Shown here: one piece after another, positions 1 to 64,000 of the stretch
Numbering within the stretch: the stretch's first letter is position 1
Layout of the letters: each line of letters begins with the position of its first letter
Virus record (IMG/VR): IMGVR_UViG_3300029911_000010
Span: 1 to 64,000 of that record
Length of the DNA: 64,000 bases
Direction: 5' to 3' (one strand)
Origin: a virus
Translations under genes and position numbers: made by a program
Notes under the pieces: model-generated
What the model saw: only the letters and a program-made list of their open reading frames with translations
Told to the model about the DNA's origin: nothing
Databases searched by the model: none

Positions 1-1080
1 TTCCAGTGCCGCCTGGAGTGACATGTGCATCAAACGCAGGAGGGTCGCTCGGACCCAGATTGATCGATACAGTGGGAGGATCGATCGTGATAATCGGACA
101 CTGAACTTGAGGGATCAATACCTGCGGCAGCTGTAAATTGAGGCTGATCTCAAACGTACATGGATCAGCATACGTTCCAGTGCCGCCTGGAGTGACATGT
201 GCATCAAACGCAGGAGGGTCGCTCGGACCCAGATTGATCGATACAGTGGGAGGATCGATCGTGATAATCGGACACTGAACTTGCGGTATCTGTGGCAGCT
301 GCAGCTTAAGACTGATATCGAACTTGCATGGATCATCAGGCGCATTGGTTCCACTCGGTGTCACGATCGATCCTCCCACTGTATCGAAGTCGTACGGCTG
401 GTTGATATCGACGCTCGTCTCGACTTGGATCTGCGGACAGGGCACGTTGATCTGCGGAAGCTGCAGCTTAAGACTGATATCGAACTTGCATGGATCATCA
501 GGCGCATTGGTTCCACTCGGTGTCACGCTGGCCGTGAAATAAGCCGGCGAGCCAGACGGCTGATTGATGTCAGCGCTGGCTTCGATCTGAATCTGCGGAC
601 ACGGCACGTTGATCTGCGGCAGCTGCAGCTTTAGGTTGATGTCGAATTTACACGGGTCGTCTGGCGTGTTGGTGCCGCTGGGAGTCACGCTGACCGTAAA
701 GTAACCAGGCGAGTCGTACGGCTGGTTGATATCGACGCTCGTCTCGACTTGGATCTGCGGACAGGGCACGTTGATCTGCGGCAGCTGCAGCTTAAGATTG
801 ATGTCAAACTTGCAGGGATCACTATCCGTGTTGCTGCCGCTGTGATGCACATTGGCTGTGAAGTAACCTGGCGAGTCGTACGGCTGATTGACGTCGACAC
901 TGGTTTCAACTTGCAGCTGCGGACATGGAACGTGTATCTGGGGCAGCTGCAGCTTGATTTTGAAGTTGAAAAGACACGGGTCAGCCGGCGTGTTGAAGCC
1001 GTTGTGATCGTCACTGATGGTAAAGGACGGCGGATTGCCGTGCTGCAGCTCTCGGTAAATAGTCTGGATCTGAATCTGCG
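1..1080 (-). repeat. Tandem coding repeats, period 162-174 bp
   Basis: Bases 1-109 are repeated without a visible change at 175-283 (period 174). Further right, a 162-base unit recurs about five times with high nucleotide identity; for example, about 60 bases from 301 match those from 463. The periods are multiples of three and the frame stays open, so the repeats encode 54- or 58-residue protein units. Near identity at DNA level points to recent expansion or gene conversion. Confidence 0.9.
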
Positions 1081-1909
1081 GACACGGCGGCTCTGGTATT
1101 TGCAGATGCAAAACCATCTGGGTTTTACATCTGTTGGTGCCGCACGGATCTTCGGAATTCTCGTTATAGATCCTCACCTCAGAAACAGGCATGGCAACAG
1201 CCGGTATCAAAACGATGGGGGCGACCTCGAATTCAATTTGCGGGCAGGGGACAGTCGCGATTTCCGGCGTGACCGGCAGTTCTTGGTTCACGCAGTCGGG
1301 AATGATCTGCGGCGACTCGGGAATCGCACAGTTCTTGATGATCGGTTCGCGAGTAATCTGAGGTAAAAACGGAACGTCGCACTTGTGCGTGTTGAATGCA
1401 GCACGGACCTTGTCGCCGCAAGGCTCAATAAGCGTCAGCGCCCAGATCGGGTTGGGAACACCCGAGATATTGTCGTAGTAGGGGTCGTCGTACAGGCTCA
1501 GACCGATTGGCCCGCCAGGATGATCGAAATCCAAGGTCTGCCCAACGTTGGCTGCTTCACATTCAGCCTGGGTTTCCCAGCCGCTGATAAAAGTACCCAA
1601 CGGTGCCATCGTCACTGACACGTTGCCCAGACCGCTATCCACGGCAGGAGCAATCAGGCCGGTCAAGGTAAAGCCTCCGCCAGCCATTGCGACAATGCGC
1701 CAGCTTTTGCTTACCGTCCAGCCGAATCCAGGTGAAAGTTGAAACGAACCTGTGACGTAGGTCATCCGGTAGCGGCCGGCCGGAAACGTAATTCCGCCGT
1801 TAAAGTAAACCGCGTCAGCCGAAATGATGTTGCCCGTGACCTCGTACGACGCACCGACCGGCACGTAAGTGCCGGCGGGTTGACTCGGTCCACAGGGTAC
1901 GAGCGACAT
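1..1909 (-). CDS. Tandem-repeat fibre-like virion protein (3' end beyond the left edge)
   Basis: The reading frame is open from an ATG at 1909, preceded by AGGAGG, to the left edge (636 codons, no stop), so the C-terminus is missing. Residues 1-150 look like a globular beta-rich domain. Residues about 160-280 are rich in Pro and Cys. From about residue 280 a unit repeats that contains DPCKFDI, KLQLPQI, VPCPQIQ and SPGYFT. The KLQLPQI element recurs every 162 bases (near 301, 463, 625, 787 and 949), that is every 54 residues; units nearest the edge are 58 residues. Each unit keeps two cysteines. It is the last visible gene of the fibre cassette. Repeated beta-units suggest a fibre shaft or adhesin; no family was recognised. 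It lacks the YPF-type N-terminus of its neighbours. Confidence 0.8.
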   Translation of the reverse strand, partial: MSLVPCGPSQPAGTYVPVGASYEVTGNIISADAVYFNGGITFPAGRYRMTYVTGSFQLSPGFGWTVSKSWRIVAMAGGGFTLTGLIAPAVDSGLGNVSVTMAPLGTFISGWETQAECEAANVGQTLDFDHPGGPIGLSLYDDPYYDNISGVPNPIWALTLIEPCGDKVRAAFNTHKCDVPFLPQITREPIIKNCAIPESPQIIPDCVNQELPVTPEIATVPCPQIEFEVAPIVLIPAVAMPVSEVRIYNENSEDPCGTNRCKTQMVLHLQIPEPPCPQIQIQTIYRELQHGNPPSFTISDDHNGFNTPADPCLFNFKIKLQLPQIHVPCPQLQVETSVDVNQPYDSPGYFTANVHHSGSNTDSDPCKFDINLKLQLPQINVPCPQIQVETSVDINQPYDSPGYFTVSVTPSGTNTPDDPCKFDINLKLQLPQINVPCPQIQIEASADINQPSGSPAYFTASVTPSGTNAPDDPCKFDISLKLQLPQINVPCPQIQVETSVDINQPYDFDTVGGSIVTPSGTNAPDDPCKFDISLKLQLPQIPQVQCPIITIDPPTVSINLGPSDPPAFDAHVTPGGTGTYADPCTFEISLNLQLPQVLIPQVQCPIITIDPPTVSINLGPSDPPAFDAHVTPGGTG

Positions 1910-1932
1910 CGAAGCCTCCTTGCTTCGTCGGT

Positions 1933-2985
1933 TCAACTCAAGATCTCAGACACTTCGCTGAACGGATGGTCGCTGTAACAAACAGTCAACCGGGTCATGT
2001 TCACGTCGATGATGACGGTGTGCATGGACGGTTCGATGCTGATGTTGACGCCCAGGCCGTTCAACAGCGACGCGAACTTGCCGCCGACGCCGTTGATTGA
2101 CCGGATGACTTCATTGCACCGTGGCCCGCCTTCCAACAGCCCATCCGACTCGTCTGAGTCACCCAGGGGCGGCGTCTCTCCGGGAAACAGCTTGGGCTCG
2201 TTGTTGCATACAGGTCCAGCGCCAGCGCCAACGTCGGCTCCGATCACCACGGCATTGTTGAAGTCTTCCTGCCGTAAAGCTGCATTGTACCCGGCGACGA
2301 ACCGAACGTCTCCTCGCAGGCATCGGGCTGTCACGTAGATCGTATCCTGGGCATTGGGAAAGTCCCAGACAACATCAGAGCAGCCGACCGGTGCCGTCAC
2401 GCGGACACGATTAAGGTTGGCAATGTTGATCGACGAGACATAACCGCCGGATACGTTCTGGACCAGCGCGGGTTCAACTACGCCAAAGCTGATGCTGCCA
2501 GTCAGATGCTCGCCATCGGTTAGCGTAGCGGCCAGATTCATCATGTCGCCGGTCACCAGATAGCCCGACCACAAAGGTTCAGGCGGGCATTCTGAAAGCA
2601 GATCGTTGGATACTTCAAATATCGGCGAGTCGCTGGATTCGCTGTAGCCGTAAGCCTGCTCGACGTCGTCGACGTGCTCGACGGCGTATTGCCCGTCCGT
2701 GACCAAATCGCGGGTAAACGTCAAAGGGCGCTGATATAGCCCCGGAGCGTCGCAGGCAAACGCGAAGGTGACGATGTTGCCGCTTCGAACCACCGAGTCA
2801 AGCCATACAGTATGCTGTCCGGCGATGTAGCCACTGTACAGCCCCATGACAAAGCCAGCGTCGACAACCGTGTTGTTATCCAGCACCTGTATCGTGCCGG
2901 CGCTGCCGATGGGGTTGGCTACCGTGTCGGTTATGAACGGGTAAGCTCTGAATCGGTTGGTGTTATAGAAGCCTGGCTGTGCCAT
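1933..2985 (-). CDS. YPF-family fibre/adhesin paralogue (350 aa)
   Basis: This is one of five tandem proteins that share an N-terminal motif of Trp or Tyr, then Asn-rich residues, then YPF or YPL; here it is FYNTNRFRAYPF at residues 6-17. The next 70 residues are beta-rich and end near NIVTFAFACD. An acidic Ser-rich segment (SESSDSPIFE) lies near residue 115, and a motif related to the central INxIxP-GN element of the paralogues occurs as RSINGVGGKF near residue 295. AAAGGAA precedes the ATG. No enzyme motif is visible. Position after the baseplate genes and shared N-termini suggest the N-terminal part docks to the virion and the rest varies to bind a receptor; this is inference. Confidence 0.7.
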   Translation of the reverse strand: MAQPGFYNTNRFRAYPFITDTVANPIGSAGTIQVLDNNTVVDAGFVMGLYSGYIAGQHTVWLDSVVRSGNIVTFAFACDAPGLYQRPLTFTRDLVTDGQYAVEHVDDVEQAYGYSESSDSPIFEVSNDLLSECPPEPLWSGYLVTGDMMNLAATLTDGEHLTGSISFGVVEPALVQNVSGGYVSSINIANLNRVRVTAPVGCSDVVWDFPNAQDTIYVTARCLRGDVRFVAGYNAALRQEDFNNAVVIGADVGAGAGPVCNNEPKLFPGETPPLGDSDESDGLLEGGPRCNEVIRSINGVGGKFASLLNGLGVNISIEPSMHTVIIDVNMTRLTVCYSDHPFSEVSEILS

Positions 2986-3005
2986 TTTCTAAAGTTCCTT
3001 TGTAA

Positions 3006-3833
3006 TCACGCAACACCGGTGAACGTGCTGCCGACCACTTCTATCACAGTGCCAACGGAAGTCGGATGAACACGCAGCACGGTATCCGCAGCCGTGTTGT
3101 TGTTGACCGTAAGCTTGACGTCGCCGTTATTATCCGGCCCGACGACGATCGTCTGCTGCCCGTCCGTGAACGTCAGCGTCTTGAGAAACTGCGGCGTCTT
3201 AAACAGAGAATACGGAAAGCACAGACGCCGTTGAAACAGCGGATCACCGACGACGTCTACGCGAACTGCCATAACCTTTTCAACTGCGGCGGTACAGGGG
3301 CCAGCGACGACGCTGCTTTCTTCCAGACTCAAAATCACGCCATCAGCGCCCATCATCCAGACATCACCGGAAAACACTGAGCCATCCGGCAGAACAATGC
3401 CACGAACACCGGTCTGCGGCGTCGGTACGCAGCAGGTGGCGGCAAATTCGGTCTGGGCAGCATTGAAGGCGAAAGAGCCTATGCCCCAGGTGCTGAACAC
3501 GGTCAACTGTTGGGGATCACCTATCAGCAAGCCCGCCGGCCGATTGAACGCATCGGTGAATACGACGTTGGACTGCGGAGTCGGCAAGTTAAATGAACCG
3601 CTGGCTCGCTGGGCGTTATCCTCGTCGCCCAGCCACAACGTGACCATGTCGTAAGCCACGTCGACCTGGCTCAATCTCATGTGCGGCTGACCACCAACCG
3701 GGTAGAAAATCGCATCTATGACCGTCCCTTCCAGAATGGTCTGACTGCCGTTGGTCAACGCGGAATTCATGGCAAATGGATAGTTGGTCGGCTGATTCTC
3801 GTTGCGCCATTCAGGAAACAAAATTTGCGCCAT
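3006..3833 (-). CDS. YPF-family fibre/adhesin paralogue (275 aa)
   Basis: The shared N-terminal signature is clear: EWRNENQPTNYPF at residues 8-20, followed by a beta-rich segment with VIDAIFYP and VDVAYDMVTLWLGD. A Cys pair (ATCCVP) lies near residue 133. The C-terminal 70 residues include IVVGPDNNGDVKLTVNN, a divergent version of the element found in the paralogues. It is the shortest member of the group. The ATG follows GTAGGAGACGGTC. No transmembrane segment or catalytic motif is seen. Likely a minor tail or fibre protein; the specific role is unknown. Confidence 0.7.
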   Translation of the reverse strand: MAQILFPEWRNENQPTNYPFAMNSALTNGSQTILEGTVIDAIFYPVGGQPHMRLSQVDVAYDMVTLWLGDEDNAQRASGSFNLPTPQSNVVFTDAFNRPAGLLIGDPQQLTVFSTWGIGSFAFNAAQTEFAATCCVPTPQTGVRGIVLPDGSVFSGDVWMMGADGVILSLEESSVVAGPCTAAVEKVMAVRVDVVGDPLFQRRLCFPYSLFKTPQFLKTLTFTDGQQTIVVGPDNNGDVKLTVNNNTAADTVLRVHPTSVGTVIEVVGSTFTGVA

Positions 3834-3842
3834 GACCGTCTC

Positions 3843-5474
3843 CTACAGTTCCTCGACCTCAAAATAGCCGAACCGGGCATATCCGCGATTGCAGTGAATT
3901 CCACAGTAGCCGGCAGCAGGAAGATACTGCGAGGTGGACAACGTCAGACTGACGGCGACAGACATGCCGGACAAGCTGTTCAGCTGGATAGCAATGTTGA
4001 CGTTAGCACCGGTGCCGGGCGTCACGTCAACAACCAGTTTGTACCAGATGTCCAGATTCAAGTTGGCGATGTCGGCAAACACCGGCTCAGGTATGAAGCC
4101 CGTTCCGTTAAACTGCAGAACGTTCAACTGCTGGGCGTCGTAGTCCAGCTGTATCAACATGTACACCGATCGGCCCGGATAAAGCGGATGCGGCCGGTAG
4201 TTGAGAACGATTCCGGCGTTGTGGCCGGTGTTCACCAGTCCGGACACCAGTTTGAATTCCGTGGTGTACCGCCGAGACAGCGGCTGATGATCGAAGCCTT
4301 CCCACAGCGCTATGTTGCGCTGGGTCGGCCCTATCAGTGTTTCCGTGGAGTAAGAGCGGTGATAAGGCGAGATAGTCGGGTCATCGGGAGCATCGTCGTC
4401 GACAAACTTCCACCGCCCGGATGCCGTAATCCAGTGCGGCGCAACGGAGTCAGACTCGCCAAATCCTTCGACGTAAGGCAACGATCCGGTCATCGGAATC
4501 GATTCGCTGTTACTGTGGCTGTGTTGGACGGAATCCGAATGCGTCGGCGGCATTGACTCGCTGACCGATTCGCTGTTCTGACTGCACTGATTAGGATAGT
4601 CGTTGGGTAGCTTGCCCGTCTCGTCAGGCAGCGTGTTTTTCTGACAGGCTACGGCGAGCGATAAGCCGCAATCCAGCACCACGCCACTGCCGTCCGTCAC
4701 AGCACCCATAATGGCACAACCATTGAAAACCACGTCGATGTTGCCATTGCAGTCTGGCGCAATAGTGTTCAAGAATTCAACGGGCTGAGGATCGCCGCAA
4801 GTTCCGCTTTCCGGCCGAGCGCCACAAATACCGGCAAACTCACGGAAGACGTTGGCCTGGTTGGTAGTGGACAAAACGTTGGGATCGCCGCCCGGTTGAG
4901 CGAGGCGAAAAACGATCACGTCGCGGACTACTCCGTCAATTTCGTGACTTTCCTTGCTGACCTGCAGCGGAGCGTCCACCTGCAGATTGACCATGCCGGT
5001 CATTGGCGTCATGTTCATGAACGCCAGGCTGCTGACCGGCAGCGGTCGGTAAGCTCGGGCTGCTCGGGGGCTCAGTAGTCCAGCCTCAGGCCCCGGCAAC
5101 CGGCCCGTATAGTTCTCGCCTACGCCTTCGCCGAAAACCACCCATCCGCCGACGCCGTCAGCCTGGCCTTGCAGCGGATAATGAACGTAGGGAGTCACCG
5201 GCTGGGCCATGCTGAATACGGCCACGGGGACAAAACTGGCATTGTCGGTGGGCGAAGCCGCCGCCTGAATGGTGATGCTGACCAGCGACGAAGTCACGCA
5301 CACACTGGCCAGGAACGGATACAGACCCAGCGTTGACGGATACTGCAGCTTCAAATCCGCCAGGATCGTGTAAGGCAGCATCTGCCCGTTCGAGTCAATG
5401 GAGGTTGCCGCGTCAGACAGCGGGTAAGGCCGTTCCTCGTTTGCGTCGTACCAGTGAAGGGCAATAGCGCTCAT
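3843..5474 (-). CDS. YPF-family fibre protein with Ser-rich linker and lectin-like C-terminal domain
   Basis: The start is the ATG at 5474, which overlaps the previous stop as ATGA; an upstream in-frame ATG lies inside that gene and is unlikely. N-terminal motif: HWYDANEERPYPL (residues 6-18). The central element is LNTIAPDCNGNIDVVFNGC. A Ser/Glu/His-rich linker follows (about residues 300-335: SESVSESMPP, SDSVQHSHSN). The last 210 residues resemble a concanavalin A/LamG-like jelly roll: SGRWKFVDDD, RYTTEFKLV, NAGIVLNYRP, WYKLVVDVTPG and a final GYARFGYFEVEEL. Such domains often bind sugars, so this is a candidate receptor-binding protein. The lectin assignment is by pattern only. Confidence 0.7.
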   Translation of the reverse strand: MSAIALHWYDANEERPYPLSDAATSIDSNGQMLPYTILADLKLQYPSTLGLYPFLASVCVTSSLVSITIQAAASPTDNASFVPVAVFSMAQPVTPYVHYPLQGQADGVGGWVVFGEGVGENYTGRLPGPEAGLLSPRAARAYRPLPVSSLAFMNMTPMTGMVNLQVDAPLQVSKESHEIDGVVRDVIVFRLAQPGGDPNVLSTTNQANVFREFAGICGARPESGTCGDPQPVEFLNTIAPDCNGNIDVVFNGCAIMGAVTDGSGVVLDCGLSLAVACQKNTLPDETGKLPNDYPNQCSQNSESVSESMPPTHSDSVQHSHSNSESIPMTGSLPYVEGFGESDSVAPHWITASGRWKFVDDDAPDDPTISPYHRSYSTETLIGPTQRNIALWEGFDHQPLSRRYTTEFKLVSGLVNTGHNAGIVLNYRPHPLYPGRSVYMLIQLDYDAQQLNVLQFNGTGFIPEPVFADIANLNLDIWYKLVVDVTPGTGANVNIAIQLNSLSGMSVAVSLTLSTSQYLPAAGYCGIHCNRGYARFGYFEVEEL

Positions 5475-6952
5475 ACGCAACTCCCGCATCCGGCAGTAGG
5501 GCTGATGGGCGCTATCCGCGTCAGCGCCGCCCGAACCGGATAAGGCGGCGGCGACGTAGCCCAAAGACTCAACACGTTAGACGGTAAAGTCGCAGCTACA
5601 GTTGCCGGATCAGCTTGGCTACAAAGCTGGCCACTGGCGTCATAAACGTCCGGTGCGTGCGCTGACAACGTGATTGACAGAGAATCACCGGCATTACAAC
5701 CGTCCAGCGACAGACGAGTTCTGAACTTACTGGTGGCCTGGGTATCGACATAGTCGAAGTTGGTGTCAAGAATCGGAAACACACCGGAGGGCAGATACGG
5801 CGTGTCGTTGTAGTTGGTGTCCGAGCCATTGCGAATTGTCTCGCGACAGCGCAGATTGATGTCGTTGCCGCGATCGGGAAGAAGCTGCATGGTTAAACGC
5901 AGCACCAGGGGTTTGATACAGCAGCTGGTCATGTTGCACATGAGCCCAGCTATGAACAAGTTGCAGTAGGGCTCGGCGTTGAACACCAGTTTCAACGGTT
6001 GAGCCAGACGGCAAGTGCGCTGGGCTTCCCAGCGGGCAATGTTGGCGGTGAACTGGTCCCGGATTGCCTCGGCAGTTACTCCCAGCGCCTGGTACTTGTT
6101 CCACAAGTTAGTCAGACCGCGATAAACCTTCACGAAGTCATCGTCGGTGCAGCACGGCGAACAGTCGTTGTACATCGTCAGTGCGTGAGCATCGGTCAGC
6201 ACTACTTTTCTGGGATCAGTGGTCGTCAACTCTACCGGGCGCTGCAGACGGTAACACCCACTGGCATCCCAGGTGAAATTGCCGTTGCTGGCCGGCGAAA
6301 TGGTGTTGATCGTGAAGATAGCCGGAACGGCATCTGCGCACCCAGGGTAACGCCCGACACCGTCTCCGGGGTTGGCCCGGATGGTAATTTTCTTAGTATA
6401 GCGTCCACCGTCGACCAACGCAGGGCTGGAGGACGTCAAGTTTACATTGTAGCCTTCAACCAACGTGACACTGCCCGTCAACTTGACCAGCCCCACGCGA
6501 ATTGATCTAACACGTTGAGGCAATTTCATAACCGCACGAGACGACAGAATACCATTGACGGGAGTGAAGCTTGAAGCATAGGTGACGCCGGCAGCGTACT
6601 GGGGAGGATACGTGTGCCGGGTTGCCCGTAGTACGCCGCTGTCGCCGATCCACTCCATGACCTCCAAGACGCTGCCGAAAAAAGACGATGAATAACTGGC
6701 AGCCGACGAGTCAAAGACCACGTTGCCGTTGACGTCGCTGATCGTAATGTCTCGCCGCGACGGCAAAGCTTGGTCGAATCCTGACAGGAAAGTTACGGAC
6801 AACGGCAATTCAAACGAGCACGAGTCATCGTCATAAGCTAGGAACATATCGCCGAAGATGTACCGCAGGTCATCAGACGGCGCAACGAAAGGATAATCCG
6901 TAGCCAGGCTAGGATCTTGGTTTACGCCGGTTGACTGCCACAACTCCGACAT
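5471..6952 (-). CDS. YPF-family fibre/adhesin paralogue (493 aa)
   Basis: I chose the ATG at 6952, which has GTAGGAGC upstream and begins just after the previous stop; a start at 6979 would overlap that gene. The shared motif is spread as QSTGVNQDPSLATDYPF (residues 5-21). The central element is INTISPASNGNFTWDASGC. A cysteine-rich segment follows (NDCSPCC, then TSCC about 95 residues on) and the protein ends in AGCGSCV. About 20 Cys in total suggest disulphide or metal stabilisation. The C-terminal half includes a helical stretch (YRGLTNLWNKYQALG), which may mediate trimerisation. Function beyond a tail or fibre role is unknown. Confidence 0.7.
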   Translation of the reverse strand: MSELWQSTGVNQDPSLATDYPFVAPSDDLRYIFGDMFLAYDDDSCSFELPLSVTFLSGFDQALPSRRDITISDVNGNVVFDSSAASYSSSFFGSVLEVMEWIGDSGVLRATRHTYPPQYAAGVTYASSFTPVNGILSSRAVMKLPQRVRSIRVGLVKLTGSVTLVEGYNVNLTSSSPALVDGGRYTKKITIRANPGDGVGRYPGCADAVPAIFTINTISPASNGNFTWDASGCYRLQRPVELTTTDPRKVVLTDAHALTMYNDCSPCCTDDDFVKVYRGLTNLWNKYQALGVTAEAIRDQFTANIARWEAQRTCRLAQPLKLVFNAEPYCNLFIAGLMCNMTSCCIKPLVLRLTMQLLPDRGNDINLRCRETIRNGSDTNYNDTPYLPSGVFPILDTNFDYVDTQATSKFRTRLSLDGCNAGDSLSITLSAHAPDVYDASGQLCSQADPATVAATLPSNVLSLWATSPPPYPVRAALTRIAPISPTAGCGSCV

Positions 6953-6960
6953 CGCAGCTC

Positions 6961-7917
6961 CTACGAACAAACAACGCAACCAGTGTCATTAAGCTTGCTG
7001 CCCAGTACGACCTGATCCATGTTGATAACCTGTGACTGCAGGTTATTAACGAAGTTCGACAAAGTTGAATACTCGCTGCCGAACATCTCCAAATCCTTGG
7101 TGATCTGCTCCAATTCGGCGCACCCGCAGCACGGCTGACTGCAGCTGTCACCGATGGTTATGCCGTTTTGAATGCCGTCGATATTGACGCATTCATTACC
7201 GGAAATAACCGAAAAGTTCCCGCCCGGATCAGGTCCGATTCCGTTGATAGTCAGAATCGGATCGCCATTTTGGTTGCCCACGCAGACACAAGCCTCAACA
7301 AGACCTTCGCCCTGAATTGCCGATATCAGAATCTGCGGGTCCTGGCCGACTTGAACCACCGTGGTCAGCTGAACGTTCTGATCAGCCACCAGCACAATAT
7401 CGCCGTACAAAGGCTGGCTGATTTGAGCGCCGGCGGAAACCCGAATAGAGCTGACGCCTCGGATGATTGGTCGAATGCAGTCGGGATCGATAAGCGTGTT
7501 GGCGTAGTCGAAGTTGAACGATCCAACCGGTTGCAGGTCGATGTCATCCAGCCGGCCGATAACGATCTTGCCCACCGTGTCGGAAAAATCACCAATTCCG
7601 CCGACCGCGTAGACATTGCCGGGGGCGTGGCTGCTGCGTGCAATCAATGCCGTGGCCACACTGATCGGCGATCCGATCGCCGGCTGATAGCCGATGATGA
7701 TAGAAAATCCGGTGGCGTAGGCTGTCAGTGTCAGGATGAAAAAATGGCCTGGGTCGATGTTCAAGCCGGCATGGACAGGCAAGTCCAGCTCCAACATGAA
7801 CTCATCAGGGATCGTAAACGTTCCCGTCTGGTCAACGCCATCGCCGTTCTCTGCCAGCGGATAGCTGCGCTGGCTGTTGCTGTTTTGCCATTCTAAGGCC
7901 CAAATCCCGGCTGGCAT
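6961..7917 (-). CDS. YPF-family fibre/adhesin paralogue (318 aa)
   Basis: The first paralogue of the group in transcription order. N-terminal motif EWQNSNSQRSYPL (residues 9-21) is followed by a beta-rich segment (FILTLTAYATGFSIIIG). The central element is INGIGPDPGGNFSVISGN near residue 225. A cluster CSQPCCGCAELEQ lies near residue 265 and leads into a helical stretch (EYSTLSNFVNNLQSQ) that could form a coiled coil; the last residues are GCVVCS. SD TGGAGG precedes the ATG. The short C-terminus compared with neighbours suggests that it may be a basal member of the fibre set. Confidence 0.7.
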   Translation of the reverse strand: MPAGIWALEWQNSNSQRSYPLAENGDGVDQTGTFTIPDEFMLELDLPVHAGLNIDPGHFFILTLTAYATGFSIIIGYQPAIGSPISVATALIARSSHAPGNVYAVGGIGDFSDTVGKIVIGRLDDIDLQPVGSFNFDYANTLIDPDCIRPIIRGVSSIRVSAGAQISQPLYGDIVLVADQNVQLTTVVQVGQDPQILISAIQGEGLVEACVCVGNQNGDPILTINGIGPDPGGNFSVISGNECVNIDGIQNGITIGDSCSQPCCGCAELEQITKDLEMFGSEYSTLSNFVNNLQSQVINMDQVVLGSKLNDTGCVVCS

Positions 7918-7934
7918 CCGTGCCTCCAGTCAAA

Positions 7935-9746
7935 TTAGAAGATCGACAGACTGTCATTGGTGGCGCTGCCGAGAATCGCGGTGATCCGGAGAATGCCAAC
8001 TTCACTGGTGTAACTGTCAGTCGACAGCCGCAATACCGTAAACAGGAAGTCGTCGCCGGCAGCCACGGAAATCACGTCGCTGACGACGTCGATGTACTGG
8101 TTGGCCACTGTCAATGTGGCCACCGTCACGATGTCGATGGCTGAGTCGCCAGACGGCAACAGAGTCGGACTGGCCAGTGACGAAGGAATTCGGCAGCCGG
8201 TAACGGTCAACTGCGGCAGCGTACCAGCGGCCCGGCCCAGCAACCGCAATCGCAACTGCATGACTGGATCGTTGAAGCTGAGAGTATCTGGAATGACGAA
8301 CCGTCCTCGAACTCCCTGCTGCTTGCCGGCGGCCATGCCCAGGTACATCACGTTCTGAAAATATTGCTCGGTGGCCTGGCCTACCTTGATCAAATCCGTG
8401 GTCAGCTCCTGGTCGAGATGGCTGGCAAAGATGATCTTTACCCGGCCGTGATGCACACGGGTCAACGGCGCTGGCAAAGGTGACAATTGTTCGTATGTCT
8501 GAAAGTCGCTGGACAGAAGGATGTTGGAGCTGCCGGCGTAAATGCCAGTGGCCACCGGCCCTCGGTGAAAAATACCATTGGCCTGATCCCACTGCTTGAT
8601 AGCCATCCAACCGCCCGGATCAACGTCGTCCTGCAGGTAACTCAAATCAAGCCTGAATTCCAAAGCTCCGGTGACTGCCGGCAAATCGGGATTGCCGTTG
8701 CAGGTAATGATCAATCGATTGTCGCGAGTGGTGCAGCTGGTCACCACGGTTTGATCCTGCAGGAACAACTGCTGGATCATGAATAATTCCAGCGTCCATT
8801 CGTACTTGTACGGACACTCGCCGAAGCTGTCGCTGAACGCAATGCTGTCCGACGTGCCGAGTGTCGGGTCCCAGGGAACACTGTCGTAACAGTCGCTGGT
8901 CCACCAGATACCGTTCTGGTCCATGATGACCAGGCCGCTGGCATCCTGGGGCACGGGAACGCCGTTGCGATACAGGATCGCGTTATCGGGCGGCAGAGGC
9001 GGCCAGGATCGCTGCAGGGGCACGTTGTTCCACAGGGTATAGCCGAAGACAGCTCCCGTTGGAGCTTTGCCGTCGAACATAGAGTGACCGGCCGGCAGCC
9101 AGCCTTCGATGTCCGGGTTGGGGCTGGTAATAACGTGGTTGTTGCCGATGCCGGGGTTGGTCGTGTCGCCGGCAGGCCGGGCTTTGAGCTTGAAGCGCAA
9201 ATGCCTATGACCGTTGATGAAATCTTCCACACGCGGGCAGACAAAGACATGACCCTGGCCGTCACACTTTAGCACGGGCACCGCAGCCACCGGCCGGTTC
9301 TGCGTCAGCTTGCCGGCCGTCAGACTGGACAAATACCAGGTACCGGCTGCCACGGTCTCGCCGGCGATGACTGCAGCCGTGAAATTCAAAGGAGCATATC
9401 CGTACAGCAGAATCTCAGCCATCGTCGGGCTGGCTTTGGACAGGATCACGCCCCAGACCTGCGTGGAGTCACCGATTACCAGGCTGCCGCTGCTGTCGAT
9501 CGAGGTGGATACCACCGCCGGTTCGTACTGGCCGCGTGCGGCGTTGAAGTAGACCGGCGTGCCGACGACGCAGATGGACGAGACCTGGGCCTCGGGAATG
9601 ATCACCTGGCTGCCCAGCCCGGCGGCGTTGAGCAGCTGATAGATGTACATGATGTTCTGCTGGAGTTGATCAACTGGAGCGTTGATCGACCCGGCGGAAA
9701 CCGGCTGCCCGGACATGACTTGCTGAATCAGTTGTTGCAGTCCCAC
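7935..9746 (-). CDS. Large tail/fibre structural protein (603 aa)
   Basis: Starts at a GTG with SD GGAGG six bases upstream. The first 60 residues are helical (LQQLIQQVMS, QQNIMYIYQLLNAAG). Residues 60-185 form a beta-rich segment (TPVYFNAARGQYEPA, ILLYGYAPLNFTA, CDGQGHVFVCPRVEDF), a pattern seen in phage fibre proteins where Gly-rich strands pack as a small barrel. The rest is beta-rich and ends in a possible receptor-binding head (RFVIPDTLSF, LRLRLLGRAAG). No known domain was recognised with certainty. It lies between the YPF family and baseplate genes. Confidence 0.6.
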   Translation of the reverse strand: MGLQQLIQQVMSGQPVSAGSINAPVDQLQQNIMYIYQLLNAAGLGSQVIIPEAQVSSICVVGTPVYFNAARGQYEPAVVSTSIDSSGSLVIGDSTQVWGVILSKASPTMAEILLYGYAPLNFTAAVIAGETVAAGTWYLSSLTAGKLTQNRPVAAVPVLKCDGQGHVFVCPRVEDFINGHRHLRFKLKARPAGDTTNPGIGNNHVITSPNPDIEGWLPAGHSMFDGKAPTGAVFGYTLWNNVPLQRSWPPLPPDNAILYRNGVPVPQDASGLVIMDQNGIWWTSDCYDSVPWDPTLGTSDSIAFSDSFGECPYKYEWTLELFMIQQLFLQDQTVVTSCTTRDNRLIITCNGNPDLPAVTGALEFRLDLSYLQDDVDPGGWMAIKQWDQANGIFHRGPVATGIYAGSSNILLSSDFQTYEQLSPLPAPLTRVHHGRVKIIFASHLDQELTTDLIKVGQATEQYFQNVMYLGMAAGKQQGVRGRFVIPDTLSFNDPVMQLRLRLLGRAAGTLPQLTVTGCRIPSSLASPTLLPSGDSAIDIVTVATLTVANQYIDVVSDVISVAAGDDFLFTVLRLSTDSYTSEVGILRITAILGSATNDSLSIF

Positions 9747-9767
9747 TGGACACCTCCGTGTGTCGGC

Positions 9768-9782
9768 GCAAAAGTTGTTTAG
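9768..9782 (-). promoter_or_regulatory. Intergenic AAACAACTTTTG motif (copy in the 603-residue gene leader)
   Basis: Minus strand TAAACAACTTTTGCG lies between the stop of the 222-residue gene and the GGAGG of the next. Similar phrases occur in intergenic DNA at 25681-25697, 35465-35487 and 41863-41881, with weaker forms at 2990-3005 and 62934-62952. Confidence 0.3.
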
Positions 9783-9785
9783 AAA

Positions 9786-10454
9786 TTACTCCAGCGTGAC
9801 CTGCCACTCGATGCCGATCTGACTGGTTGACAGCTTGGTCTGCTGGTCGGCAGCCAGGAAGTAAAACCGGCTGAACACTATGTCGGTGGTCTTGTCGGCG
9901 GGGTTGATGATCGACACCAGAGCGCCGCCGTAGACGGTAGACCCAGCCGAGTCGCTGAACGCCTTGCCGTTGATGCCGGTGATGCCGTTGCTCATCGCGA
10001 ACATCGTCATGCGGTTGACGTCGGTGAACAGGGCCGGGTCGGATACGTCCAGCGTCGTGGCAACCAGCGGCACCCGCAAGTAGTCAGTGTCGCCACTGCT
10101 CGCCAATCCCAGATAGTATTCGATGCCGCCGGTGCGGTCGAAAGTCGGAGGCGACACCGGACCGCCGGAGTTTTTGAACTCCAGATACATTGCGTTGATC
10201 GTGTAGTTGCTGCCCGGCTGAGTCAGCGCCCTGACCGCCGCAGCTCCCCAGCTGTACAACACGTCGTTGTGCCGCCACGGGGTACGAGGCCGGGGGATAA
10301 ATCCCCTGCCACTGGCGCTGTGCATGACGATATGACGGTCATTGCCGATATGTATCGGGTCGAGTACGTAGCGTCCGGCGTCGAACCCGTCAGGCACCAT
10401 GTAGGCCCGAGCCTTGCCTTTCAACCATGCCGCAGGAATTCCTTCGCTAGTCAT
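9786..10454 (-). CDS. Unknown tail-associated protein (222 aa)
   Basis: ATG with AAGGACGATTC upstream. The protein is predicted to be mixed alpha/beta with many aromatic residues (GGIEYYLGLASS, VFSRFYFLAAD). No signal peptide, membrane segment or catalytic motif is visible. It lies between the 603-residue fibre candidate and the 516-residue baseplate protein in one transcription unit, so a baseplate-to-fibre connector role is plausible but unproven. Confidence 0.5.
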   Translation of the reverse strand: MTSEGIPAAWLKGKARAYMVPDGFDAGRYVLDPIHIGNDRHIVMHSASGRGFIPRPRTPWRHNDVLYSWGAAAVRALTQPGSNYTINAMYLEFKNSGGPVSPPTFDRTGGIEYYLGLASSGDTDYLRVPLVATTLDVSDPALFTDVNRMTMFAMSNGITGINGKAFSDSAGSTVYGGALVSIINPADKTTDIVFSRFYFLAADQQTKLSTSQIGIEWQVTLE

Positions 10455-10463
10455 GAATCGTCC

Positions 10464-12014
10464 TTATGCACAACGGCCGCCAACCTGGAAAATCCGAACC
10501 GACTCGCTTATGAACGACGGGTCGATGCCTTCGGAATACAGATTGCCAAGAAACACGGCCTGGGTTTCGCTGTACCCCGGTGCCTCTGGGGTGCCGGGTC
10601 CGTTCATTGTAATGGATGGATCGGCGTACGTCAGCTCAGCCAGCACAATCATCGCACATTGCGGCGGAATGACCATCCGCAACGCCTTCGCCGCCGTGAT
10701 GCCGACGCCCTGGGCACACGCGACGGTTTTGAGCCGCACCAGCATAACGTTGTTCCGCAGCACGTTCTGACACAGGAATTGCAGAGGGTTGATCGTTGCC
10801 GGCAGCGTCGGTGGATTGGGGTCTGTCGACTTGGCCGCTGCCGGCCGAGTGTCCAGCAGATTGGCCAGCGTATAGCCGGCATTAACGCCACGCTCGTGCA
10901 GCAGATCGAAAAATAGACTTACGTCGCCGGGAAAGCCGTCTACCTCGAAGCTTACTTTGACGAAACCATCGTCGTCCGTTACGGACGTGATCGGCACTGA
11001 GACGTTGCGGAAAATCAAGTCAGCGTAGAAGTCAGCCAGCAGCCAGCCACGTGACAGGCTCAGTCCCTTGACGTACTGGTATGCTGGCACCTGCCCGCGA
11101 TTGAATTCAAAGAACATCAGCGCATCAGTCAGCGGCTGATACTGCCGCAGCGTGTCACCGACGTTGACAATCGGCGTGGCCGCCAAATTGAACGAATACA
11201 CTTGCTGGTCGGTAATGACGATCAAGCGGTCAGGCTGGGTAACGATCAGCTGAACAATCTCACCGTCGCTCTGGCACAGCGGAACCCCGGCGATTGCCGA
11301 CCATGCACGATATAGATGCCGAAAGGCGCTGCCATCCACCAGGGCGTCGAACATCGCGTTGACAAAGTCCTTACCGGCCGGCGTGGACGGCGCATTGAGA
11401 TTCATCGCATAGCCGAACTGCTGATTGATGGCGTCACGATCGAACTGACCGCGAAGAATCCACAGGCTGCACTGCATGTCGACGACTTGACTGCCGGACA
11501 TCACCTCAATTTTGGGACACAGGGGATCGTTGAAAGGGTCGTCGCGGAAGATCAGCATTCCGTTTTTCAGCCAGTAGTCGACGTTGCAGATCAGCGTCCG
11601 GCTGGTGTTGGTCAAGCGATTGACGATGACAGGGGCCGCAACCATCCCGGCCGGTGCCGGGTAAGCCGGTAGGATCGTGCCGTTGTAGGGAGTGTCAAAC
11701 CGCGTGCTGCCGTCAAAGAAACTGATACCGTCACCGTAAGTCGGTATGCCATAGTTCTGATCCTTTTGACTCTTAATCAGCACCACCGGTTGGATCTGCT
11801 GCAAATGGGTCACAGGAATAGACTTACGGCTTATCGAAGCAAGCATGGCGTAGAAGTCGCTCAGCGCCTGATTGCCTGCGGCAGCGATCGCCACAAGCAA
11901 CGACTCGATCATGTCGCCGTTGTCGTAGGTGCTGCTCCACAGCGAGCCGATGGCTTCCAGCAGCTTACTGGGACTGTCCAGATCAGATTGCGGATATTGG
12001 TACATGTCTACCAT
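10464..12014 (-). CDS. Baseplate-region structural protein (516 aa)
   Basis: Starts MVDMYQYPQSDLDSP, an acidic helical N-terminus. The middle includes beta-rich segments (RTLICNVDYWLKNGMLIFRDDPF) and a long mixed region. It directly follows the baseplate J-like and protease-like genes in reading order, which is the usual place of a gpI- or gp7-like baseplate protein, but I see no diagnostic motif. Its leader is unusual: the SD lies in the 3' arm of a strong hairpin at 12028-12060, and a three-codon ORF overlaps its start. Confidence 0.55.
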   Translation of the reverse strand: MVDMYQYPQSDLDSPSKLLEAIGSLWSSTYDNGDMIESLLVAIAAAGNQALSDFYAMLASISRKSIPVTHLQQIQPVVLIKSQKDQNYGIPTYGDGISFFDGSTRFDTPYNGTILPAYPAPAGMVAAPVIVNRLTNTSRTLICNVDYWLKNGMLIFRDDPFNDPLCPKIEVMSGSQVVDMQCSLWILRGQFDRDAINQQFGYAMNLNAPSTPAGKDFVNAMFDALVDGSAFRHLYRAWSAIAGVPLCQSDGEIVQLIVTQPDRLIVITDQQVYSFNLAATPIVNVGDTLRQYQPLTDALMFFEFNRGQVPAYQYVKGLSLSRGWLLADFYADLIFRNVSVPITSVTDDDGFVKVSFEVDGFPGDVSLFFDLLHERGVNAGYTLANLLDTRPAAAKSTDPNPPTLPATINPLQFLCQNVLRNNVMLVRLKTVACAQGVGITAAKALRMVIPPQCAMIVLAELTYADPSITMNGPGTPEAPGYSETQAVFLGNLYSEGIDPSFISESVRIFQVGGRCA

Positions 12015-12027
12015 CCCATAATTAAAC

Positions 12028-12060
12028 CACCTCCCGTGTCATAAAGCGACACGGGAGGTG
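12028..12060 (-). promoter_or_regulatory. 13-bp perfect hairpin carrying the next gene's SD
   Basis: CACCTCCCGTGTC and its exact complement are separated by seven bases (12041-12047). On the minus strand the 3' arm contains GGGAGGTG, followed by TTTAATT and then ATG GGA TGG TAG. There is no T run after the stem, so this looks more like a ribosome-site-masking hairpin than a terminator, although a weak terminator between the two genes is also possible. Confidence 0.6.
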
Positions 12061-12086
12061 ATCGACACAAGAGGTGCGTCCATCGC

Positions 12087-12914
12087 TTAAGCTGCCCGCC
12101 GCAGCAGCCGTTCGCGAAGCTTAGCTGCGTTGAACACCTTGAGATCAGCCAGCAGGTCGGACATGCCAAGACCGCTGGGACTCTTGAAGGTCTTCTGATT
12201 GATCCAGTCGGCTGAAACCGGAACGTAGGCTTCGTCGCAGATGCCATCCCAGAACGCCCAGGTCATCACCTGCGTAGCTGCCCAGGTGACACAGGTCAGT
12301 GTGTCGTTGCCGAAGTAGGCACCGATCGGCACGCAGTGACCGCCCCAGGTGCCTGGAGCGTTTTTGCCGGTGAAGCCGCCGGGAGGAACTCCCCATACGC
12401 CGCCGACCTGATTTTGCGCCGAGCTGGGCAAGTTCAAGCCGATGTTGACCGCACCAAACAGCTGAGTGGCGATCTTGACTTCATTGTGATTCTTGGGATC
12501 GATCGTGGCATAACCCAGGATCTTCTTGCCACCGATGCCGACGTGCATCCAGTAGTTCATCACGTCGACGATGGCGCAGCCGTTGTCGTTGGCACCAGTC
12601 TTGGGGTCATACGCGGCACCTTCCTCACCGGTGACCGCCACGTAGGCAGACTGAATCGCCGCATCGGGTGTGACGTACATTTTGCCGCTGGCCTTGACTG
12701 TCCAGATCTCGTCGATGTGGCCTGGCGAGGCACACGTGCAGTCACCTTCCGTATCATTGAGCATCATTTGGAAACCGGTCATGCCGCTGAGCCAGTTGAC
12801 CCGCAGCAGCGGATGGCTAGGCAACTTGGCGTGATCCAGGTAAGCGCCGAAGCGCGGAATCGACTTGTCGACTTTCTTGGCGTTTTTGCCAAGTTTGTAG
12901 TCCACGATACGCAT
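12087..12914 (-). CDS. Putative papain-like cysteine protease in the baseplate module (275 aa)
   Basis: Two motifs suggest a papain/C39-type fold: a candidate nucleophile segment, NDTEGDCTCAS (about residues 53-63), and a candidate His segment, GTWGGHCVPIGAY, near residue 195, followed by TCVTWAATQVMTWAFW, where proteases of this clan carry their last active-site residue. Length and lack of a signal peptide fit a virion-borne enzyme. The gene lies between the baseplate J-like gene and another baseplate gene, so it could act on the host surface or mature a tail protein. The N-terminus (DYKLGKNAKKVDKSIPRFG) is basic. SD GGAAAGG. The fold is inferred from spacing only. Confidence 0.45.
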   Translation of the reverse strand: MRIVDYKLGKNAKKVDKSIPRFGAYLDHAKLPSHPLLRVNWLSGMTGFQMMLNDTEGDCTCASPGHIDEIWTVKASGKMYVTPDAAIQSAYVAVTGEEGAAYDPKTGANDNGCAIVDVMNYWMHVGIGGKKILGYATIDPKNHNEVKIATQLFGAVNIGLNLPSSAQNQVGGVWGVPPGGFTGKNAPGTWGGHCVPIGAYFGNDTLTCVTWAATQVMTWAFWDGICDEAYVPVSADWINQKTFKSPSGLGMSDLLADLKVFNAAKLRERLLRRAA

Positions 12915-12932
12915 ATTGGAATCCTTTCCGAA

Positions 12933-14570
12933 TTAGGCCGGCACAGGAATTTCACTGCTAACGTCGACGGCGACGTCTGAAACAGCAGTGAGAAACTGCA
13001 CCGTCCTCGGACTGATCATGGTTCCGTTCAATGACGGAACGATTAAGACTTCATCTGATCTCAGATAAACCATCTGACCGCTGGGCGCACGAATGCGACC
13101 AAAGATGTCGATGCTGCCGACACTCATGCCCTCGGGCAGCAAACTGCTGACTGCATCCTGTAGCGTTGAAGCGTAGAGCCGGCCGATAAAGCCCGTGCTA
13201 TTGACCGCCGCCGCCAACGTAGCCTGAATGGCGCTGACATCGGGGTCGGCCTGGTTGTAACGCTTGGCGATTCGCAGCGAGACTTGAGTGAAGCAGGGTA
13301 TCGCTGCCTTAACCAGCAGATCGCTTCCTACGCCACGATTGTCGTAACCTCCGGCAAAGCCCTGAATACAGTCTACTTGAGGCAGATAGCTGACGGTTAC
13401 CTGGTAGTTGGCCGTGGCCCCGACTGTCAAGTTTGTAGCCAGATCAGCGAAAGTGACGATCGAAGTTTGGTATCGGCTGTATACCCCTTCGCTGACAGTG
13501 ACGATGTCAGGTACAAAATCAGGTCCGCTCAGATCCAAACTTCGCACTTCCTGCAAGATCGACAGCGTACCGAAGTTAGCTGACGTTGGCTGGCGAATCG
13601 CGACGATCTCGTAAAACCCCGGCGCAGCGTCCCGCGTCAATGACGCCGACCATTGCCCGTTGCCGTTCTCGTCGACGGCGATCAACGTGCAAGGCATATT
13701 CAAAGTCAACGTGGCCAGCTGCGGAGTGGTTCGCACGTACCAGTCGATTCGGCCGCCGCCGACGCTGCCCGGAAAGATCGTGTGCTGATCCCGCAACATT
13801 TCTTCGTCACCACAGCCGATCACCGAGCCCACGACTCCAGCGAACGCCGCGTTGGCTCGCAACATGGCGGCCATGTTTACGCGGTTGCTGCTGGCTTTGG
13901 CGGCAATGCCCTGCTGGAATCGCGTCAGCAACTGATCGTTGGTTTCAGCGTTGACTCCGCCGATGAAGTCGTCCGTGGCATAGCTGGTCAGGTAGCCGGT
14001 AGGCAAAGCCGCCGGCACGACCAATGTATCCTTGGTCAGAATGTAGCTGTTGCCGACGTTAGTTGCCGTGACGCTGATGTTGAAAGCGTAGTTGCCGTCA
14101 TCAAGTTCTATCAGCAACACGTCTGACTGCCCGGTGACCTGAACTGCTTCCGGTTTGGCGGTGTACACCTGGTTGACGGCGAACTGCAGCCCGTTGGCCG
14201 TAAAGATGGCACCGCTGGCGATGGTGACGCTGGTAGATTGGGTTAGAACAATGGTGATCTGCCCGGTTGCAGTTGCTCCGGCTTGTCGTGTGACGTTCCA
14301 ATTCGACAGAATATCGTCGACTACTCCCGGATCGGCCAATGACGGGTTGGCTTCGACAGCCAGCAACGAACGAGCGTTGAGATAGTTATTGATCATCTCC
14401 TGCGTCATGGCCTGCAAGAGAGAGCCGTAGTAAACGATCGTATCGTGAATGACGCCGCGCTTGAGATCCAACGACGTGTTGGCCTCGGCTGCCAGTTGTG
14501 TGACTGTAGCCAAAGCCGCTGTAACGACAGTGGGGTCAAGCGAATCCAGAGTTGCGGGAACGATCGGCAT
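12933..14570 (-). CDS. Baseplate J-like wedge protein (545 aa)
   Basis: The protein matches the general plan of phage baseplate J/gp6-type proteins: a helical N-terminus (DTIVYYGSLLQAMTQEMINN), then GVVDDILSNWNVTRQAGATATG, a beta domain with TIASGAIFTANGLQFAV, and a GGVNAETNDQLLTRFQQGIA segment, which is close to the ETDEELRxR motif of the family. In contractile tails this protein joins wedges around the hub. It follows the gp25/W-like gene by eight bases, the classical W-J order. SD AGAGG. Somewhat longer than typical P2 J proteins, as in large phages. Confidence 0.8.
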   Translation of the reverse strand: MPIVPATLDSLDPTVVTAALATVTQLAAEANTSLDLKRGVIHDTIVYYGSLLQAMTQEMINNYLNARSLLAVEANPSLADPGVVDDILSNWNVTRQAGATATGQITIVLTQSTSVTIASGAIFTANGLQFAVNQVYTAKPEAVQVTGQSDVLLIELDDGNYAFNISVTATNVGNSYILTKDTLVVPAALPTGYLTSYATDDFIGGVNAETNDQLLTRFQQGIAAKASSNRVNMAAMLRANAAFAGVVGSVIGCGDEEMLRDQHTIFPGSVGGGRIDWYVRTTPQLATLTLNMPCTLIAVDENGNGQWSASLTRDAAPGFYEIVAIRQPTSANFGTLSILQEVRSLDLSGPDFVPDIVTVSEGVYSRYQTSIVTFADLATNLTVGATANYQVTVSYLPQVDCIQGFAGGYDNRGVGSDLLVKAAIPCFTQVSLRIAKRYNQADPDVSAIQATLAAAVNSTGFIGRLYASTLQDAVSSLLPEGMSVGSIDIFGRIRAPSGQMVYLRSDEVLIVPSLNGTMISPRTVQFLTAVSDVAVDVSSEIPVPA

Positions 14571-14578
14571 CCTTGCCT

Positions 14579-15058
14579 CTAGTTGTGAATCACCACCGGA
14601 ATCGGCAGAATCACAGGCCGGCTAGTCCCTGCCAGGCTGTTGATCTGCAAGTACAGTTTCAGTGTATCCGTCTGAACCGTCAATGATATCAGATCGACTG
14701 AATCAAGTCTTTCATCGTCAGGGTCAGTAGTGTCTTCCTCGGCTTGCAGGTTGGTTCGCACCTGCAACTCTGACAACCAGAACGCCTGCTCGGCGTCCAG
14801 CGTGGTCCGCAATTGACCGGTCTGGGCCAGCGACATGAAATCACAACCTCGCAGCGGCAGATAAAGCAAGGTGCCGGTGATCGTCAGGAATTCTACCAGC
14901 CATCGCTGCGCCAGTTTCTGAATGCCCGTGCAGATCTCGCCGGAAATGACGCCGGGGCCAGCCAGCTGATTGGAAAGAAGAACCTCTCCGGACAGCTTGG
15001 CTCCCTGGAAAGCCAGCACGTCGTAAGTACGACCGGCGTAGTTGGCGGCGCTGGACAT
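14579..15058 (-). CDS. gp25/W-like baseplate wedge protein (159 aa)
   Basis: Size, position immediately before the J-like gene and the segment QRWLVEFLTITGTLLYLPLRGCDF fit the gp25/W family, whose members sit in the baseplate and initiate sheath assembly. The ATG overlaps the preceding stop as TGATG, indicating translational coupling. The C-terminal part is beta-rich and acidic (EEDTTDPDDERLDS), then ISLTVQTDTLKLYLQIN. A typical EPR core motif is not obvious, so assignment rests partly on context. Confidence 0.65.
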   Translation of the reverse strand: MSSAANYAGRTYDVLAFQGAKLSGEVLLSNQLAGPGVISGEICTGIQKLAQRWLVEFLTITGTLLYLPLRGCDFMSLAQTGQLRTTLDAEQAFWLSELQVRTNLQAEEDTTDPDDERLDSVDLISLTVQTDTLKLYLQINSLAGTSRPVILPIPVVIHN

Positions 15059-15522
15059 CAGACAGTTCCTGTTCCTTTGCTTTGCTTAGTCAGACCGCGA
15101 ACGTATTCAAGCTGACATTGCACCAGAGGCCCGCTGTCATCGCCGTGGCCGTTCTTGCGGCCCATGGCGTGACAGAACGTACGGGGACGTCGCATGGTGT
15201 GTCGCATACGCCAAGCCCGCTCCATTGCTGCCAGCAAGTCAATCTGCACTGTCGTGACCGCCAGATCACCGCTGGTGCCGGGGTTTTTTACGTCAGACAT
15301 CGCATCGGCAAACCATTGGTTGCTTTGTGTCCGGCTGAACATCTTTTCCATGCCCTGGAAATCGAACAGGTCGCCGTTCCAACCCTGCTTGTCGGGGATC
15401 AGCCATTGCGATTGTGCGCCAGTCAGAACGTTTTTCTGTTCTTCTTGCGCTTGCTCTTTGAGCTGGGTCACCTGCGTCTGCAGGACCGTGTCGGTATCAG
15501 CTCGTGCGTTTCCTTTGGCCAT
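15058..15522 (-). CDS. Unknown protein in the baseplate module (154 aa)
   Basis: The N-terminal 35 residues are helical and charged (TQVTQLKEQAQEEQKN). The middle contains WLIPDKQGWNGDLFDF, and the C-terminus is basic (RPRTFCHAMGRKNGHGDD). It starts three bases after the sigma-like gene and is coupled to the gp25-like gene. No family was recognised. Context suggests a baseplate component or an assembly factor. Confidence 0.5.
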   Translation of the reverse strand: MAKGNARADTDTVLQTQVTQLKEQAQEEQKNVLTGAQSQWLIPDKQGWNGDLFDFQGMEKMFSRTQSNQWFADAMSDVKNPGTSGDLAVTTVQIDLLAAMERAWRMRHTMRRPRTFCHAMGRKNGHGDDSGPLVQCQLEYVRGLTKQSKGTGTV

Positions 15523-15524
15523 GA

Positions 15525-16268
15525 CTAAGTTCCAAACGGGCTGAGGTTTTGTTCCTTGTTCAACAACTGCTGAATCTTAAGTTTGCGCTGGCTGATGGCA
15601 CCAGGAGTCAGCCGCAGCTTGTCGGCAATCTGCTGGTTGCTGAGCCGCTGAGCGCCACCCAGCCCCATCGACCATTCCATGATCTTCTTGTCGGTGGGCT
15701 CCAGATCGCCGTAGACCATATGCAAAAACGACTGGCCTGGCGCTGACTTGACGCCGGGGGAGTATCCGCCACCTTCGCCTGCCGTTTCGCCGAGCGAGTC
15801 AAAATAGCCGCTGCTCATGGGTGCTTGAAAGCTGCGGACGTAGGCAATGCGACGGACCGACAAGCCAGTGTGGTCGGCCAGTTCGTCCAGCGTGGCGTCT
15901 CGCCCCAGTTTGTCGTTGAGTTCAGTGCCGGATCGCTCCAGCAGCGAACGATCCAGCATCAACCGCTCAGGCACCCGCACTGGCGTGGTCGTCTTGGCGG
16001 AGTATCGTTTTAGTCCCTGCAACTGAGAGTACAGATGGTTTTTCAGCGAGCCGCGATCCGGGCTATAGGTCTGAAACGCGGACAATGCCAGCCGGCGGCC
16101 CTTGGCTTTGACCAGCGGATTAACATCGCCAACGTGAGTTCTGGCGGCCGACTCGATGATCGGATCAGCGGTATCCAGCAGCGCAGAGCTGGCTTGCGGA
16201 GATGGCTGGGCCTTCCAGGTCTTCCACTGGGATTCAATATCAGGCTCTTTTTCGTTTTGCCAGGCCAT
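15525..16268 (-). CDS. Sigma70-like transcription factor encoded among tail genes (247 aa)
   Basis: Region 2-like part: LALSAFQTYSPDRGSLKNHL (about residues 60-79) mirrors the sigma pattern of a helix followed by YDPxRG and then a Tyr/His-rich helix. Region 3-like part: PVRVPERL, then GRDATLDELADHTGLSVRRI (about residues 122-141), close to the sigma GRxPTxEELA-xxGLS signature. Region 4-like part: a helix-turn-helix in RLSNQQIADKLRLTPGAISQ (about residues 208-227) followed by a basic helix. Sigma factors recruit core RNA polymerase to promoters; this one could redirect host or phage polymerase to late genes. The N-terminal 40 residues (DIESQWKTWKAQPSP) are not typical of region 1. Overlaps nothing; three bases separate it from each neighbour. 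Confidence 0.75.
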   Translation of the reverse strand: MAWQNEKEPDIESQWKTWKAQPSPQASSALLDTADPIIESAARTHVGDVNPLVKAKGRRLALSAFQTYSPDRGSLKNHLYSQLQGLKRYSAKTTTPVRVPERLMLDRSLLERSGTELNDKLGRDATLDELADHTGLSVRRIAYVRSFQAPMSSGYFDSLGETAGEGGGYSPGVKSAPGQSFLHMVYGDLEPTDKKIMEWSMGLGGAQRLSNQQIADKLRLTPGAISQRKLKIQQLLNKEQNLSPFGT

Positions 16269-16270
16269 GG

Positions 16271-18085
16271 TTACTTCATCTCATAAGCCGGCAGCAACGG
16301 GGCTCCGGTCATCACGTTATTTCCGTAAAACGGATGGTGATCAATACTGGTCCGCTCTGCACCGTTTTCCGCTTCTGTCCTGACATGCGACAGTACGAAG
16401 CTGGTCGATGCTCTGCGTCCCTCGGCGTCAATCTCACAGGTGACACGCGTCACCTGTCCGTAAATATTCGAACCTAATTCGTCCTCGGCTCCGATGAACT
16501 TTTCCGGACTTCCGAGAATCTTCAAGTGTGAACCAGGTCCGATATCGAACCTCAGTTTACCCGAAATCGTTCCAACACGTCCACGAAGCGAGTTTTGAAT
16601 GAAAACACAGCGGGCATATTGCTGCAGCAACGTGGCAGCTTGAGGGATGAGATTGGCCGGCGTTGGTGGCTTGCCGTTGGACATGGCCGGCGGGACTGGC
16701 GGCGTTACGGTTGGCGTAGTCGCGGTCTGCGTAGCCGCATTGTTCAAAACTCCAGTGGTGTAGCCCAGGTTAGACGGTGAAGCACAGATCTCGCCGATCC
16801 AGGTCGGCACTCGCACATACAGGATCGCTCCGTCGCTGTCCCCCACGGCGTCAGAGGCGTAAGCGCCGGCGATACTGGACGGATCGCCTGTAGCCTTGTC
16901 GGTCACCGAAATGCCTGTCTCGGATTGAACTGCACCGTGTGCCACAACTGCCCGCAACGGCTTGGGCAAAGTCCCGGTCTGATCCAGATAATCGTACTCG
17001 TCGGGCGTTATCGTCCTCCAGATGCCGCCGCTGTAGCCGGGGCAGCTGGCGACGGCCACGGCCCGGTCGATCATCGGGCAAATGTCGATGCCGAATTCCG
17101 GACAGAACTTGCCGATCATGGCATCCCACAGTGTCAGATGCACTACTTCGCCGGCCAACAGATAAGACGTGGCTTTGGCTATGCCGTATTTGGCCTCGTC
17201 GACGTTCAACCCTATCATAGTTAAATTCAAGCTGTACTTATAAGGCAGACTTTGCAGCGGGCCAGCCCAAACTGGACTTTCGAATCTCGCTAATGCCTTG
17301 GCGGCTCGATCGTTTTTCTTGAGCAAATCAACACATTGCGCATTATTATCTGCGGCAGAAATGGCGTTTTCTGTTTCACCTAACGGCTGGAACCCTTCAA
17401 TCTGTGTCATGCCCCACATGAAATCTTTGAGTGTACCCCAGATATCGCCGCCTTTGTTCAAATCGTCAACAACGCTTGGTCCTCCTATCAGACTGCCTAG
17501 AAACGTGCCTTGATCTCCGATGCCGCTTTGGCCGGTGGGCAATGGAGCAATGATAGAAGGGAAGGTAAGGCTTTCGTGATTCTCCGGGTGACTGATCGAC
17601 GACAGAGAGCTGGTAAAGTTCATGTCCGTCAGCCAATGCAGCAAATGAACGACGAAGGTGATCTTGCCGCGAATTTTTGGCAGGGAAAACCCGACGTAGT
17701 AACCGTCGAAAATCACATTCTCACTGGTCGGCCACAATCGATCACCGGCTTCGGTTCTGTCGTTAGGCGAGAACTCTGACTGCGGGCCGAAAGTCAGCAT
17801 TACCTTAGCCGGCAGCATCGACGACATACTGCTCAGCGCCGAGTGAATGGCCGCATTCTGGTCGACGTGATTGGCATCTCGTCCTATCGCCAGCATGCAC
17901 ATGGATTCAGGAATCTCGTTGATGGCCCAACTGCCAGTCCACTGGACAACCTCAAAATTGATAACGATGGGAGTTACACCACTCGCATCAGCGGCGGATG
18001 CGGCGCTGTTGTCCAGTTGCAACGTTAGCGACTGGTTGTTGCCCAGTGTCGTGTAGGCCCAATTTTTAGCTGGCGCTTTGGCCAT
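16271..18085 (-). CDS. Tail/baseplate hub-like protein (604 aa)
   Basis: Starts MAKAPAKNWAYTTLGNNQ after GAGGAAATCC. N-terminal 130 residues are beta-rich and include IVINFEVVQWTGSW; the centre has hydrophobic helical segments (VVHLLHWLTDMN). A Pro/Thr-rich linker (TQTATTPTVTPPVPP) near residue 465 precedes a C-terminal beta-rich domain with TRVTCEIDAEGRRASTSFVL. Large multi-domain beta proteins in this position, after the tape measure and before W/J, are usually hub proteins (gp27/D-like). No decisive motif was seen. Confidence 0.55.
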   Translation of the reverse strand: MAKAPAKNWAYTTLGNNQSLTLQLDNSAASAADASGVTPIVINFEVVQWTGSWAINEIPESMCMLAIGRDANHVDQNAAIHSALSSMSSMLPAKVMLTFGPQSEFSPNDRTEAGDRLWPTSENVIFDGYYVGFSLPKIRGKITFVVHLLHWLTDMNFTSSLSSISHPENHESLTFPSIIAPLPTGQSGIGDQGTFLGSLIGGPSVVDDLNKGGDIWGTLKDFMWGMTQIEGFQPLGETENAISAADNNAQCVDLLKKNDRAAKALARFESPVWAGPLQSLPYKYSLNLTMIGLNVDEAKYGIAKATSYLLAGEVVHLTLWDAMIGKFCPEFGIDICPMIDRAVAVASCPGYSGGIWRTITPDEYDYLDQTGTLPKPLRAVVAHGAVQSETGISVTDKATGDPSSIAGAYASDAVGDSDGAILYVRVPTWIGEICASPSNLGYTTGVLNNAATQTATTPTVTPPVPPAMSNGKPPTPANLIPQAATLLQQYARCVFIQNSLRGRVGTISGKLRFDIGPGSHLKILGSPEKFIGAEDELGSNIYGQVTRVTCEIDAEGRRASTSFVLSHVRTEAENGAERTSIDHHPFYGNNVMTGAPLLPAYEMK

Positions 18086-18848
18086 TGCGGATTTCCTCTT
18101 CGCGGTAAATCATCGCCAGCACCAGGCCGCCCAGCTTATAGGGGATCAACGGATGACTGGTCCACAACGACTGGAACAGGGCATAGTCGCCGGACGGCTG
18201 AACGCCAAATAGCTGCAAGCCGGTCGGCTCGCCGACAACTTTCAAGGCTTCGACAAGTTGACCCATGTCCCACTGCGGACGGTTGTAGCACCAGACTTTC
18301 CATTGCAGCGTGCCGCTTGTCGCGTTGGGTACCATGATCGAATAGCCGCTGCCAATTAGCGGAATGAAATCCAGCACCGTGGTGTAAAAGTTGTTTTGAA
18401 ATCCGGGAGAATGTTGCAGCACTTGAAATTGGTTGCCTCCCAGAGCAGTGACTGTGTAGTCGAAATAGGTCTGACCGGCTAGATCAGGTGCAGCCGGGGT
18501 GCCGTTCCATGACAGACCGCCCTGGGTATTACCCAGCGGCGTCGACCACAACTGCCAGGCGTTGCCGGTGACCAGATCGCTGGACGGGTAAGTGATGCGA
18601 GGGTCCAGCGCCGTGATGTAGTCAACCAGCTCGGTGGCTCCGATAAGCCCCAGCAGCTGAGCCGCACGATAGTTGAGCATGGCGCGGTCCGGGCTAGAGC
18701 CAAACAGAATCGAGCGGATCTGCTGAATGTAGGTTGGCAGCGTCAGCGCCCGGTATGAAGGATCAATTAGTTCCTCGCCGGGGCAGTCGTCCAGCGGCTG
18801 TTGGGAAGAGTCGATGTTGACCAGAAGATTTCTAGCGTGGTTAATCAT
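18066..18848 (-). CDS. Unknown tail protein downstream of the tape measure (260 aa)
   Basis: The real start is the ATG at 18848, which overlaps the previous stop as ATGA. A longer frame reaching to 19367 encodes Arg/His-rich noise over the neighbouring gene and was not used. The N-terminus INHARNLLVNIDSS is followed by helical and beta segments (PTYIQQIRSILFG, NLDYT-like YFDYTVTALGG). The protein overlaps the start of the 604-residue gene by 20 bases. It probably belongs to the baseplate or tail-tip set; no family was recognised. Confidence 0.6.
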   Translation of the reverse strand: MINHARNLLVNIDSSQQPLDDCPGEELIDPSYRALTLPTYIQQIRSILFGSSPDRAMLNYRAAQLLGLIGATELVDYITALDPRITYPSSDLVTGNAWQLWSTPLGNTQGGLSWNGTPAAPDLAGQTYFDYTVTALGGNQFQVLQHSPGFQNNFYTTVLDFIPLIGSGYSIMVPNATSGTLQWKVWCYNRPQWDMGQLVEALKVVGEPTGLQLFGVQPSGDYALFQSLWTSHPLIPYKLGGLVLAMIYREEEIRNGQSAS

Positions 18849-19318
18849 TTGTCGGGTATCACCATGAGATTCATCGTCCACTGCACCAGAAACAAACTCG
18901 GGTCCACGACGTCGCCGGTGATGTCGGACACGAACGCCTGTAACGTCGTACTGCTGCCGATCAGGATATTGACCGGCGTCGGGCGAGCCGACAAGCGATA
19001 CTGCTTGTACCACTTGAGCATTTTTTCCAACCCGTGCTGGCCGTCGTCGCCAGGAGCGCAGCTTTTGGCAAACGACAAACCCGAGATGGACATGGTGCCG
19101 ATCCGTTCGCCGAACACGTAAATATAGATGTCTCCGCCCAGCGTGTGCAGAAACTGATAGCTGGAAGACTGAGCAACGGTCATCCGCGTGATGATCGATT
19201 TCTGCTGAGCAAAAAGAATGGACGGGTTGGGGCTGACCAGAGGTTTGGGCAACACGGCTGCCACGCCAGGATCGTTCATGGCAACCACTCGCCCAGGCAC
19301 TCCGGAAAACAGAATCAT
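18845..19318 (-). CDS. Unknown tail protein next to the tape measure (157 aa)
   Basis: ATG at 19318 with TAGGAGAGGAC upstream, nine bases after the tape-measure stop. Contains SYQFLHTLGGDIYIYVFG and ERIGTMSISGLSF, a beta-rich core, and a helical segment GLEKMLKWYKQYR. The size and position match small tail-tip or hub-adaptor proteins that contact the tape measure, but there is no recognised domain. Confidence 0.6.
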   Translation of the reverse strand: MILFSGVPGRVVAMNDPGVAAVLPKPLVSPNPSILFAQQKSIITRMTVAQSSSYQFLHTLGGDIYIYVFGERIGTMSISGLSFAKSCAPGDDGQHGLEKMLKWYKQYRLSARPTPVNILIGSSTTLQAFVSDITGDVVDPSLFLVQWTMNLMVIPDK

Positions 19319-19326
19319 GTCCTCTC

Positions 19327-22300
19327 CTACTTGGAAGCTCCGTCAGGTATAACAGCATGGCCGACACCGGGGCTGCCGGCTGTCGTACCCGTTCCGCTAG
19401 ATACAGCTCGATTGTCCTCCGTGATCTTCATATCTCCGACTATGCGCAAAACCTGACCTTCGGCAAGCTGCACGGTCATCGTGCGCCCAGCCTGCTCGAC
19501 CTGTCCGCTACGCAGACGCTGACCGTAGATAGCTTCCACGTCGCCAGCCGAGTCGATGTTGCGCTTGCCGATCTTGTGTCCGGTTGGCTTGCCGTCCTTC
19601 CCAATCTCGTCAACAGTAGTGTAGAATCCGCTGGCGGCCTGCAGCTCCATGCGTGAGACGGCGGCTTCGCCGTACTTATTGGCGAACATCTCGCGGCCTT
19701 TGACCCCGCCGTTCTCGTACTCCTCGTACAGCTGCATGAAGGCTTTTTCGTCGTCCGCATCTTTGATACCGCCTTTTTCTCGGCCGACTTTGAGAAGTTC
19801 CTTACGACCGCTGACCAGGCTGGCGGTGATCTCCCGCCCGTGCTCGGTTTGCATGATCGCCGACAGTTGTTGCAGCTTGGCTCTACCCTCCGGGGTGCGT
19901 GAATCAACGGACATGCCATAGGCATCCAACAGCGACGTGGCCACGTCCATGCCGGGCTTTTGTATTAGATCACGCTGCTCTTTGGCTTGCTCGCTCTGAT
20001 AGTCGTAAACCTTGTGAGCCGCTATCACGTCTTCGACCGACACGCCGCCGCGACGCTCGTCGATGTTCAGCTTGCGCACGTCGTCAACGGATACGCCCAG
20101 TCGTGTTGCTGTATCACCGATCCGCCCTTTGGTCGCCGCCAGTTCATCGAGCGTGTGTTTCTCCTGATCGGACAACTCCTTGCCTTCGGCTTTGTTTTTC
20201 AGCGCCGGCGCTGCCTGCACCTCAAGCTCGCCGGCACGGCTGATATCAGCAAGCTCACGGTCATCCAGGACGTGACCTAGTCGCAGAGCCGCACGCCGTA
20301 CGTTCTGACGCAAGGCGGCGGTAGTTGCGATGGTATTAGAATTGATGCCGCCTCGCAGCAGCAGCGGCTTGGCTTTGTCGACAATGTCTTGCTCTGCCGG
20401 CGTCAACGTGGCTCCGGCAGCCTGACGAACCTGTAGATCTTCGGCCTGCTTAATTGTCTTCTGTTCATCTGGCGTCATGTTCTGAGCACGGGCATCCAGC
20501 TTCTGCAACTGATTCTGGTACAGCCGAATGTCGCGGGCCTCGCCTTCGCTGGCATCGTGAGCCAGCTTGACAGTCTTCTCGTCGACTCCCGCCGCCTTGG
20601 CCATCGCCGTGACATCGGCGGCATCCCAGTGATAAACGCCTTTCTCGTCGACCCGGCCCCACTGACGGCCGCCCAGCAGTTGTTTCTGTCGCAAACCTTC
20701 TGATTCAAAGAATAACTGCCGTTGTTTCTCCAGCTCAGCCGGTGCCAGGTGTTGTTGGGCCAGAGCAGTATCCGCGTGCGCCTGCCTGATTTCCCTGGCT
20801 TGTGTCATCGTCGTCTTGTCGGCGTCGGTCCAGGTAGTGGAATCACGCTGGGCGATCTCGTCAGCGGCGGCAGATATGCGTCGCTGTGCGGGGTCCAGCT
20901 TGGATTCCACCTGGCGACGTAACGAAGCTGTCGCATCGAGCTTGGCCAGGTCTTCGGGCTTGAGATCACCCATCGCCACTCGCTCCTGGGCGTAACGCAG
21001 ACGCCCGACTGCGTCGCTGGCTGTAGTCATCTGAGCCATGGCCTGTTGCCGAATCTCCGCAGCCTTGGCCTGATCAACTGACGGATTCAACCGACCGGCG
21101 ATCAAGTGCTCTACGACGCCATCGGAATACTCGAACGCCATCTCCCGCAACCGCTCGTTGGCAGTCCTGATGGTCTTGGCTTCGTCAATGCCCTGCTGTC
21201 CGAAGGTGCGGATGGATGCGTTGCTGGTCAGCAGCTTATCGGCCACGGATTCGCTCATTTGAATGCGTGACAACGTCTGTGCAGCGAAGTCCTTGCCTTC
21301 GGCGGTGTTGAACATGTTGTCCAGCCGCTCATTACGTTCCTTAGCCGTAGCCACCCGCATTTTAGGCTTGCCGTCTTCCATAACCGGTTTGCCGGCTGCG
21401 TCTGTATCAGCTACCAGACCGCCGAATACTTCGTCGACCTTGGCCAACTCTGTTGCGCGTTTCTGGTGATCAGCTTTGTTCAGAGCATGGCTGGTATCAC
21501 CGATGGTCACCGGCTCACTTTCACCGCTCAAGTCCACGCCGATGCCGGCAAACGACTGCTGGGCGTTGGTGGAGATCGTCTGCAGTGTCTGGATCTCCTT
21601 GCGGATTCTCGTTGAAATCCGCGACTGGTCTTCCGGTTTGGTTGCCGCTGCGTACTGCCGCTGTAATGTCTCAAGCAGATCCTGCTGACGTTTAAGATCG
21701 GCCATGGCCGGAGCGACGTGTGTCCGCACGTCTTCGATCTTGACGCCACCCAGCGTTTCCGCCGCCAGGCCGTACAGCTCGTTGTCGTTGCCGCCTTCAT
21801 TCTCGCCCAGGCGCTGCAGATAGCTTACTGCCCGTCGCATCATGCTGCCGCGACCCAGCGGCGACAGCGCTGACTGAATGGCACCGGTAAACTGATTTTG
21901 CTGCTGAATGCGGAAAGTCTGCTCCTGCAACGGTTTATTGGCGGCGATGAAGAAGTTCTGGCTATTGCCCAGGTACGCCATGTCTGGACTGTAGCGGATG
22001 GTCTGATCCCAGTGACCCTTAAAGCTTTCGGCCATGGTCTGAAAAAACTCAGTGGGGTTTTTGCCGCTGGCCTGCAGCTGGGCCATAAGCTTCACGCCGC
22101 CTTCGGTCTTGCCTAGTTCATCTTTGAAGATGTCACCCATGACTTTCCGGCGCTGCTCATCGTCAGCGAACGCCGAAGCATCCATGTCCAGTATCCGCTG
22201 GGCTGCTGCCTGCCCGGCGATCTGTCCTGCTTCGTACTGGTCCTTCCCCCGTATACCCTGGCGTCCCAGCTCTCCGGCGATGAAGCTGGTTGCGTGGCGT

Positions 22301-23937
22301 CCCAGCCACGGTTGAAAGTCAGCTGCTGACTGTTCTCGCCGCACAACATCACCCAACTGTCCGCTGTCAACATACTGACGGTTGGCGAAGCGCTGCTGCA
22401 ACATCGTCTGGATGTCAGCCGGGTTTATGCCGGCATCAGAGAACATGCGAACAAACTGAGGTTCCTTGATGTCGCTGAATTTATGCGTAACGCCTTTGAA
22501 GCTGTAGGTGTCTAGCCCGGTGGTCGGCGCATTTCGCAAAGCCTCAACAAACTGTCCAGCTTCGGTATCCGGGCCTAACTTGTTGGTTTCAGCTAACCGC
22601 AAGGCCAGACCGAATCGATTGGCCATGGCGCTGCCGGCTGCGTTGGTCCGCAGGTTGGCGTCCAGCTGCGTCAACTGATCGGGAGTGTACTTGCCCCAGG
22701 CGACATCGGCGGCATAACCGCCGGCACGGTAGGCCCCGCCGAAAGCGGCGGCTCCCTGGGCAGCCTGAACGCCGAAGATCGGCTCGATGCCCATCTGTTG
22801 AGCCCGTGCGCTGGCGTGCTCCTGCAGCATCATCATCGCGTCCATGCTCAACCCGGTGGAGGTTGCCAGGTTGTGAGTCATGCGGACCATCGAGTCCAGC
22901 CGGGCTGGATTGATCTGTCCGACACTGCCATTGGTCATCTTCTCTAAAGCGTTGATGAGTTCAGACATTGGCGCATTGGGTCGACCCATGTCGCCGAAGA
23001 TGTCACGCACGGCCGAGATAGCCTGCACGTATCCCTTAAGCGTGTTATTCACCCGGCCGGAATCGAAGCTCATGATGCGCTTGGATACTTCACTGTCTCC
23101 CAGCATTTTCTCGATGTCTTCGGGTTTCAGCTTTTCAAGATCGAGTTGTTGAGCACCGCTGACTGCGTCTCGCTTAGTTGGCAAGCCAACTGTCTGCCTG
23201 AGAGCCGCTGCTTCCAACGTCGGCCGGTCAATCATCCCCAGCCGATCCATCGGCGTTCCCCGCATGCCTGGGATCATCCCACGCAGAGACATCTGCTCAT
23301 ACAGTTCGCCGACGCGGCCTGCGGTAAGACCACCGGTTTCCCGGCCGCCGCCCGTGGTGTACAAATCCGTGAACATGTCACGAGCCGACTGAGCTACCCT
23401 TTCCGGGTCCATTCCCAGACGGCCAGTGACTGGATCAATGCGATACCGTCCGGCGCTCATCACGCGGCCGGCCATGACAGCACCAGACCCGTAGACGCCC
23501 GACATGTCGTCTAGCATCTCGGGAAACATTTTAGCCAACAGAGGGCTGGCCGTGACCATGGCGTCCGACAAACCCCGGCTGGCTCTAATTTGCTCGGCTC
23601 CCCAGGACGTGCCGGTAATCCGGGCCATACCCCGCATGGTGCTGATCCATGATTCGCGATCCATCTCCGCTGCCTGTGTCTGCAGCTGCATTGTCTGCTG
23701 GTAGTAACGACGAGCCTGCATGGAATCGTAAATGTTGCGATCGTGTCCCAGCCCCATCGGCGAATAACCCAGCTTGTTGAACAAGCCTCCCAGCATGCTG
23801 TTGGCCAGCATGCCGATAAGCGGATTTTCTTGTGCAAAAGGCATCCCCTCGAATCCGGTGGAAAACGTGGGATCTACTCCGGAAGCCAGTGGGGCGTAGC
23901 TTTGACCGAAAAAATTTTCCGCTTGTTGTTCGGGCAT
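19327..23937 (-). CDS. Tail tape measure protein (1536 aa)
   Basis: By far the longest helical protein of the tail block: Gln-, Ala- and Arg-rich, with long predicted coiled stretches (for example LKRQQDLLETLQRQYAAATK and repeated DEQKTIKQAEDLQ-type helices). Near the N-terminus (residues 35-60) there are small hydrophobic segments (IGMLANSMLGGLFNKLG). The preceding two genes form a chaperone pair, the standard tape-measure neighbour. Tape measures set tail length at roughly 0.15 nm per residue in well-studied phages, which would give a tail near 230 nm. The C-terminus lacks an obvious lysozyme or peptidase domain. Start ATG follows GAGGCGG at the end of the previous gene. Confidence 0.85.
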   Translation of the reverse strand: MPEQQAENFFGQSYAPLASGVDPTFSTGFEGMPFAQENPLIGMLANSMLGGLFNKLGYSPMGLGHDRNIYDSMQARRYYQQTMQLQTQAAEMDRESWISTMRGMARITGTSWGAEQIRASRGLSDAMVTASPLLAKMFPEMLDDMSGVYGSGAVMAGRVMSAGRYRIDPVTGRLGMDPERVAQSARDMFTDLYTTGGGRETGGLTAGRVGELYEQMSLRGMIPGMRGTPMDRLGMIDRPTLEAAALRQTVGLPTKRDAVSGAQQLDLEKLKPEDIEKMLGDSEVSKRIMSFDSGRVNNTLKGYVQAISAVRDIFGDMGRPNAPMSELINALEKMTNGSVGQINPARLDSMVRMTHNLATSTGLSMDAMMMLQEHASARAQQMGIEPIFGVQAAQGAAAFGGAYRAGGYAADVAWGKYTPDQLTQLDANLRTNAAGSAMANRFGLALRLAETNKLGPDTEAGQFVEALRNAPTTGLDTYSFKGVTHKFSDIKEPQFVRMFSDAGINPADIQTMLQQRFANRQYVDSGQLGDVVRREQSAADFQPWLGRHATSFIAGELGRQGIRGKDQYEAGQIAGQAAAQRILDMDASAFADDEQRRKVMGDIFKDELGKTEGGVKLMAQLQASGKNPTEFFQTMAESFKGHWDQTIRYSPDMAYLGNSQNFFIAANKPLQEQTFRIQQQNQFTGAIQSALSPLGRGSMMRRAVSYLQRLGENEGGNDNELYGLAAETLGGVKIEDVRTHVAPAMADLKRQQDLLETLQRQYAAATKPEDQSRISTRIRKEIQTLQTISTNAQQSFAGIGVDLSGESEPVTIGDTSHALNKADHQKRATELAKVDEVFGGLVADTDAAGKPVMEDGKPKMRVATAKERNERLDNMFNTAEGKDFAAQTLSRIQMSESVADKLLTSNASIRTFGQQGIDEAKTIRTANERLREMAFEYSDGVVEHLIAGRLNPSVDQAKAAEIRQQAMAQMTTASDAVGRLRYAQERVAMGDLKPEDLAKLDATASLRRQVESKLDPAQRRISAAADEIAQRDSTTWTDADKTTMTQAREIRQAHADTALAQQHLAPAELEKQRQLFFESEGLRQKQLLGGRQWGRVDEKGVYHWDAADVTAMAKAAGVDEKTVKLAHDASEGEARDIRLYQNQLQKLDARAQNMTPDEQKTIKQAEDLQVRQAAGATLTPAEQDIVDKAKPLLLRGGINSNTIATTAALRQNVRRAALRLGHVLDDRELADISRAGELEVQAAPALKNKAEGKELSDQEKHTLDELAATKGRIGDTATRLGVSVDDVRKLNIDERRGGVSVEDVIAAHKVYDYQSEQAKEQRDLIQKPGMDVATSLLDAYGMSVDSRTPEGRAKLQQLSAIMQTEHGREITASLVSGRKELLKVGREKGGIKDADDEKAFMQLYEEYENGGVKGREMFANKYGEAAVSRMELQAASGFYTTVDEIGKDGKPTGHKIGKRNIDSAGDVEAIYGQRLRSGQVEQAGRTMTVQLAEGQVLRIVGDMKITEDNRAVSSGTGTTAGSPGVGHAVIPDGASK

Positions 23938-23942
23938 CTGGT

Positions 23943-24482
23943 TTACCGCCTCATCGGCGTACGACTACGCCGTCTTTTTTGCCGCTTCTCCGCTTGTGCC
24001 GCCCGCTGCCGCTCGACGCGAAGCTGCGGGTTGTTCGTAACTTTCGCTGCCTTCTCTTCTTCCAGGCTTTTCAACCAGCGGGCTGCCTCTTCTTCCGCCT
24101 TGCGCTTGAATTCCGGGTCGGCCGGATCTTCACCGAAAGCATTGATGTAAGCCTGCCGGGCCTCGTCGACCATCTGCCTGTTGCGCTCCTTCTTACCCTT
24201 ATGCCACGGCTTAATCCGTTGCAGGTAAGACTCGAACGTGTCCTGGGCGCTGTCCTGCGACTGCTTGAAACTATCCGACGTCAGGCTTCCATTAGCCAAC
24301 TGTGCCAGATAGAACCGGTACGCCGCATCCACGGTCTCGGCCGTCTTCTTCCTCTCCAGCCCGTCCAACAAAATAGTCAGCCGCTTCCACCAATTGCCGT
24401 CCAGCAGCCGAGCCTTGGAGAAATCGATCAGGCCCCCGACCGCAGCGTCCACTATCAGGGCGCAGCCACGGTCGGTTTCCAA
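23943..24482 (-). CDS. Tail assembly chaperone, second frame (179 aa; likely frameshift product)
   Basis: This basic, helical, Lys/Arg/Glu-rich frame (ERKKTAETVDAAYRFYLAQL, KRKAEEEAARWLKSLEEEK) begins at a TTG inside the end of the 404-residue gene and overlaps it by 28 bases in the -1 frame. It ends six bases before the tape-measure start. The arrangement equals the G-GT pair of lambda-like and T4-like tails, in which a -1 slip makes a fusion that binds the tape measure. It may be made mainly as an extension of the upstream gene; separate initiation at the TTG lacks a good SD. Confidence 0.7.
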   Translation of the reverse strand: METDRGCALIVDAAVGGLIDFSKARLLDGNWWKRLTILLDGLERKKTAETVDAAYRFYLAQLANGSLTSDSFKQSQDSAQDTFESYLQRIKPWHKGKKERNRQMVDEARQAYINAFGEDPADPEFKRKAEEEAARWLKSLEEEKAAKVTNNPQLRVERQRAAQAEKRQKRRRSRTPMRR

Positions 24483-25669
24483 AAATCCGTGTTGGCTGTC
24501 AACGCCTCCAGTCTCGCCACCAGACGGTTAAAACGGTTGCACTGCTGCTGCATAATCCGAACGATCGATTCGTTCTTCAAAACGTTTTTCAGCATGTACT
24601 CTTCGATCTGCTCCAACGGCCGGGCGTTCTGATCGGTTTCCCAGTAAGCCGTCGCATTGGGATTCCTGGTGACATCCAGCCCATCCGGCAGATCGTGATC
24701 GAATTGATCGCTGCGCATCCGCTGCAGCTGCAAATGCAGCCGGTGACGGTTTAGCCGTTCAAAGAAGTCCATGTCATTGGTGATCTTGCGTGTACTCTTT
24801 TCCGAGAAGCACTGGTCGAAGCACGCGTCGATCTCTCGGGTGGCCAGAGTTCTGAACACCACCGTCAAAGCGCCGCCCAGCAGGTGATATTCCTTGACGA
24901 AAGGAATCTCGCCCAGGATGGCCTGCAAAAACGCCTGCTTCTCGTCCAGCGGCGGCTCGGGCTCGTCGGGCAGGGACAAATCCCACCGGCAATGCGGGCA
25001 GTTAGTCAGCGGGGCCAACGGGCTCTCCGTGCGGTTCATCGCCGCTGCCTCCTGCGGCGTCGGCGGAGAAGTCAGCTCGCCGGCGGCCTGCTGACGGGCT
25101 TTGGGATTACCGGCCGGCTTAGGCGTCGCTGCCTGCGGCTGCGACGGAGCCGTGTCGACAAACTGCATGTTCTTCTGCCACTCAGGTGGATTAGTCAAAG
25201 CTTCGGTGGCGGCAGCCTGCTGCGCCTGGGTGCTGATTTCATCCATGGCGTCCTTGAGAATGCCGGCGTACTTGGCCTGCTGCTCGGGCGGCAGCTGTTC
25301 AATGGGGATCGTGTTGACCTGTAACGGCGGTGTGCTGGGGTCAATCGTCGGCATCAGCTTGGCCTGTGCCATTTCGTCTTTGATTTCCTTGGCGATCTTC
25401 TGTATCGCCGGAGCCATGTCCTGCGGGATAGGCTGACCTTCAACCCAGCCGATCTGCCGCAGAAGCTTTCGCTCTGCCGGCAGCAACCGTGCCGGGTCCA
25501 TCAGCTTGACCGGCTTGCCGGCAGGCAAAGGCATGGTGCCGATGACGCCGGGAGGCAAACCCGCTGCCGGCGGCACGTTGAACGCCTGGGCGGTTGCAAC
25601 CTGCTGTCCGGCAGTGAACTGCGCGGCTGCAACGGGTTGACTGGGGCGGATCGAAATACTCTTGGCCAT
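24455..25669 (-). CDS. Tail assembly chaperone, first frame (404 aa)
   Basis: N-terminal 230 residues are Pro/Ala/Gln-rich and probably disordered (AAQFTAGQQVATAQAFNVPP). A structured C-terminal domain starts with a CPHC motif (NCPHCRWDLSLPDEPEPP, about residue 224) and includes EKQAFLQAILGEIPFVKEY and ALTVVFRTLATREIDACF, followed by helical segments. The C-terminal domain has the look of large-phage tail chaperones, and the gene precedes the tape measure. Its last codons contain GAT TTT TGG, a five-T stretch where a -1 slip enters the next frame. SD GAGGAG with an AAAACAACTTT motif just upstream. Confidence 0.65.
   Translation of the reverse strand: MAKSISIRPSQPVAAAQFTAGQQVATAQAFNVPPAAGLPPGVIGTMPLPAGKPVKLMDPARLLPAERKLLRQIGWVEGQPIPQDMAPAIQKIAKEIKDEMAQAKLMPTIDPSTPPLQVNTIPIEQLPPEQQAKYAGILKDAMDEISTQAQQAAATEALTNPPEWQKNMQFVDTAPSQPQAATPKPAGNPKARQQAAGELTSPPTPQEAAAMNRTESPLAPLTNCPHCRWDLSLPDEPEPPLDEKQAFLQAILGEIPFVKEYHLLGGALTVVFRTLATREIDACFDQCFSEKSTRKITNDMDFFERLNRHRLHLQLQRMRSDQFDHDLPDGLDVTRNPNATAYWETDQNARPLEQIEEYMLKNVLKNESIVRIMQQQCNRFNRLVARLEALTANTDFWKPTVAAP
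24476..24488 (-). promoter_or_regulatory. Candidate -1 frameshift site (five-T slip) of the tail chaperone pair
   Basis: On the minus strand the zero frame reads ACG GAT TTT TGG AAA; a -1 slip of the Phe tRNA re-pairs perfectly with TTT and continues TTG GAA ACC into the 179-residue frame. The zero-frame stop lies only 23 bases further on. The A-site re-pairing (TGG to TTG) is imperfect, so the heptamer is not canonical. Confidence 0.5.
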
Positions 25670-25680
25670 GATCTAACTCC

Positions 25681-25697
25681 TCTAAAGTTGTTTTGCG
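25681..25697 (-). promoter_or_regulatory. Intergenic AAAACAACTTT motif before the tail chaperone gene
   Basis: Minus strand CGCAAAACAACTTTAGAGGAG: the motif runs directly into the SD of the chaperone gene. Could be a promoter element or a translation enhancer. Confidence 0.3.
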
Positions 25698-25698
25698 A

Positions 25699-28422
25699 TC
25701 ACCGGATGATCACGTAGTCAGTCTCCGGTGTACCCGTGGTAAAGTCGGCTATGTCGGTCGTCTCGTAAGTTGCTCCGCGATCCTGAGCATAGCCCTTGTC
25801 AGGATCGAAAAACGTCATCTTGTCAACTTGCAACAGTGTCTGGCTGGTCCAGTTGTCGTTGCCGGGCCACGGCATCTGCTGCTGTCCCTGATACGTTACA
25901 GGATTTTCGTCCCAGCCGCTGCCGCCGGACGCCATTTTCAAACGCTGCATCATCTGCCAGCGACTCTCGGGAAACTTGAACTGATTGGTGCCGTACTGCT
26001 GGTCTTTGTCGCGATACGAGAAGTGGGCCTGCTTTATAACCGTGTCGTCGCCAGGTTCATTAGGCTTGTACAGGTAGTTGGCAAAAACCGAGTCGTAGAA
26101 CGTAGTGCTGCCGGATTCTTCCTCACTGATCGCCTGGGACGCCTCGGCGAATGCCGAAGCGACGTCGCCGGGCTTGAGATTGCCGACAAAGGGAGCCCCT
26201 TCGCCAGCAGCAAAGCCGCCAGTGGCTGCCACAGCGCCTTGCACGACGATCGGCCCCAGATACACTGCCGCCCCGCCTACGATCAATTCTCCCGAAAGAA
26301 CGGCGGCGCTGGCGGTAAAGTTGTAGGTGGCTGTCGCCTCAAAGCTTCCGCTGCCGCCGCCGGCTGAACCGATCCACAGATTTATCGACTCACCGGCGAA
26401 TGTGTCGACCGTGCTGCCGTTGAAGACAACCTGGTTCTGTCCGGAGTCGGCGTCCAGGACGATCAGGCCAGTCTGGCTGTCGCCGCCGCCGGTGCGCATG
26501 TAGATCGTGCCGCCCCAGGCCACCACCCCGGCGTTAGGACTCTTAAGTACGATGCCGCCCATGACCACGTCTTCGCCGACCTTGTTGTCGAACTCCATGA
26601 CAAAGCCTGGGGCCTGACTCTCCAGCAGTATGCCGCCCTGGGTGGCATTGCCACCGAGCATCTGCAAATTGTGCTCAGCCTTGATCCGCACGTCGTTCTG
26701 GTTTGCCGTGATATCGACGCTGTTGTAGGCCCGCTGGATGATGTCGTAGCCGGCCATGGTGACAGCCGACCGACCCGGCAGGTTGTACACGCTGCCAGGA
26801 CACTCAAAACGGATGTTGCCGGCGGTCATGACGATCGCCGAGCCGTAGCCATCGTAGATGACCACGCCGCCATCGGGGAGGAAGTTGATGCCGGCTTCAC
26901 GTTGATAGTAATTGACGTCGTTGTACCGCTTGTCGATCTTGACCGTCTTGGGTTGCGGCGGCTGCATGTACAGCTGGCCGTTCAGATCGTCAAACGAGAG
27001 CTTGTCTTGCACCGCCTGGGGACCGTTGGCGTTGGGCAGATCCGACTCCTGCGGCACTTTGTAGTCGCCCTTGTGGTAATGAAACGGATGCACAGCCTGC
27101 CAGTTGGCGGCATAGGTTACCACATCGTCCAGCGCCGAGGCCGCCAACAAGTGAGGCGTGGCTCCCTTAAAGTTCAGATCCTGAACCTTGTGCGGATCAC
27201 CGTTGCCGAACTGACCGCTAAACTTGTAGTTGTTCTTGCGAGCATCGTCGCCGCCGTTCTGGTCTTCCGGCAGCTTCATCTCCTTGGCTACCGGGATCAG
27301 CACACGTTTGGCGATTATGATCTGCTTGGCGCTCTCAACCATGTAGGTGCCATCCAGCGCCACCATCTCGCGGAACAATCCCAGATCCGGCGATTCAGTC
27401 GGATCGTCTTTGTAGAATCGCTTTTTGGCGGTGTTGCCGGGCGAGGGGACCATGAGCGTACGCAGCCGTCCCTGCCCCAGGTAACCGCCGTGTTCCATCC
27501 AGCGGGCAATGGTCTGTACGTCTTCCTCGCCGTCAGCCAGGTCGTAAGCCCCCTTGGCAATGCTGTACTGCACCTGGGTGGGGTCGAACTCGTAATGCAG
27601 CTGCTGACCGGTGTCGTACAAACCCAGGGCTTCCCAGGGATAAGTGTATTCGGCCTGCACCAGACGGTTCTCGCCTTCGTCCAGCCTGGCAGTGTAGTCG
27701 TGAGCGGCGGATTGCACGTCCAGTTGGATGCCGGCCAGGCGGGTATAGCTGTCGAAGTAGTTGAGGAACAACCCGCAAGCCTCGTTGACTCGCAAGTAAG
27801 TCTGCCAGCTGTCAATCAGGAACTCGATGCCGGTCTCGGTGCTCAAGGCGTACTCACCGGAAATCGAGTCAATCGGACGGCCGGCGGAGAAGTCCAGCAG
27901 GTCGCCCCGATGAAACAAGTTCTTGGTCGGCAGCTTGTAAGCATCCTCCCGCTTGATACCTGCCTGGCCGCCCTGGACGTGCCAGTCGGGCACCAGCAGC
28001 GAAGGGTCCTGGTTGGCAATCGGGTAGGAGCCGATGATCACGCCGTGCGTGCGGCCGGCGGGAACCCATACGACAACGTGACAGCCGGCTGGCAGCGTGC
28101 CGGAATGCCGTACGCCAAAGGGGGCATGGCCTGATTCACTCAGCGAGCAGCATCCCAGAGGCGCTTTAACTCCATCCAGCTGTACTTTGTACCAGTGGGC
28201 ATGCGCCAGTGGGTAGACGATCATCCCACAGTGCAGACCGTTGGCGTTGGCGTGATTCAGCCATTCGAGCGGCATGCCCCTGTGCGGATCTGCCGCAGGC
28301 TGCTTGGTGGCCCTGGAAATAAGGTTATGACTGTGGTGGTGATCTACCAGATCGGTTATGCGACGGTCATAGGGGATATGACCGCCAATGCGGCTTGCGG
28401 AATGGCCGTCACGCGGAGGCAT
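25699..28422 (-). CDS. Central spike / VgrG-like baseplate protein (907 aa)
   Basis: An OB-fold-like segment occurs near residues 65-135: GMIVYPLAHAHWYKVQLDG, then HVVVWVPAGRTHGVIIGSYP, the pattern of gp5/VgrG OB domains. A long central region precedes a repetitive beta-rich C-terminal half with DITANQNDVRIKAEHNLQML and GGILLESQAPGFVMEF, typical of beta-helical spike stalks that carry regular xVxIxA strands. The N-terminus has a His-rich stretch (DLVDHHHSHNL). The protein would form the membrane-piercing tip of the contractile tail. The C-terminal 130 residues are acidic and non-helical and may bind other baseplate proteins. SD GAAAGG. Confidence 0.65.
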   Translation of the reverse strand: MPPRDGHSASRIGGHIPYDRRITDLVDHHHSHNLISRATKQPAADPHRGMPLEWLNHANANGLHCGMIVYPLAHAHWYKVQLDGVKAPLGCCSLSESGHAPFGVRHSGTLPAGCHVVVWVPAGRTHGVIIGSYPIANQDPSLLVPDWHVQGGQAGIKREDAYKLPTKNLFHRGDLLDFSAGRPIDSISGEYALSTETGIEFLIDSWQTYLRVNEACGLFLNYFDSYTRLAGIQLDVQSAAHDYTARLDEGENRLVQAEYTYPWEALGLYDTGQQLHYEFDPTQVQYSIAKGAYDLADGEEDVQTIARWMEHGGYLGQGRLRTLMVPSPGNTAKKRFYKDDPTESPDLGLFREMVALDGTYMVESAKQIIIAKRVLIPVAKEMKLPEDQNGGDDARKNNYKFSGQFGNGDPHKVQDLNFKGATPHLLAASALDDVVTYAANWQAVHPFHYHKGDYKVPQESDLPNANGPQAVQDKLSFDDLNGQLYMQPPQPKTVKIDKRYNDVNYYQREAGINFLPDGGVVIYDGYGSAIVMTAGNIRFECPGSVYNLPGRSAVTMAGYDIIQRAYNSVDITANQNDVRIKAEHNLQMLGGNATQGGILLESQAPGFVMEFDNKVGEDVVMGGIVLKSPNAGVVAWGGTIYMRTGGGDSQTGLIVLDADSGQNQVVFNGSTVDTFAGESINLWIGSAGGGSGSFEATATYNFTASAAVLSGELIVGGAAVYLGPIVVQGAVAATGGFAAGEGAPFVGNLKPGDVASAFAEASQAISEEESGSTTFYDSVFANYLYKPNEPGDDTVIKQAHFSYRDKDQQYGTNQFKFPESRWQMMQRLKMASGGSGWDENPVTYQGQQQMPWPGNDNWTSQTLLQVDKMTFFDPDKGYAQDRGATYETTDIADFTTGTPETDYVIIR

Positions 28423-28464
28423 GGTTGCCTTTCGTTTGGACGTATTGGGCTCTTAATGGCCCTG

Positions 28465-28492
28465 GAGGCGGACCGCACACACGGCCCGCCTC
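28465..28492 (-). terminator. 11-bp hairpin between tube and spike genes
   Basis: A GAGGCGGGCCG stem with a six-base loop and one G-U pair in the minus-strand RNA lies in the 111-base gap after the tube gene. No T run follows, so it is either a weak terminator or an RNA-stabilising hairpin that keeps tube message abundant. Confidence 0.45.
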
Positions 28493-28533
28493 AGCGTCAA
28501 TTGGGCTATTCAGTTTTTCTTACCCAGCCTGGC

Positions 28534-29004
28534 CTACTTGTTTTCCAGACTGGCGAACATGAACGTCATGGCTTCGTTGATGATCATGTCCTGCGAGGCC
28601 ACGCTGAGGCCGACCTGGGTCAGCACGGCGTTGTCCAGCGTGTAATTGTTGGTGCCGCCGCCAGCCGTGGCGGCCGGGGCTGTACCCTGTTGGCAGCTCA
28701 CACCGAACTGCAGGCTGATGTTCTTAGGGCTGCAGACGTCGCCGAAGCCGGTGTAGATGGCCGACGACGACGCGGACGGGCCGATGACGCGATTGGCGTT
28801 CATCTGCCCGTTGGTGCGGCCGCCGACGTAATACTGGTCGGTTTCGCCGACGCCGTACAGACGGGTGACAGTCTGGGCATACTGGAACTGCAGCTGCTGA
28901 ATCAGCAGATTGGTCCCGAGCGTGCCGAAAGTGGCCTTGGCACCGTCAGCGGTGAAGGTGCCGGCAATGTTGCTCACGTTGCGTTGGAATACATCGTTTG
29001 GCAT
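28534..29004 (-). CDS. Tail tube protein (156 aa)
   Basis: Size (about 160 residues), position one small gene after the sheath, and mixed beta/helical content (NLLIQQLQFQYAQTVTRLYG, VLTQVGLSVASQDMIINEAM) match gp19-like tube proteins that form the inner tube of contractile tails. GVGETDQYYVGGRTNGQM and KNISLQFGVSC supply strands. The leader contains CAGAT-ACGGAG-ATCTG, which would place the SD in a hairpin loop six bases before ACAATG. The gene is followed by a strong hairpin. Confidence 0.75.
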   Translation of the reverse strand: MPNDVFQRNVSNIAGTFTADGAKATFGTLGTNLLIQQLQFQYAQTVTRLYGVGETDQYYVGGRTNGQMNANRVIGPSASSSAIYTGFGDVCSPKNISLQFGVSCQQGTAPAATAGGGTNNYTLDNAVLTQVGLSVASQDMIINEAMTFMFASLENK

Positions 29005-29045
29005 TGTCAGATCTCCGTATCTGAGCCCTGATGGGCATTGTTGCG

Positions 29046-29081
29046 CGGCTTATTGCCGCTGACTCGTCATCCGTGACGAGT
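29046..29081 (-). other. Paired small hairpins in the tube gene leader
   Basis: Two adjacent stems occur: CTCGTCA/TGACGAG (about 29063-29081) and GCGGC/GCCGC (about 29046-29060), both between the helix-turn-helix gene and the tube gene. Neither is followed by a T run. They could stabilise the tube message or stop weakly. Confidence 0.35.
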
Positions 29082-29152
29082 AGACTCTTGTAGTTTAACC
29101 GACAGGGTAAGGGTGTGTCTAATCGCAGAGACGACGGAGAAGACGCAGGTAC

Positions 29153-29347
29153 TTACGATACTTTCTTTCCAGACGTGTTATGAGTTCGATTAGGACCGCG
29201 TCGTCGCACCACAGCGCCCCACCGATGAAGATTTTCACGCATCGTCCCAAACGATCTATCAAACAAAGTAGCCAGGGACGCGACGGTTTCACCCGCAACG
29301 TACCTGGCTACTATTTCATCTTTCGGCAAATCAGTGGTTCTCGGCAT
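29153..29347 (-). CDS. Small helix-turn-helix protein between sheath and tube (64 aa)
   Basis: EIVARYVAGETVASLATLFD followed by RSFGTMRENLHRWG is a clear resolvase/Hin-type helix-turn-helix (residues 11-44), ended by a basic tail (VVRRRGPNRT). This motif binds DNA; such small proteins can be regulators or accessory parts of mobile endonucleases. The gene sits between sheath and tube, an odd place for a regulator, and has no clear SD. A palindrome CTAAA-ttg-TTTAG lies 35 bases upstream at the sheath stop and could be its operator. It may be a recent insertion. Confidence 0.6.
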   Translation of the reverse strand: MPRTTDLPKDEIVARYVAGETVASLATLFDRSFGTMRENLHRWGAVVRRRGPNRTHNTSGKKVS

Positions 29348-29381
29348 TAAATCAGTGTACCGACCTTTATGTCAATAACCA

Positions 29382-29394
29382 CTAAACAATTTAG
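29382..29394. promoter_or_regulatory. Palindrome CTAAA-N3-TTTAG, candidate operator
   Basis: A five-base inverted repeat with a three-base spacer overlaps the sheath stop codon and lies upstream of the small helix-turn-helix gene, in a locally AT-rich stretch (29341-29400) that differs from the GC-rich surroundings. An autoregulatory operator is a guess from position and symmetry. Confidence 0.3.
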
Positions 29395-32231
29395 ACAATA
29401 AGATGAATTTCAAAAACGTTCAAGGGGTAGGGGATGGTAATGTTGAGGAGCAACACATACCGATCCGCCAGCAGCAAACTCGGCTGCAACGAGACGATCT
29501 GGGCATCGATCAGCTGCGGGCCGAGCGTCTTCTTGATCGAGACGTTCAACGTGCTGACCAGCTGGCCAACCACGTTGGCCAACAGCGCCTGCATTGACGG
29601 GGTGACGTTGCAGACACCGATGTACGGCGCGAACTCATTGGCGAACTGGTACGAGATCGAGTCCACGTTCCGGGTCACCATTTCTTCACGCTGATTGATA
29701 TCGGCGTAGCTGCCCGTAGTCAACGCGTGCCGCGAGTAGACCTCGCCGGCCGGCGACTGCGTAACGATCCAAACGCCCGAACCAGCCATGGTGTTCAACT
29801 GCGCGGAGTTGAACTTGCTGGTGGTGCGGCTCAAATCGTCGTAGCCGGTGATAGCCAGATTGGTCAAGCCCTGTTGCGGCACGACACCAGCCGACAAGCC
29901 CGCCAGGCTGCAGCAAAGGAAGAAGCCGTCCATGAGCGTACCGCCGGAGCCGATCTGATCGGGCCAGACGGCACGGATGCGGCGATCGCCCCAGGAGCCC
30001 GCTGCCTTGCCGATAGCCGCAGCTTCGTCGGTGGTGCTGAGATTACGCCACACTTCGATGCGCTGGGCATGCGACACCGCAATGGACGGTCCACTGAGCA
30101 GTCGCAGCTGGTCTTCGCTCTGGACGACGTCGATCACGTACTCCTGGTAGGTCTCGTTGCCGAAACCGTCAGTTCCGTAGAACGTGCGGACAACGTCGCC
30201 CGACTGGACAGCATTGGTGATGAAACCAGCGTTGGCTGCCGGCACGATCACGATCGTGTACTCGGTGCCGATTGCGTCGGGGTCGGCGCTGATGGTGCCC
30301 AGTGCCACGTTGCCGTCCGTGGTCGTGGCAGCGAGGTAACCGGTAATCTCGCTGCCGGCGCTGACGATCGGAATCGTCGGAATGCCCGTCAGGCTGAACC
30401 AGGCGACACGCCACAGATCCTGCTCGGGGCTGGACTGGTCGTCGACGTGGGCGGCAAACAGGTTTTGCACCTGCACGTCGTGTGTCAGCGGCACCAGACC
30501 GTAGACGTCGTCACGGCCGGTGATCACGCTGAGCACCTGCACCCAGGCGTCAAGGCTGGTCGGATCGGTGACCGCCGTGTACATGACCATCGTACCGTTG
30601 GAGTTTTCCAGGGCCTTGAACACGCCCCACTTGAGGGGGTTGTCCACGTCCAGCGCACCGGGGATTTGATCGATGTTGGCCACGTCATCAATGCCGTTGA
30701 CCTGATTGGCCAGCGTCGGCAGCCAATACCGTGCCTGCAGATAGACCTGGCTGTATGCCTGTCCGGCATCCGATTCCAGCGGCAACGGCAGCGGGATGCC
30801 GTTCTGCGTCCACGTCGGATCGTATGCTTCGATGCCCGAGTGAATGGTAAGCTGAATGTCGGTCATGTCGAAGTTGGTCAGCGGAGCAAAACCAATGCGG
30901 TCCTGATCGACTTCCAGGACGGGCTTCTTGATGAACAGCTGCACTTCGGCAATCGTGCCGGAAGTGACCTGGGCTGGAATGTTGTTGCCCAACACCACCG
31001 TGCTGACGCGGCCGTTGGTCTGAGCCGTCGCCGGAATGTAGTATCGCTCGCCCAGCGCCAAGCCGGTGCCGGTGAAACTGATCGTCACGCCCTTGGTGCC
31101 GACTGCCGTGACGGCAGCGGAAACAGTGACGGCGGTAGGACCGCTGACGTCGCTGCCGGTGTCGGTCGTGACAGTGATCGCACCGCCGCCATTGGCGAAC
31201 TTGCCGCCCTTGGTGACAGTGACGATGTAGAGCGTGTCGGCCACACCGGTATACGGCGTAGTTGCGTGTCCAGCCGTGTCATTGGCCTGCGGTGTCGGAG
31301 CCGCGAAAGCGCCGGTGACGTTGACGACAAACCGCATGCCGGCAATCAGGTCGTCAGGGCTGACGCCCTGTACATCGGCTGAGTCGGAGTCAGCAGTCAG
31401 GTGACCGCCGGAGTCCAAATTAAACGTGACGGTCACGCCTCGGGTGCCGACTGGGGTGGCCGTGCCGCGAGCGCTGGGCACCAGGATCGCCTGATCGTCC
31501 AACCCACTGGCGGAGATCACGCGAAGTTGTGCCGTGGGCAGATTCCCGCCGGTCGAGCTGGTGGTCACGATGAGCGTGTACTGCTCATTGACGGCACCGG
31601 TCGGATAGGGGTCGTAGCTGGCGGCGCTGGCCGACACCGCTTTGACAGCGTTGTAGGGGCCGCGAGTCTGGCTGACCGAAGCCGTGGCCGAGCTGGTCGT
31701 CTGATTGCCGGTGTCGGAAATGACCGTGCCGATGACGGCACCAACCGGATCGGTCAACAGACCGTTGACGTAGCTCCATTGCGTGATGCCGCCGGCGATG
31801 TCCCACCGCAGCTTAATCAGGTCGCCGACCTGCACGTCGCGATCGTACAGCGACGTGTCGCGGGCGTAGGTGCCATTGGTGGCGAAGTTGAAGCTGTTGG
31901 AGTGGATCTGGTTGAACTTGCCAGCCACCGACGCGATGTCCGTGACACCGGCCTGGCCGCTGTCAAAGTAGCGCAGAATGGCGTTCTGGATGAACAGCTT
32001 GGTGTACGACTGATCGACGACACCGCCAGCGGGGCGACTGGGCCAGCTGATGACCAGATCGTCGAGCGGGTCGTAAATGCCGACCAGGCCGAAAGCCTGT
32101 TCGGTCGACTGGGCATAGCGAATCAGTTGGGCGTTGCCGCCGCTGATGTGGGCTTGCAGCGGGGTTTCCGCGACGTTGGGGGCGACGTTGAAATCTTGAA
32201 AGACTTGAACTTGGGGGATGACATAAACCAT
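29391..32231 (-). CDS. Tail sheath protein with an inserted duplicated beta-domain (946 aa)
   Basis: The N-terminus VIPQVQVFQDFNVAP and the C-terminal region SISYQFANEFAPYIGVCNVT then LGPQLIDAQIVSLQPSLLLA and VLLLNITIPYPLNVFEIHL follow the plan of contractile sheath proteins, whose termini interlock neighbouring subunits. The length exceeds T4 gp18 (about 660 residues). The extra mass includes residues about 205-400, where two related Ig-like beta-domains occur (YTLIVTTSSTGGNLPTAQ with GTRGVTVTF; LYIVTVTKGGKFANGGGA with GTKGVTISF). These would project from the tail surface. Strong SD CACGGAGG; the gene is followed at once by the tail tube region. Confidence 0.85.
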   Translation of the reverse strand: MVYVIPQVQVFQDFNVAPNVAETPLQAHISGGNAQLIRYAQSTEQAFGLVGIYDPLDDLVISWPSRPAGGVVDQSYTKLFIQNAILRYFDSGQAGVTDIASVAGKFNQIHSNSFNFATNGTYARDTSLYDRDVQVGDLIKLRWDIAGGITQWSYVNGLLTDPVGAVIGTVISDTGNQTTSSATASVSQTRGPYNAVKAVSASAASYDPYPTGAVNEQYTLIVTTSSTGGNLPTAQLRVISASGLDDQAILVPSARGTATPVGTRGVTVTFNLDSGGHLTADSDSADVQGVSPDDLIAGMRFVVNVTGAFAAPTPQANDTAGHATTPYTGVADTLYIVTVTKGGKFANGGGAITVTTDTGSDVSGPTAVTVSAAVTAVGTKGVTISFTGTGLALGERYYIPATAQTNGRVSTVVLGNNIPAQVTSGTIAEVQLFIKKPVLEVDQDRIGFAPLTNFDMTDIQLTIHSGIEAYDPTWTQNGIPLPLPLESDAGQAYSQVYLQARYWLPTLANQVNGIDDVANIDQIPGALDVDNPLKWGVFKALENSNGTMVMYTAVTDPTSLDAWVQVLSVITGRDDVYGLVPLTHDVQVQNLFAAHVDDQSSPEQDLWRVAWFSLTGIPTIPIVSAGSEITGYLAATTTDGNVALGTISADPDAIGTEYTIVIVPAANAGFITNAVQSGDVVRTFYGTDGFGNETYQEYVIDVVQSEDQLRLLSGPSIAVSHAQRIEVWRNLSTTDEAAAIGKAAGSWGDRRIRAVWPDQIGSGGTLMDGFFLCCSLAGLSAGVVPQQGLTNLAITGYDDLSRTTSKFNSAQLNTMAGSGVWIVTQSPAGEVYSRHALTTGSYADINQREEMVTRNVDSISYQFANEFAPYIGVCNVTPSMQALLANVVGQLVSTLNVSIKKTLGPQLIDAQIVSLQPSLLLADRYVLLLNITIPYPLNVFEIHLIV

Positions 32232-32294
32232 TGTGAGCCTCCGTGCTCCTGCACTGAGTTATCGAGCAACCGAAGACGATTATCCGTAACCGTC

Positions 32295-33029
32295 TTACAC
32301 CTCATTCGGTCGAATCTGAAAACTGAGGTCTACATGCCGCAATGGCAATGCTTCCGGAATCACTTTCCACGTTTCCTGGTAAGCCCATCCGACCGTGATG
32401 GGCACCACGTAGTTCTGCTGCGATTCCTCAACCTCACTAATTGCTCCAACCTCAGTGACTGAAAACTTCACCAGGCTGAGCTTTTCTTTGACCACCGGAG
32501 CAAACTGGGTCAATTCCCGTTGCGTCTCGGTTGCCAGGATCTCACAACTCGCACCCGTTCCTTGGATGCAAAACAAGGTGTGACTTCCGACCCAGAGCGT
32601 GACGTAGTCAACGTTGCCTTGTTTGTCTGTGCCCGCACAGTCGTCGAGGACAATCCTCAAGTTCTGGTAGGCGTTGCGTTTCAACAAGATTGCCGGACGC
32701 TTTTCAACAAGATCGCCAAGCCATCTGTGAACGCTTTCAATGAGTATACCGGACGACGGGGCGTTCTGCCAAATTGCCGCTGCCAGCGCCGGATCTTCGA
32801 TAAAGTCGGGATTGGAATAGTGATTGATCAACAGGCGGCGGATGGCACCAGTCAGTCGCAAAGGCCGCCAGCCGGCATGGCAGATGGCCCCGGCCACTTC
32901 GTGGGAATCGCCCAGCTGCCGCCTGTCCTGCGTCGGAGCTTCCGGAGGGAGCGGCGGGCACCAGGTCTGCGTGTCATCCAGCAGTTTCTGAAACAGTGTC
33001 TTGTCGAGCCGCAGGGATGGATTGCTCAT
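32295..33029 (-). CDS. Tail terminator/completion-like protein upstream of the sheath (244 aa)
   Basis: The ATG at 33029 overlaps the preceding stop (ATGA) and has GGTGGAG upstream; the in-frame ATG at 33056 is less likely. Sequence features: RRLLINHYSNPDFIEDPALA, then a beta-rich C-terminal half with YVTLWVGSHTLFCIQG and YVVPITVGWAYQETWKVIPE. Position directly before the sheath is that of gp15- or gp3-like tail completion proteins in T4-like phages. No diagnostic motif was seen. Confidence 0.5.
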   Translation of the reverse strand: MSNPSLRLDKTLFQKLLDDTQTWCPPLPPEAPTQDRRQLGDSHEVAGAICHAGWRPLRLTGAIRRLLINHYSNPDFIEDPALAAAIWQNAPSSGILIESVHRWLGDLVEKRPAILLKRNAYQNLRIVLDDCAGTDKQGNVDYVTLWVGSHTLFCIQGTGASCEILATETQRELTQFAPVVKEKLSLVKFSVTEVGAISEVEESQQNYVVPITVGWAYQETWKVIPEALPLRHVDLSFQIRPNEV

Positions 33030-33274
33030 TTTTGTTTCTCCACCAGCGATCGACACATTCCGGTCACCTGATCGATGACCATGTCACGTTGAAACAGCTG
33101 GCGGAACACGTCGACTGGAGCTACTTCGTGTTTCTTGATGCTCAACCTGTCGATGAACGGATTTCGTGGCTTGGACGTCGCAGGCCGTGGTGGCGGCGTG
33201 CCCGGCGTGGAGCCGGACAGGCTTAGCGGAGCATAGCGGCCAAACTGTGATTGATCGGGAGGTAGGTAGGGCAC
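33026..33274 (-). CDS. Small unknown neck-region protein (82 aa)
   Basis: Best start is a GTG at 33274 with AAGGAGGT upstream, immediately after the previous stop. The protein begins VPYLPPDQSQFGRYAPL, has a Pro-rich stretch (STPGTPPPRPATSKPR) and a charged helical end (VDVFRQLFQRDMVIDQVTG). Its stop overlaps the next start. No family was recognised. Confidence 0.55.
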   Translation of the reverse strand: MPYLPPDQSQFGRYAPLSLSGSTPGTPPPRPATSKPRNPFIDRLSIKKHEVAPVDVFRQLFQRDMVIDQVTGMCRSLVEKQK

Positions 33275-33275
33275 G

Positions 33276-34163
33276 TTACCAGACCTCCTTGAGCATCGGG
33301 TCAAAGCTTTCCAGCTGCTGCGGAATCTTGATGCCGTAGATCGGGCTGGACGCAGGTATCAGCCGCATCTCGACGTCAGCGGAAATCGGCACGCCGCGAA
33401 CTTCAACGGTGTTCTCCACTGAGTGGACAAACCAGCGGTCGTCACTGACTTTGTTCACCCAGATGTCCTGCTCGGTGACCATCCAGATGTTGGCCATGTG
33501 AGATTTGACCGTGGTGTCAGCCGTGGTGCCCCGTGTAGGGTCCTGGTTGTAGTGAACGCGGCGGGGGCTCATCGACACCCAGGTACAGCCGGCAGGGTAG
33601 AAGTAACCGCAGTAGAAGCCTGTGCCAAAGCAATACGGGCAGGCGTCATTGGTAATCTCTTTAGTCAGCGGGTCCAGACAAACCGGGCAGGGCGTGCCAG
33701 TGACGCGGCGCTTGAGCAGGTAACCCAGCTGGCCGCCCGGACCTTTCTTGAGCGCCAAAATCTCCTGCCGCAGCCGCTCGCGGGCAATCCGCCACCAGCG
33801 AAACTCCAGTGTGCCCCACAAACCGGTAGGCTCACTGAGATATGTGCCGGCCAGCGTGGTCAGCTGGATGCGATAGAAACACCATTTAGTCTTTCCCCAA
33901 ATACGTTGTGCGGGGTCGACCATGTAAAAAATATTGGTCACTGGAAGGCCAACGTCAATCCAATCGTCAGCTAGAGGATTGTCACTTTGACCTACTTGAA
34001 GTGTAAACGTGTAAGGTCCTGGGTCGAGAAAACTGTGTTTCAGCTCGTAAAATATAACAGTTCCGCCGCGAGTCATATAGCTGACGACAACTCTATCGAA
34101 GGCATTGTCGCAGACCGGTAGGCAGGGCGAGCACGACGATGTTGCGTTGAAATTAGATTGCAT
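33276..34163 (-). CDS. Neck/connector-like protein with zinc ribbon (295 aa)
   Basis: A zinc-ribbon-like segment occurs at about residues 158-182: TPCPVCLDPLTKEI then DACPYCFGTGFYCGY, two CPxC pairs fit for one zinc. The N-terminal half is a beta-rich domain (RGGTVIFYELKHSFLD, YTFTLQVGQSDN), the C-terminal half contains VKSHMANIWMVTEQDIWVNK and RLIPASSPIYGIKIP. The same layout, a fibronectin-like start, zinc ribbon and beta domain, is common in unannotated virion proteins of large myophages. Located between the 307-residue gene and tail genes, it is probably a head-to-tail connector. Confidence 0.55.
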   Translation of the reverse strand: MQSNFNATSSCSPCLPVCDNAFDRVVVSYMTRGGTVIFYELKHSFLDPGPYTFTLQVGQSDNPLADDWIDVGLPVTNIFYMVDPAQRIWGKTKWCFYRIQLTTLAGTYLSEPTGLWGTLEFRWWRIARERLRQEILALKKGPGGQLGYLLKRRVTGTPCPVCLDPLTKEITNDACPYCFGTGFYCGYFYPAGCTWVSMSPRRVHYNQDPTRGTTADTTVKSHMANIWMVTEQDIWVNKVSDDRWFVHSVENTVEVRGVPISADVEMRLIPASSPIYGIKIPQQLESFDPMLKEVW

Positions 34164-34177
34164 TTACACTCTTCTAA

Positions 34178-35101
34178 TCATACCGAACCGTAGTCCGAGC
34201 CGTAACTGCCGGCACACTCGTGCATGGAAATTTGCAATTTCTTAAGCTGCCTGAACTCATCCCATTGCTGCTTGTGCATCTGGTAGGCCGCCAGGTACTC
34301 ACGCTCCTTGTCCTTGTCGCCGACCAGCTGGCCGCCGCCCTGCAGGTTGGCTTTGTTGCGGCGGTAGTGTGCGGCGGCCATTTGATACAAATATCCAGAC
34401 GCGGCGCTGAGCCATTCCTGTTTCCACGGAAAGTTTCGGCTGTCAAATCGTAGTCTGATTCGCGGCGGCATGTCGTTGAAGTCAGCCAGGGGCTTGGTCA
34501 GGGCGATCGTCAGCTGCTCGTCGGAAAATTCCAGATCGTCCAGCAGATACTGATTCTCAACCGGCGAGGAATCGACGATGCTCATCCGCAACTCGTTGAT
34601 CGTCGGCGGCCCGTCCGTGTGCGTATACCCAGGCGTGTTGAAGCCGAACAAGCTGCGCTCGACGCTTAGCAGCCCGTCGTTGATCAGGACGATGTCGCCC
34701 TCACGCACCAGCGCCCATGACAACCGATAGATGCCACTCTGGCCGTAGATGCTGCTAGGGATTGGCGCTCGAACGACGCCGTTGGTCGCATCGATCACGC
34801 TGCCCTCGGATACCTTGATGTTTTGCGGGCCTTGATTGAAGCCGCTGAACTCAGCAATTCGCAGGATAACTTGAGTGTTCAGGCTGTCGTCGTTGTCGCT
34901 GTCGCTGAAATCGATCGAACCTGATTCGCTGACTTCGGCCGGGGTGAACAGATCCACAGGATTGCCGGTGCGGTCGCGGAAAGTCTGCTCCAGCGTTACG
35001 TTCACGCCTTCCTGGCAGATGAACGCTTTGATGCGAGTGAGAACCGGGCAGCCGTCCATGGCGGGGATGCCCGGCGTGATCACATTCAGATCTGCCGTCA
35101 A
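34178..35101 (-). CDS. Head-tail connector-like protein (307 aa)
   Basis: I prefer the TTG at 35101 because CAAGGAGG lies six bases upstream; ATGs at 35170 and 35152 have poor sites and would put this SD inside the gene. Features: acidic Ser-rich SESGSIDFSDSDNDDS, then RIAEFSGFNQGPQNI, a beta-rich middle, and a helical C-terminus (EREYLAAYQMHKQQWDEFRQ) ending in YGSDYGSV. The helical end with a YQMAAAHYRR segment is similar to gp6-type adaptor proteins in general form only. First gene of the tail block, downstream of a terminator. Confidence 0.5.
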   Translation of the reverse strand: MTADLNVITPGIPAMDGCPVLTRIKAFICQEGVNVTLEQTFRDRTGNPVDLFTPAEVSESGSIDFSDSDNDDSLNTQVILRIAEFSGFNQGPQNIKVSEGSVIDATNGVVRAPIPSSIYGQSGIYRLSWALVREGDIVLINDGLLSVERSLFGFNTPGYTHTDGPPTINELRMSIVDSSPVENQYLLDDLEFSDEQLTIALTKPLADFNDMPPRIRLRFDSRNFPWKQEWLSAASGYLYQMAAAHYRRNKANLQGGGQLVGDKDKEREYLAAYQMHKQQWDEFRQLKKLQISMHECAGSYGSDYGSV

Positions 35102-35203
35102 AGTAAGCCTCCTTGCTTGACTGAAATTCATTGTAACCGGGACTTGACTCATCCGTCCAACGCTATACACTTCCGTTGTGAATCGTTTCCCACGCCCAAC
35201 CCC

Positions 35204-35300
35204 GACGAGCCCTAGCAGCCGCTGAACGCGGTTTGTTTCGTTGCGGTTTCTTCCCTCTGCAATCCTAGCAAACTACGTCCGGCGGCTCCTGGGGCTCGTC
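35204..35300 (+). other. Structured 97-nt element directly upstream of the tRNA
   Basis: Nine bases (35204-35212, GACGAGCCC) are complementary to 35292-35300, with an inner AGCCGC/GCGGCT pairing and a small CCGC/GCGG hairpin between. The element ends five bases before the tRNA acceptor stem. It lacks a T-arm, so it is not a normal tRNA. The pairing exists on either strand; no protein is supported here. Confidence 0.4.
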
Positions 35301-35305
35301 TTCGC

Positions 35306-35378
35306 CAGGGCGTACGGTAGCGGCCAACCGGTGTGTTTCGGGAACACAAAATCGTGAGTTCGACTCTCACTGCCCTGA
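35306..35378 (+). tRNA. tRNA-Pro (anticodon CGG)
   Basis: Complete cloverleaf on the plus strand, opposite to the genes: acceptor CAGGGCG paired with TGCCCTG (one G-U), D-stem CGGT/ACCG with GG in the loop, anticodon stem TGTGT/ACACA with loop TTCGGGA (anticodon CGG at 34-36, G at 37), variable AAATC, and T-arm GTGAG-TTCGACT-CTCAC. Discriminator base A is right for proline. The CCA end is not encoded. It reads CCG, a codon that is common in the surrounding genes. Confidence 0.9.
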
Positions 35379-35390
35379 CTAACCTGATAG

Positions 35391-35420
35391 CTAAAAAAGA
35401 GCACGACCGAATGGTCGTGC
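35391..35420 (-). terminator. Rho-independent terminator after the 236-residue gene
   Basis: Minus strand: stem GCACGACC-ATTC-GGTCGTGC followed by TCTTTTTTAG. A second, 11-bp stem (35426-35456, GCCAGACCGGG) lies just upstream. Together they separate the accessory genes from the tail block and would also stop plus-strand readthrough from the tRNA. Confidence 0.8.
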
Positions 35421-35425
35421 CCATG

Positions 35426-35456
35426 GCCAGACCGGGGTGGGGAAACCCGGTCTGGC
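35426..35456. terminator. Second hairpin of the tandem terminator
   Basis: Eleven perfect base pairs (GCCAGACCGGG and its complement) close a nine-base loop. There is no T run on the plus strand, so it may only assist the adjacent minus-strand terminator or protect the 3' end of a tRNA precursor. Confidence 0.5.
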
Positions 35457-35464
35457 TGCGGTCA

Positions 35465-35487
35465 GTTTACAAAAGTTGTTTTACGGC
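35465..35487 (-). promoter_or_regulatory. Intergenic AAAACAACTTTTG motif before the tandem terminator
   Basis: Minus strand CGTAAAACAACTTTTGTAAA lies just after the 236-residue gene and upstream of the double hairpin. Confidence 0.3.
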
Positions 35488-35512
35488 TGATGAAGTTCAT
35501 GCAAACTTCACG

Positions 35513-36223
35513 TTACTGCGGATCAAACGGCTCGGGCTTGCTGACCTTGTCGTCTTCGGCCGCCATCTTCTCCGCGTACTCCTTGATGGCCTGGTTGACG
35601 GCCGCCTCGAACATGGTGACGTGCTCATCAGAGATCGCCGCCCGAATCTCGCCGTCGCTGCAGCCGTAATAGATGTCGTAACGGACAAACGCATCCGTGA
35701 ACCACTTGAGCGTATCCGGGTTGATCTTCTTGACGTCGATAGAAATAGCCAGGCCGCCCATGATGGTTTTTGCCATCTTTATACCGGGAGACACCTCTTT
35801 CAGATCCTTTTCAATCTGCTCGGCCACCCGACTGGCCACCGTGTCCTGCGCCGACTTTAACGAGCTGCGGCCCCAGCGCACCCGATCGCGGGCAGCCTCA
35901 ATCTTGCTCAGGATTTCGGCCGCAGAGTCATCCTCGTCGACTTGCAGAACGCCGAAGGGGCGGTTGGACATCATGGACATCATCGATCCGAATATCGTTT
36001 CCATCAGCGCCCCGACCGGATCGTCGCTGTCGGCTTTCTCGCTTTCCGCCGGAACGTTCGGGTCAGCCACCAAGACGGTAACCTCCATGTGGTAGGTGAA
36101 ATGTTTAATAACCTGCACGAGATATCGACGGTCCTGCCTGCTCTTGACGACAACCGAGTCGCCGTCCTTGAGCTTGTTGATGAGTTGATCCAAATTGTCC
36201 GACATGTTGAACTGGTAAATCAT
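35513..36223 (-). CDS. Unknown cytoplasmic protein (236 aa)
   Basis: ATG at 36223 with CGGAGATATGTC upstream. The first 60 residues look like a small beta barrel (DGDSVVVKSRQDRRYLVQVI). A Met/Asp-rich linker (GALMETIFGSMMSMM) follows, then a helical region (AAEILSKIEAARDRVRWGRS, SRVAEQIEKDLKEV) and an alpha/beta C-terminal domain (DTLKWFTDAFVRYDIYYGCS). No membrane segment or catalytic motif. Last gene before the tandem terminator; function unknown. Confidence 0.55.
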   Translation of the reverse strand: MIYQFNMSDNLDQLINKLKDGDSVVVKSRQDRRYLVQVIKHFTYHMEVTVLVADPNVPAESEKADSDDPVGALMETIFGSMMSMMSNRPFGVLQVDEDDSAAEILSKIEAARDRVRWGRSSLKSAQDTVASRVAEQIEKDLKEVSPGIKMAKTIMGGLAISIDVKKINPDTLKWFTDAFVRYDIYYGCSDGEIRAAISDEHVTMFEAAVNQAIKEYAEKMAAEDDKVSKPEPFDPQ

Positions 36224-36311
36224 GACATATCTCCGAGAGTGAAAGTCAAAAAGTGACCGGGCGGCGCTCGCTCACCGCCCGGTCCACACAACACAAGGCA
36301 TTTCGCTGAAA

Positions 36312-37328
36312 CTACTTGGCCGATGCAACGGTCACATTACCCGGATGCACCGCAAACACGTGGGTGGCGTACAGGTCGGCCGACTTGTCCGGCAGCGTCA
36401 CTGGAGTATCCATGTTGACCATGGACGCCCACACTGACTTGTCGACAACACCGGCATCCATCCAGGCCGGATACGTCGAAGGCAGCACCACGCTGTCGCC
36501 TTCACGCCACTTGTCGAGGGTGTCAACCAAAGCTTCGGGGACGACTTTGGTAAATCCGTGTTCATCGGCGACGTACTTGACCACGCCACGGCTGGAGCTG
36601 GAAAACCATCCACGAGAGTACACGCGGATCACCGCAAAGCGATGCGGCGTGGTATCGTGAAACAAATCGAATGCCGAGCTGATGCTGGCGCTGCTGCCGA
36701 ACGTACCGAAGGTGAACACGCAGCAAATCGCCCCGATCGCCAGCGCTGCCATGGTCCAGCTGAGACTTTGGCGAAAGCCCCGGCCACGACCGACAAAGAA
36801 ACCACCCAGCAGCACGAACTGCGCCAAGACCGCCAGCAAGATGACCGTGCCCCGGAACACCGGGCCGAACATGGCTCCGAAGATACAGAAGAACAGCACG
36901 AACACGATCGACGCGATCACCGCGTTGCGCATTCGAGCGAAGAACGAAAAGCGCGGGCCGAACAGGTGGTCAGCGATGTTGGATGCAGTGTCGTAGCCGC
37001 TGACGGCCCGGTGACGGCCAGCGGGCGAAACGGGGGGATCGACCGGAACTTCGGTGCCGCTGGTACGGTAATCGTCGGGCGTGACCGGCTCCGAGACTGG
37101 TTCGACGGTGTCGGCGTCGAGAATGGACGGATCGCGGTCGGCGTCCGTGCGGATAGTTCGCTGGCGCACCTGGGGTCGGGCGGGCAGCACCGTGCGGGTC
37201 GGCGGGGCGGGCTCGAAGCCGCCCTGGTCAGACGTGCCAGTCTGTTGTCGGGCAACGGCGTCGGACAAGGCATCTCCGAGACGTGAAGGACCAATTTCCG
37301 GGTTTCCCGGATTGTTAGAACGTGCCAC
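36312..37328 (-). CDS. Membrane protein with a disordered N-terminus (338 aa)
   Basis: Start is the GTG at 37328, with AAAGGAGCACGTT directly before it; the ATG at 37373 would enclose this site. Residues 1-125 are polar, Pro- and Thr-rich and likely disordered. Three hydrophobic segments follow at about residues 132-155 (AVIASIVFVLFFCIFGAMF), 158-178 (TVILLAVLAQFVLLGGFFVG) and 190-208 (LSWTMAALAIGAICCVFTF). The C-terminal 130 residues form a soluble domain (RFAVIRVYSRGWFSSS, DKWREGDSVVLPS). It may act at the host membrane, for example in lysis control or superinfection exclusion, but no family was recognised. Confidence 0.6.
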   Translation of the reverse strand: MARSNNPGNPEIGPSRLGDALSDAVARQQTGTSDQGGFEPAPPTRTVLPARPQVRQRTIRTDADRDPSILDADTVEPVSEPVTPDDYRTSGTEVPVDPPVSPAGRHRAVSGYDTASNIADHLFGPRFSFFARMRNAVIASIVFVLFFCIFGAMFGPVFRGTVILLAVLAQFVLLGGFFVGRGRGFRQSLSWTMAALAIGAICCVFTFGTFGSSASISSAFDLFHDTTPHRFAVIRVYSRGWFSSSSRGVVKYVADEHGFTKVVPEALVDTLDKWREGDSVVLPSTYPAWMDAGVVDKSVWASMVNMDTPVTLPDKSADLYATHVFAVHPGNVTVASAK

Positions 37329-37392
37329 AACGTGCTCCTTTCGAGAGCAGAAGGTGATGAGACCTTTTTCCACCGGAACATCCGGCGGAGAG

Positions 37393-38490
37393 TTATTTGA
37401 CGAGGTAGTCAGCCTGTACGATCTGGCTGACTCCGTTTCCGGTGAGCTTCACCGAATGACAGCTGTACGGGTTGAGTTCGTTGAAGCTGGCTAGGCGGGC
37501 GACGGCCTTGTCTTCTCGACAGACCAGGTGGCCTTTGGACCGCCAGGCGGGCATGTGGTTCGTGCTGATCGAGCAGGGCATTGTGCGATACAAGATTCGT
37601 CGCAGCGCACGGGCAGCCGGGATGCCTGGAATCGGCCCGGTGAACGACAACTCAAGGAAGTTGTTTTCCCATTCCGGATTGCGGCCGGTTATGCCCAGAT
37701 GAATCCGAGTCAGTGCGCCGGCGAAATACCGGGCCAGCCGCATTATATGATCTTCCCGATTGGCCAGCGGGTACAGCTTCTCGTACTGTTTGAGATAATA
37801 GCCGATCGTATCTTCGCTGATCGGCTGCGACCAGCCATACCGCTTGAGATCATTGATCACGTTGACATTGGTCGGCAACAGAACGTGTCGTTCCATCAGC
37901 GGCAGCAAAGAATCGGCCGTAGTGCTGAACGTCGTCTCGCTGACCTTGCTGCTTTCCTTGAAAGGCACGACGAACGATAAGCCCAGGATCTTAACCAGGT
38001 TTTCAAACCCGGCGGTGTACAGTGCCGCATCCTTGCGGGCTTGCTCGGCTCTCTCGTAAAACAGGTGCGGAGCAGACACGTCTTCCAACCTGACGACAGC
38101 CTGAATGCCGCCAGAGTAGTAAGGCTGTACCCGATCTTGTAAACACTTAAGCGTCTTGAGCGCCATAAGCTCGGCGACATCCACGCCGGAGCCGTCCGGC
38201 TTTTCAGAACCCCAAGGCACCAAAAATGGAATAGGCCGAAACTCTGTCATCGAAGAGCTGATGACGTTGCGAATGGCCACAATCGATTCAGGACTGGGGC
38301 GGGGGCCGTACCGCACCTGTCCGGATGAGATGATCGCATCGGTGACAAGATCAAGCCTCTCACTGTGAGAGATCTTGTTGATGTTTGGAAACTCGCTGAT
38401 CAGAAACTGTCTGATCAAAGGCGAGTACGGATCATCGAACGATGTTTCGATGTCGTAGTATCCCGAACGTGATGAGCATTCCGAGGGCAT
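37393..38490 (-). CDS. Unknown soluble protein, possibly an enzyme (365 aa)
   Basis: Start ATG at 38490 with AAAGGATCGAAT upstream; an overlapping ATG at 38505 is the alternative. Segments such as FRPIPFLVPWGSEKPDGSGV, then DVAELMALKTLKCLQDRVQP and AVVRLEDVSAPHLFYERAEQ give an alternating alpha/beta pattern like a Rossmann-type enzyme. The order (basic residue after a Pro-rich strand, AELxAL helix, then a strand ending in an acidic residue) faintly recalls the isocyanide synthase (PvcA/DIT1) family, but key residues cannot be confirmed. Neighbours are a membrane protein and a small unknown protein. Confidence 0.5.
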   Translation of the reverse strand: MPSECSSRSGYYDIETSFDDPYSPLIRQFLISEFPNINKISHSERLDLVTDAIISSGQVRYGPRPSPESIVAIRNVISSSMTEFRPIPFLVPWGSEKPDGSGVDVAELMALKTLKCLQDRVQPYYSGGIQAVVRLEDVSAPHLFYERAEQARKDAALYTAGFENLVKILGLSFVVPFKESSKVSETTFSTTADSLLPLMERHVLLPTNVNVINDLKRYGWSQPISEDTIGYYLKQYEKLYPLANREDHIMRLARYFAGALTRIHLGITGRNPEWENNFLELSFTGPIPGIPAARALRRILYRTMPCSISTNHMPAWRSKGHLVCREDKAVARLASFNELNPYSCHSVKLTGNGVSQIVQADYLVK

Positions 38491-38501
38491 ATTCGATCCT
38501 T

Positions 38502-38726
38502 TCATGTTTGACTAAGTTCGATCATCTTCGCCGCAATTGCGCTCAGCGTGTCAGCGGAGTAGCGGTTGGCTTCCGGATATCCGTCGTTAGGTTTATGTAG
38601 AAAATAAAAATAAACGCTCCCTTCGTATCGCCAGATCTCGCCGAGCAATACGTGCGATTGCAGCCACACGGCAATGACGACGATGTCTTTCGGATCGCCG
38701 GCAAACACGAGTTCAAATTCAGGCAT
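38502..38726 (-). CDS. Small unknown protein (74 aa)
   Basis: ATG at 38726 with AGAGGAGAAGA upstream. MPEFELVFAGDPKDIVVIAV and GEIWRYEGSVYFYFLHKP make an alternating beta sheet pattern with a helical end (ADTLSAIAAKMIELS). The stop lies inside the start region of the 365-residue gene. No family was recognised. Confidence 0.55.
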   Translation of the reverse strand: MPEFELVFAGDPKDIVVIAVWLQSHVLLGEIWRYEGSVYFYFLHKPNDGYPEANRYSADTLSAIAAKMIELSQT

Positions 38727-38973
38727 TCTTCTCCTCTGATGATGAGAACAAGGAACAGTAGGACTTGGGACCCGTGACAACCGGAACGTCCGGTGGTCAG
38801 TTCCTTAGGCCGGCGGGATCTCATCCTCCCGCCGGCTCCCTCGGAGTTTGCAGCCCTGGTCTACTCGCTGGCCAAGGCTGCGGGTTGTGAAAGCGCCGCG
38901 ACAACAATCAAGCTGTCGCGGCGAAGCGTCGCTATTGATCAGGCGGCAGATGACGCATTCTGCTAGGATACTT

Positions 38974-39030
38974 TCACGCACGCACTACGACCTCGGCCGG
39001 GTCAGTGACGGTGTTAATCAGATAAGGCAT
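38974..39030 (-). CDS. Possible 18-residue peptide
   Basis: ATG at 39030 with AAGGAGTCAGTC upstream, encoding MPYLINTVTDPAEVVVRA. The strong SD and spacing are the only support. It lies just after a terminator and before the 9-bp hairpin, so it could be a leader peptide. Confidence 0.3.
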   Translation of the reverse strand: MPYLINTVTDPAEVVVRA

Positions 39031-39046
39031 GACTGACTCCTTGGGT

Positions 39047-39084
39047 GAAAAGATAAAAGAAGAAGGCCGGCGAAAGGCCGGCCT
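39047..39084 (-). terminator. Rho-independent terminator after the glycosyltransferase gene
   Basis: Stem AGGCCGGC/GCCGGCCT (39064-39084) is followed on the minus strand by TTCTTCTTTTATC. It lies about 60 bases past the stop of the glycosyltransferase-methyltransferase gene. Confidence 0.75.
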
Positions 39085-39105
39085 CGGAAAGATACTTATC
39101 CTTCA

Positions 39106-39136
39106 CTTCTTTTGACGTGTTTTGGGCCGAAATTTA
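39106..39136 (-). promoter_or_regulatory. Second copy of the TAAATTTC...CGTCAAAAGAA motif
   Basis: Minus strand: TAAATTTC, eight bases, AAACACGTCAAAAGAA, then GTGAAGG. It matches the copy at 43897-43931 at nearly all positions in the two blocks and likewise starts within a few bases of a stop codon. It precedes a terminator. Confidence 0.35.
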
Positions 39137-39140
39137 GCCC

Positions 39141-40478
39141 CTAAATCAGTCTGAAACCAGGGTACCTTTTGTCGTCTTTCAGAGCGCACATGTCAGCCCG
39201 GAGCATGACTAACTCAAGCTCGGACGCCGACCGTTTACGCTCGGGAAAGAAAAACTCATTGGGCGGGGTGATCTGCGAACATTCAGCCATGTCAAAACGG
39301 CACTGGACGCCGGGCATCTGGACGGCAAATTCCTTGTGGGTGTAGTACAGGAAGCTGTTTTTGTTGAAGCGGGTCTTGTGGTTGGGGTTCATGTCAGCCA
39401 GCAGCGGCGTGACGATCCTGGGGTCGGCGATGCGGCCGGTCATCTGACCGGCGGCGTTGGTTTCGATAATGACGCGGGGATCGGCGATGTAAGGCGTGGT
39501 GTCGGGCACCCTGACGCTCAGCCAACCGGTCGGCACCAGCGCTCGATAACAGCTGTTCATGAAACCAACCTGGTACTCCTTGGGGATCATTTCCATGACG
39601 TGACTGGCAATGATATGGCCGTAGCGGTTGGTGCCGTTGATGCCGGGCTTGTCGGGAGCCCAGCGGCCGTTGGTCCATTCCACTTCCAGATCCAGCAACG
39701 GCAGTTTACTGCGCCGGCACCATTCAGTGATTAACGGATAGAGGTAGTTACGCCGGTTGACGGCGGTTTGGGTCTGAATCGCCTGGCTGCGCAGCTTAAC
39801 GGTGTTGGAGTCATGCACGCGATACAGATAGCCGCAGTGATTGGTGTAGTGAAACTTAGCCCCAGAAATATAAGTTCGGCAGATCAGATCGTGATCGTCG
39901 CCGACGCTGAGCTTGGGATCGTGGCCGCCGGCATTGTAGTAGGCTTCCCGGCTCCAGGCCCGGACATGATCCGGAGCGAAATAGACTTCACAGAGCGACC
40001 GGGGTGTGATGTCAAACATCCGGGTGGCGATGTAGCGGATGCCGTAAAACTCCACCGGGTAGTTCTCCCAGCCGTAGGCCGTGCTGTAGCCCCAGGTCTC
40101 GATTGACTCGTCATGCCGCAGGAACACTGCCACGTCGCTGTAGACGAAGCCAGCGCCGCCGGCGATGCCCTCGGCGACCTTGGCCAGGGTGTCGGGGGTG
40201 AGCAGATCGTCGTGGTCCATCTCCAGAAAGGCGTCGCCCTTGCATAGGTCGCAGGCTTCGGCCTTGAGGGCTCCGATATTATCGCTGTTGCACTGGCTGT
40301 CGAAGACCTTGATGCGCTCGTCATCCAGGTTCAGCTTCTGCCCCTTGGCCGGGCCATTTAGCACGATAACCCATTCCCAGGTGGGATAGTTCTGCAGCTT
40401 GATGGCGTCGTAGACGTCGTTGAGAAACTTTGGGTTGTTGGTTGGCGTAAACAGGCTGATCAAAGGTTTGTTTGTCAC
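39141..40478 (-). CDS. Family 2-type glycosyltransferase fused to a methyltransferase-like domain (445 aa)
   Basis: The GTG at 40478 touches the previous stop (TAGTG). Residues 1-240 follow the GT-A plan: PLISLFTPTNNPKFL, YPTWEWVIVLNGP, DNIGALKAEAC and an acidic metal site FLEMDHDDLLTP, then DDHDLICRTYISGAKFHY. The C-terminal half (about 280-400) has YGHIIASHVMEMIPKEYQVG and LVPTGWLSVRVPDT, the signature of class I (type 11) methyltransferases where a late strand reads LxPGGxLxxxxPD; the glycine-rich SAM loop is not evident, so the domain may be degenerate. Likely decorates a virion or host-surface glycan, or phage DNA. A terminator follows. Confidence 0.75.
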   Translation of the reverse strand: MTNKPLISLFTPTNNPKFLNDVYDAIKLQNYPTWEWVIVLNGPAKGQKLNLDDERIKVFDSQCNSDNIGALKAEACDLCKGDAFLEMDHDDLLTPDTLAKVAEGIAGGAGFVYSDVAVFLRHDESIETWGYSTAYGWENYPVEFYGIRYIATRMFDITPRSLCEVYFAPDHVRAWSREAYYNAGGHDPKLSVGDDHDLICRTYISGAKFHYTNHCGYLYRVHDSNTVKLRSQAIQTQTAVNRRNYLYPLITEWCRRSKLPLLDLEVEWTNGRWAPDKPGINGTNRYGHIIASHVMEMIPKEYQVGFMNSCYRALVPTGWLSVRVPDTTPYIADPRVIIETNAAGQMTGRIADPRIVTPLLADMNPNHKTRFNKNSFLYYTHKEFAVQMPGVQCRFDMAECSQITPPNEFFFPERKRSASELELVMLRADMCALKDDKRYPGFRLI

Positions 40479-40675
40479 TAGATCACCAGATGAATCTTTG
40501 TTTGAGACAGATCGGCGGGAAGATCGCATTGCAAGTCGACGTGAAGGATCTGCCCGTCGTATTCCATGTCCTGAATTTTTACGTCGACGCCGTACAGCGT
40601 TTTAATCAAATGACAGCGCAGAATCAACCACAGGACAGCGTCGCCAACGGTAGCTTGAGGTTCTGATTCAAACAT
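40478..40675 (-). CDS. Small unknown protein with a duplicated 5' end (65 aa)
   Basis: MFESEPQATVGDAVLWLILR, then LYGVDVKIQDMEYDGQILHV; an alpha/beta small protein coupled to the glycosyltransferase (stop and start share bases). A 59-base tandem duplication carries its start codon and first 13 codons, so a second ATG lies 59 bases upstream in another frame. No clear SD is seen before either ATG (CACTCATCGCT). Confidence 0.5.
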   Translation of the reverse strand: MFESEPQATVGDAVLWLILRCHLIKTLYGVDVKIQDMEYDGQILHVDLQCDLPADLSQTKIHLVI

Positions 40676-40755
40676 AGCGATGAGTGTAACAAGACGGCGT
40701 CGCCAACGGTAGCTTGAGGTTCTGATTCAAACATAGCGATGAGTGTAACAAGACG
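40638..40755 (-). repeat. 59-bp perfect tandem duplication over a gene start
   Basis: Bases 40638-40696 and 40697-40755 are identical. Each copy contains the same ATG and 13 codons of the 65-residue gene plus its 18-base leader. Since 59 is not a multiple of three, the upstream ATG reads a different frame after the junction. The second copy ends exactly at a hairpin (40755-40782). Confidence 0.9.
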
Positions 40756-40782
40756 GCGAGCCTGACCGAAGCCAGGCTCGCC
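40755..40782 (-). terminator. 10-bp hairpin after the 125-residue gene
   Basis: GGCGAGCCTG and its complement enclose GCTTCGGT in the minus-strand RNA; GTCTTGTT follows, a weak T run. A further stem with a TTCG tetraloop (GGGC-TTCG-GCCC) lies about 40 bases upstream, near 40825-40840. Confidence 0.55.
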
Positions 40783-40858
40783 GGGTGCGTCCATGCACTA
40801 TACAAGGCAGCGTCGTGCCGCCAGGCCCTGGGCCGAAGCCCAAAGCTCTAAGCTTCCC

Positions 40859-41236
40859 TTAAGCGGCCACTTGGACGTCGTCGCTGTCCGACGTGTCCCA
40901 GCAGGGGTTGGCCCCTGCCAGCGTGCCGTTGTTGAGAGTCAGCATCTTACTGGCACCGCTGGTCAGGTCGACCATGATCGGTGTCGGTGTGCTGATGATG
41001 GTGATGTCTCCCCGATCGATCGCGTCGGCGAATGCCTGGTGCTGCCGTCGAGCAGTCGAGCGGTCGGGACCCTGCCCGATGGCCTCAAGGATGTTGCCGA
41101 ACACGCTGTACTGCTCGTTGTTGGCGAGCTTGACGCCGTGCGGCGGAAGGAACCCGAAATTGCGTTCCTGGCCGCAGGTATTCTGTACCGTGCTGGTCAG
41201 GCAAGATTTGTCGAAATGTCCGGATCGTTCACTCAT
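40859..41236 (-). CDS. Unknown protein (125 aa)
   Basis: Start ATG at 41236 after TCAGGAGAATTACA. MSERSGHFDKSCLTSTVQNT is followed by GFLPPHGVKLANNEQYSVFG and a C-terminal beta segment (DITIISTPTPIMVDLTSG). An Asp/Ser end (TSDSDDVQVAA). The length, lack of enzyme motifs and a strong SD suggest an abundant small structural protein such as a head decoration or tail component; not recognised. Confidence 0.5.
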   Translation of the reverse strand: MSERSGHFDKSCLTSTVQNTCGQERNFGFLPPHGVKLANNEQYSVFGNILEAIGQGPDRSTARRQHQAFADAIDRGDITIISTPTPIMVDLTSGASKMLTLNNGTLAGANPCWDTSDSDDVQVAA

Positions 41237-41322
41237 TGTAATTCTCCTGATTTCAAAGTTCGCAGGCAACCACCGGCGGATAAATTTGAGCCCAAACTCC
41301 GCCGGCAGTCGCCATCGATTCG

Positions 41323-41769
41323 TTAAGCCCGTGCAGCGGGCTGTTGATATTGCGTGGCTTGGGCTGCCTTGATCGTCAGGATCGAGTTGTAGAGCAGCGG
41401 GTTCTGCGCCAGACTGGCGGCAGCCTGCTTAACTGCAACGGCGTGCTCCTGGGTGGCGGCGGCCTTCGTCCGGCCATTCATGCCGTTGGCGCTCATGTAG
41501 CCGTCCAGCTCGGCGATCATCTTGCCGAACGGACTGGGATTGGCGGCAGCGGCTTGCTTCTGGTAGCGGGGGTCTTCTTCGATGGTTCGCAGGCGGGAAG
41601 CCAGGTCCAGGAGTTCCTGGGCCTGAATCTGGTCAGCAGGGGCGATGCCGGCGCTGGCCAGCTTGCTGAAAAATACTTCAGCGCTGACGTTGGTGAAAAG
41701 AGTGTTGTAGGCCGTCTGGAAGTCGGGAAGGGCCGGGGTCGATGCTTGGGCTTGAGTTTGGGCAGACAC
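41323..41769 (-). CDS. Ala/Gln-rich helical protein with capsid-type leader (148 aa)
   Basis: Start GTG at 41769, six bases after GGAGG. Helical throughout (TQAQASTPALPDFQTAYNTL, ADQIQAQELLDLASRLRTIE, EHAVAVKQAAASLAQNPLLY). Its leader shares the CC-AAGGAT-GG hairpin and CACGGAGGA site with the major capsid gene, so it may be expressed like capsid genes and could be a capsid accessory or internal protein. No family was recognised. Confidence 0.55.
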   Translation of the reverse strand: MSAQTQAQASTPALPDFQTAYNTLFTNVSAEVFFSKLASAGIAPADQIQAQELLDLASRLRTIEEDPRYQKQAAAANPSPFGKMIAELDGYMSANGMNGRTKAAATQEHAVAVKQAAASLAQNPLLYNSILTIKAAQATQYQQPAARA

Positions 41770-41793
41770 GATAGTCCTCCGTGACAAGTTACA

Positions 41794-41812
41794 GGCCCGA
41801 TCCTTTCAGGCC
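41794..41812 (-). promoter_or_regulatory. Leader hairpin with AAGGAT loop (148-residue gene)
   Basis: GGCCTG-AAAGGAT-CGGGCC, six pairs with one G-U, lies 25 bases before the GTG start and just ahead of GTCACGGAGGA. The same loop and following SD phrase occur before the major capsid gene and its upstream neighbour. Confidence 0.5.
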
Positions 41813-41862
41813 ACTGCATGAATATTAACCGGCAGGGGGCAGGGGATGCAAGCGCCGATGGT

Positions 41863-41881
41863 TTACAAAGGTTGTTTTGCG
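41863..41881 (-). promoter_or_regulatory. Intergenic AAAACAACCTTTG motif after a terminator
   Basis: Minus strand CGCAAAACAACCTTTGTAAA lies immediately downstream of the bidirectional terminator at 41892-41915 and upstream of the 148-residue gene, the position expected of a new promoter. Confidence 0.35.
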
Positions 41882-41891
41882 ATAGCTAAAG

Positions 41892-41915
41892 AAAAGCCGC
41901 CGGGTGGCGGCTTTT
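41892..41915. terminator. Bidirectional Rho-independent terminator
   Basis: AAAAGCCGCC-N4-GGCGGCTTTT: the A and T flanks make it active in either direction; on the minus strand it closes transcription from the small Cys-rich genes to its right. Confidence 0.8.
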
Positions 41916-41939
41916 CGATGATGATCACTTGTCAGGTGA

Positions 41940-41973
41940 CGAATCTGTCGGATGGGATGAATCTGTCGGACGG
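41940..41973. repeat. Short direct repeat GAATCTGTCGGAYGGG
   Basis: Two copies of a 16-base sequence separated by two bases (period 18) lie between the terminator and the stop of the 181-residue gene. One base differs. Possibly a protein-binding site; it could equally be chance slippage. Confidence 0.5.
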
Positions 41974-41999
41974 GTGGCAGAGTCGACGACAACAAAAGG

Positions 42000-42545
42000 T
42001 CAGTCGTTTTCGACTTTCGTATCATCCAGCACGTCGCTTCCACATACCGGACATATATCGTCTTCAGCGCCAAGCGTGAAATCGCAAGACGTGCAAACCC
42101 TGCCGCCGTGCGATTTTGCCGCCGTACGATTGAGTTCAGTGTCGGCAATGTATCTCTCGCGTGATCGTCTGTGCATCTCGTCGTAGCAGCTGCACGGTTC
42201 CAGCGCTGCGTACCTGTTTGCCGCGATACAGCCGGGACATCGGTAATAATGCAACGGCTCTGCACCGTAGGAGGATACACGTTGCAGTATCGATAAAATG
42301 CGCAACTGCGGAGTATCGACGCTGGTGATCACGCTATTGAAGTAAGCTGATTTCACCAATCCTTCAATTTTCATCACTTCGTTGATCATCATCAGATAGA
42401 AAGCGACGCAGCATTCAGGCACGTTTGAATGCAAACCGCACGTCGCGTCGTGTACCGTCTTGGGATCGTTGGTTGATAGTCCGAGACGACGTACCAGATC
42501 GACGCCTTCGGGGGATGACTTGAAATCGAATTTATATTTCTTCAC
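42000..42545 (-). CDS. Cys-rich protein with C-terminal zinc ribbon (181 aa)
   Basis: The GTG at 42545 has GGAG six bases upstream and is preferred to the ATG at 42617, which lies in the preceding gene. An unusual motif, GLHSNVPECCVAFYLMM (about residues 37-53), precedes a Cys cluster (YYRCPGCIAANRY, EPCSCYDEMHRR) and a clear zinc ribbon CTSCDFTLGAEDDICPVCGS at the end. The HSxxPxCC motif plus paired CxxC sites suggests metal binding; the role may be in nucleic acid handling or redox. No named family. Confidence 0.55.
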   Translation of the reverse strand: MKKYKFDFKSSPEGVDLVRRLGLSTNDPKTVHDATCGLHSNVPECCVAFYLMMINEVMKIEGLVKSAYFNSVITSVDTPQLRILSILQRVSSYGAEPLHYYRCPGCIAANRYAALEPCSCYDEMHRRSRERYIADTELNRTAAKSHGGRVCTSCDFTLGAEDDICPVCGSDVLDDTKVEND

Positions 42546-42558
42546 GGGAAACTCCAGG

Positions 42559-42783
42559 TTAGTAGTCTTTGTGGTCGCAAAGCCAGTCGACAACATGAGA
42601 CGCGTGCAGACACTCACAATCTACTACTTCGCCACTGGTTCCGGAATAGATTGTGACATCACACATTTGGGTCTCGTAGTTTAATCTGACCGTGAACAAA
42701 CACGGATGCTCACGCGGTGTGACAAATGTTCCAGCCATGTCGCAAGCTACGTGTGAAAGCAAATCAAAATTAGGTTCTTGCAT
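42559..42783 (-). CDS. Small unknown protein (74 aa)
   Basis: ATG at 42783 with AAAGGCATC upstream. MQEPNFDLLSHVACDMAGTF, then CLFTVRLNYETQMCDVTIYS, an alternating beta sheet protein with five Cys. No family. Belongs to a run of four very small genes. Confidence 0.5.
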   Translation of the reverse strand: MQEPNFDLLSHVACDMAGTFVTPREHPCLFTVRLNYETQMCDVTIYSGTSGEVVDCECLHASHVVDWLCDHKDY

Positions 42784-42809
42784 GATGCCTTTGGGTTGAA
42801 TGACAGGGG

Positions 42810-43037
42810 TCAATTGTTATCGTTTTCTGGTTCTGGTCCCCATTCCTCGGTGTCGGGGCCGATCAGTTCCAGGTTGGGGAGAGCGTCGAGGTTTTCCATC
42901 CGCTTGCCGGTTACCTCGCGGATGGCATTGCGAAGTTTGCGGGCCAGCTGCCGGTAATGCTTGTAAGGCGGCTGCGACTCCAAGGATTTGATCAGCTCTT
43001 TCACAACCGGGCCGGGAATCTTGGCATAGCTCTTCAT
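42810..43037 (-). CDS. Small charged helical protein (75 aa)
   Basis: ATG at 43037 with AAGGAGCCTC upstream. KSYAKIPGPVVKELIKSLES and YRQLARKLRNAIREVTGKRM form two basic helices; the C-terminus is acidic (PDTEEWGPEPENDNN). This charge split is typical of small phage DNA- or host-protein-binding proteins. Not recognised. Confidence 0.55.
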   Translation of the reverse strand: MKSYAKIPGPVVKELIKSLESQPPYKHYRQLARKLRNAIREVTGKRMENLDALPNLELIGPDTEEWGPEPENDNN

Positions 43038-43045
43038 GAGGCTCC

Positions 43046-43204
43046 TTATTTTTTACGGCGCTCATTCATCCACTGATCCATCGTCTTACCGTCGAACACG
43101 TCTCGCTCGACTTCGTCCATGCTGTTCAAGATGAACATCCGTACGAGCAGCAGGACACAGAACAAAATAACAAGGCCAACGACCATCGTGCCGATAACTT
43201 CCAT
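43046..43204 (-). CDS. Small single-pass membrane protein (52 aa)
   Basis: ATG at 43204 with CCAGGAGTCTAC upstream. Residues 5-28 are a strong transmembrane segment (GTMVVGLVILFCVLLLVRMF) and the remainder is polar and charged (EVERDVFDGKTMDQWMNERR). Too short for most gene finders. It could be a holin-like or membrane-anchoring peptide; its position outside a lysis cassette gives no support for either. Confidence 0.6.
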   Translation of the reverse strand: MEVIGTMVVGLVILFCVLLLVRMFILNSMDEVERDVFDGKTMDQWMNERRKK

Positions 43205-43621
43205 GTAGACTCCTGGTTAGCGGGTAAGAAAAATCCGCAGTCGACGCGATGGGATGAAAGTCTATACGACCAACCGCTGCGGAGCCGGCCGGAGTACGTG
43301 CAAGCTCTCTACGGAAGCTCGCAGTCCCGTCTAAACACAGCATTGGGGACCTGCCGCGTCATCGCTCACGTCAATCACGATTACGTTTCAATCATACGTC
43401 GCGGGGGCTTAGTTTCGTCAGATGCTTTTTGCAAAGCCACGATCGCATTCAAAGCAGCCGCCAACACGGACACGGATCGATAGGGGATTGTAACGCGGAC
43501 AATTTCTGTGCCGCCAAGCAAGGGATCGGTTGTGATCACCAGCTGCGTTGCCGCTTCATTATCTTCAACACCTATGAATGGTTCCAGTGAAAGTCAACTC
43601 AGGTAAGGATGCGACGTTGAC
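43205..43621. other. 417-base gap with only a doubtful frame
   Basis: Between the alpha-CTD-like gene and the small membrane protein gene. Apart from the frame at 43381-43587 I see no well-supported gene, terminator or repeat. Confidence 0.5.
43381..43587 (-). CDS. Possible 68-residue protein without a standard start
   Basis: The frame reads LEPFIGVEDNEAATQLVITT, then GTEIVRVTIPYRSVSVLAAA, protein-like with good beta/alpha alternation, and ends at TAA 43381. The frame is closed upstream by TGA at about 43594 and has no ATG, GTG or TTG before GVEDN; only CTG is available. It is either a gene with a rare start, a remnant, or a frame broken by sequence error. Confidence 0.3.
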   Translation of the reverse strand: MEPFIGVEDNEAATQLVITTDPLLGGTEIVRVTIPYRSVSVLAAALNAIVALQKASDETKPPRRMIET

Positions 43622-43840
43622 TCAGTCGGCCAGCTTCAAGTTCAAATCGGCCAGCACGCGTTCGATTTCACGCAAGCTGACCCGACCGAAATTCTTGTAA
43701 GCCAGAAGGTCATCAGGCGTCTTTGCGATAAGCTCTCTGATGGTGTTGACGTTGGCCTTGAACAAACATCTGCGGGCTCGATGTGATGACAAGTGCAACA
43801 GTTCGACGCTGCGATCGAGAACATTGATTTCTTCTGACAT
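43622..43840 (-). CDS. Free-standing RNA polymerase alpha C-terminal-domain-like protein (72 aa)
   Basis: The whole protein aligns with bacterial alpha-CTD: SVELLHLSSHRARRCLFKAN corresponds to the ELTVRSxNCL helix, NTIRELIAKTPDDLLAYKNF to the IGDLVQxTExELLKTPNL segment, and FGRVSLREIERVLADLNLKL to LGKKSLxEIxxxLxxxGLxL (two helix-hairpin-helix elements). In bacteria alpha-CTD binds UP elements and activators while tethered to core polymerase; here it is isolated, with no alpha N-terminal domain. It could compete with or recruit factors from host alpha. SD CGGAG. The LAxxN end is full length. Confidence 0.75.
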   Translation of the reverse strand: MSEEINVLDRSVELLHLSSHRARRCLFKANVNTIRELIAKTPDDLLAYKNFGRVSLREIERVLADLNLKLAD

Positions 43841-43896
43841 GGAAACTCCGGGTTAGAGGTCACTGGGTAGGGGAATGCCCGCGTGGGCTAAACTCT

Positions 43897-43931
43897 CTCA
43901 TTTCTTTTGACGCATTTCAAGTTGAAATTTA
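43897..43931 (-). promoter_or_regulatory. Recurring intergenic motif TAAATTTC-N8/9-AAA-N2-CGTCAAAAGAA
   Basis: Minus-strand TAAATTTCAACTTGAAATGCGTCAAAAGAA (split here as TAAATTTC, then CGTCAAAAGAA) begins at the stop of the zinc-knuckle HNH gene and lies 60 bases before the alpha-CTD gene. The same pattern lies after the glycosyltransferase gene. Candidate phage promoter or processing site. Confidence 0.35.
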
Positions 43932-44960
43932 CGTCGCAACCGCCTGAGCCGTAACATGCGGGCATTGGCCGTAGATATGCTTGGCTTTGTTACAGTTAGA
44001 ACACAACAGTTGCCAATTGTCCTTCGGAAATCCGGCAGCTTTAAGCCGGCGGTAAAGCCTTAATCCGCCGCTGCCGTGTGCTCGACGATCATCAGCCCCC
44101 TTACCGTCGATGTGATCAATTTCTAGAAACTGCGGCAATGTTTCCGGACAACCAGGACACGAACATTTACTACCGTAGGCTTCGATGATTTCGGCGCGGA
44201 GTCGATCATGCTTGCGATTAGATTTTTTCCGACTCATTATCAAATGCCGCTCACACATTGTCTTGTCTTCGACTGCAAGTTGATCACAGTGCTGGGCAAC
44301 ACAAATCCCTTTGTCTTTCCGATTAGCGTAATCGTTCTTGTCTTCTTCTCGACAGTCGTCGCAATACCTATTGACTCCGTTGGTCGGTTTATCGCATTGC
44401 GTGCATTTGCCAGCCTGCTGTCGCTCCGCTGTTTTCTGCCGCCTTACTTCTCGGCACTGATCACATCGGACAGTCCCCGGTTCAACATAAGCCGGGCAGC
44501 TTTGACACAGACCGGCACGAAGACGAGCGTTGTAACGCGGAATATCTTCGATTCGTTCCAGCTGCAAAGCGTAACAGTACCGACAACGATCCTGCTCGGC
44601 ATCAATGTAAAACGCGCCGCATTCGATGCAAATCCCCTGAGCAAGCCGCTCAGCGGATTCGGTCTCTTTGATCGCTTGAGATTGCACGGCAAGTTCGGCA
44701 GCAGTCATAATCTGCCGGTTTCGTTGCTTTATAAGACACAGATCACAGTAAACTGAATCAACACCGGCCGGTTGTGTACAGCCAGTCGTCACGCATAAAC
44801 CGGTCTGCTTGCGTCGAAGATATTTCTCGTGATCTTTTTGCTTAGCGACATCTGTGTGATACTGACATCTAGCTTTTCCCGGTAAAGCCGGTTGACTGCA
44901 CGAACAACATAAACCCCGTTCACGCCGACTTCGTTGTACATCTGCCGAATGAATCGCCAT
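43929..44960 (-). CDS. HNH endonuclease with six zinc knuckles (343 aa)
   Basis: Six Cys/His knuckles of the form G-x-C-x(2-4)-C...C-x2-C/H recur about every 35-45 residues: GLCCSCSQPALPGKARCQYH (16-35), then near 55-75, 110-129, 151-169, 185-203 and 219-239. The C-terminal HNH domain (266-335) has CSCPGC, LEIDHIDGKG and NWQLLCSNCNKAKH. HNH enzymes of this kind nick or cut DNA and often move as free-standing homing endonucleases; the knuckle array probably reads the target. It directly follows the major capsid gene behind a strong terminator, a common place for homing insertions. SD TTAAGGAG. Confidence 0.8.
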   Translation of the reverse strand: MAIHSADVQRSRRERGLCCSCSQPALPGKARCQYHTDVAKQKDHEKYLRRKQTGLCVTTGCTQPAGVDSVYCDLCLIKQRNRQIMTAAELAVQSQAIKETESAERLAQGICIECGAFYIDAEQDRCRYCYALQLERIEDIPRYNARLRAGLCQSCPAYVEPGTVRCDQCREVRRQKTAERQQAGKCTQCDKPTNGVNRYCDDCREEDKNDYANRKDKGICVAQHCDQLAVEDKTMCERHLIMSRKKSNRKHDRLRAEIIEAYGSKCSCPGCPETLPQFLEIDHIDGKGADDRRAHGSGGLRLYRRLKAAGFPKDNWQLLCSNCNKAKHIYGQCPHVTAQAVAT

Positions 44961-44973
44961 GACGAACTCCTTA

Positions 44974-45010
44974 AAAACAGAGACCGTTCGAGAATTATCT
45001 CGAACGGTCT
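44974..45010 (-). terminator. Strong terminator after the major capsid gene
   Basis: A 12-bp perfect stem AGACCGTTCGAG with a six-base loop is followed by CTGTTTTT on the minus strand. It separates capsid from the HNH gene, whose SD starts immediately after the T run. Confidence 0.85.
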
Positions 45011-45040
45011 AAGTCTAGTCAGAGTTGTAAGCGAAGTCAA

Positions 45041-45979
45041 TCAGACAAAGTCCGCACGGGCCAGCCCTGACGTGAAGCCAATCGTGCCGCCCATGGTCTC
45101 ATAGGCGAAAAATTCCAACATAAAGGCTTCGCGCCTAATGTACATAGTCGTGTCTTCAAGCACATAGGACTTGCCGATGAACTTGGGATCACTGAACATG
45201 TACATCGTGTTGGTCGGGACCAGACCCTTCTTGATCGTGATCACCCAGGTCTTGCCCATGAACTCCTGGAGCGTCCAGCCGTTCTTCATGATGTCCTGAG
45301 ACAGGTCGCCACCCATCTCGTTGCGGCCGAACTTGCACACATCCTTGATCGTGATGTGGTTGATGAGGATCGTGTGGACCTCCAGCGAGCTGGGGGTGTT
45401 GGGCATGATCTTCATCGCATCTTCCAGCGTATCGCGGGTGATGCCACCGGCAATCACTTCGTACTGGACGACGCCGCTGGTCGGGACAACCAGGCCGGGG
45501 CCGACGATCGCGGTGTTGATGGCGCGGATGAATTTAGAATCTTCCTCTGCCAACATGTCCTTGATCGCGTTATCACTGAGCACCTGGCGGATGTCCATGA
45601 TCCAGGTCCGCAGCTCGTCCACGTCTTTGGTGAAACGGGGCGTGACGATACGGTCGAACATGACGCGGTAGCGGGGACCGCGAATGTACAGGTTCTGCGG
45701 CAAGGTCGCGAACGCGATGCTGATGGCAGCAGGCGAATTCGGTTCCTTGTCGACCACCTTGACCGGCTTGTCGGTGTCGACCTGGCGGTCCAGCTCATCG
45801 TTGCCGATGGGCGTGGCCGGCAGGATGCGGCGGTAAAAGCCGTCTTCACGCATCTTCGTACGCGTGAAGTCGTTGATGGAATCTTCGGCCTGTTTGATCA
45901 GGCCGTTATCACGAGAGCCAAGCTGCTGAAAAAGCGTTTGATTCAGCAGCTTAGTTTCTTCGGGGGAGAGCTGAACCAT
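45041..45979 (-). CDS. Major capsid protein, HK97-type (312 aa)
   Basis: N-terminal helical arm (SPEETKLLNQTLFQQLGSRD), an E-loop-like region (KVVDKEPNSPAAISIAFATL), a long spine-like helix (DELRTWIMDIRQVLSDNAIK) and a C-terminal beta-rich A-domain with MYMFSDPKFIGKSYVLEDTT and AFMLEFFAYETMGGTIGFTS fit HK97-fold capsid proteins of large phages. It is preceded by protease-like, scaffold-like and accessory genes and followed by a terminator, the usual order. A strong leader (hairpin with AAGGAT loop, GATCACGGAGGATC) agrees with high expression. Confidence 0.8.
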   Translation of the reverse strand: MVQLSPEETKLLNQTLFQQLGSRDNGLIKQAEDSINDFTRTKMREDGFYRRILPATPIGNDELDRQVDTDKPVKVVDKEPNSPAAISIAFATLPQNLYIRGPRYRVMFDRIVTPRFTKDVDELRTWIMDIRQVLSDNAIKDMLAEEDSKFIRAINTAIVGPGLVVPTSGVVQYEVIAGGITRDTLEDAMKIMPNTPSSLEVHTILINHITIKDVCKFGRNEMGGDLSQDIMKNGWTLQEFMGKTWVITIKKGLVPTNTMYMFSDPKFIGKSYVLEDTTMYIRREAFMLEFFAYETMGGTIGFTSGLARADFV

Positions 45980-46010
45980 TTTTAGATCCTCCGTGATCAG
46001 TTAAAAGTCA

Positions 46011-46026
46011 CCGCCATCCTTGGCGG
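46011..46026 (-). promoter_or_regulatory. Leader hairpin with AAGGAT loop (major capsid gene)
   Basis: CCGCC-AAGGAT-GGCGG, then GTGACTTTTAACTGATCACGGAGG before the capsid ATG. The stem lies about 30 bases upstream of the start. The TGACTTTT after it could also give weak termination of upstream message. Confidence 0.5.
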
Positions 46027-46048
46027 CATGAAACACTCTGCCATCAGC

Positions 46049-46591
46049 TTAGGCGCTGGGGGGCAGATACACAGGCCAGAAGGCAACCGCCTCATAGCCA
46101 TAACCGTTGTCGACCAATCCACGCGACACAACGCCGCAGATCGTGTTCGTGCCGAGCGTGCCCGGCGTGAGCATACCTGCCAGCACCGCACCGCTGTTGA
46201 CCAGGGGGCTGGTCAGGTGGGTGTTGGGCGGGTAGGTCTGGGTGTCGTCGTAGTTGGTCGAAACCAACTCGTAGGCACCGACCGCGACCAGGAACATCAG
46301 CACGCCGGTCGGATTGATGGCAATGAAGACGTCCTTGGTGGTCGCAGCATCACCGCCGTCATTCTGCACGTCGGGGTCATCCGACGCCTGGAAATTGAAC
46401 AGCGGCATGACCGGACTGTTACCCACGCCCAAGACCGCGTAGCCATTGGCATTCAGGGAGCAGCAAGCCCCCGGCGGCACACGAGTCTGGACGGACGGAT
46501 CGAACTTGCCCTCGAAATCGAGAGCATTGGGACGCGGCCAGCCCTTGAGGGGGTTGAGCGTCTGGGAAGTCATTTGACGAGGAGCAGCCAT
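46049..46591 (-). CDS. Capsid accessory/decoration-like protein (180 aa)
   Basis: The ATG at 46591 follows GATCACGGAGGATCTTAAA, the same site as the capsid gene; the ATG-like start at 46627 contains this SD and is rejected. The protein is beta-rich: FDPSVQTRVPPGACCSLNAN, YAVLGVGNSPVMPLFNFQAS, VFIAINPTGVLMFLVAVGAY. A small, strongly expressed beta protein directly before the capsid gene is probably a decoration or minor capsid protein. No family was named. Confidence 0.6.
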   Translation of the reverse strand: MAAPRQMTSQTLNPLKGWPRPNALDFEGKFDPSVQTRVPPGACCSLNANGYAVLGVGNSPVMPLFNFQASDDPDVQNDGGDAATTKDVFIAINPTGVLMFLVAVGAYELVSTNYDDTQTYPPNTHLTSPLVNSGAVLAGMLTPGTLGTNTICGVVSRGLVDNGYGYEAVAFWPVYLPPSA

Positions 46592-46622
46592 TTTAAGATC
46601 CTCCGTGATCAGTTGGAAACGA

Positions 46623-46642
46623 GCCATCCATCCTTGGAGGCC
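46623..46642 (-). promoter_or_regulatory. Leader hairpin with AAGGAT loop (capsid accessory gene)
   Basis: GCC-TCC-AAGGAT-GGA-GGC with a single-base bulge precedes ...CAACTGATCACGGAGGATC. Third instance of the conserved leader. Confidence 0.45.
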
Positions 46643-46661
46643 CTAATTCGTTGGTGAAAAC

Positions 46662-47126
46662 TTATCCTTCTTTGTTGACGAGCCGTTCGAGACCAAGCCC
46701 GTTGAACAAACGACGATCGGAATCCATCATGTTCGACGTGTGAGCGCCGACCACGACGGTGTTTGGAAGCTTTTCCAGCAACACCGAGCCGCCGTCAGAT
46801 GCCTGCTTCTCGGCGGCACCCAGGCGATCCTTGGGATGGGCGGATTTGAGCTGTGCCAGTTCGGCTTTGGCTTCCGCCAGCTTGGTAACGGCCGAACCGA
46901 GGATGGCCAGCGTTTCGTTGTGGCTGGCCAGCTTGGTGGTCATCGTGTCGGTTTGATTCTTGCCGAGAACGCCGGAATCGACCATCTGCTGGACGAGTCC
47001 GGGAATCCGCTCGGCGGCGGTCTTCTGTGCTCCGCGAATCTCCGTGACTTCGTCCACTGCACGCTTACCCAGCGCACTGGACACTTCTACGAAGCGGAGC
47101 ATGTTGTTTGCGAGTTCGGGTTTCAT
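46662..47126 (-). CDS. Helical head-module protein (154 aa)
   Basis: Start ATG at 47126 with GGAGGCTGTCACA upstream. It is almost wholly helical: NNMLRFVEVSSALGKRAVDE, RIPGLVQQMVDSGVLGKNQT, SAVTKLAEAKAELAQLKSAH. The C-terminus (NTVVVGAHTSNMMDSDRRLF) may be a capsid-binding tail. In a head module between a scaffold candidate and capsid genes, such a protein could be a scaffold partner or core protein. Confidence 0.55.
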   Translation of the reverse strand: MKPELANNMLRFVEVSSALGKRAVDEVTEIRGAQKTAAERIPGLVQQMVDSGVLGKNQTDTMTTKLASHNETLAILGSAVTKLAEAKAELAQLKSAHPKDRLGAAEKQASDGGSVLLEKLPNTVVVGAHTSNMMDSDRRLFNGLGLERLVNKEG

Positions 47127-47162
47127 TGTGACAGCCTCCATGCTGCTTGTTGGGTTGATTTC

Positions 47163-48491
47163 TTACCGGACAGCCGCTGCAGCGGCTTGCTTTTGACGGC
47201 TGCGGCCGATCACCTCAACGAGATAAGCTCGGGCCGCCTGCTTAACTTGTTCGCTGACACCGGCGTCAGCGGCTGCCACCTGCATGCCTGGAGGCGGGCC
47301 ACCGGCTCCCGGAGGAGGGCCACCCATGCCTGGAGGCGGGCCACCGGCTCCCGGAGGAGGGCCACCCATGCCCGGAGGGCCGCCAGCGCCTGGAGGCGGG
47401 CCACCGGCCCCCGGAGGGCCACCGGCACCACCGCCGCCGGCCTGTTCTTCCTGGTAGGCCTGCATGAACTGCTCGGGCGTGATGCCCATCTGTTGCAGCA
47501 TGGCCATGATTTGTTGAATATCGCCGCCACCGCCGCCAGAAGGGTCATCGCCGCCGGAGGGATCGCCGCCCGGAGGCGGGCCACCAGCGCCAGGGGGAGG
47601 GCCGCCCATGCCGGGAGGGGGAGCGCCGCCGCCTGCGGGATCTTCGTCACCGCCGGGAGGAGGAGCGCCGCCGCCGTCTTCGCCCTTGCCGTCGCCGCCG
47701 GCCTTCACCCGCTGCTGCACACGCTGCTGGCAGTAGTTAATGACGCGATCGGCATCGGATTCGGCTTCCTTGATGATTTCCACCAGGGTGTCCTGCACCA
47801 TGCGGTCGGCGGCAGCCTTGTCCATCGTGCCGTCGATCAAGCCGGCCAGTTCCCAGCCTGCCTGGCGGCTGAGTTGAGGATTGACCGGTTGAGCCACCTG
47901 CTGGGCAGTCTGCTGGGGCTGGGCAGCTGCGCCTTCCTTGGTGACGTTGGTCTGCACTTCATTGGCGATCTGGGCACAGAGAAGCTCACCCAACGAAGAG
48001 ATCTCGCCGGCCAGCTTCTGCAGCGGGTCATTGGCCAGATCGGTGGCGTACTTGCCGCCATTGAGTTCGCTGTTGTCGGTGCGGGCCGGATGGGTGGTGG
48101 GCTTCTTGTAGCCCTTGTCTTCCTTGGTGGTCTTGGTCTTGGGCACGTCCTCCCCGGTCGGCGTGGCTCGAAGCCCAATGTTGTACTGGTCGGCCTCGGC
48201 AGTCCCCGGCTCACCTACGCCACCGGACTTGGCAGTGCCGGCTTCGGGTGTGGAGTCGACCGAGGGCTTGCCCTGGTCGGCCTTGACGTCCTTGGTGTTC
48301 TCGGCCGAGCGGAAGCCTTCTTTGGCTTTCTCGGTCCGGTCGTCGACCTTTTTCACGGGGTGAGTGGTTTCGCCGCCGATGCTTCCGGGTTCAGTGTGAG
48401 CCTCGGCAGTCTTGGCAATCGTTGAAGCGGCGCTGGATTCCACGCGAGCAAGATACGCTTCGATCGTGGAAAGCTGGTGTTGAGCAGACAT
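47163..48491 (-). CDS. Scaffold candidate with Gly-Pro-rich repeats (442 aa)
   Basis: Residues 1-150 are acidic and polar (EARTEPGSIGG-like, VDDRTEKAKEGFRSAENTKD). Residues 150-265 are helical (QLSRQAGWELAGLIDGTMDK, MVQDTLVEIIKEAESDADRV). Residues about 275-415 are Gly/Pro-rich (GGGAPPPGMGGPPPGAGGPP), interrupted by a helix (QIMAMLQQMGITPEQFMQAY). The end is helical (VSEQVKQAARAYLVEVIGRS). Length, charge and place between protease-like and capsid genes suggest the prohead scaffold; Gly-Pro tracts are unusual for one. SD TTTTAGGAG. Confidence 0.5.
   Translation of the reverse strand: MSAQHQLSTIEAYLARVESSAASTIAKTAEAHTEPGSIGGETTHPVKKVDDRTEKAKEGFRSAENTKDVKADQGKPSVDSTPEAGTAKSGGVGEPGTAEADQYNIGLRATPTGEDVPKTKTTKEDKGYKKPTTHPARTDNSELNGGKYATDLANDPLQKLAGEISSLGELLCAQIANEVQTNVTKEGAAAQPQQTAQQVAQPVNPQLSRQAGWELAGLIDGTMDKAAADRMVQDTLVEIIKEAESDADRVINYCQQRVQQRVKAGGDGKGEDGGGAPPPGGDEDPAGGGAPPPGMGGPPPGAGGPPPGGDPSGGDDPSGGGGGDIQQIMAMLQQMGITPEQFMQAYQEEQAGGGGAGGPPGAGGPPPGAGGPPGMGGPPPGAGGPPPGMGGPPPGAGGPPPGMQVAAADAGVSEQVKQAARAYLVEVIGRSRQKQAAAAAVR
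47281..47420 (-). repeat. 42-bp tandem repeats coding for Gly-Pro tracts
   Basis: A 42-base unit (14 residues, PPPGAGGPPPGMGG-type) repeats at 47286 and 47328 with further partial copies to about 47420. It stays in frame within the scaffold candidate and suggests length variation by slippage. Confidence 0.75.
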
Positions 48492-48537
48492 CCTTGTCTC
48501 CTAAAATTGCATCCTGCTGATCGGCCGAGGCTCGGCC

Positions 48538-50022
48538 TCACATCACCTTATTCTGCCCGATAGCAAGGGACGCTGTCAAATGGAAGTCGTGGTCACTGGC
48601 TGCCATTCTGTACAAGGCAGCCAGTTTGTAAAGACCGTAGTCCTCGGCAAGTTCGCCGGCACCGGGTACGTCCGAAGCCGACTTTTCTAAAGTTGATTTG
48701 CATTCCGGGGTCGGCAAATGCCGCAATTCGCACCGCATGGCACGCTCGGCAGCCGCATCCTGGGTCAACCCGTGAGACCCCTGGAGGTTGCGAGCAAGGG
48801 CTCTGATCGGTGTCGTGGCGACAGCGTCGGAACACGCATATTTGTTGAACGATAACCGGGCGTCAAACTTGGGATTCTGCGCAATCGTCGTGAAAATACC
48901 CGGCAGGCAGACCGAAGCCGCCTTGACAAGATCCGGTCGGCTGGTCCAACGGGCAAAGTCGGCCAGGGTCAACATCACCTTCTGATCAGCCAGGGCTCCC
49001 AATGACGCAGCAGCCTTTTCGCTGCCGGGCATGCCCAGCAAGGCCAGCTGCTCGTCGCTGATCGTTCCCTGCACGACAGGGTGGAAACTCTTGCGCACCG
49101 GCTCGGACGGCCGCATCCCTTGTTCCTGCCGGGCCAGCGCCATGGCCAGCTTGGTCTGCCCCATTAGCTTGGAATTCCAGTTGTAGGGAAAATCCTGGCT
49201 CAGACACACCGCCAGCGGCGCAGTGACGTTAAGCATTTCAGCCATCTCGGCTCCGGGGATGAAATCCTGGTGACTGGCGGCTTTCTCCAGCCAGTCAGCC
49301 TTGGTGCCGTAGGCCGTGCGATCAGCCGGCCGAAACACGTCAGAAATGTCGAAAAACGATGGCGTCGGATTATCGACGTGCAGGATGTGTCCGTCGAAGG
49401 CGACCTTGGCCAGATTCTTGGAGCAGCCGCCGTACTTGCAGGTTCCCTCGGTGCAGTATTCCTCACGGGTGCGAGCCTTGTGCTGGCAGCCGCTGCAGAC
49501 GTCAAAAGGCACCCGGCAAGCCATCGAGACTGCCAGGTCTTCGTCCTTAGCCAGCTTCTCCAGCTCTCGGCTGGCGACAAAGCCACCGTTGCGATCCGCC
49601 GCCGACTTCTCTCCGTTGAGCGCCGCCAGCAGCTCAACGCGGCTCATCGGCAGATTCATCGCCGACTTTTCCACCCGGCCGTAGCTTAGCCGTGGATCTT
49701 TGTTCTGGTGGTTGCGATACCAGCGGGCGTACTTCTCAAACGTATTGTGATAATCCTTGAGCGTCTGCTCGGTCCAACCGTCGCCGTTGCGATTAGGTCC
49801 CCACTTCTCGGTAGAGCCCATGGCCAGCAAGTGAACCGGCACTTCGTCCTTGGCAAACTTGATGGAGTCCAGGATGTCCAGGAACGCCGGAGCCGTAGCC
49901 CCGGCCAGCTTTATGAAGTCGCTGCGATCGCTGCCGATCAGACCGCGACTGGAGACCTTGATCATCTGCGCAATGGGCTGGTCCCAATTCCATCCTGACG
50001 GGCTGAAAATCTTGATCATCAT
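48538..50022 (-). CDS. Putative prohead protease-like virion protein (494 aa)
   Basis: Motifs in the N-terminal 210 residues: VPVHLLAMGSTEKWGPNRNG, then WYRNHQNKDPRLSYGRVEKS, MSRVELLAALNGEKSAADRN and a Cys cluster (CSGCQHKARTREEYC, then CKYGGC) followed by GHILHVDNPTPSFFDISDVF. These occur together in a protein that I have seen annotated as head protease or virion protein in large phages; the HNTFEKYARWYRNH and SYG segments could hold catalytic residues. The C-terminal half is helical. Position before scaffold and capsid supports head maturation. Catalysis is not proven by the sequence. Confidence 0.5.
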   Translation of the reverse strand: MMIKIFSPSGWNWDQPIAQMIKVSSRGLIGSDRSDFIKLAGATAPAFLDILDSIKFAKDEVPVHLLAMGSTEKWGPNRNGDGWTEQTLKDYHNTFEKYARWYRNHQNKDPRLSYGRVEKSAMNLPMSRVELLAALNGEKSAADRNGGFVASRELEKLAKDEDLAVSMACRVPFDVCSGCQHKARTREEYCTEGTCKYGGCSKNLAKVAFDGHILHVDNPTPSFFDISDVFRPADRTAYGTKADWLEKAASHQDFIPGAEMAEMLNVTAPLAVCLSQDFPYNWNSKLMGQTKLAMALARQEQGMRPSEPVRKSFHPVVQGTISDEQLALLGMPGSEKAAASLGALADQKVMLTLADFARWTSRPDLVKAASVCLPGIFTTIAQNPKFDARLSFNKYACSDAVATTPIRALARNLQGSHGLTQDAAAERAMRCELRHLPTPECKSTLEKSASDVPGAGELAEDYGLYKLAALYRMAASDHDFHLTASLAIGQNKVM

Positions 50023-50031
50023 CGACTCCTG

Positions 50032-51441
50032 CTATTGATGCTGACGGGCGGCGTGCAGCTTGTCCAGTATAGCCTGGGCTTCGGGATGTTCCTGCATGTA
50101 CTGTTGATGTGACGCCAAAGTGGCATTGCGCTGTTGTACGTACGGATCGTAGCCTTTACCTAATAGCAACGGACCTGCCAGCGTCGCCGCAATCTGCGCT
50201 CCCGTACCGCCTCCACGACTCCACAGACTGGGTTTCGCAAGACCACGGCCAGCTGATAAAACACCAGGCAGAGCTTCACCGTGAATACCGAGCGGCAGCT
50301 CGGCATTAACGTTTGCCATAATATCAGTCGGGAACGGGCTCTTGGGGTCGGCGGCCAAACGTTGCACGGTATTCAGAATGCCGGCTGACTGAGGCGTCGG
50401 CGCAGCCGGACCGGTAGCCATGTGGTCGTTGAACAGCCGGTGAAAAGCGTCTGCTCGGGTGGCGTAGTCTGGCATGTTCGATCCCGAACCAACGCCGCCT
50501 TGCTGTTCGTGATCATACAGATCACGGAGAAACTGCGTAGCACTGGCGACGTGGTTGGCCCGCGTCTGCCCAGTCGAGTTGGCCAGCATCGTTGATTTGG
50601 ACATATCGCCCAGCCCGTGCGATGCAGCTGTGTCTTGCAGCAATTTGGTCTGCTCTGGCGTGAATTTAGAGTAGTCGCTCACCGGTGAGCTGGGATTCAT
50701 GGCCCGAATTGCCGCAAGCTGCACGTTACGACCGCCATCTACGAGCGTCTTATAAACGGCAGGCGGTACTTTGCCTTCAATACCTTTCATGAACGCGTCG
50801 GTGTTGACCATTGAGTCTATGCCGCCTCTTAGCCCCAGCCAGTCAACACCCTTATGCAAGTTGTTCATGGCCGCGTTGTAGGCCGGGCGACCGACTAGAT
50901 TCCAGCTGGCAAGACCGCCGATACCTAAACCCACGTTAGATCCGGCGTTGCTGATCATGTCGTTAAGACCACGCGGAAAATCAGTCATTAGCTTGACGGC
51001 GTTGGAGTGCCCTTGCCAGGCTGCGTCCTGTTGTGCGTTGTTGAGTTCCTGGGCTTGCTGCAAATTCTTCGTGGCTGAACCATCCGGCGGGTTCATGTAA
51101 TTGCCCAGCTGCTTCAAGCCGTAATGCAGACCGCCGCCGATGGCACCGCCGGCCAAAGCTCCGGTCAAGGCGCTGCGCCACGGATGCTTTTCGCGTCCGG
51201 GCTCGTCGTTCATGTAGTCGCTGGCCATGCCAATGCCGCCGCCGATGCCGGCACCCGCCAGACCAGCCAGCAGTGAATCGCCACCGACAGCGTACGGATT
51301 TGCCGGTGCTGCCGGTGCTGCCGGTGCTGCCGCACCGGTCTTTTTCAGGCCGGCCTTTTTAACCATCCGGACGGCGCAGGCTCGCTTGGCCAGAATGTCG
51401 CTGGCTTCCTTGACGGTCATGTTTTTTAAGTCAAGCGGCAT
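50032..51441 (-). CDS. Gly-rich virion protein candidate (469 aa)
   Basis: A basic N-terminus (KEASDILAKRACAVRMVKKA) is followed by an Ala/Pro linker and two glycine-zipper-like hydrophobic stretches (SLLAGLAGAGIGGGIGMASD near residue 56; ALTGALAGGAIGGGLHYGLK near residue 90), which could insert in membrane. The rest is helical and Asn/Gln-rich, ending YMQEHPEAQAILDKLHAARQ. Glycine zippers are found in phage ejection proteins and pores, so an injected internal protein is possible. No family was recognised. Confidence 0.5.
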   Translation of the reverse strand: MPLDLKNMTVKEASDILAKRACAVRMVKKAGLKKTGAAAPAAPAAPANPYAVGGDSLLAGLAGAGIGGGIGMASDYMNDEPGREKHPWRSALTGALAGGAIGGGLHYGLKQLGNYMNPPDGSATKNLQQAQELNNAQQDAAWQGHSNAVKLMTDFPRGLNDMISNAGSNVGLGIGGLASWNLVGRPAYNAAMNNLHKGVDWLGLRGGIDSMVNTDAFMKGIEGKVPPAVYKTLVDGGRNVQLAAIRAMNPSSPVSDYSKFTPEQTKLLQDTAASHGLGDMSKSTMLANSTGQTRANHVASATQFLRDLYDHEQQGGVGSGSNMPDYATRADAFHRLFNDHMATGPAAPTPQSAGILNTVQRLAADPKSPFPTDIMANVNAELPLGIHGEALPGVLSAGRGLAKPSLWSRGGGTGAQIAATLAGPLLLGKGYDPYVQQRNATLASHQQYMQEHPEAQAILDKLHAARQHQ

Positions 51442-51447
51442 CTGATC

Positions 51448-52854
51448 CTACTTTTTGACGTTGCCCGGCTGCGGAGCTGCCGGCTTAGGCATCGGGTCAA
51501 CAGGAGCCGGCTGGGTATCCTTGAGACCTTTTTCAAGATCCAGCATCTGCCCGTGCTCGAACGGTTGGACGTTGCCCTGGAGATATCGCTGCAGATGCGA
51601 ACGCATGAGCGCCGGCTGAGAAGCGGCACGGGGCGTAAGCCGCGAGATCTCGTTATAGGCGTGCAGCACTTCGTCGGGTTCATGACCACCGATCACGGGA
51701 TCATTCATCATGTCAGACAGCATCGACTGTGTCTGAATCTGCTGCAGCTTGGCGGCATGCCTGGGATCTTCCAGTTCTTCATAGGGTCCGGCTACTGGAT
51801 CACCGGACTCCTGCTTAAAAGGGTTGAGAACTTCTCCAAACAGATTCTTGGCGTCGCTGACCATGTCCATCAGCTTGATCGGCGTGGCTGCCGACTTAGT
51901 CAATAGATTGAACGACGCGTCCTTGACTGGTCCGTGAATCAGCGGACCCAGGATATCCTGCTTGTGGATTTCGGCCGCCGTCTTGGCGGCGGCTTCCGCA
52001 TTGCGAAACTGGATGACGTCCTTGGCCAGCTTGACGCAGCGGGTCAGCGCCGACCAGGGCATCTGTTGCGGCTCGACGGCGACGACCTGCTTGCCCCAGT
52101 TGACGCTGTCGCCTCGAAGCGAGTTCTCGGCCATCTTGTTACGAGTGAATACCCAGTCCATCACCGCCTGGCCGTTGGCACCGTGATAAACTTCGGCGGT
52201 TTTTTCCACCAGGGCGAAAGGCAAATGCCGCTCCGGCGACTGACGGAAGTAGTCACCTAGTTCGCCCATGGCTCCGATCAGCTTCTGGTAAGCGTCGCTG
52301 GCGTTGACGCGGGCGTCAGCCGCCTGCTTGGTCAACTTCTCGTCCAGACCCATCGCCAGCGACAATGCCGACTTCTTGGGACACGTGCAATGCTCCATCG
52401 GACGATGGCATTCTTTGCAGTGGTCAGCCGTCTTGAGCAGGCCGGCCACCTGGATTGAAGCCGCCTTGATCATCGACACGTTCGGCTGGCGGAGATTGTG
52501 ATCAAGGAAGAACGCCGGGCCACTGCCATACTCGTTTGACACGGTGGCGTAAGCCTCGTCGGCTGCCGTCTTGACCTGCTTGGGCCAGATGCGATCGATT
52601 ACCTGGTCGGGATCTGCCAGGGGAAAGTCGGCGAACTTTTCCAGGGCATTGTCGTTCTCCTGCCGCTGGTAAGTCTGCCGCCCGGTGTTGTAGGCGTACG
52701 ATGCAAAGCGAACCATGTCCGGACCCCAGCTGGAGTCGCGGGCGATCTTCTCGATCGCATCGACAGGAGACATCTCGTCTTCATCGACCAAGGTCACTGC
52801 TTGCTTGACGGCAAGAATGACTTTGTTTTCAGCTTCCTTGCTGAGCGTCTGCAT
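51448..52854 (-). CDS. Virion protein candidate with a Cys cluster (468 aa)
   Basis: Helical N-terminus (ILAVKQAVTLVDEDEMSPVD, EKIARDSSWGPDMVRFASYA, YNTGRQTYQRQENDN). A metal-site-like CKECHRPMEHCTC sits near residue 142. A long helical body follows, with NKMAENSLRGDSVNWGKQVV and MLSDMMNDPVIGGHEPDEVL, and a Pro-rich end. SD AGGAGG; the previous gene overlaps the start by 26 bases. Its recurring AYNTGR helix and position between unknown virion genes suggest an internal head protein. No named family. Confidence 0.5.
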   Translation of the reverse strand: MQTLSKEAENKVILAVKQAVTLVDEDEMSPVDAIEKIARDSSWGPDMVRFASYAYNTGRQTYQRQENDNALEKFADFPLADPDQVIDRIWPKQVKTAADEAYATVSNEYGSGPAFFLDHNLRQPNVSMIKAASIQVAGLLKTADHCKECHRPMEHCTCPKKSALSLAMGLDEKLTKQAADARVNASDAYQKLIGAMGELGDYFRQSPERHLPFALVEKTAEVYHGANGQAVMDWVFTRNKMAENSLRGDSVNWGKQVVAVEPQQMPWSALTRCVKLAKDVIQFRNAEAAAKTAAEIHKQDILGPLIHGPVKDASFNLLTKSAATPIKLMDMVSDAKNLFGEVLNPFKQESGDPVAGPYEELEDPRHAAKLQQIQTQSMLSDMMNDPVIGGHEPDEVLHAYNEISRLTPRAASQPALMRSHLQRYLQGNVQPFEHGQMLDLEKGLKDTQPAPVDPMPKPAAPQPGNVKK

Positions 52855-53908
52855 GTTGGTCCTCCTGACCAGTCGGCTTTCTCGGCGCTGGCAATGCCAG
52901 TTTCTCGATGCCGTCCATTGTACGCGGTTTTCGCCCAGACGAAAGTTCGAGCATTTCGTGGGTACGCAGCTCTGCGGCCGCGTCGTCGTAACGTTCCACC
53001 GGTTTGCCAGTAATCAGCTTCCTGCCCTTTTCACCGACCGCCCAGTTCAATCCTTTGAGCGTGGCGGCGATGTTGCTGAGCAGCTGGCTTTGCGGCACAC
53101 CGTCGCCAGCCGCCGCTTGTTCCATGGTCTTGATTTGTATATGCACCTGAAACAGATCCATGACATTGAAGCGATTGACTTCGAAATTCTGCGCAGCCAT
53201 CGCTGAGCGGTGCTTCAAACGAGTAAACGTATGATTGTCCAACCACGGAGCAACGTCGTCCTTGCCCTGGGCGATTACGCCTTTGTGGAATCCGCACTGC
53301 AGGATGTAGTCCAACACCGCAGGCCCGCCGAAGTAGGCGAACATTTTGGTCGTCGGGTCGAAAAACGGTTCACTCAGCGGCGAGCGGCTGAACGTCATCA
53401 TCTGCGGATTGTCGGGGTCATTATTGTTGTTGCGCTGCGGCTGATTCATCGTTTGATCCAGCCCGGCGTTGATGGCGGCTTCGTACGCCGGCATCAGCAC
53501 GCGGTCGACAATCCAGCCGGTGTTTTTCAACCGCCCACGCACGTCGAAGAACATGGCGGAATACCACCGAATCATCTCCGGTCGTGTACCCAGCTCGTCG
53601 GCGATGACCTGGTCGGTACAGCCGTTGAGAATGCGGGACTCGATGATAGTGATCATCCGGTTGTTGACCTGCTGCTCGGAGTACAGCTGGTAAGCCAGGA
53701 AGACCCCCAAGTCGCGCCAAGCCAGCTGCTCCCGCGTAGCCTGATCAGCCGAGCGGTATCGCAGCACGAATTCCCTGAACCGTCGGACGTACTCGTCGTC
53801 GCTCTTGACGCATCGCTTGACCGGCGTGTTGTCGATCATCTGCAACACACGATCAAACCGCCACCCTGGCGGTCGGAACGGACTGAATCTGTGAAACCTG
53901 ACTTGCAC
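52829..53908 (-). CDS. Protein with a helix-turn-helix-like segment (359 aa)
   Basis: GTG start with AAAGG seven bases upstream. Residues 85-125 contain CTDQVIADELGTRPEMIRWY, a helix-turn-helix-like segment, followed by AMFFDVRGRLKNTGWIVDRV. The central part (FAYFGGPAVLDYILQCGFHK) is compact and the C-terminus is polar (RKPRTMDGIEKLALPAPRKP). A DNA-recognition role such as small terminase subunit is possible, as it lies upstream of the head genes, but no large terminase is visible here. Confidence 0.5.
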   Translation of the reverse strand: MQVRFHRFSPFRPPGWRFDRVLQMIDNTPVKRCVKSDDEYVRRFREFVLRYRSADQATREQLAWRDLGVFLAYQLYSEQQVNNRMITIIESRILNGCTDQVIADELGTRPEMIRWYSAMFFDVRGRLKNTGWIVDRVLMPAYEAAINAGLDQTMNQPQRNNNNDPDNPQMMTFSRSPLSEPFFDPTTKMFAYFGGPAVLDYILQCGFHKGVIAQGKDDVAPWLDNHTFTRLKHRSAMAAQNFEVNRFNVMDLFQVHIQIKTMEQAAAGDGVPQSQLLSNIAATLKGLNWAVGEKGRKLITGKPVERYDDAAAELRTHEMLELSSGRKPRTMDGIEKLALPAPRKPTGQEDQHADAQQGS

Positions 53909-53919
53909 GATTTACCTTT

Positions 53920-54264
53920 CTACGGTTGTTCACGAAAACATTCAGGCAGAGGAGCATCGAAAACTTTGAGCTTCGTGTTGGCCTCACCGACCAAGCGATC
54001 GAGAACGTCGGCATCATCACCCGGATTGGTGCCATCAGGCAGCCCGATCATAAAACGCGGACCACCGGGACTGAATACGTTAATCGTCTTGACCTTGTTG
54101 CGTCGTATGATCCGACCAAAGTTCCATTTCGAAGACGTCGGATCAGCTTCCAGCCATGTCATGATCTCCGGGGTGACTTCAACTTGTCGGTTGAACGGTT
54201 TGATAAAGTTTCCTTGTTCTGGAGCCAGTTCGCCACATTCGCGTGGGTCATTCCACCATTCCAT
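53920..54264 (-). CDS. Small unknown protein (114 aa)
   Basis: ATG with GAGGAGTTTTCC upstream. MEWWNDPRECGELAPEQGNF, then VEVTPEIMTWLEADPTSSKW and RFMIGLPDGTNPGDDADVLD. Alternating strands and helices, acidic; no motif. Sits in a tight run of unknown genes before the head module. Confidence 0.5.
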   Translation of the reverse strand: MEWWNDPRECGELAPEQGNFIKPFNRQVEVTPEIMTWLEADPTSSKWNFGRIIRRNKVKTINVFSPGGPRFMIGLPDGTNPGDDADVLDRLVGEANTKLKVFDAPLPECFREQP

Positions 54265-54282
54265 GGAAAACTCCTCTTAGTC

Positions 54283-54891
54283 TTAAGCTCCGGTACCGAT
54301 ACTTTCATGTGAGCGCACGGCGATGCGGTACGTGCCGGTTGCGGCCAGCTTGACGTACAGTTTACGGTTTACGCCGATGTTGCGGTTGGGCAGAGCGTCC
54401 TGATTTTTGAATGTGATATCCAAATTGGCGTGCAGCGGGCTCGCACCGGTGATGGTTGCAAACACCCGGTACAGTTCCTGCTCAGCCGAAGGAATCTGTA
54501 CTTGGGCAGTGCCGCCAACCGCGTCGGCCGTCCACGACTGGTCAGTGACGATGTTAAAGTCATCCACGACTTCCAACACCCGATGGCTGGTGTTGTAGCC
54601 GGACGTGGGGCTGCTGGCCACGACAACCACATCGCCTACCTTACAAGCCAGGGCGCTGTTGGGATTCATTTCAACGTAGCAATAGCCGTTGCCGTCGTTG
54701 GTGATCAGGTACACCGGCACGGCCACCAGCGGCGACGCGAACGCCCGGCTAAACAAATCGGCGGTCACGGTTCCGCCGCCGATCAGAATGATCGTGATGT
54801 AGTCCAACGTGCAGCGGCCGGGGTAAGACAAAGCCACGATCTGATTGGAGCCAACGGTGGTCACGGAAAATTCTTTTTCGTATGGCGTCAC
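54283..54891 (-). CDS. Beta-rich virion protein candidate (202 aa)
   Basis: GTG start overlapping the HNH remnant's stop (GTGA), with CACGGAGG upstream. Beta-rich throughout: EFSVTTVGSNQIVALSYPGR, LDYITIILIGGGTVTADLFS and a C-terminal sandwich ending KLYVKLAATGTYRIAVRSHE. Such all-beta small proteins are common as head fibres or decoration proteins. Function unknown. Confidence 0.55.
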   Translation of the reverse strand: MTPYEKEFSVTTVGSNQIVALSYPGRCTLDYITIILIGGGTVTADLFSRAFASPLVAVPVYLITNDGNGYCYVEMNPNSALACKVGDVVVVASSPTSGYNTSHRVLEVVDDFNIVTDQSWTADAVGGTAQVQIPSAEQELYRVFATITGASPLHANLDITFKNQDALPNRNIGVNRKLYVKLAATGTYRIAVRSHESIGTGA

Positions 54892-55149
54892 TTGTGCTGG
54901 CCTCCGTGCCAGTGAAAGTAAAATGCGTCGGCAGCTTCGATAAGCGGGCCGCGAATTTCAGGGTGCAAATCCTTGAGTCGTTTAGACGACTTCTGACAGT
55001 TACAGGCTCGACACAACCGGACAGCGTTACCGGGTTTCAAGCCGTTTCCTCGCGATAACGGTCGAACGTGATCGGTACAGGTCGCGGTTGCTTTGACGTA
55101 TGACGGTCAAACGGCTGTACCTATCGTTGAGCAGGTCTAGTGCTTGCAT
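54888..55149 (-). pseudogene. HNH endonuclease remnant or frameshifted gene
   Basis: An ATG at 55149 with TGGAGACTGATC upstream encodes MQALDLLNDRYSRLTVIRQS and stops after 40 codons (TAA 55027). In the +1 frame, closed upstream by a TGA near 55107, lies an HNH-like tail: ATCTDHVRPLSRGNGL, then NAVRLCRACNCQKSSKRLKD, ending at TGA 54888. The HNH part has no start of its own and its first Cys pair is missing. Joining the two by a +1 shift would give about 88 residues. It is a decayed homing endonuclease, a programmed shift, or an assembly error. Confidence 0.6.
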
Positions 55150-55151
55150 GA

Positions 55152-57878
55152 TCAGTCTCCAGATTCTTCCATATCTGGGTCTTGTATTTCGTCGAGTCGT
55201 GGCTCGATTGTCTTCTCCTTTAGGAATAACACTATATCTGCGAGGCTTTCAAAGGCATTTCGCAGCGAATCTTCCATCTCCGGCAAAGAATTTTTGCCAT
55301 ACCGCTCCTTGAAATCATCTTGATGCCAGTAAAAAAGGAAGAGCAACCGGCCCAGCTTGTCGACGGCTTTCATCAGGTCAGGCAAGTGGCGGTCCACCAG
55401 CGAGTCCTGCCGCACCGACTTGAGCATGCCGGAGATCATCGAAGTGTCGAACACCTCTTTCTGCCCTTCCTGGCCGGCTTGCTGGGCAGTCTGCACCGCC
55501 TTCTGGTCGGGCATCAGGAATGGATCATAGATCCGAGGATCAGTCTGCGAGCTGTCCAACCCCGACACCGGCACATGCTCGCTCTGGGGATAGATGGCGT
55601 TGACTGAATTGTAGCCGACCTGTTCACTACCGTACTCGGGAGCCGGCATGACTGGGGCGTAGGGGCCACCGGACTGCAGATCGCCGCTGGGATAGTAGCC
55701 TGCGGTCTTTTCTCGCGGATAGCTCTTGGCGTATACGACGCGGTACTGCACCGGCGATCCGCTCATGCCGTTGCTGTGAACCTGGGCTTGCTTGAGCATC
55801 GCGGCTGCTTCGCTTTCGCCGAGCCCGTGATCGCGAATCAGACAGAACAGACCATGCCGCCACGGCATGCGCTCGCAGCCTCGCTTGATGGTCTGAATGG
55901 ACACTTCGCTGTGATCGCCCCACATCTTCATGGACGCGGTCTTGGTGGTGAACAGCAGTTGAATGTCACCGATGTCGCCGGGGACGATCGGCTTGGGGTC
56001 TGAGCCGTCTGAGTCCCAACCAACCGGGCCGCCGATACTGCTCTTGCTGGGACCGTCGCCGTCGTCTTTCTTGGGCTTGGGCGGATCTTTGAGCTTCATG
56101 AACTTGAAAGTATCGGGCACGTGCAACGTGCCGGCAGCCGCCCGCAACTTGGTGCCGGGGCGGTCGTTGATCACTAGCAAAGCATCGTAGTTGCTGACAT
56201 AGCCGCCGTCGCCGGAATAGGACGAAGGCTCAGTCACCTTGGGCAAACCGCTGGCACGCCCGGCTTTCCAGTCCTCGTAGCCCTTGAAGTCGACCTTGTA
56301 ACGCTTGTCCTCGTAAACCTTGCTGACAACAAACGGGACAGTGCCCTCTCCGGCCTGGTTGATCGCCAGGTAGGTGCCGCCCTTGGACAACGTCTCGGAG
56401 TTGCCCAGACCTTTGAACCATTCGCGGAAATCGTTCTCCGACTCGATTGTTTTGGTCCACAACGACGTGCGGTGACCGTTAAGCCACGACTTCTCGCCGT
56501 CGCCCAATCGCACCACCGTACAAAAGTTCTTTTGCCCGTCGTTGGCACTGGGGGCCTGGACCACCAGCATGCGGCCGAATTCGCCGGGCTTCTCCAGCAC
56601 TTCGTAGATGCCGGTCTCGTGCGGATTTGTCAGTTCCGTTCGCACTTGAGTGTTGTACGCATGGCTGATTTCGTCGCCCTTGCGCTCGTCCTTGACCAGA
56701 TAGCCGTGGTGCAGGAGCTTTTCTTTATCCTTCTCGGGAAGTTCCTTGTTGACCGTGAGGCTGACATCCGGGTCAGTGAGAATCTTGACCTTGGGCTTCT
56801 TGTCATCTTCGGGCGGCTGGGCTTCCTTAAGCAGCGAAAAATCCAGTTCACTTCGCGGCTTGTTCGGCGCAATGCGGGTTTCCCACTCGGCTCCTTTGAT
56901 CAGGCAGTTGGCGGCTTCCTCGGCTGCCTGCTTGATTCGCAGGCCGACGCGATGGAAGAAATCGCTGCCATAGAACTTATCGAAGGCGACCTTGATGCCG
57001 GGGTAGCGCTGGGAGATGTTGTAGGCTCCTTCCAGCAGGCTGACATCGGTCGCCAGGAAGTCTTCCAGCGACAGTGGGACGTCGGCTAAGGCCGCCTTGA
57101 CGGGGCTGGCGGGCAGCTTGCTGACGTCAACTTTGCGATCGGCCGGGGCGTTGGGCCATAGGAAGTTGGCTTGCTTGGTGGCAATGGCCGCCAGCAACGG
57201 CAGCGCCGGCACCGCCCAACCGGCCACGTCGCGATTGCCGACGCGGATGTAATCCGGCAGCGGTGATTCCGCAGACCGACCTTCGCGGGCGGCAGCAGCT
57301 TTGGCCTGTAGTCGCTCCAGAGCACTGCCGTATTTGTTGTGCGGCGGCGGATAGCTGAGACGTTCGATGTTGGGGGCAATGCCGCCCAGCTGCCAGGTAT
57401 CCTTGGCCGAGCCTTCGCCCAGGACGTGCGGCTTGCGGCTGAGGATGTAGTTGACCCAGTTTTCCTTCATGGGCACGAAGGAGTCCTGATTCTTGATATA
57501 CAAAAGCTCGTGGCCCTTGAGATCACCGTTGAGGAAGAAGATCGGGGCGTACAGCCACTGCTTGCCGATCTTGAAGCCGAACACGCCGACAGCCTTGGTG
57601 TTGTCGTCGTTGCGGTCGACCAGCTGGAAGCCGACGATGTAGTCGATCAGGCGGGGAGCCTTATCCTTGAGATAGGCATACCCAAGTGAAGAGAAGGATT
57701 GCTCAAAGCCCTGCTCCTGCTCGCCGCCGATGCTCGCCCATTTGATGCCGGGACCCTTGGCCAGTCCGCGAATGTGCATGACCAGCTGCAGCGGTGTCGC
57801 GTCGCTGGTGTAAAATTGACCGGCATCCGTAGCGTGCTTGATGAACGTAATGTGCTTCCGTGCAGTTGTAATTGCCAT
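55152..57878 (-). CDS. Large unknown, probably virion, protein (908 aa)
   Basis: ATG follows CGGAAAGCA. N-terminal 180 residues form a compact domain (LQLVMHIRGLAKGPGIKWAS, DYIVGFQLVDRNDDNTKAVG, IGKQWLYAPIFFLNGDLKGH). A hydrophobic patch follows near 225 (AVPALPLLAAIATKQANFLW), then a long middle with TGIYEVLEKPGEFGRMLVVQ and FVVSKVYEDKRYKVDFKGYE, a Lys/Asp/Gly-rich linker (DPPKPKKDDGDGPSKSS) and a helical C-terminus (DKLGRLLFLFYWHQDDFKER, ADIVLFLKEKT). No family recognised. It directly follows the polymerase-like gene, so a partner role is possible. Confidence 0.55.
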   Translation of the reverse strand: MAITTARKHITFIKHATDAGQFYTSDATPLQLVMHIRGLAKGPGIKWASIGGEQEQGFEQSFSSLGYAYLKDKAPRLIDYIVGFQLVDRNDDNTKAVGVFGFKIGKQWLYAPIFFLNGDLKGHELLYIKNQDSFVPMKENWVNYILSRKPHVLGEGSAKDTWQLGGIAPNIERLSYPPPHNKYGSALERLQAKAAAAREGRSAESPLPDYIRVGNRDVAGWAVPALPLLAAIATKQANFLWPNAPADRKVDVSKLPASPVKAALADVPLSLEDFLATDVSLLEGAYNISQRYPGIKVAFDKFYGSDFFHRVGLRIKQAAEEAANCLIKGAEWETRIAPNKPRSELDFSLLKEAQPPEDDKKPKVKILTDPDVSLTVNKELPEKDKEKLLHHGYLVKDERKGDEISHAYNTQVRTELTNPHETGIYEVLEKPGEFGRMLVVQAPSANDGQKNFCTVVRLGDGEKSWLNGHRTSLWTKTIESENDFREWFKGLGNSETLSKGGTYLAINQAGEGTVPFVVSKVYEDKRYKVDFKGYEDWKAGRASGLPKVTEPSSYSGDGGYVSNYDALLVINDRPGTKLRAAAGTLHVPDTFKFMKLKDPPKPKKDDGDGPSKSSIGGPVGWDSDGSDPKPIVPGDIGDIQLLFTTKTASMKMWGDHSEVSIQTIKRGCERMPWRHGLFCLIRDHGLGESEAAAMLKQAQVHSNGMSGSPVQYRVVYAKSYPREKTAGYYPSGDLQSGGPYAPVMPAPEYGSEQVGYNSVNAIYPQSEHVPVSGLDSSQTDPRIYDPFLMPDQKAVQTAQQAGQEGQKEVFDTSMISGMLKSVRQDSLVDRHLPDLMKAVDKLGRLLFLFYWHQDDFKERYGKNSLPEMEDSLRNAFESLADIVLFLKEKTIEPRLDEIQDPDMEESGD

Positions 57879-57947
57879 TGCTTTCCGTCCGTGAAAAGGG
57901 CATCAGTTTATTTCACTATAACAACCTACCGCCTAATGCTCCAAATA

Positions 57948-60900
57948 TCACGGGTTGTTACTGGCGGCTGGGTTCGGACGAACGACTCGCCCAATTTGCT
58001 GCCCCATCGAGTTTTGAGCTGTCCAATCGATCCAGGCCCCTGGTGTTTTAGCTGCCTGCTCTTCCAACTTGGCGACGCGAAATCGGTCAAAATCCCACAA
58101 TGTCTTGCGGGCAGCCTGTTGCCCGGCTCCGTGATCCGCCGATGCGAACATGTCTCGCGGGTCGGTTCCCCCGGACCATCCGCCGGCCGTGTCTTGTTGT
58201 ATGCGATCAGTGACGCGACGGGCTCCGCCGAATAACGCTTCGCCTAGACCGCCTCCGATAGTCTTGACGCCGGTTGTTCCAGTCGGCGTAACATTGGCCA
58301 GCGCTTTTACACCGGCAGGGATTTCAACGACTGGATTAAACGAATGACGCGTAGGAGTCATTCGCTTACTCTCGTCGTTGATCTGCATACCGGTGCCGAC
58401 TGCGTAGTTCACTCCCATGCGCAAAGGCATACCTTCGATCGACCCGTCCCAGTTGCTGACACCGGTATAGTCTGCTCCCCGATTCAACGCTACGCGGGCG
58501 TCTGTGCCGGCATCGCCGAAAACACGAGCAGGGATGAACGTCGTCGGCATGGCAGCTGTCATGCCAGTCATGCCCAAATTCATTCCATCACGCCAATTGA
58601 ACTTGCTTGGATCTTTCCACGTCTCGTCGCTGATAGGATCGATCAATGAACGATTGACCTCCTCGTTGGCCGCCACCGCCCCTTCGGTCGAATTTATCTG
58701 GTTGACACCTTCCATAACCCACGGAATATACGGACTTAACTTGTTCAATGCAGCACCGGTACGTGAAACGCCTCTGGCGAAAGGCGTCATCTTGGCAAAC
58801 TGTTCGACGTTTCTCGTAGCATTCCCTGTCCAGGCAAAACGACTCATCGGCATATATCCGCCGCTGGTGCCACGTGCCAGGTTGCTGCCTAACCGGTAAG
58901 TGTTGGCAGCTCCAGCCGCTGCCGGCGCTGCCATGCGATTCCATGCAACCAGACGAGCAGCGTCAACTGCGACAGGTGCCATCAATGTCATCCGACCGGC
59001 GTGCAACATTTGACTCGTGCGTTGATCGGATATACCGCGTTCACGCATCAGCTGATCGTATTTGGTAGACTTAGTCTGTTTCGTCAAATCCAGTAACTGC
59101 TCGGCCTGGTTTGTCGTCTGTGTAAGCTGATCCCACAGTTGTTTGCGTGTTTCGTAGTCAGCGCCGCTGGACTGGTTGTACTGCTGAATCAACTGATTTC
59201 GCTGTGCAACAGCGGCATTAAGCTGATTGTCCATGGCGACGATCTGAGGATCGGCTTTCATCTGCTGAGTCACCTCAGCCATAATTTTGAGAGTGTCCGG
59301 CGACGGCTGCGACTCTTCGGCGGCAGGAGTCGGAGTTGACGGAGTCGTAGCTGCCGGAGCAGGCGGTCCCATGACCGGGGCCGCCGGCGTCGGGGCCGGA
59401 GCCGCCGGCGCTACCACCGCAGGCTGCGGGGCAGGAACTGCAGGGACTGGCGTCGCGGGCGGGGTCGGACTTGCAGGAGCAACTGATGTCGACAACGGAG
59501 GTAGCTGAGGCCGAGATGGCTGCTTTGCCAGACTGCCGAGCCAGCGCTCGGGATTGTCGAGGTGACCGTCTGTTTCACGTTGCTGTCCTCCGAATAGTCC
59601 TTTTGTCAGCGAACCCAGAGCGCTGTAGTCCAAATTGCCAAAGATCGCCGCCGGAGCCAGCGGTCCCAGTTTGTTGATCAGCGGGGCTTCCATGCCCAGC
59701 ATCTTGCCCCCCATCAGCGAATTAGGGCTGTAGCTGTCAAAGAAGTGTTGCGGCTTGTACGGCTCGGGCTTCGGCGCTGCAGAAGCTAGCGGCGATGCTG
59801 GAGCGGTCGGAGCCGTAGGAGCTGAGATCGATCCGCCAGCCGGCTTGCTGCCGTCCGTGGCAGATCCCCCGGAGCCGCCGCTTAACTCGGCGCTGACTTT
59901 GAGACCAGCCTCCGGCGTGTGAATCAAGCCCTGCCGCCCAAAGTCTACTGCCTTAGCCAGGCTGGGCACGAAGCTGGTGCCTTCTTCGTCGCTGACTGCG
60001 CCGCGATGGGCAGCGTCCAGCAACGAGCCCTTGAGACCCGATCCATACATACGGACCATCCAGTCCGGGTCTTGTGCCAGGTTAGCCATGCCCCGAACCA
60101 TCTCGGCCTTGAAAGGCGGTGGCTTGTCGTGAACCTTGACCTTCTTGACGCCGAACTCCGCCAGATCCTTCTGCACGGACGGGCGGATCTTGGTGCCGAT
60201 CGAGTAATGCAACACCGGCTTCTCAAGATACTTGTCGCGGGCCAGCGACGGCTCTACATCCTGAGCGTCTTTGCGGGGTTCGTAGATGTGCTCCAGCGTT
60301 GAGTACGGCACCATGTCGTCGGGAACGTATTCGCCCATCTCATCCGTCAGTCGAACGTGATTGATCAGTCCACGGCTCAGCAGCTCGACGTTGCGGCGGT
60401 GAGCCTTGATGCCGGCGTTGCTCATTGCGTCGCCAAACACCTTGGTGAAGTACCGCCGGCCTTCGCCAATGCCCTTGTGTTCTACCACCTTGGCGGGATT
60501 GGGCCAGCCCTCGGAGATCACGTCTCCGGCTTCCACCCGGTCACCGGGGTTGACAGTGAGGTTATGACCAGCCGCAACGTAGTGTCGCTCGCCGCCGATC
60601 CAGGCGTACTTGCCGCCGGCCGGAGCATCTTCGGATCGTCCCACTGGTCCGTCCACTTCACTGTGAGTGGCACCGCCCTTGAACACTTTAGGCACCTGGA
60701 TCATCTGACTGATGGTATCAAAGCCGCTGACCGCCTTGCCCTCGCCGGCCACGCCGCCGGTGTGCTTGGAACTGAGCTGTGCCTGACTCAAAGGCTCGCT
60801 GAACGCCTGGACGGCGGCCAAGCCCGGCAACTCGCCCCTACCCGGCAGCGTACCGTTCTCCCGCACGCCGGCATCGCGGGCATAGATGCCACCTTCGATG

Positions 60901-62915
60901 CTGCCGCCAATGATCGGGCTACGCACCAGGATGCGACCCAGACCACGGTGTTTGAGGTCGGCGGCGATCTTGGGCGTGATAACCGTGTTGCGTTTATACG
61001 GCCCCGTGTCCTTGGCCAGCAGCGCTCCTTCATTGTCCGGATCTTCGGTGTCGACCGGCATCCCCCGCATGTTATCGCGGTTGTCGCCTTGATTCTCGTG
61101 ATCATTGTCGACAACGACCAGCCGGTGAGCTACCTGGTTGAGCTGCTTAGAGTTCGAGACGATCGCCCCGTTGGCAAGGACGAACAGGTGGTCCGGGTGG
61201 TCTACTTCGATGTCGTAGGTTGGCACCACGCCGACGTACTCCTTCTCGACGTAGGAGTAAACAAAGTCGTCTTGACGGGTCTGCGGTTCCATCCCTTGCA
61301 GCAAATCAGCCAACACCTGGGCTTTGCGACCGGGCAGCGGGATGTATCGGGCGAACTTGAGGATCGAGTCGCGGTTGTTGATGACGATGCACCACCCGTC
61401 ATGGTTTCCCTTTTCGGCGACATCGACCCGTCGTATCGGACAGGAGTGGATGCCGAACCGTAGGGCCAATAGATCGCGGACGGTATAGACCATGATCTCT
61501 GACGTCATCGTGAGGATGATCGCGGGGACCGTCGAGTTATTGGTCAGCGTGACGCATCCGTCCGATTCATAGACGCCAGCGATCATCGCCGCGACGGATG
61601 GGTTGTCCCATCGGTACGCCTCGGACGGGACGCACTTCTCGTGGGCGAACTTGCCGAGCACACCCAGTTTCCGCAACCAAGTTCGCAGCCGGTTCCGCTG
61701 TCCGTGCCCGGTACGTTGCCGATCTAGGACGGCGTATTCGTAGGGGTGGCCTTCGCCTCGCCATCGCAGTTCCAAACCCAAGGTGATCAAGTAATCGCGT
61801 AGGTAGTCGACGAGGACCTGATCGGCGGTCGACAGGTAGACCGTACTGCCCGTCAGGCCACCGTCCCCTAGCAATAAGCCCAGGAGCAATGCGCGAGGCT
61901 CGGACGAGCCTATGGCCCGGTCGTAACCGTCGGCAAGTCCTTGGATCGGAGTCAGGCGGAATCCGAATCCGGCCCGGCTCAAGGGTAGCTGCGTCGGCGT
62001 GAGAATCGAGTTCTTGTCACCATGTGTCGTGCCGGCCCGACCACGCCGCATTGTCGCCAAGACCTTATGGTTTTCGGTTGCCTCGACTGTGATAAATGAG
62101 TCACGGGCCTTGCCAACGCGGAAGCGATAACGCCACACGTCCTTCGGCCCGTTGTCGAATGCGGCTGTGACCTTGACGGGGAACGTATGACCGGAGGCAT
62201 CGGCCCCCAAGACGAAATCACCTGATTTGAGCTGCTCAATGTTACAGGACTCGCCATACGGTAGTCGCACCTGTGTGCCACGGGCCAAACACAGAAAGCC
62301 CGCGTCCTGGGTGGCAAACTTGACGTCTATGACGCCCTTACGGGCACCGTAGGAGCCGGCCCAGTATTCCCAGGGGCGAAGACCCTCGCTGTAGCTCCGC
62401 ATGACCGGCACCGGAATGACGTTGCCCCGGTGATCGGCGTAAAGCATATCCGAGCCCAGGAGGCTGGACAGGTTCATCTTGTTGCCCCGGCCAGCGCCGG
62501 CCAGCTGGTGAGCCAGGGGATTGTCGTTGGCCTTGGCTTCGTTGAAGACGGCTTCCTGCTGCTCTTTCTGTCTGTCGCCGACCGTGCGGATCAACAACTG
62601 CTCACGCTTGTTATCGTCCAGCGTGTCGTCGTCTAGAATGCGATGGATCTTGGGTTCAATCTGATTGCGAAAGTCGGTTGATGCCTGGCTCTTGCGCAGA
62701 TGCCTGAGACCAAACGAAAAGCCTCCCGTATCCTGGGCCACCTGCCGGCCGATGTTGGCAATCTTGTGGGAGATATCGCGATAGCGGTCCGGGTACCGGC
62801 GGGCTACGTCGCCAAGAAGCTTGCCCAGCGATTTTTTATCCAAGGTGCGATCGTAGTCTCGCATGTCCTCGGGAAGGGCATCGTTGACCAGAAGTTGTCC
62901 CAGGGTCGTCTGCAC
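57948..62915 (-). CDS. RNA polymerase beta-prime C-terminal half with intein and long extension (1655 aa)
   Basis: Residues 1-208 and 589 to about 1000 match bacterial beta-prime from just past the catalytic loop: TTLGQLLVNDALP; GNVIPVPVMRSYSEGLRPWE; bridge helix GARKGVIDVKFATQDAGFL (190-208), resumed after the intein as SKQLNQVAHRLVVV; ILVRSPIIGGSIEGGIYARD; and LAAVQAFSEPLSQAQLSSKH then TGG (699-721), the trigger-loop region, where the catalytic His is kept but the usual Arg before it is Ser. The four zinc cysteines near GIYARD are gone. NPGDRVEAGDVISEG and YGSGLKGSLLDAAHRG continue the homology. An Ala/Pro-rich linker and about 500 mostly helical residues follow. The GTG start is forced by a TGA six bases upstream. 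The NADFDGD half must be elsewhere. Confidence 0.85.
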   Translation of the reverse strand: MQTTLGQLLVNDALPEDMRDYDRTLDKKSLGKLLGDVARRYPDRYRDISHKIANIGRQVAQDTGGFSFGLRHLRKSQASTDFRNQIEPKIHRILDDDTLDDNKREQLLIRTVGDRQKEQQEAVFNEAKANDNPLAHQLAGAGRGNKMNLSSLLGSDMLYADHRGNVIPVPVMRSYSEGLRPWEYWAGSYGARKGVIDVKFATQDAGFLCLARGTQVRLPYGESCNIEQLKSGDFVLGADASGHTFPVKVTAAFDNGPKDVWRYRFRVGKARDSFITVEATENHKVLATMRRGRAGTTHGDKNSILTPTQLPLSRAGFGFRLTPIQGLADGYDRAIGSSEPRALLLGLLLGDGGLTGSTVYLSTADQVLVDYLRDYLITLGLELRWRGEGHPYEYAVLDRQRTGHGQRNRLRTWLRKLGVLGKFAHEKCVPSEAYRWDNPSVAAMIAGVYESDGCVTLTNNSTVPAIILTMTSEIMVYTVRDLLALRFGIHSCPIRRVDVAEKGNHDGWCIVINNRDSILKFARYIPLPGRKAQVLADLLQGMEPQTRQDDFVYSYVEKEYVGVVPTYDIEVDHPDHLFVLANGAIVSNSKQLNQVAHRLVVVDNDHENQGDNRDNMRGMPVDTEDPDNEGALLAKDTGPYKRNTVITPKIAADLKHRGLGRILVRSPIIGGSIEGGIYARDAGVRENGTLPGRGELPGLAAVQAFSEPLSQAQLSSKHTGGVAGEGKAVSGFDTISQMIQVPKVFKGGATHSEVDGPVGRSEDAPAGGKYAWIGGERHYVAAGHNLTVNPGDRVEAGDVISEGWPNPAKVVEHKGIGEGRRYFTKVFGDAMSNAGIKAHRRNVELLSRGLINHVRLTDEMGEYVPDDMVPYSTLEHIYEPRKDAQDVEPSLARDKYLEKPVLHYSIGTKIRPSVQKDLAEFGVKKVKVHDKPPPFKAEMVRGMANLAQDPDWMVRMYGSGLKGSLLDAAHRGAVSDEEGTSFVPSLAKAVDFGRQGLIHTPEAGLKVSAELSGGSGGSATDGSKPAGGSISAPTAPTAPASPLASAAPKPEPYKPQHFFDSYSPNSLMGGKMLGMEAPLINKLGPLAPAAIFGNLDYSALGSLTKGLFGGQQRETDGHLDNPERWLGSLAKQPSRPQLPPLSTSVAPASPTPPATPVPAVPAPQPAVVAPAAPAPTPAAPVMGPPAPAATTPSTPTPAAEESQPSPDTLKIMAEVTQQMKADPQIVAMDNQLNAAVAQRNQLIQQYNQSSGADYETRKQLWDQLTQTTNQAEQLLDLTKQTKSTKYDQLMRERGISDQRTSQMLHAGRMTLMAPVAVDAARLVAWNRMAAPAAAGAANTYRLGSNLARGTSGGYMPMSRFAWTGNATRNVEQFAKMTPFARGVSRTGAALNKLSPYIPWVMEGVNQINSTEGAVAANEEVNRSLIDPISDETWKDPSKFNWRDGMNLGMTGMTAAMPTTFIPARVFGDAGTDARVALNRGADYTGVSNWDGSIEGMPLRMGVNYAVGTGMQINDESKRMTPTRHSFNPVVEIPAGVKALANVTPTGTTGVKTIGGGLGEALFGGARRVTDRIQQDTAGGWSGGTDPRDMFASADHGAGQQAARKTLWDFDRFRVAKLEEQAAKTPGAWIDWTAQNSMGQQIGRVVRPNPAASNNP
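61152..62291 (-). mobile_element. Intein with LAGLIDADG homing endonuclease (380 residues) in the bridge helix
   Basis: Residues 209-588 of the host protein. It starts CLARGTQVRLPYGESC (block A) and has SFITVEATENHKVLA (block B with the TxxH pattern), two dodecapeptide motifs ALLLGLLLGDGG and AAMIAGVYESDGC, each with an acidic metal ligand, and ends with VPTYDIEVDHPDHLFV (block F) and NGAIVSN followed by Ser+1 (block G). The penultimate residue is Ser rather than His. All parts needed for splicing and homing appear present. Splicing would restore the helix as AGFL-SKQL. Confidence 0.9.
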
Positions 62916-62952
62916 CGTTCATTGCCTACTCTGCAAAAATTGATTTGTAATA

Positions 62953-62983
62953 GGCGACCGCCGTCTGGAGTCCGGCGGCCGCC
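62953..62983 (-). terminator. Hairpin in the leader of the polymerase-like gene
   Basis: Eleven pairs (GGCGGCCGCCG with CGGCGGTCGCC, one G-U) close a nine-base loop; TATTACAAATCAATTTTTGC follows on the minus strand. The T run is 13 bases away, so termination may be partial. Confidence 0.5.
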
Positions 62984-63002
62984 TCATGGATTCCCCCGCA
63001 AA

Positions 63003-63995
63003 TCATTTCTCGTCCATGTCATTGGACAAATCAGCCAACGGATCGTGCCGTTCAACCGCAACCGGCTCGGCGGATTCAGCTTTGGCGGCCGCCACCACCG
63101 GATCTTCGTCTGCCGCCGACTGCGTGGGCACCGTCTGCACCTGCACGGTTTCTTTCTTGCCCTTGGGCCGCTTGCCGCCCTTGCCGATCGGGCCGTGGGG
63201 CCTTTCGCCCTCCAAACCCATCGCGTTGTGGGCTGCCGTCACTACCGGGTCCAGTGACCGGCCCGTGCTGACCGGCACTGAGTCGTCTTCGGCCATCCCC
63301 TCACCGCCCTTGACGAAGGAGGAAAAGTCGCCCAGCTGCACTGCCGACGAATCGGGCTCTTCGACAATCGGGGGCGGCCGCACCTTGCCGAACATCTGCC
63401 GGGCCAGGTCGGCTCCGTCCTTAACCGCCGGCACCAGCTTGATGCGCTGGGCCTGCTCTTCGGTGGCCCGACTGCGAGCGATGCCCAAATCGATCGCCGC
63501 CTGAATGCGGCGCTCGCACTCAGGCGTGAACACTTCCACATAGATCGGATGCGTGCCGCCGTCTGCTAAGGCCGCGAAGATCGCGTCAGCGGCTGCCGTA
63601 ACGCCGCTCTTATCCTTCACGCGGATCGGCGTGACCACGTCACCAGCCCCGGCAGCCTGGTATACCTGTCCGGCAATACGAGGATCGCGACGGGAGTCGG
63701 CCGGCACCAAGGTGCCATCCCGCATGCGCTTGAGGGGTTCCATGGGAACGTCCACCGGACCTTTGGGCTGCCCCATCTGGCTACGGGCCGAGCCTCCCGA
63801 GCGGTAATACTGATCCGTGTTGGTATCGCCGGCCAGCTGCACCGGCGTTCGGGCAGTCTGCAACGGACCACCGGGTCGACCACGTCGGGTCATGGCGTTT
63901 CGGTTGTTGATTGCCGACGCTCCTCGGGGAGCGTAGTAGGCGGCATCCGCCGTCATGTTCGGATTGCGGGGTGCCCCCGAGTCGGCGACTTGCAC
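63003..63995 (-). CDS. Unknown protein, possibly truncated at the right edge (at least 330 aa)
   Basis: The frame begins at a GTG five bases from the edge and is still open beyond it, so the true start may lie outside. Basic, Gly/Arg/Pro-rich N-terminus (APRNPNMTADAAYYAPRGAS-like), then a compact segment VVTPIRVKDKSGVTAAADAI, IYVEVFTPECERRIQAAIDL and AEEQAQRIKLVPAVKDGADL; the C-terminus is acidic with a basic patch (GKGGKRPKGKKETVQV). No motif was recognised. It lies 87 bases before the polymerase-like gene. Confidence 0.5.
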   Translation of the reverse strand: MQVADSGAPRNPNMTADAAYYAPRGASAINNRNAMTRRGRPGGPLQTARTPVQLAGDTNTDQYYRSGGSARSQMGQPKGPVDVPMEPLKRMRDGTLVPADSRRDPRIAGQVYQAAGAGDVVTPIRVKDKSGVTAAADAIFAALADGGTHPIYVEVFTPECERRIQAAIDLGIARSRATEEQAQRIKLVPAVKDGADLARQMFGKVRPPPIVEEPDSSAVQLGDFSSFVKGGEGMAEDDSVPVSTGRSLDPVVTAAHNAMGLEGERPHGPIGKGGKRPKGKKETVQVQTVPTQSAADEDPVVAAAKAESAEPVAVERHDPLADLSNDMDEK

Positions 63996-64000
63996 GACAG

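What the first reader, a model, noticed from the sequence alone, without database searches (positions are those of the whole stretch)
57948..62915. Intein inside the bridge helix of a phage-encoded RNA polymerase beta-prime half
The sequence GARKGVIDVKFATQDAGFL breaks at a Cys that opens a full 380-residue LAGLIDADG intein and resumes as SKQLNQVAHRLVVV, exactly within the universally conserved bridge helix. Known inteins favour conserved active-site sequences, but an intein here would make polymerase activity depend on splicing, in a gene that sits among virion genes.
Basis: partly seen in the sequence, partly recalled or inferred. Interest (0 to 1): 0.9.

Follow-up and report, generated by a model that had tools for sequence, protein, structure and literature searches.

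The report
Intein inside phage RNA polymerase bridge helix
A bacterial virus encodes its own cell-like RNA polymerase whose moving catalytic helix is interrupted by a self-removing protein insert, and relatives carry inserts of the same family at neighbouring spots in the enzyme's active centre, so the enzyme can probably work only after the inserts cut themselves out.

Summary
ORF 57948-62915(-), 1655 aa, is the C-terminal half of an RNA polymerase beta-prime subunit (rpoC model E 1.7e-43). A 380-residue class-1-type LAGLIDADG intein (residues 209-588; window 62291-61152) sits between the equivalents of E. coli beta' L796 and T797, inside the bridge helix. The predicted intein structure (pLDDT 90.6) matches PI-SceI. 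The phage belongs with, or close to, the multisubunit-RNAP tailed phages (mReC); its closest relative found (67% identical) has no intein.

The larger picture is new. Among 97 distinct related beta'C genes, 10 carry inteins; four have one in the bridge helix, at three sites, including a 167-aa endonuclease-less insert at exactly this site. Others lie in or next to the trigger loop. Nearly all beta'C inteins form one family that has moved between neighbouring active-centre sites. Beta and beta'N carry inteins at further conserved sites, including split inteins.

Upstream, outside the window, this phage's beta gene has two more inteins and a stop codon inside the GRHGNKG active-site motif beside a conserved hairpin. 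Three phages share this in three different downstream frames; in each, a Gly-to-Gly ribosomal hop restores the protein: a candidate natural 'stop hop'. Splicing and hopping are inferred, not shown.

The parts
57948..62915 (-). beta-prime C-terminal gene (rpoC second half) with intein and a C-terminal extension, 1655 aa, GTG start
62292..62915 (-). N-extein, residues 1-208 (rpoC positions 548-762)
61152..62291 (-). intein, residues 209-588 (380 aa): Cys1, TENH block B, Asn380, +1 Ser
57948..61151 (-). C-extein, residues 589-1655, plus stop
62292..62375 (-). N-side part of the bridge helix (residues 181-208, about E. coli beta' 769-796)
61128..61151 (-). C-side part of the bridge helix (residues 589-596, about E. 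coli beta' 797-804)
61860..61889 (-). LAGLIDADG motif 1 (LLLGLLLGDG)
61557..61586 (-). LAGLIDADG motif 2 (MIAGVYESDG)
60753..60824 (-). trigger-loop region GLAAVQAFSEPLSQAQLSSKHTGG, uninterrupted here; intein sites in relatives
57951..59936 (-). C-terminal extension beyond the end of the conserved beta'C core (Pro/Ala-rich linker and an unmatched domain)
63003..64000 (-). uncharacterised gene between the beta'N and beta'C genes (runs 22 bp past the window; P0005)

Best explanation
This is a mobile, self-splicing LAGLIDADG intein of class-1 type inserted in the bridge helix of a phage-encoded multisubunit RNA polymerase. After translation the intein excises and joins ...DAGFL to SKQLNQ..., restoring the bridge helix; the unspliced protein should be catalytically dead. 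The endonuclease domain spreads the intein into intein-less copies of the same site in co-infecting related phages. The conserved active centre is favoured because homing sites are preserved there and imprecise loss is lethal. Shown here: the homology of flanks and insert, exact placement, intact splicing and endonuclease motifs, intein-free relatives, allelic inteins. Inferred: splicing, homing, and dependence of activity on splicing.
For: rpoC and intein profiles; PDB and E. coli alignments place the junction at beta' 796|797; AlphaFold2 model pLDDT 90.6, pTM 0.89, best PDB match PI-SceI E 5e-18; Cys1, TxxH, terminal Asn and +1 Ser kept, both LAGLIDADG acidic positions kept; closest relative L084 (67%) uninterrupted; same-site insert of 167 aa in L075/L103/L169/L170 that keeps the splicing blocks but has lost the endonuclease and is sister to this intein (99/94 support); catalytic motifs kept in the polymerase: NADFDGD, GDK and DKG lysines, trigger-loop His.
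Against: No splicing product, mass spectrum or activity is available. The penultimate intein residue is Ser, not the usual His, although this is shared by almost all relatives in the beta'C family. The beta gene upstream has an internal stop codon, so an inactive polymerase cannot be excluded by sequence alone, although selection on the downstream part argues against it.
Confidence: 0.92

Rival explanations
1. The intein is not merely a parasite but a post-translational switch: splicing is held back, for instance by redox state of Cys1 or by temperature, so the polymerase turns on only under certain conditions or only in the new host cell.
For: Placement in the bridge helix makes activity all-or-none; an endonuclease-less version persists at the same site, which a purely selfish element would not need; some phages carry several such inteins at once.
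Against: Distribution is patchy: only 10 of 97 distinct beta'C genes carry any intein, and the closest relative has none. Site preference for conserved positions is the ordinary habit of inteins. Nothing tested here points to regulation.
Confidence: 0.1
2. The polymerase genes are decaying: inteins and the internal stop have inactivated a non-essential polymerase.
For: In-frame TGA in the beta gene and intein accumulation.
Against: All other frames are open over thousands of codons, catalytic motifs are intact, and codons after the stop show the same constraint as those before it (third/second position differences 0.567/0.270 versus 0.557/0.312). The stop arrangement recurs in two diverged phages.
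Confidence: 0.06
3. Assembly chimera or chance similarity.
For: Sequence is metagenomic.
Against: Two further contigs agree at 99.98-99.99%; the ORF is continuous; profile E-values are decisive; junctions are residue-exact and repeated in other phages.
Confidence: 0.01

Closest known systems
mReC: multi-subunit RNAP-encoding Caudovirales (Weinheimer and Aylward 2020, PMC7481178)
   Same: Tailed phages of 100-230 kb with recognisable beta and beta' subunits, found largely in IMG/VR metagenomes.
   Different: That paper's text never mentions inteins. Membership by tree was not tested here.
RNA polymerase inteins of archaea, eukaryotes and eukaryotic viruses (Goodwin et al. 2006, PMC1635734)
   Same: LAGLIDADG inteins in conserved active-cleft positions of multisubunit RNAP; archaeal ones in largest-subunit homologues (rPol A', A'').
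   Different: Those described in second-largest subunits lie in fork, hybrid-binding and anchor domains; I found no report of a bridge-helix intein. Sites of the archaeal A'/A'' inteins were not compared residue by residue.
Salmonella phage Arash gp206/gp216 and Vibrio phage D181 RNAP
   Same: Same layout: a beta-beta'N fusion plus a separate beta'C gene near virion genes. D181 was checked mainly from its beta'C gene and the gene before it.
   Different: No inteins; much more divergent bridge helix.
crAss-like zeta-group phages (PMC7886860)
   Same: Intein- and intron-dense genomes whose RNAP ORFs contain stops and frameshifts in conserved motifs; authors suspect unknown expression mechanisms.
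   Different: Different, far more divergent RNAP; no bridge-helix intein described.
PI-SceI (yeast VMA intein)
   Same: Closest solved fold: Hint splicing domain plus LAGLIDADG endonuclease.
   Different: 17% identity; different host protein.
Phage T4 gene 60 translational bypass (PMC11194080)
   Same: For the upstream beta stop: matched Gly take-off and landing codons, stop codon directly after take-off, stem-loop at the take-off site.
   Different: Gap of 2-4 nt rather than 50; hairpin lies on the 5' side; no experimental evidence.

Membership tests
Intein (class-1 type) | In-frame insert whose removal restores a continuous conserved protein | tested here: met
   Alignment with intein-free relatives and E. 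coli beta'
Intein (class-1 type) | N-terminal Cys/Ser, block B TxxH, C-terminal Asn, +1 Cys/Ser/Thr | tested here: met
   C1, T72-H75, N380, S+1
Intein (class-1 type) | Penultimate His in block G | tested here: not met
   Ser instead; shared by nearly the whole beta'C intein family. Non-His penultimate residues occur in other inteins, e.g. Gly-Asn (PMC1635734), so this is a common but not obligatory feature
Intein (class-1 type) | Hint fold with inserted endonuclease | tested here: met
   AlphaFold2 model and Foldseek hit to PI-SceI
Intein (class-1 type) | Protein splicing activity | not testable with these tools
   needs expression
LAGLIDADG homing endonuclease | Two LAGLIDADG motifs with acidic residues | tested here: met
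   LLGLLLGDG and IAGVYESDG
Multisubunit RNAP beta' | Bridge helix, trigger loop and NADFDGD | tested here: met
   Bridge helix and trigger loop in P0001; NADFDGD in the upstream gene P0003
mReC phage lineage | Virion genes of tailed phages on the same contig | tested here: met
   major head protein and tail sheath matches
mReC phage lineage | RNAP tree position with mReC, MCP of PF07068 | tested here: inconclusive
   No mReC reference tree built; Pfam found no MCP match, PHROGs did (phrog_2522)
[quoted passage not shown]
   GGC-TGA-GGT, GGT-TGAA-GGC, GGC-TAG/GGT in three phages
T4 gene 60-type bypass (beta gene, outside window) | Stimulatory stem-loop at take-off | tested here: met
   12-13 bp hairpin ending in the take-off codon, z -4.3 to -5.6; function untested
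T4 gene 60-type bypass (beta gene, outside window) | Long (50 nt) coding gap | tested here: not met
   2-4 nt gap: would be a 'stop hop', not a gene 60-type long bypass
T4 gene 60-type bypass (beta gene, outside window) | Bypass product and nascent-peptide signal | not testable with these tools
   needs reporter or mass spectrometry

The most novel reading that the evidence does not exclude
This polymerase cannot be made by ordinary decoding. Its beta and beta' chains need three protein-splicing events (beta GDKM|S, beta GVISR|T, beta' bridge helix) and one short ribosomal stop hop in the beta active-site loop. Ribosomes stall at GGC before UGA, next to a hairpin formed by the last intein codons and the first extein codons, and the peptidyl-tRNA-Gly re-pairs with GGT just beyond. 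The hop signal would partly lie in the intein's own 3' end and travel with it.
Probability: 0.5. Interest if true: 0.92.

Novelty: new variant of a known kind. Interest (0 to 1): 0.78.

Why it matters
The bridge helix is among the most conserved moving parts of cellular RNA polymerases. An intein there makes polymerase birth depend on an autocatalytic excision and offers a natural on-switch for studying RNAP assembly and activation. A family of inteins radiating over neighbouring catalytic sites of one enzyme gives a clear case for how inteins change sites. The linked stop in the beta gene, shared by three phages in three different frames, would be a natural stop hop; a 2016 review states that no natural in-frame stop hop was known (PMC5009743). 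It also offers a lead for the unexplained RNAP disruptions in crAss-like zeta phages (PMC7886860).

Tried and rejected
AlphaFold2 of an intein-free beta'C half (L114) gave pLDDT 58 with the bridge-helix and trigger-loop parts below 40, so it was not used; the half probably needs its partners. Rfam found no RNA family in five relevant loci, so the split-gene cases were not explained as known introns. Recoding of TGA as a sense codon was rejected: TGA is the commonest stop among the crudely called ORFs (35 of 82 minus-strand ones). A suppressor tRNA was not found in the record, only tRNA-Pro. Translation restart after the beta stop was judged unlikely: the first in-frame ATG (MPHD) would drop the DKG lysine. 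Plain readthrough fits this phage but not the other two, whose downstream frames are shifted. Several length gains in beta near residues 228-272 had no intein junctions and were left out; one automatic junction call (L104 site 797, 299 aa) was wrong and was corrected by hand to 338 aa. L093, L097 and L184 junctions were also split by hand. The single cellular-genome scan for this intein family returned only three contigs, all carrying phage-type beta'C genes themselves; its one strict peptide pattern limits sensitivity. Literature searches for a bridge-helix or rpoC intein found none.

Full report
Observation. The minus-strand ORF 57948-62915 encodes 1655 aa. Residues 1-208 and 589 onward are beta' (rpoC model E 1.7e-43; dozens of bacterial beta' chains in the PDB). 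Between them lies a 380-aa insert starting CLARGT and ending AIVSN, followed by Ser. It matches LAGLIDADG_3 (6.5e-18) and the intein C-terminal model. Alignment to E. coli K-12 rpoC puts the junction between L796 and T797, in the bridge helix. The bridge-helix limits used, about 769-804, are from my own knowledge. An intein-free relative, L084, is 67% identical and continuous.

The insert. All positions expected for class-1 splicing are present except the penultimate His, which is Ser in nearly the whole family. Both LAGLIDADG motifs keep their acidic residue. AlphaFold2 with 13 relatives gives pLDDT 90.6 and pTM 0.89; the best solved matches are PI-SceI structures (E 5e-18).

The polymerase. 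The window is part of a 104,427-bp virus record, G000. Just upstream on the same strand, outside the window, are ORFs for beta (G000:68163-71585) and for the end of beta fused to the first half of beta' with NADFDGD (G000:65106-68120). Two small uncharacterised genes (P0004, P0005) separate these from the beta'C gene, and P0004 homologues occupy the same region in relatives. The isolated phage Arash has an equivalent beta-beta'N fusion and a separate beta'C gene, without inteins. A related contig, L015, fuses all of beta and beta' in one 2076-aa ORF. The set resembles the mReC phages (PMC7481178); I did not build the tree that would prove membership.

Survey. Two viral scans brought in 147 loci. 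Among 97 distinct beta'C genes 10 carry inteins, and among 94 distinct beta/beta'N genes 17 have insertions, some of which are not inteins. In E. coli numbering the beta'C sites are 784|785 (L093), 788|789 (L014) and 796|797 (this phage, and a 167-aa endonuclease-less insert in L075/L103/L169/L170) in the bridge helix, and 923|924, 932|933 and 936|937 in or next to the trigger loop. Beta and beta'N sites include 513|514, about 538|539, 565|566, 762|763, 1066|1067, 1106|1107, about 1240|1241, and beta' 336|337. Sites are more conserved than random positions (p 0.0008 for beta'C, 0.0002 for beta/beta'N), as known for inteins. These p-values treat sites as independent, which neighbouring sites are not.

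Relationships. In a tree of 35 inteins, 16 beta'C inteins form one clade (98/92), and 15 Cys-type inteins of beta and beta'N another (98/97); the b612 inteins stand apart with L032, whose branch is very long and placement unsure. Several same-site inteins are sisters: this one and the 167-aa one (99/94), bp325 (100/98), bp334 of L102 and L093 (99/92), b396 and b917 pairs. So inteins mostly descend within a site but have also colonised neighbouring sites of the same gene. The program warns that the two big clades join by long branches. A cellular-genome scan found relatives only in phage-type beta'C genes.

Split inteins. At about beta 1266 in L160, L166 and L170 the intein is broken: the N-part ends in a stop, and the C-part starts anew, directly or after another ORF. 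These look like split inteins in a fractured beta gene. Trans-splicing is inferred.

The stop in beta. After the GDKM| intein this phage reads AGC GGC CGG TAC GGC TGA GGT GAT AAA GGT; the three contigs agree, but they may come from related samples. L135 reads GGT TGA A GGC GAT AAA GGC, with the downstream frame shifted by +1. L188 reads GGC TAG GT GAT AAA, with the downstream frame shifted by +2. Intein-free relatives read GRYGDKG or similar. Other same-site inteins (L014, L178) lack the stop. In all three phages, moving a Gly-tRNA from GGY to the next GGY restores SGRYG-DKG exactly. The three inteins are about 57-60% identical, yet the last codons before the stop are nearly identical at the DNA level: 8 of 10 degenerate codons against 26% across the intein. 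They form a 12-13 bp hairpin ending in the take-off codon (z -5.6, -4.3, -4.7). The hairpin does not vary, so there is no covariation evidence, and a short gene-conversion tract could also explain the identity. The part after the stop is under the same constraint as the part before it in the comparison of this phage with L135. A search of all viral contigs for this element returned only these phages. I consider a stop hop the best explanation, untested.

Mechanism and verdict. I am confident (0.92) that this is an intein in the bridge helix that splices to give a working polymerase and is kept by homing and by the lethality of imprecise loss. Regulation by splicing is possible but unsupported. 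The finding is a new variant of a known kind: RNAP inteins were known, but I found no record of one in the bridge helix, in this phage lineage, or of an intein family spread over bridge helix and trigger loop. Subscription-journal literature was not searchable.

Noticed in passing
G000:68163-68165 (L002:8164-8166), about 4.2 kb beyond the window end; L135 near 9995-10030; L188 near 7030-7060: Stop codon directly after SGRYG in the beta active-site loop, following an intein, in three phages with three different downstream frames; a Gly-to-Gly hop restores GRYG-DKG, and a conserved 12-13 bp hairpin ends in the take-off codon. Candidate natural stop hop.
   Followed up: yes
L170 9950-10600, L166 7600-10100, L160 10400-11320: Apparent split inteins in the beta gene at about E. 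coli beta 1266, with stop and restart between IntN and IntC; in L166 a long ORF and in L160 a short one lies between the halves.
   Followed up: partly
L188+L093 (IMGVR_UViG_3300022723_000184, contig 33785-62158): One phage with six RNAP inteins (beta GDKM, GVISR, HTAE; beta' bridge helix and two in the trigger loop) plus the stop-hop arrangement.
   Followed up: yes
G000:75479-78883: Ribonucleotide reductase (adenosylcobalamin type) with an intein-like insert at TNP|C...N|CGE.
   Followed up: partly
window 57951-59936: Long C-terminal extension of the beta'C protein beyond the core shared with Arash; its last 440 residues matched only near-identical copies among the fetched loci, and similarly long beta'C ORFs occur in some relatives.
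   Followed up: partly
L015 3627-9854: Single 2076-aa ORF fusing beta and all of beta', without inteins.
   Followed up: no
L184 (Bacteroidales MAG), L185 (Alphaproteobacteria MAG), L186 (Planctomycetia MAG): MAG contigs carrying phage-type beta'C genes with trigger-loop inteins; possible phage contigs binned into bacterial genomes and hints at hosts.
   Followed up: partly
window 35306-35379: tRNA-Pro (CGG), the only tRNA found in the record.
   Followed up: no
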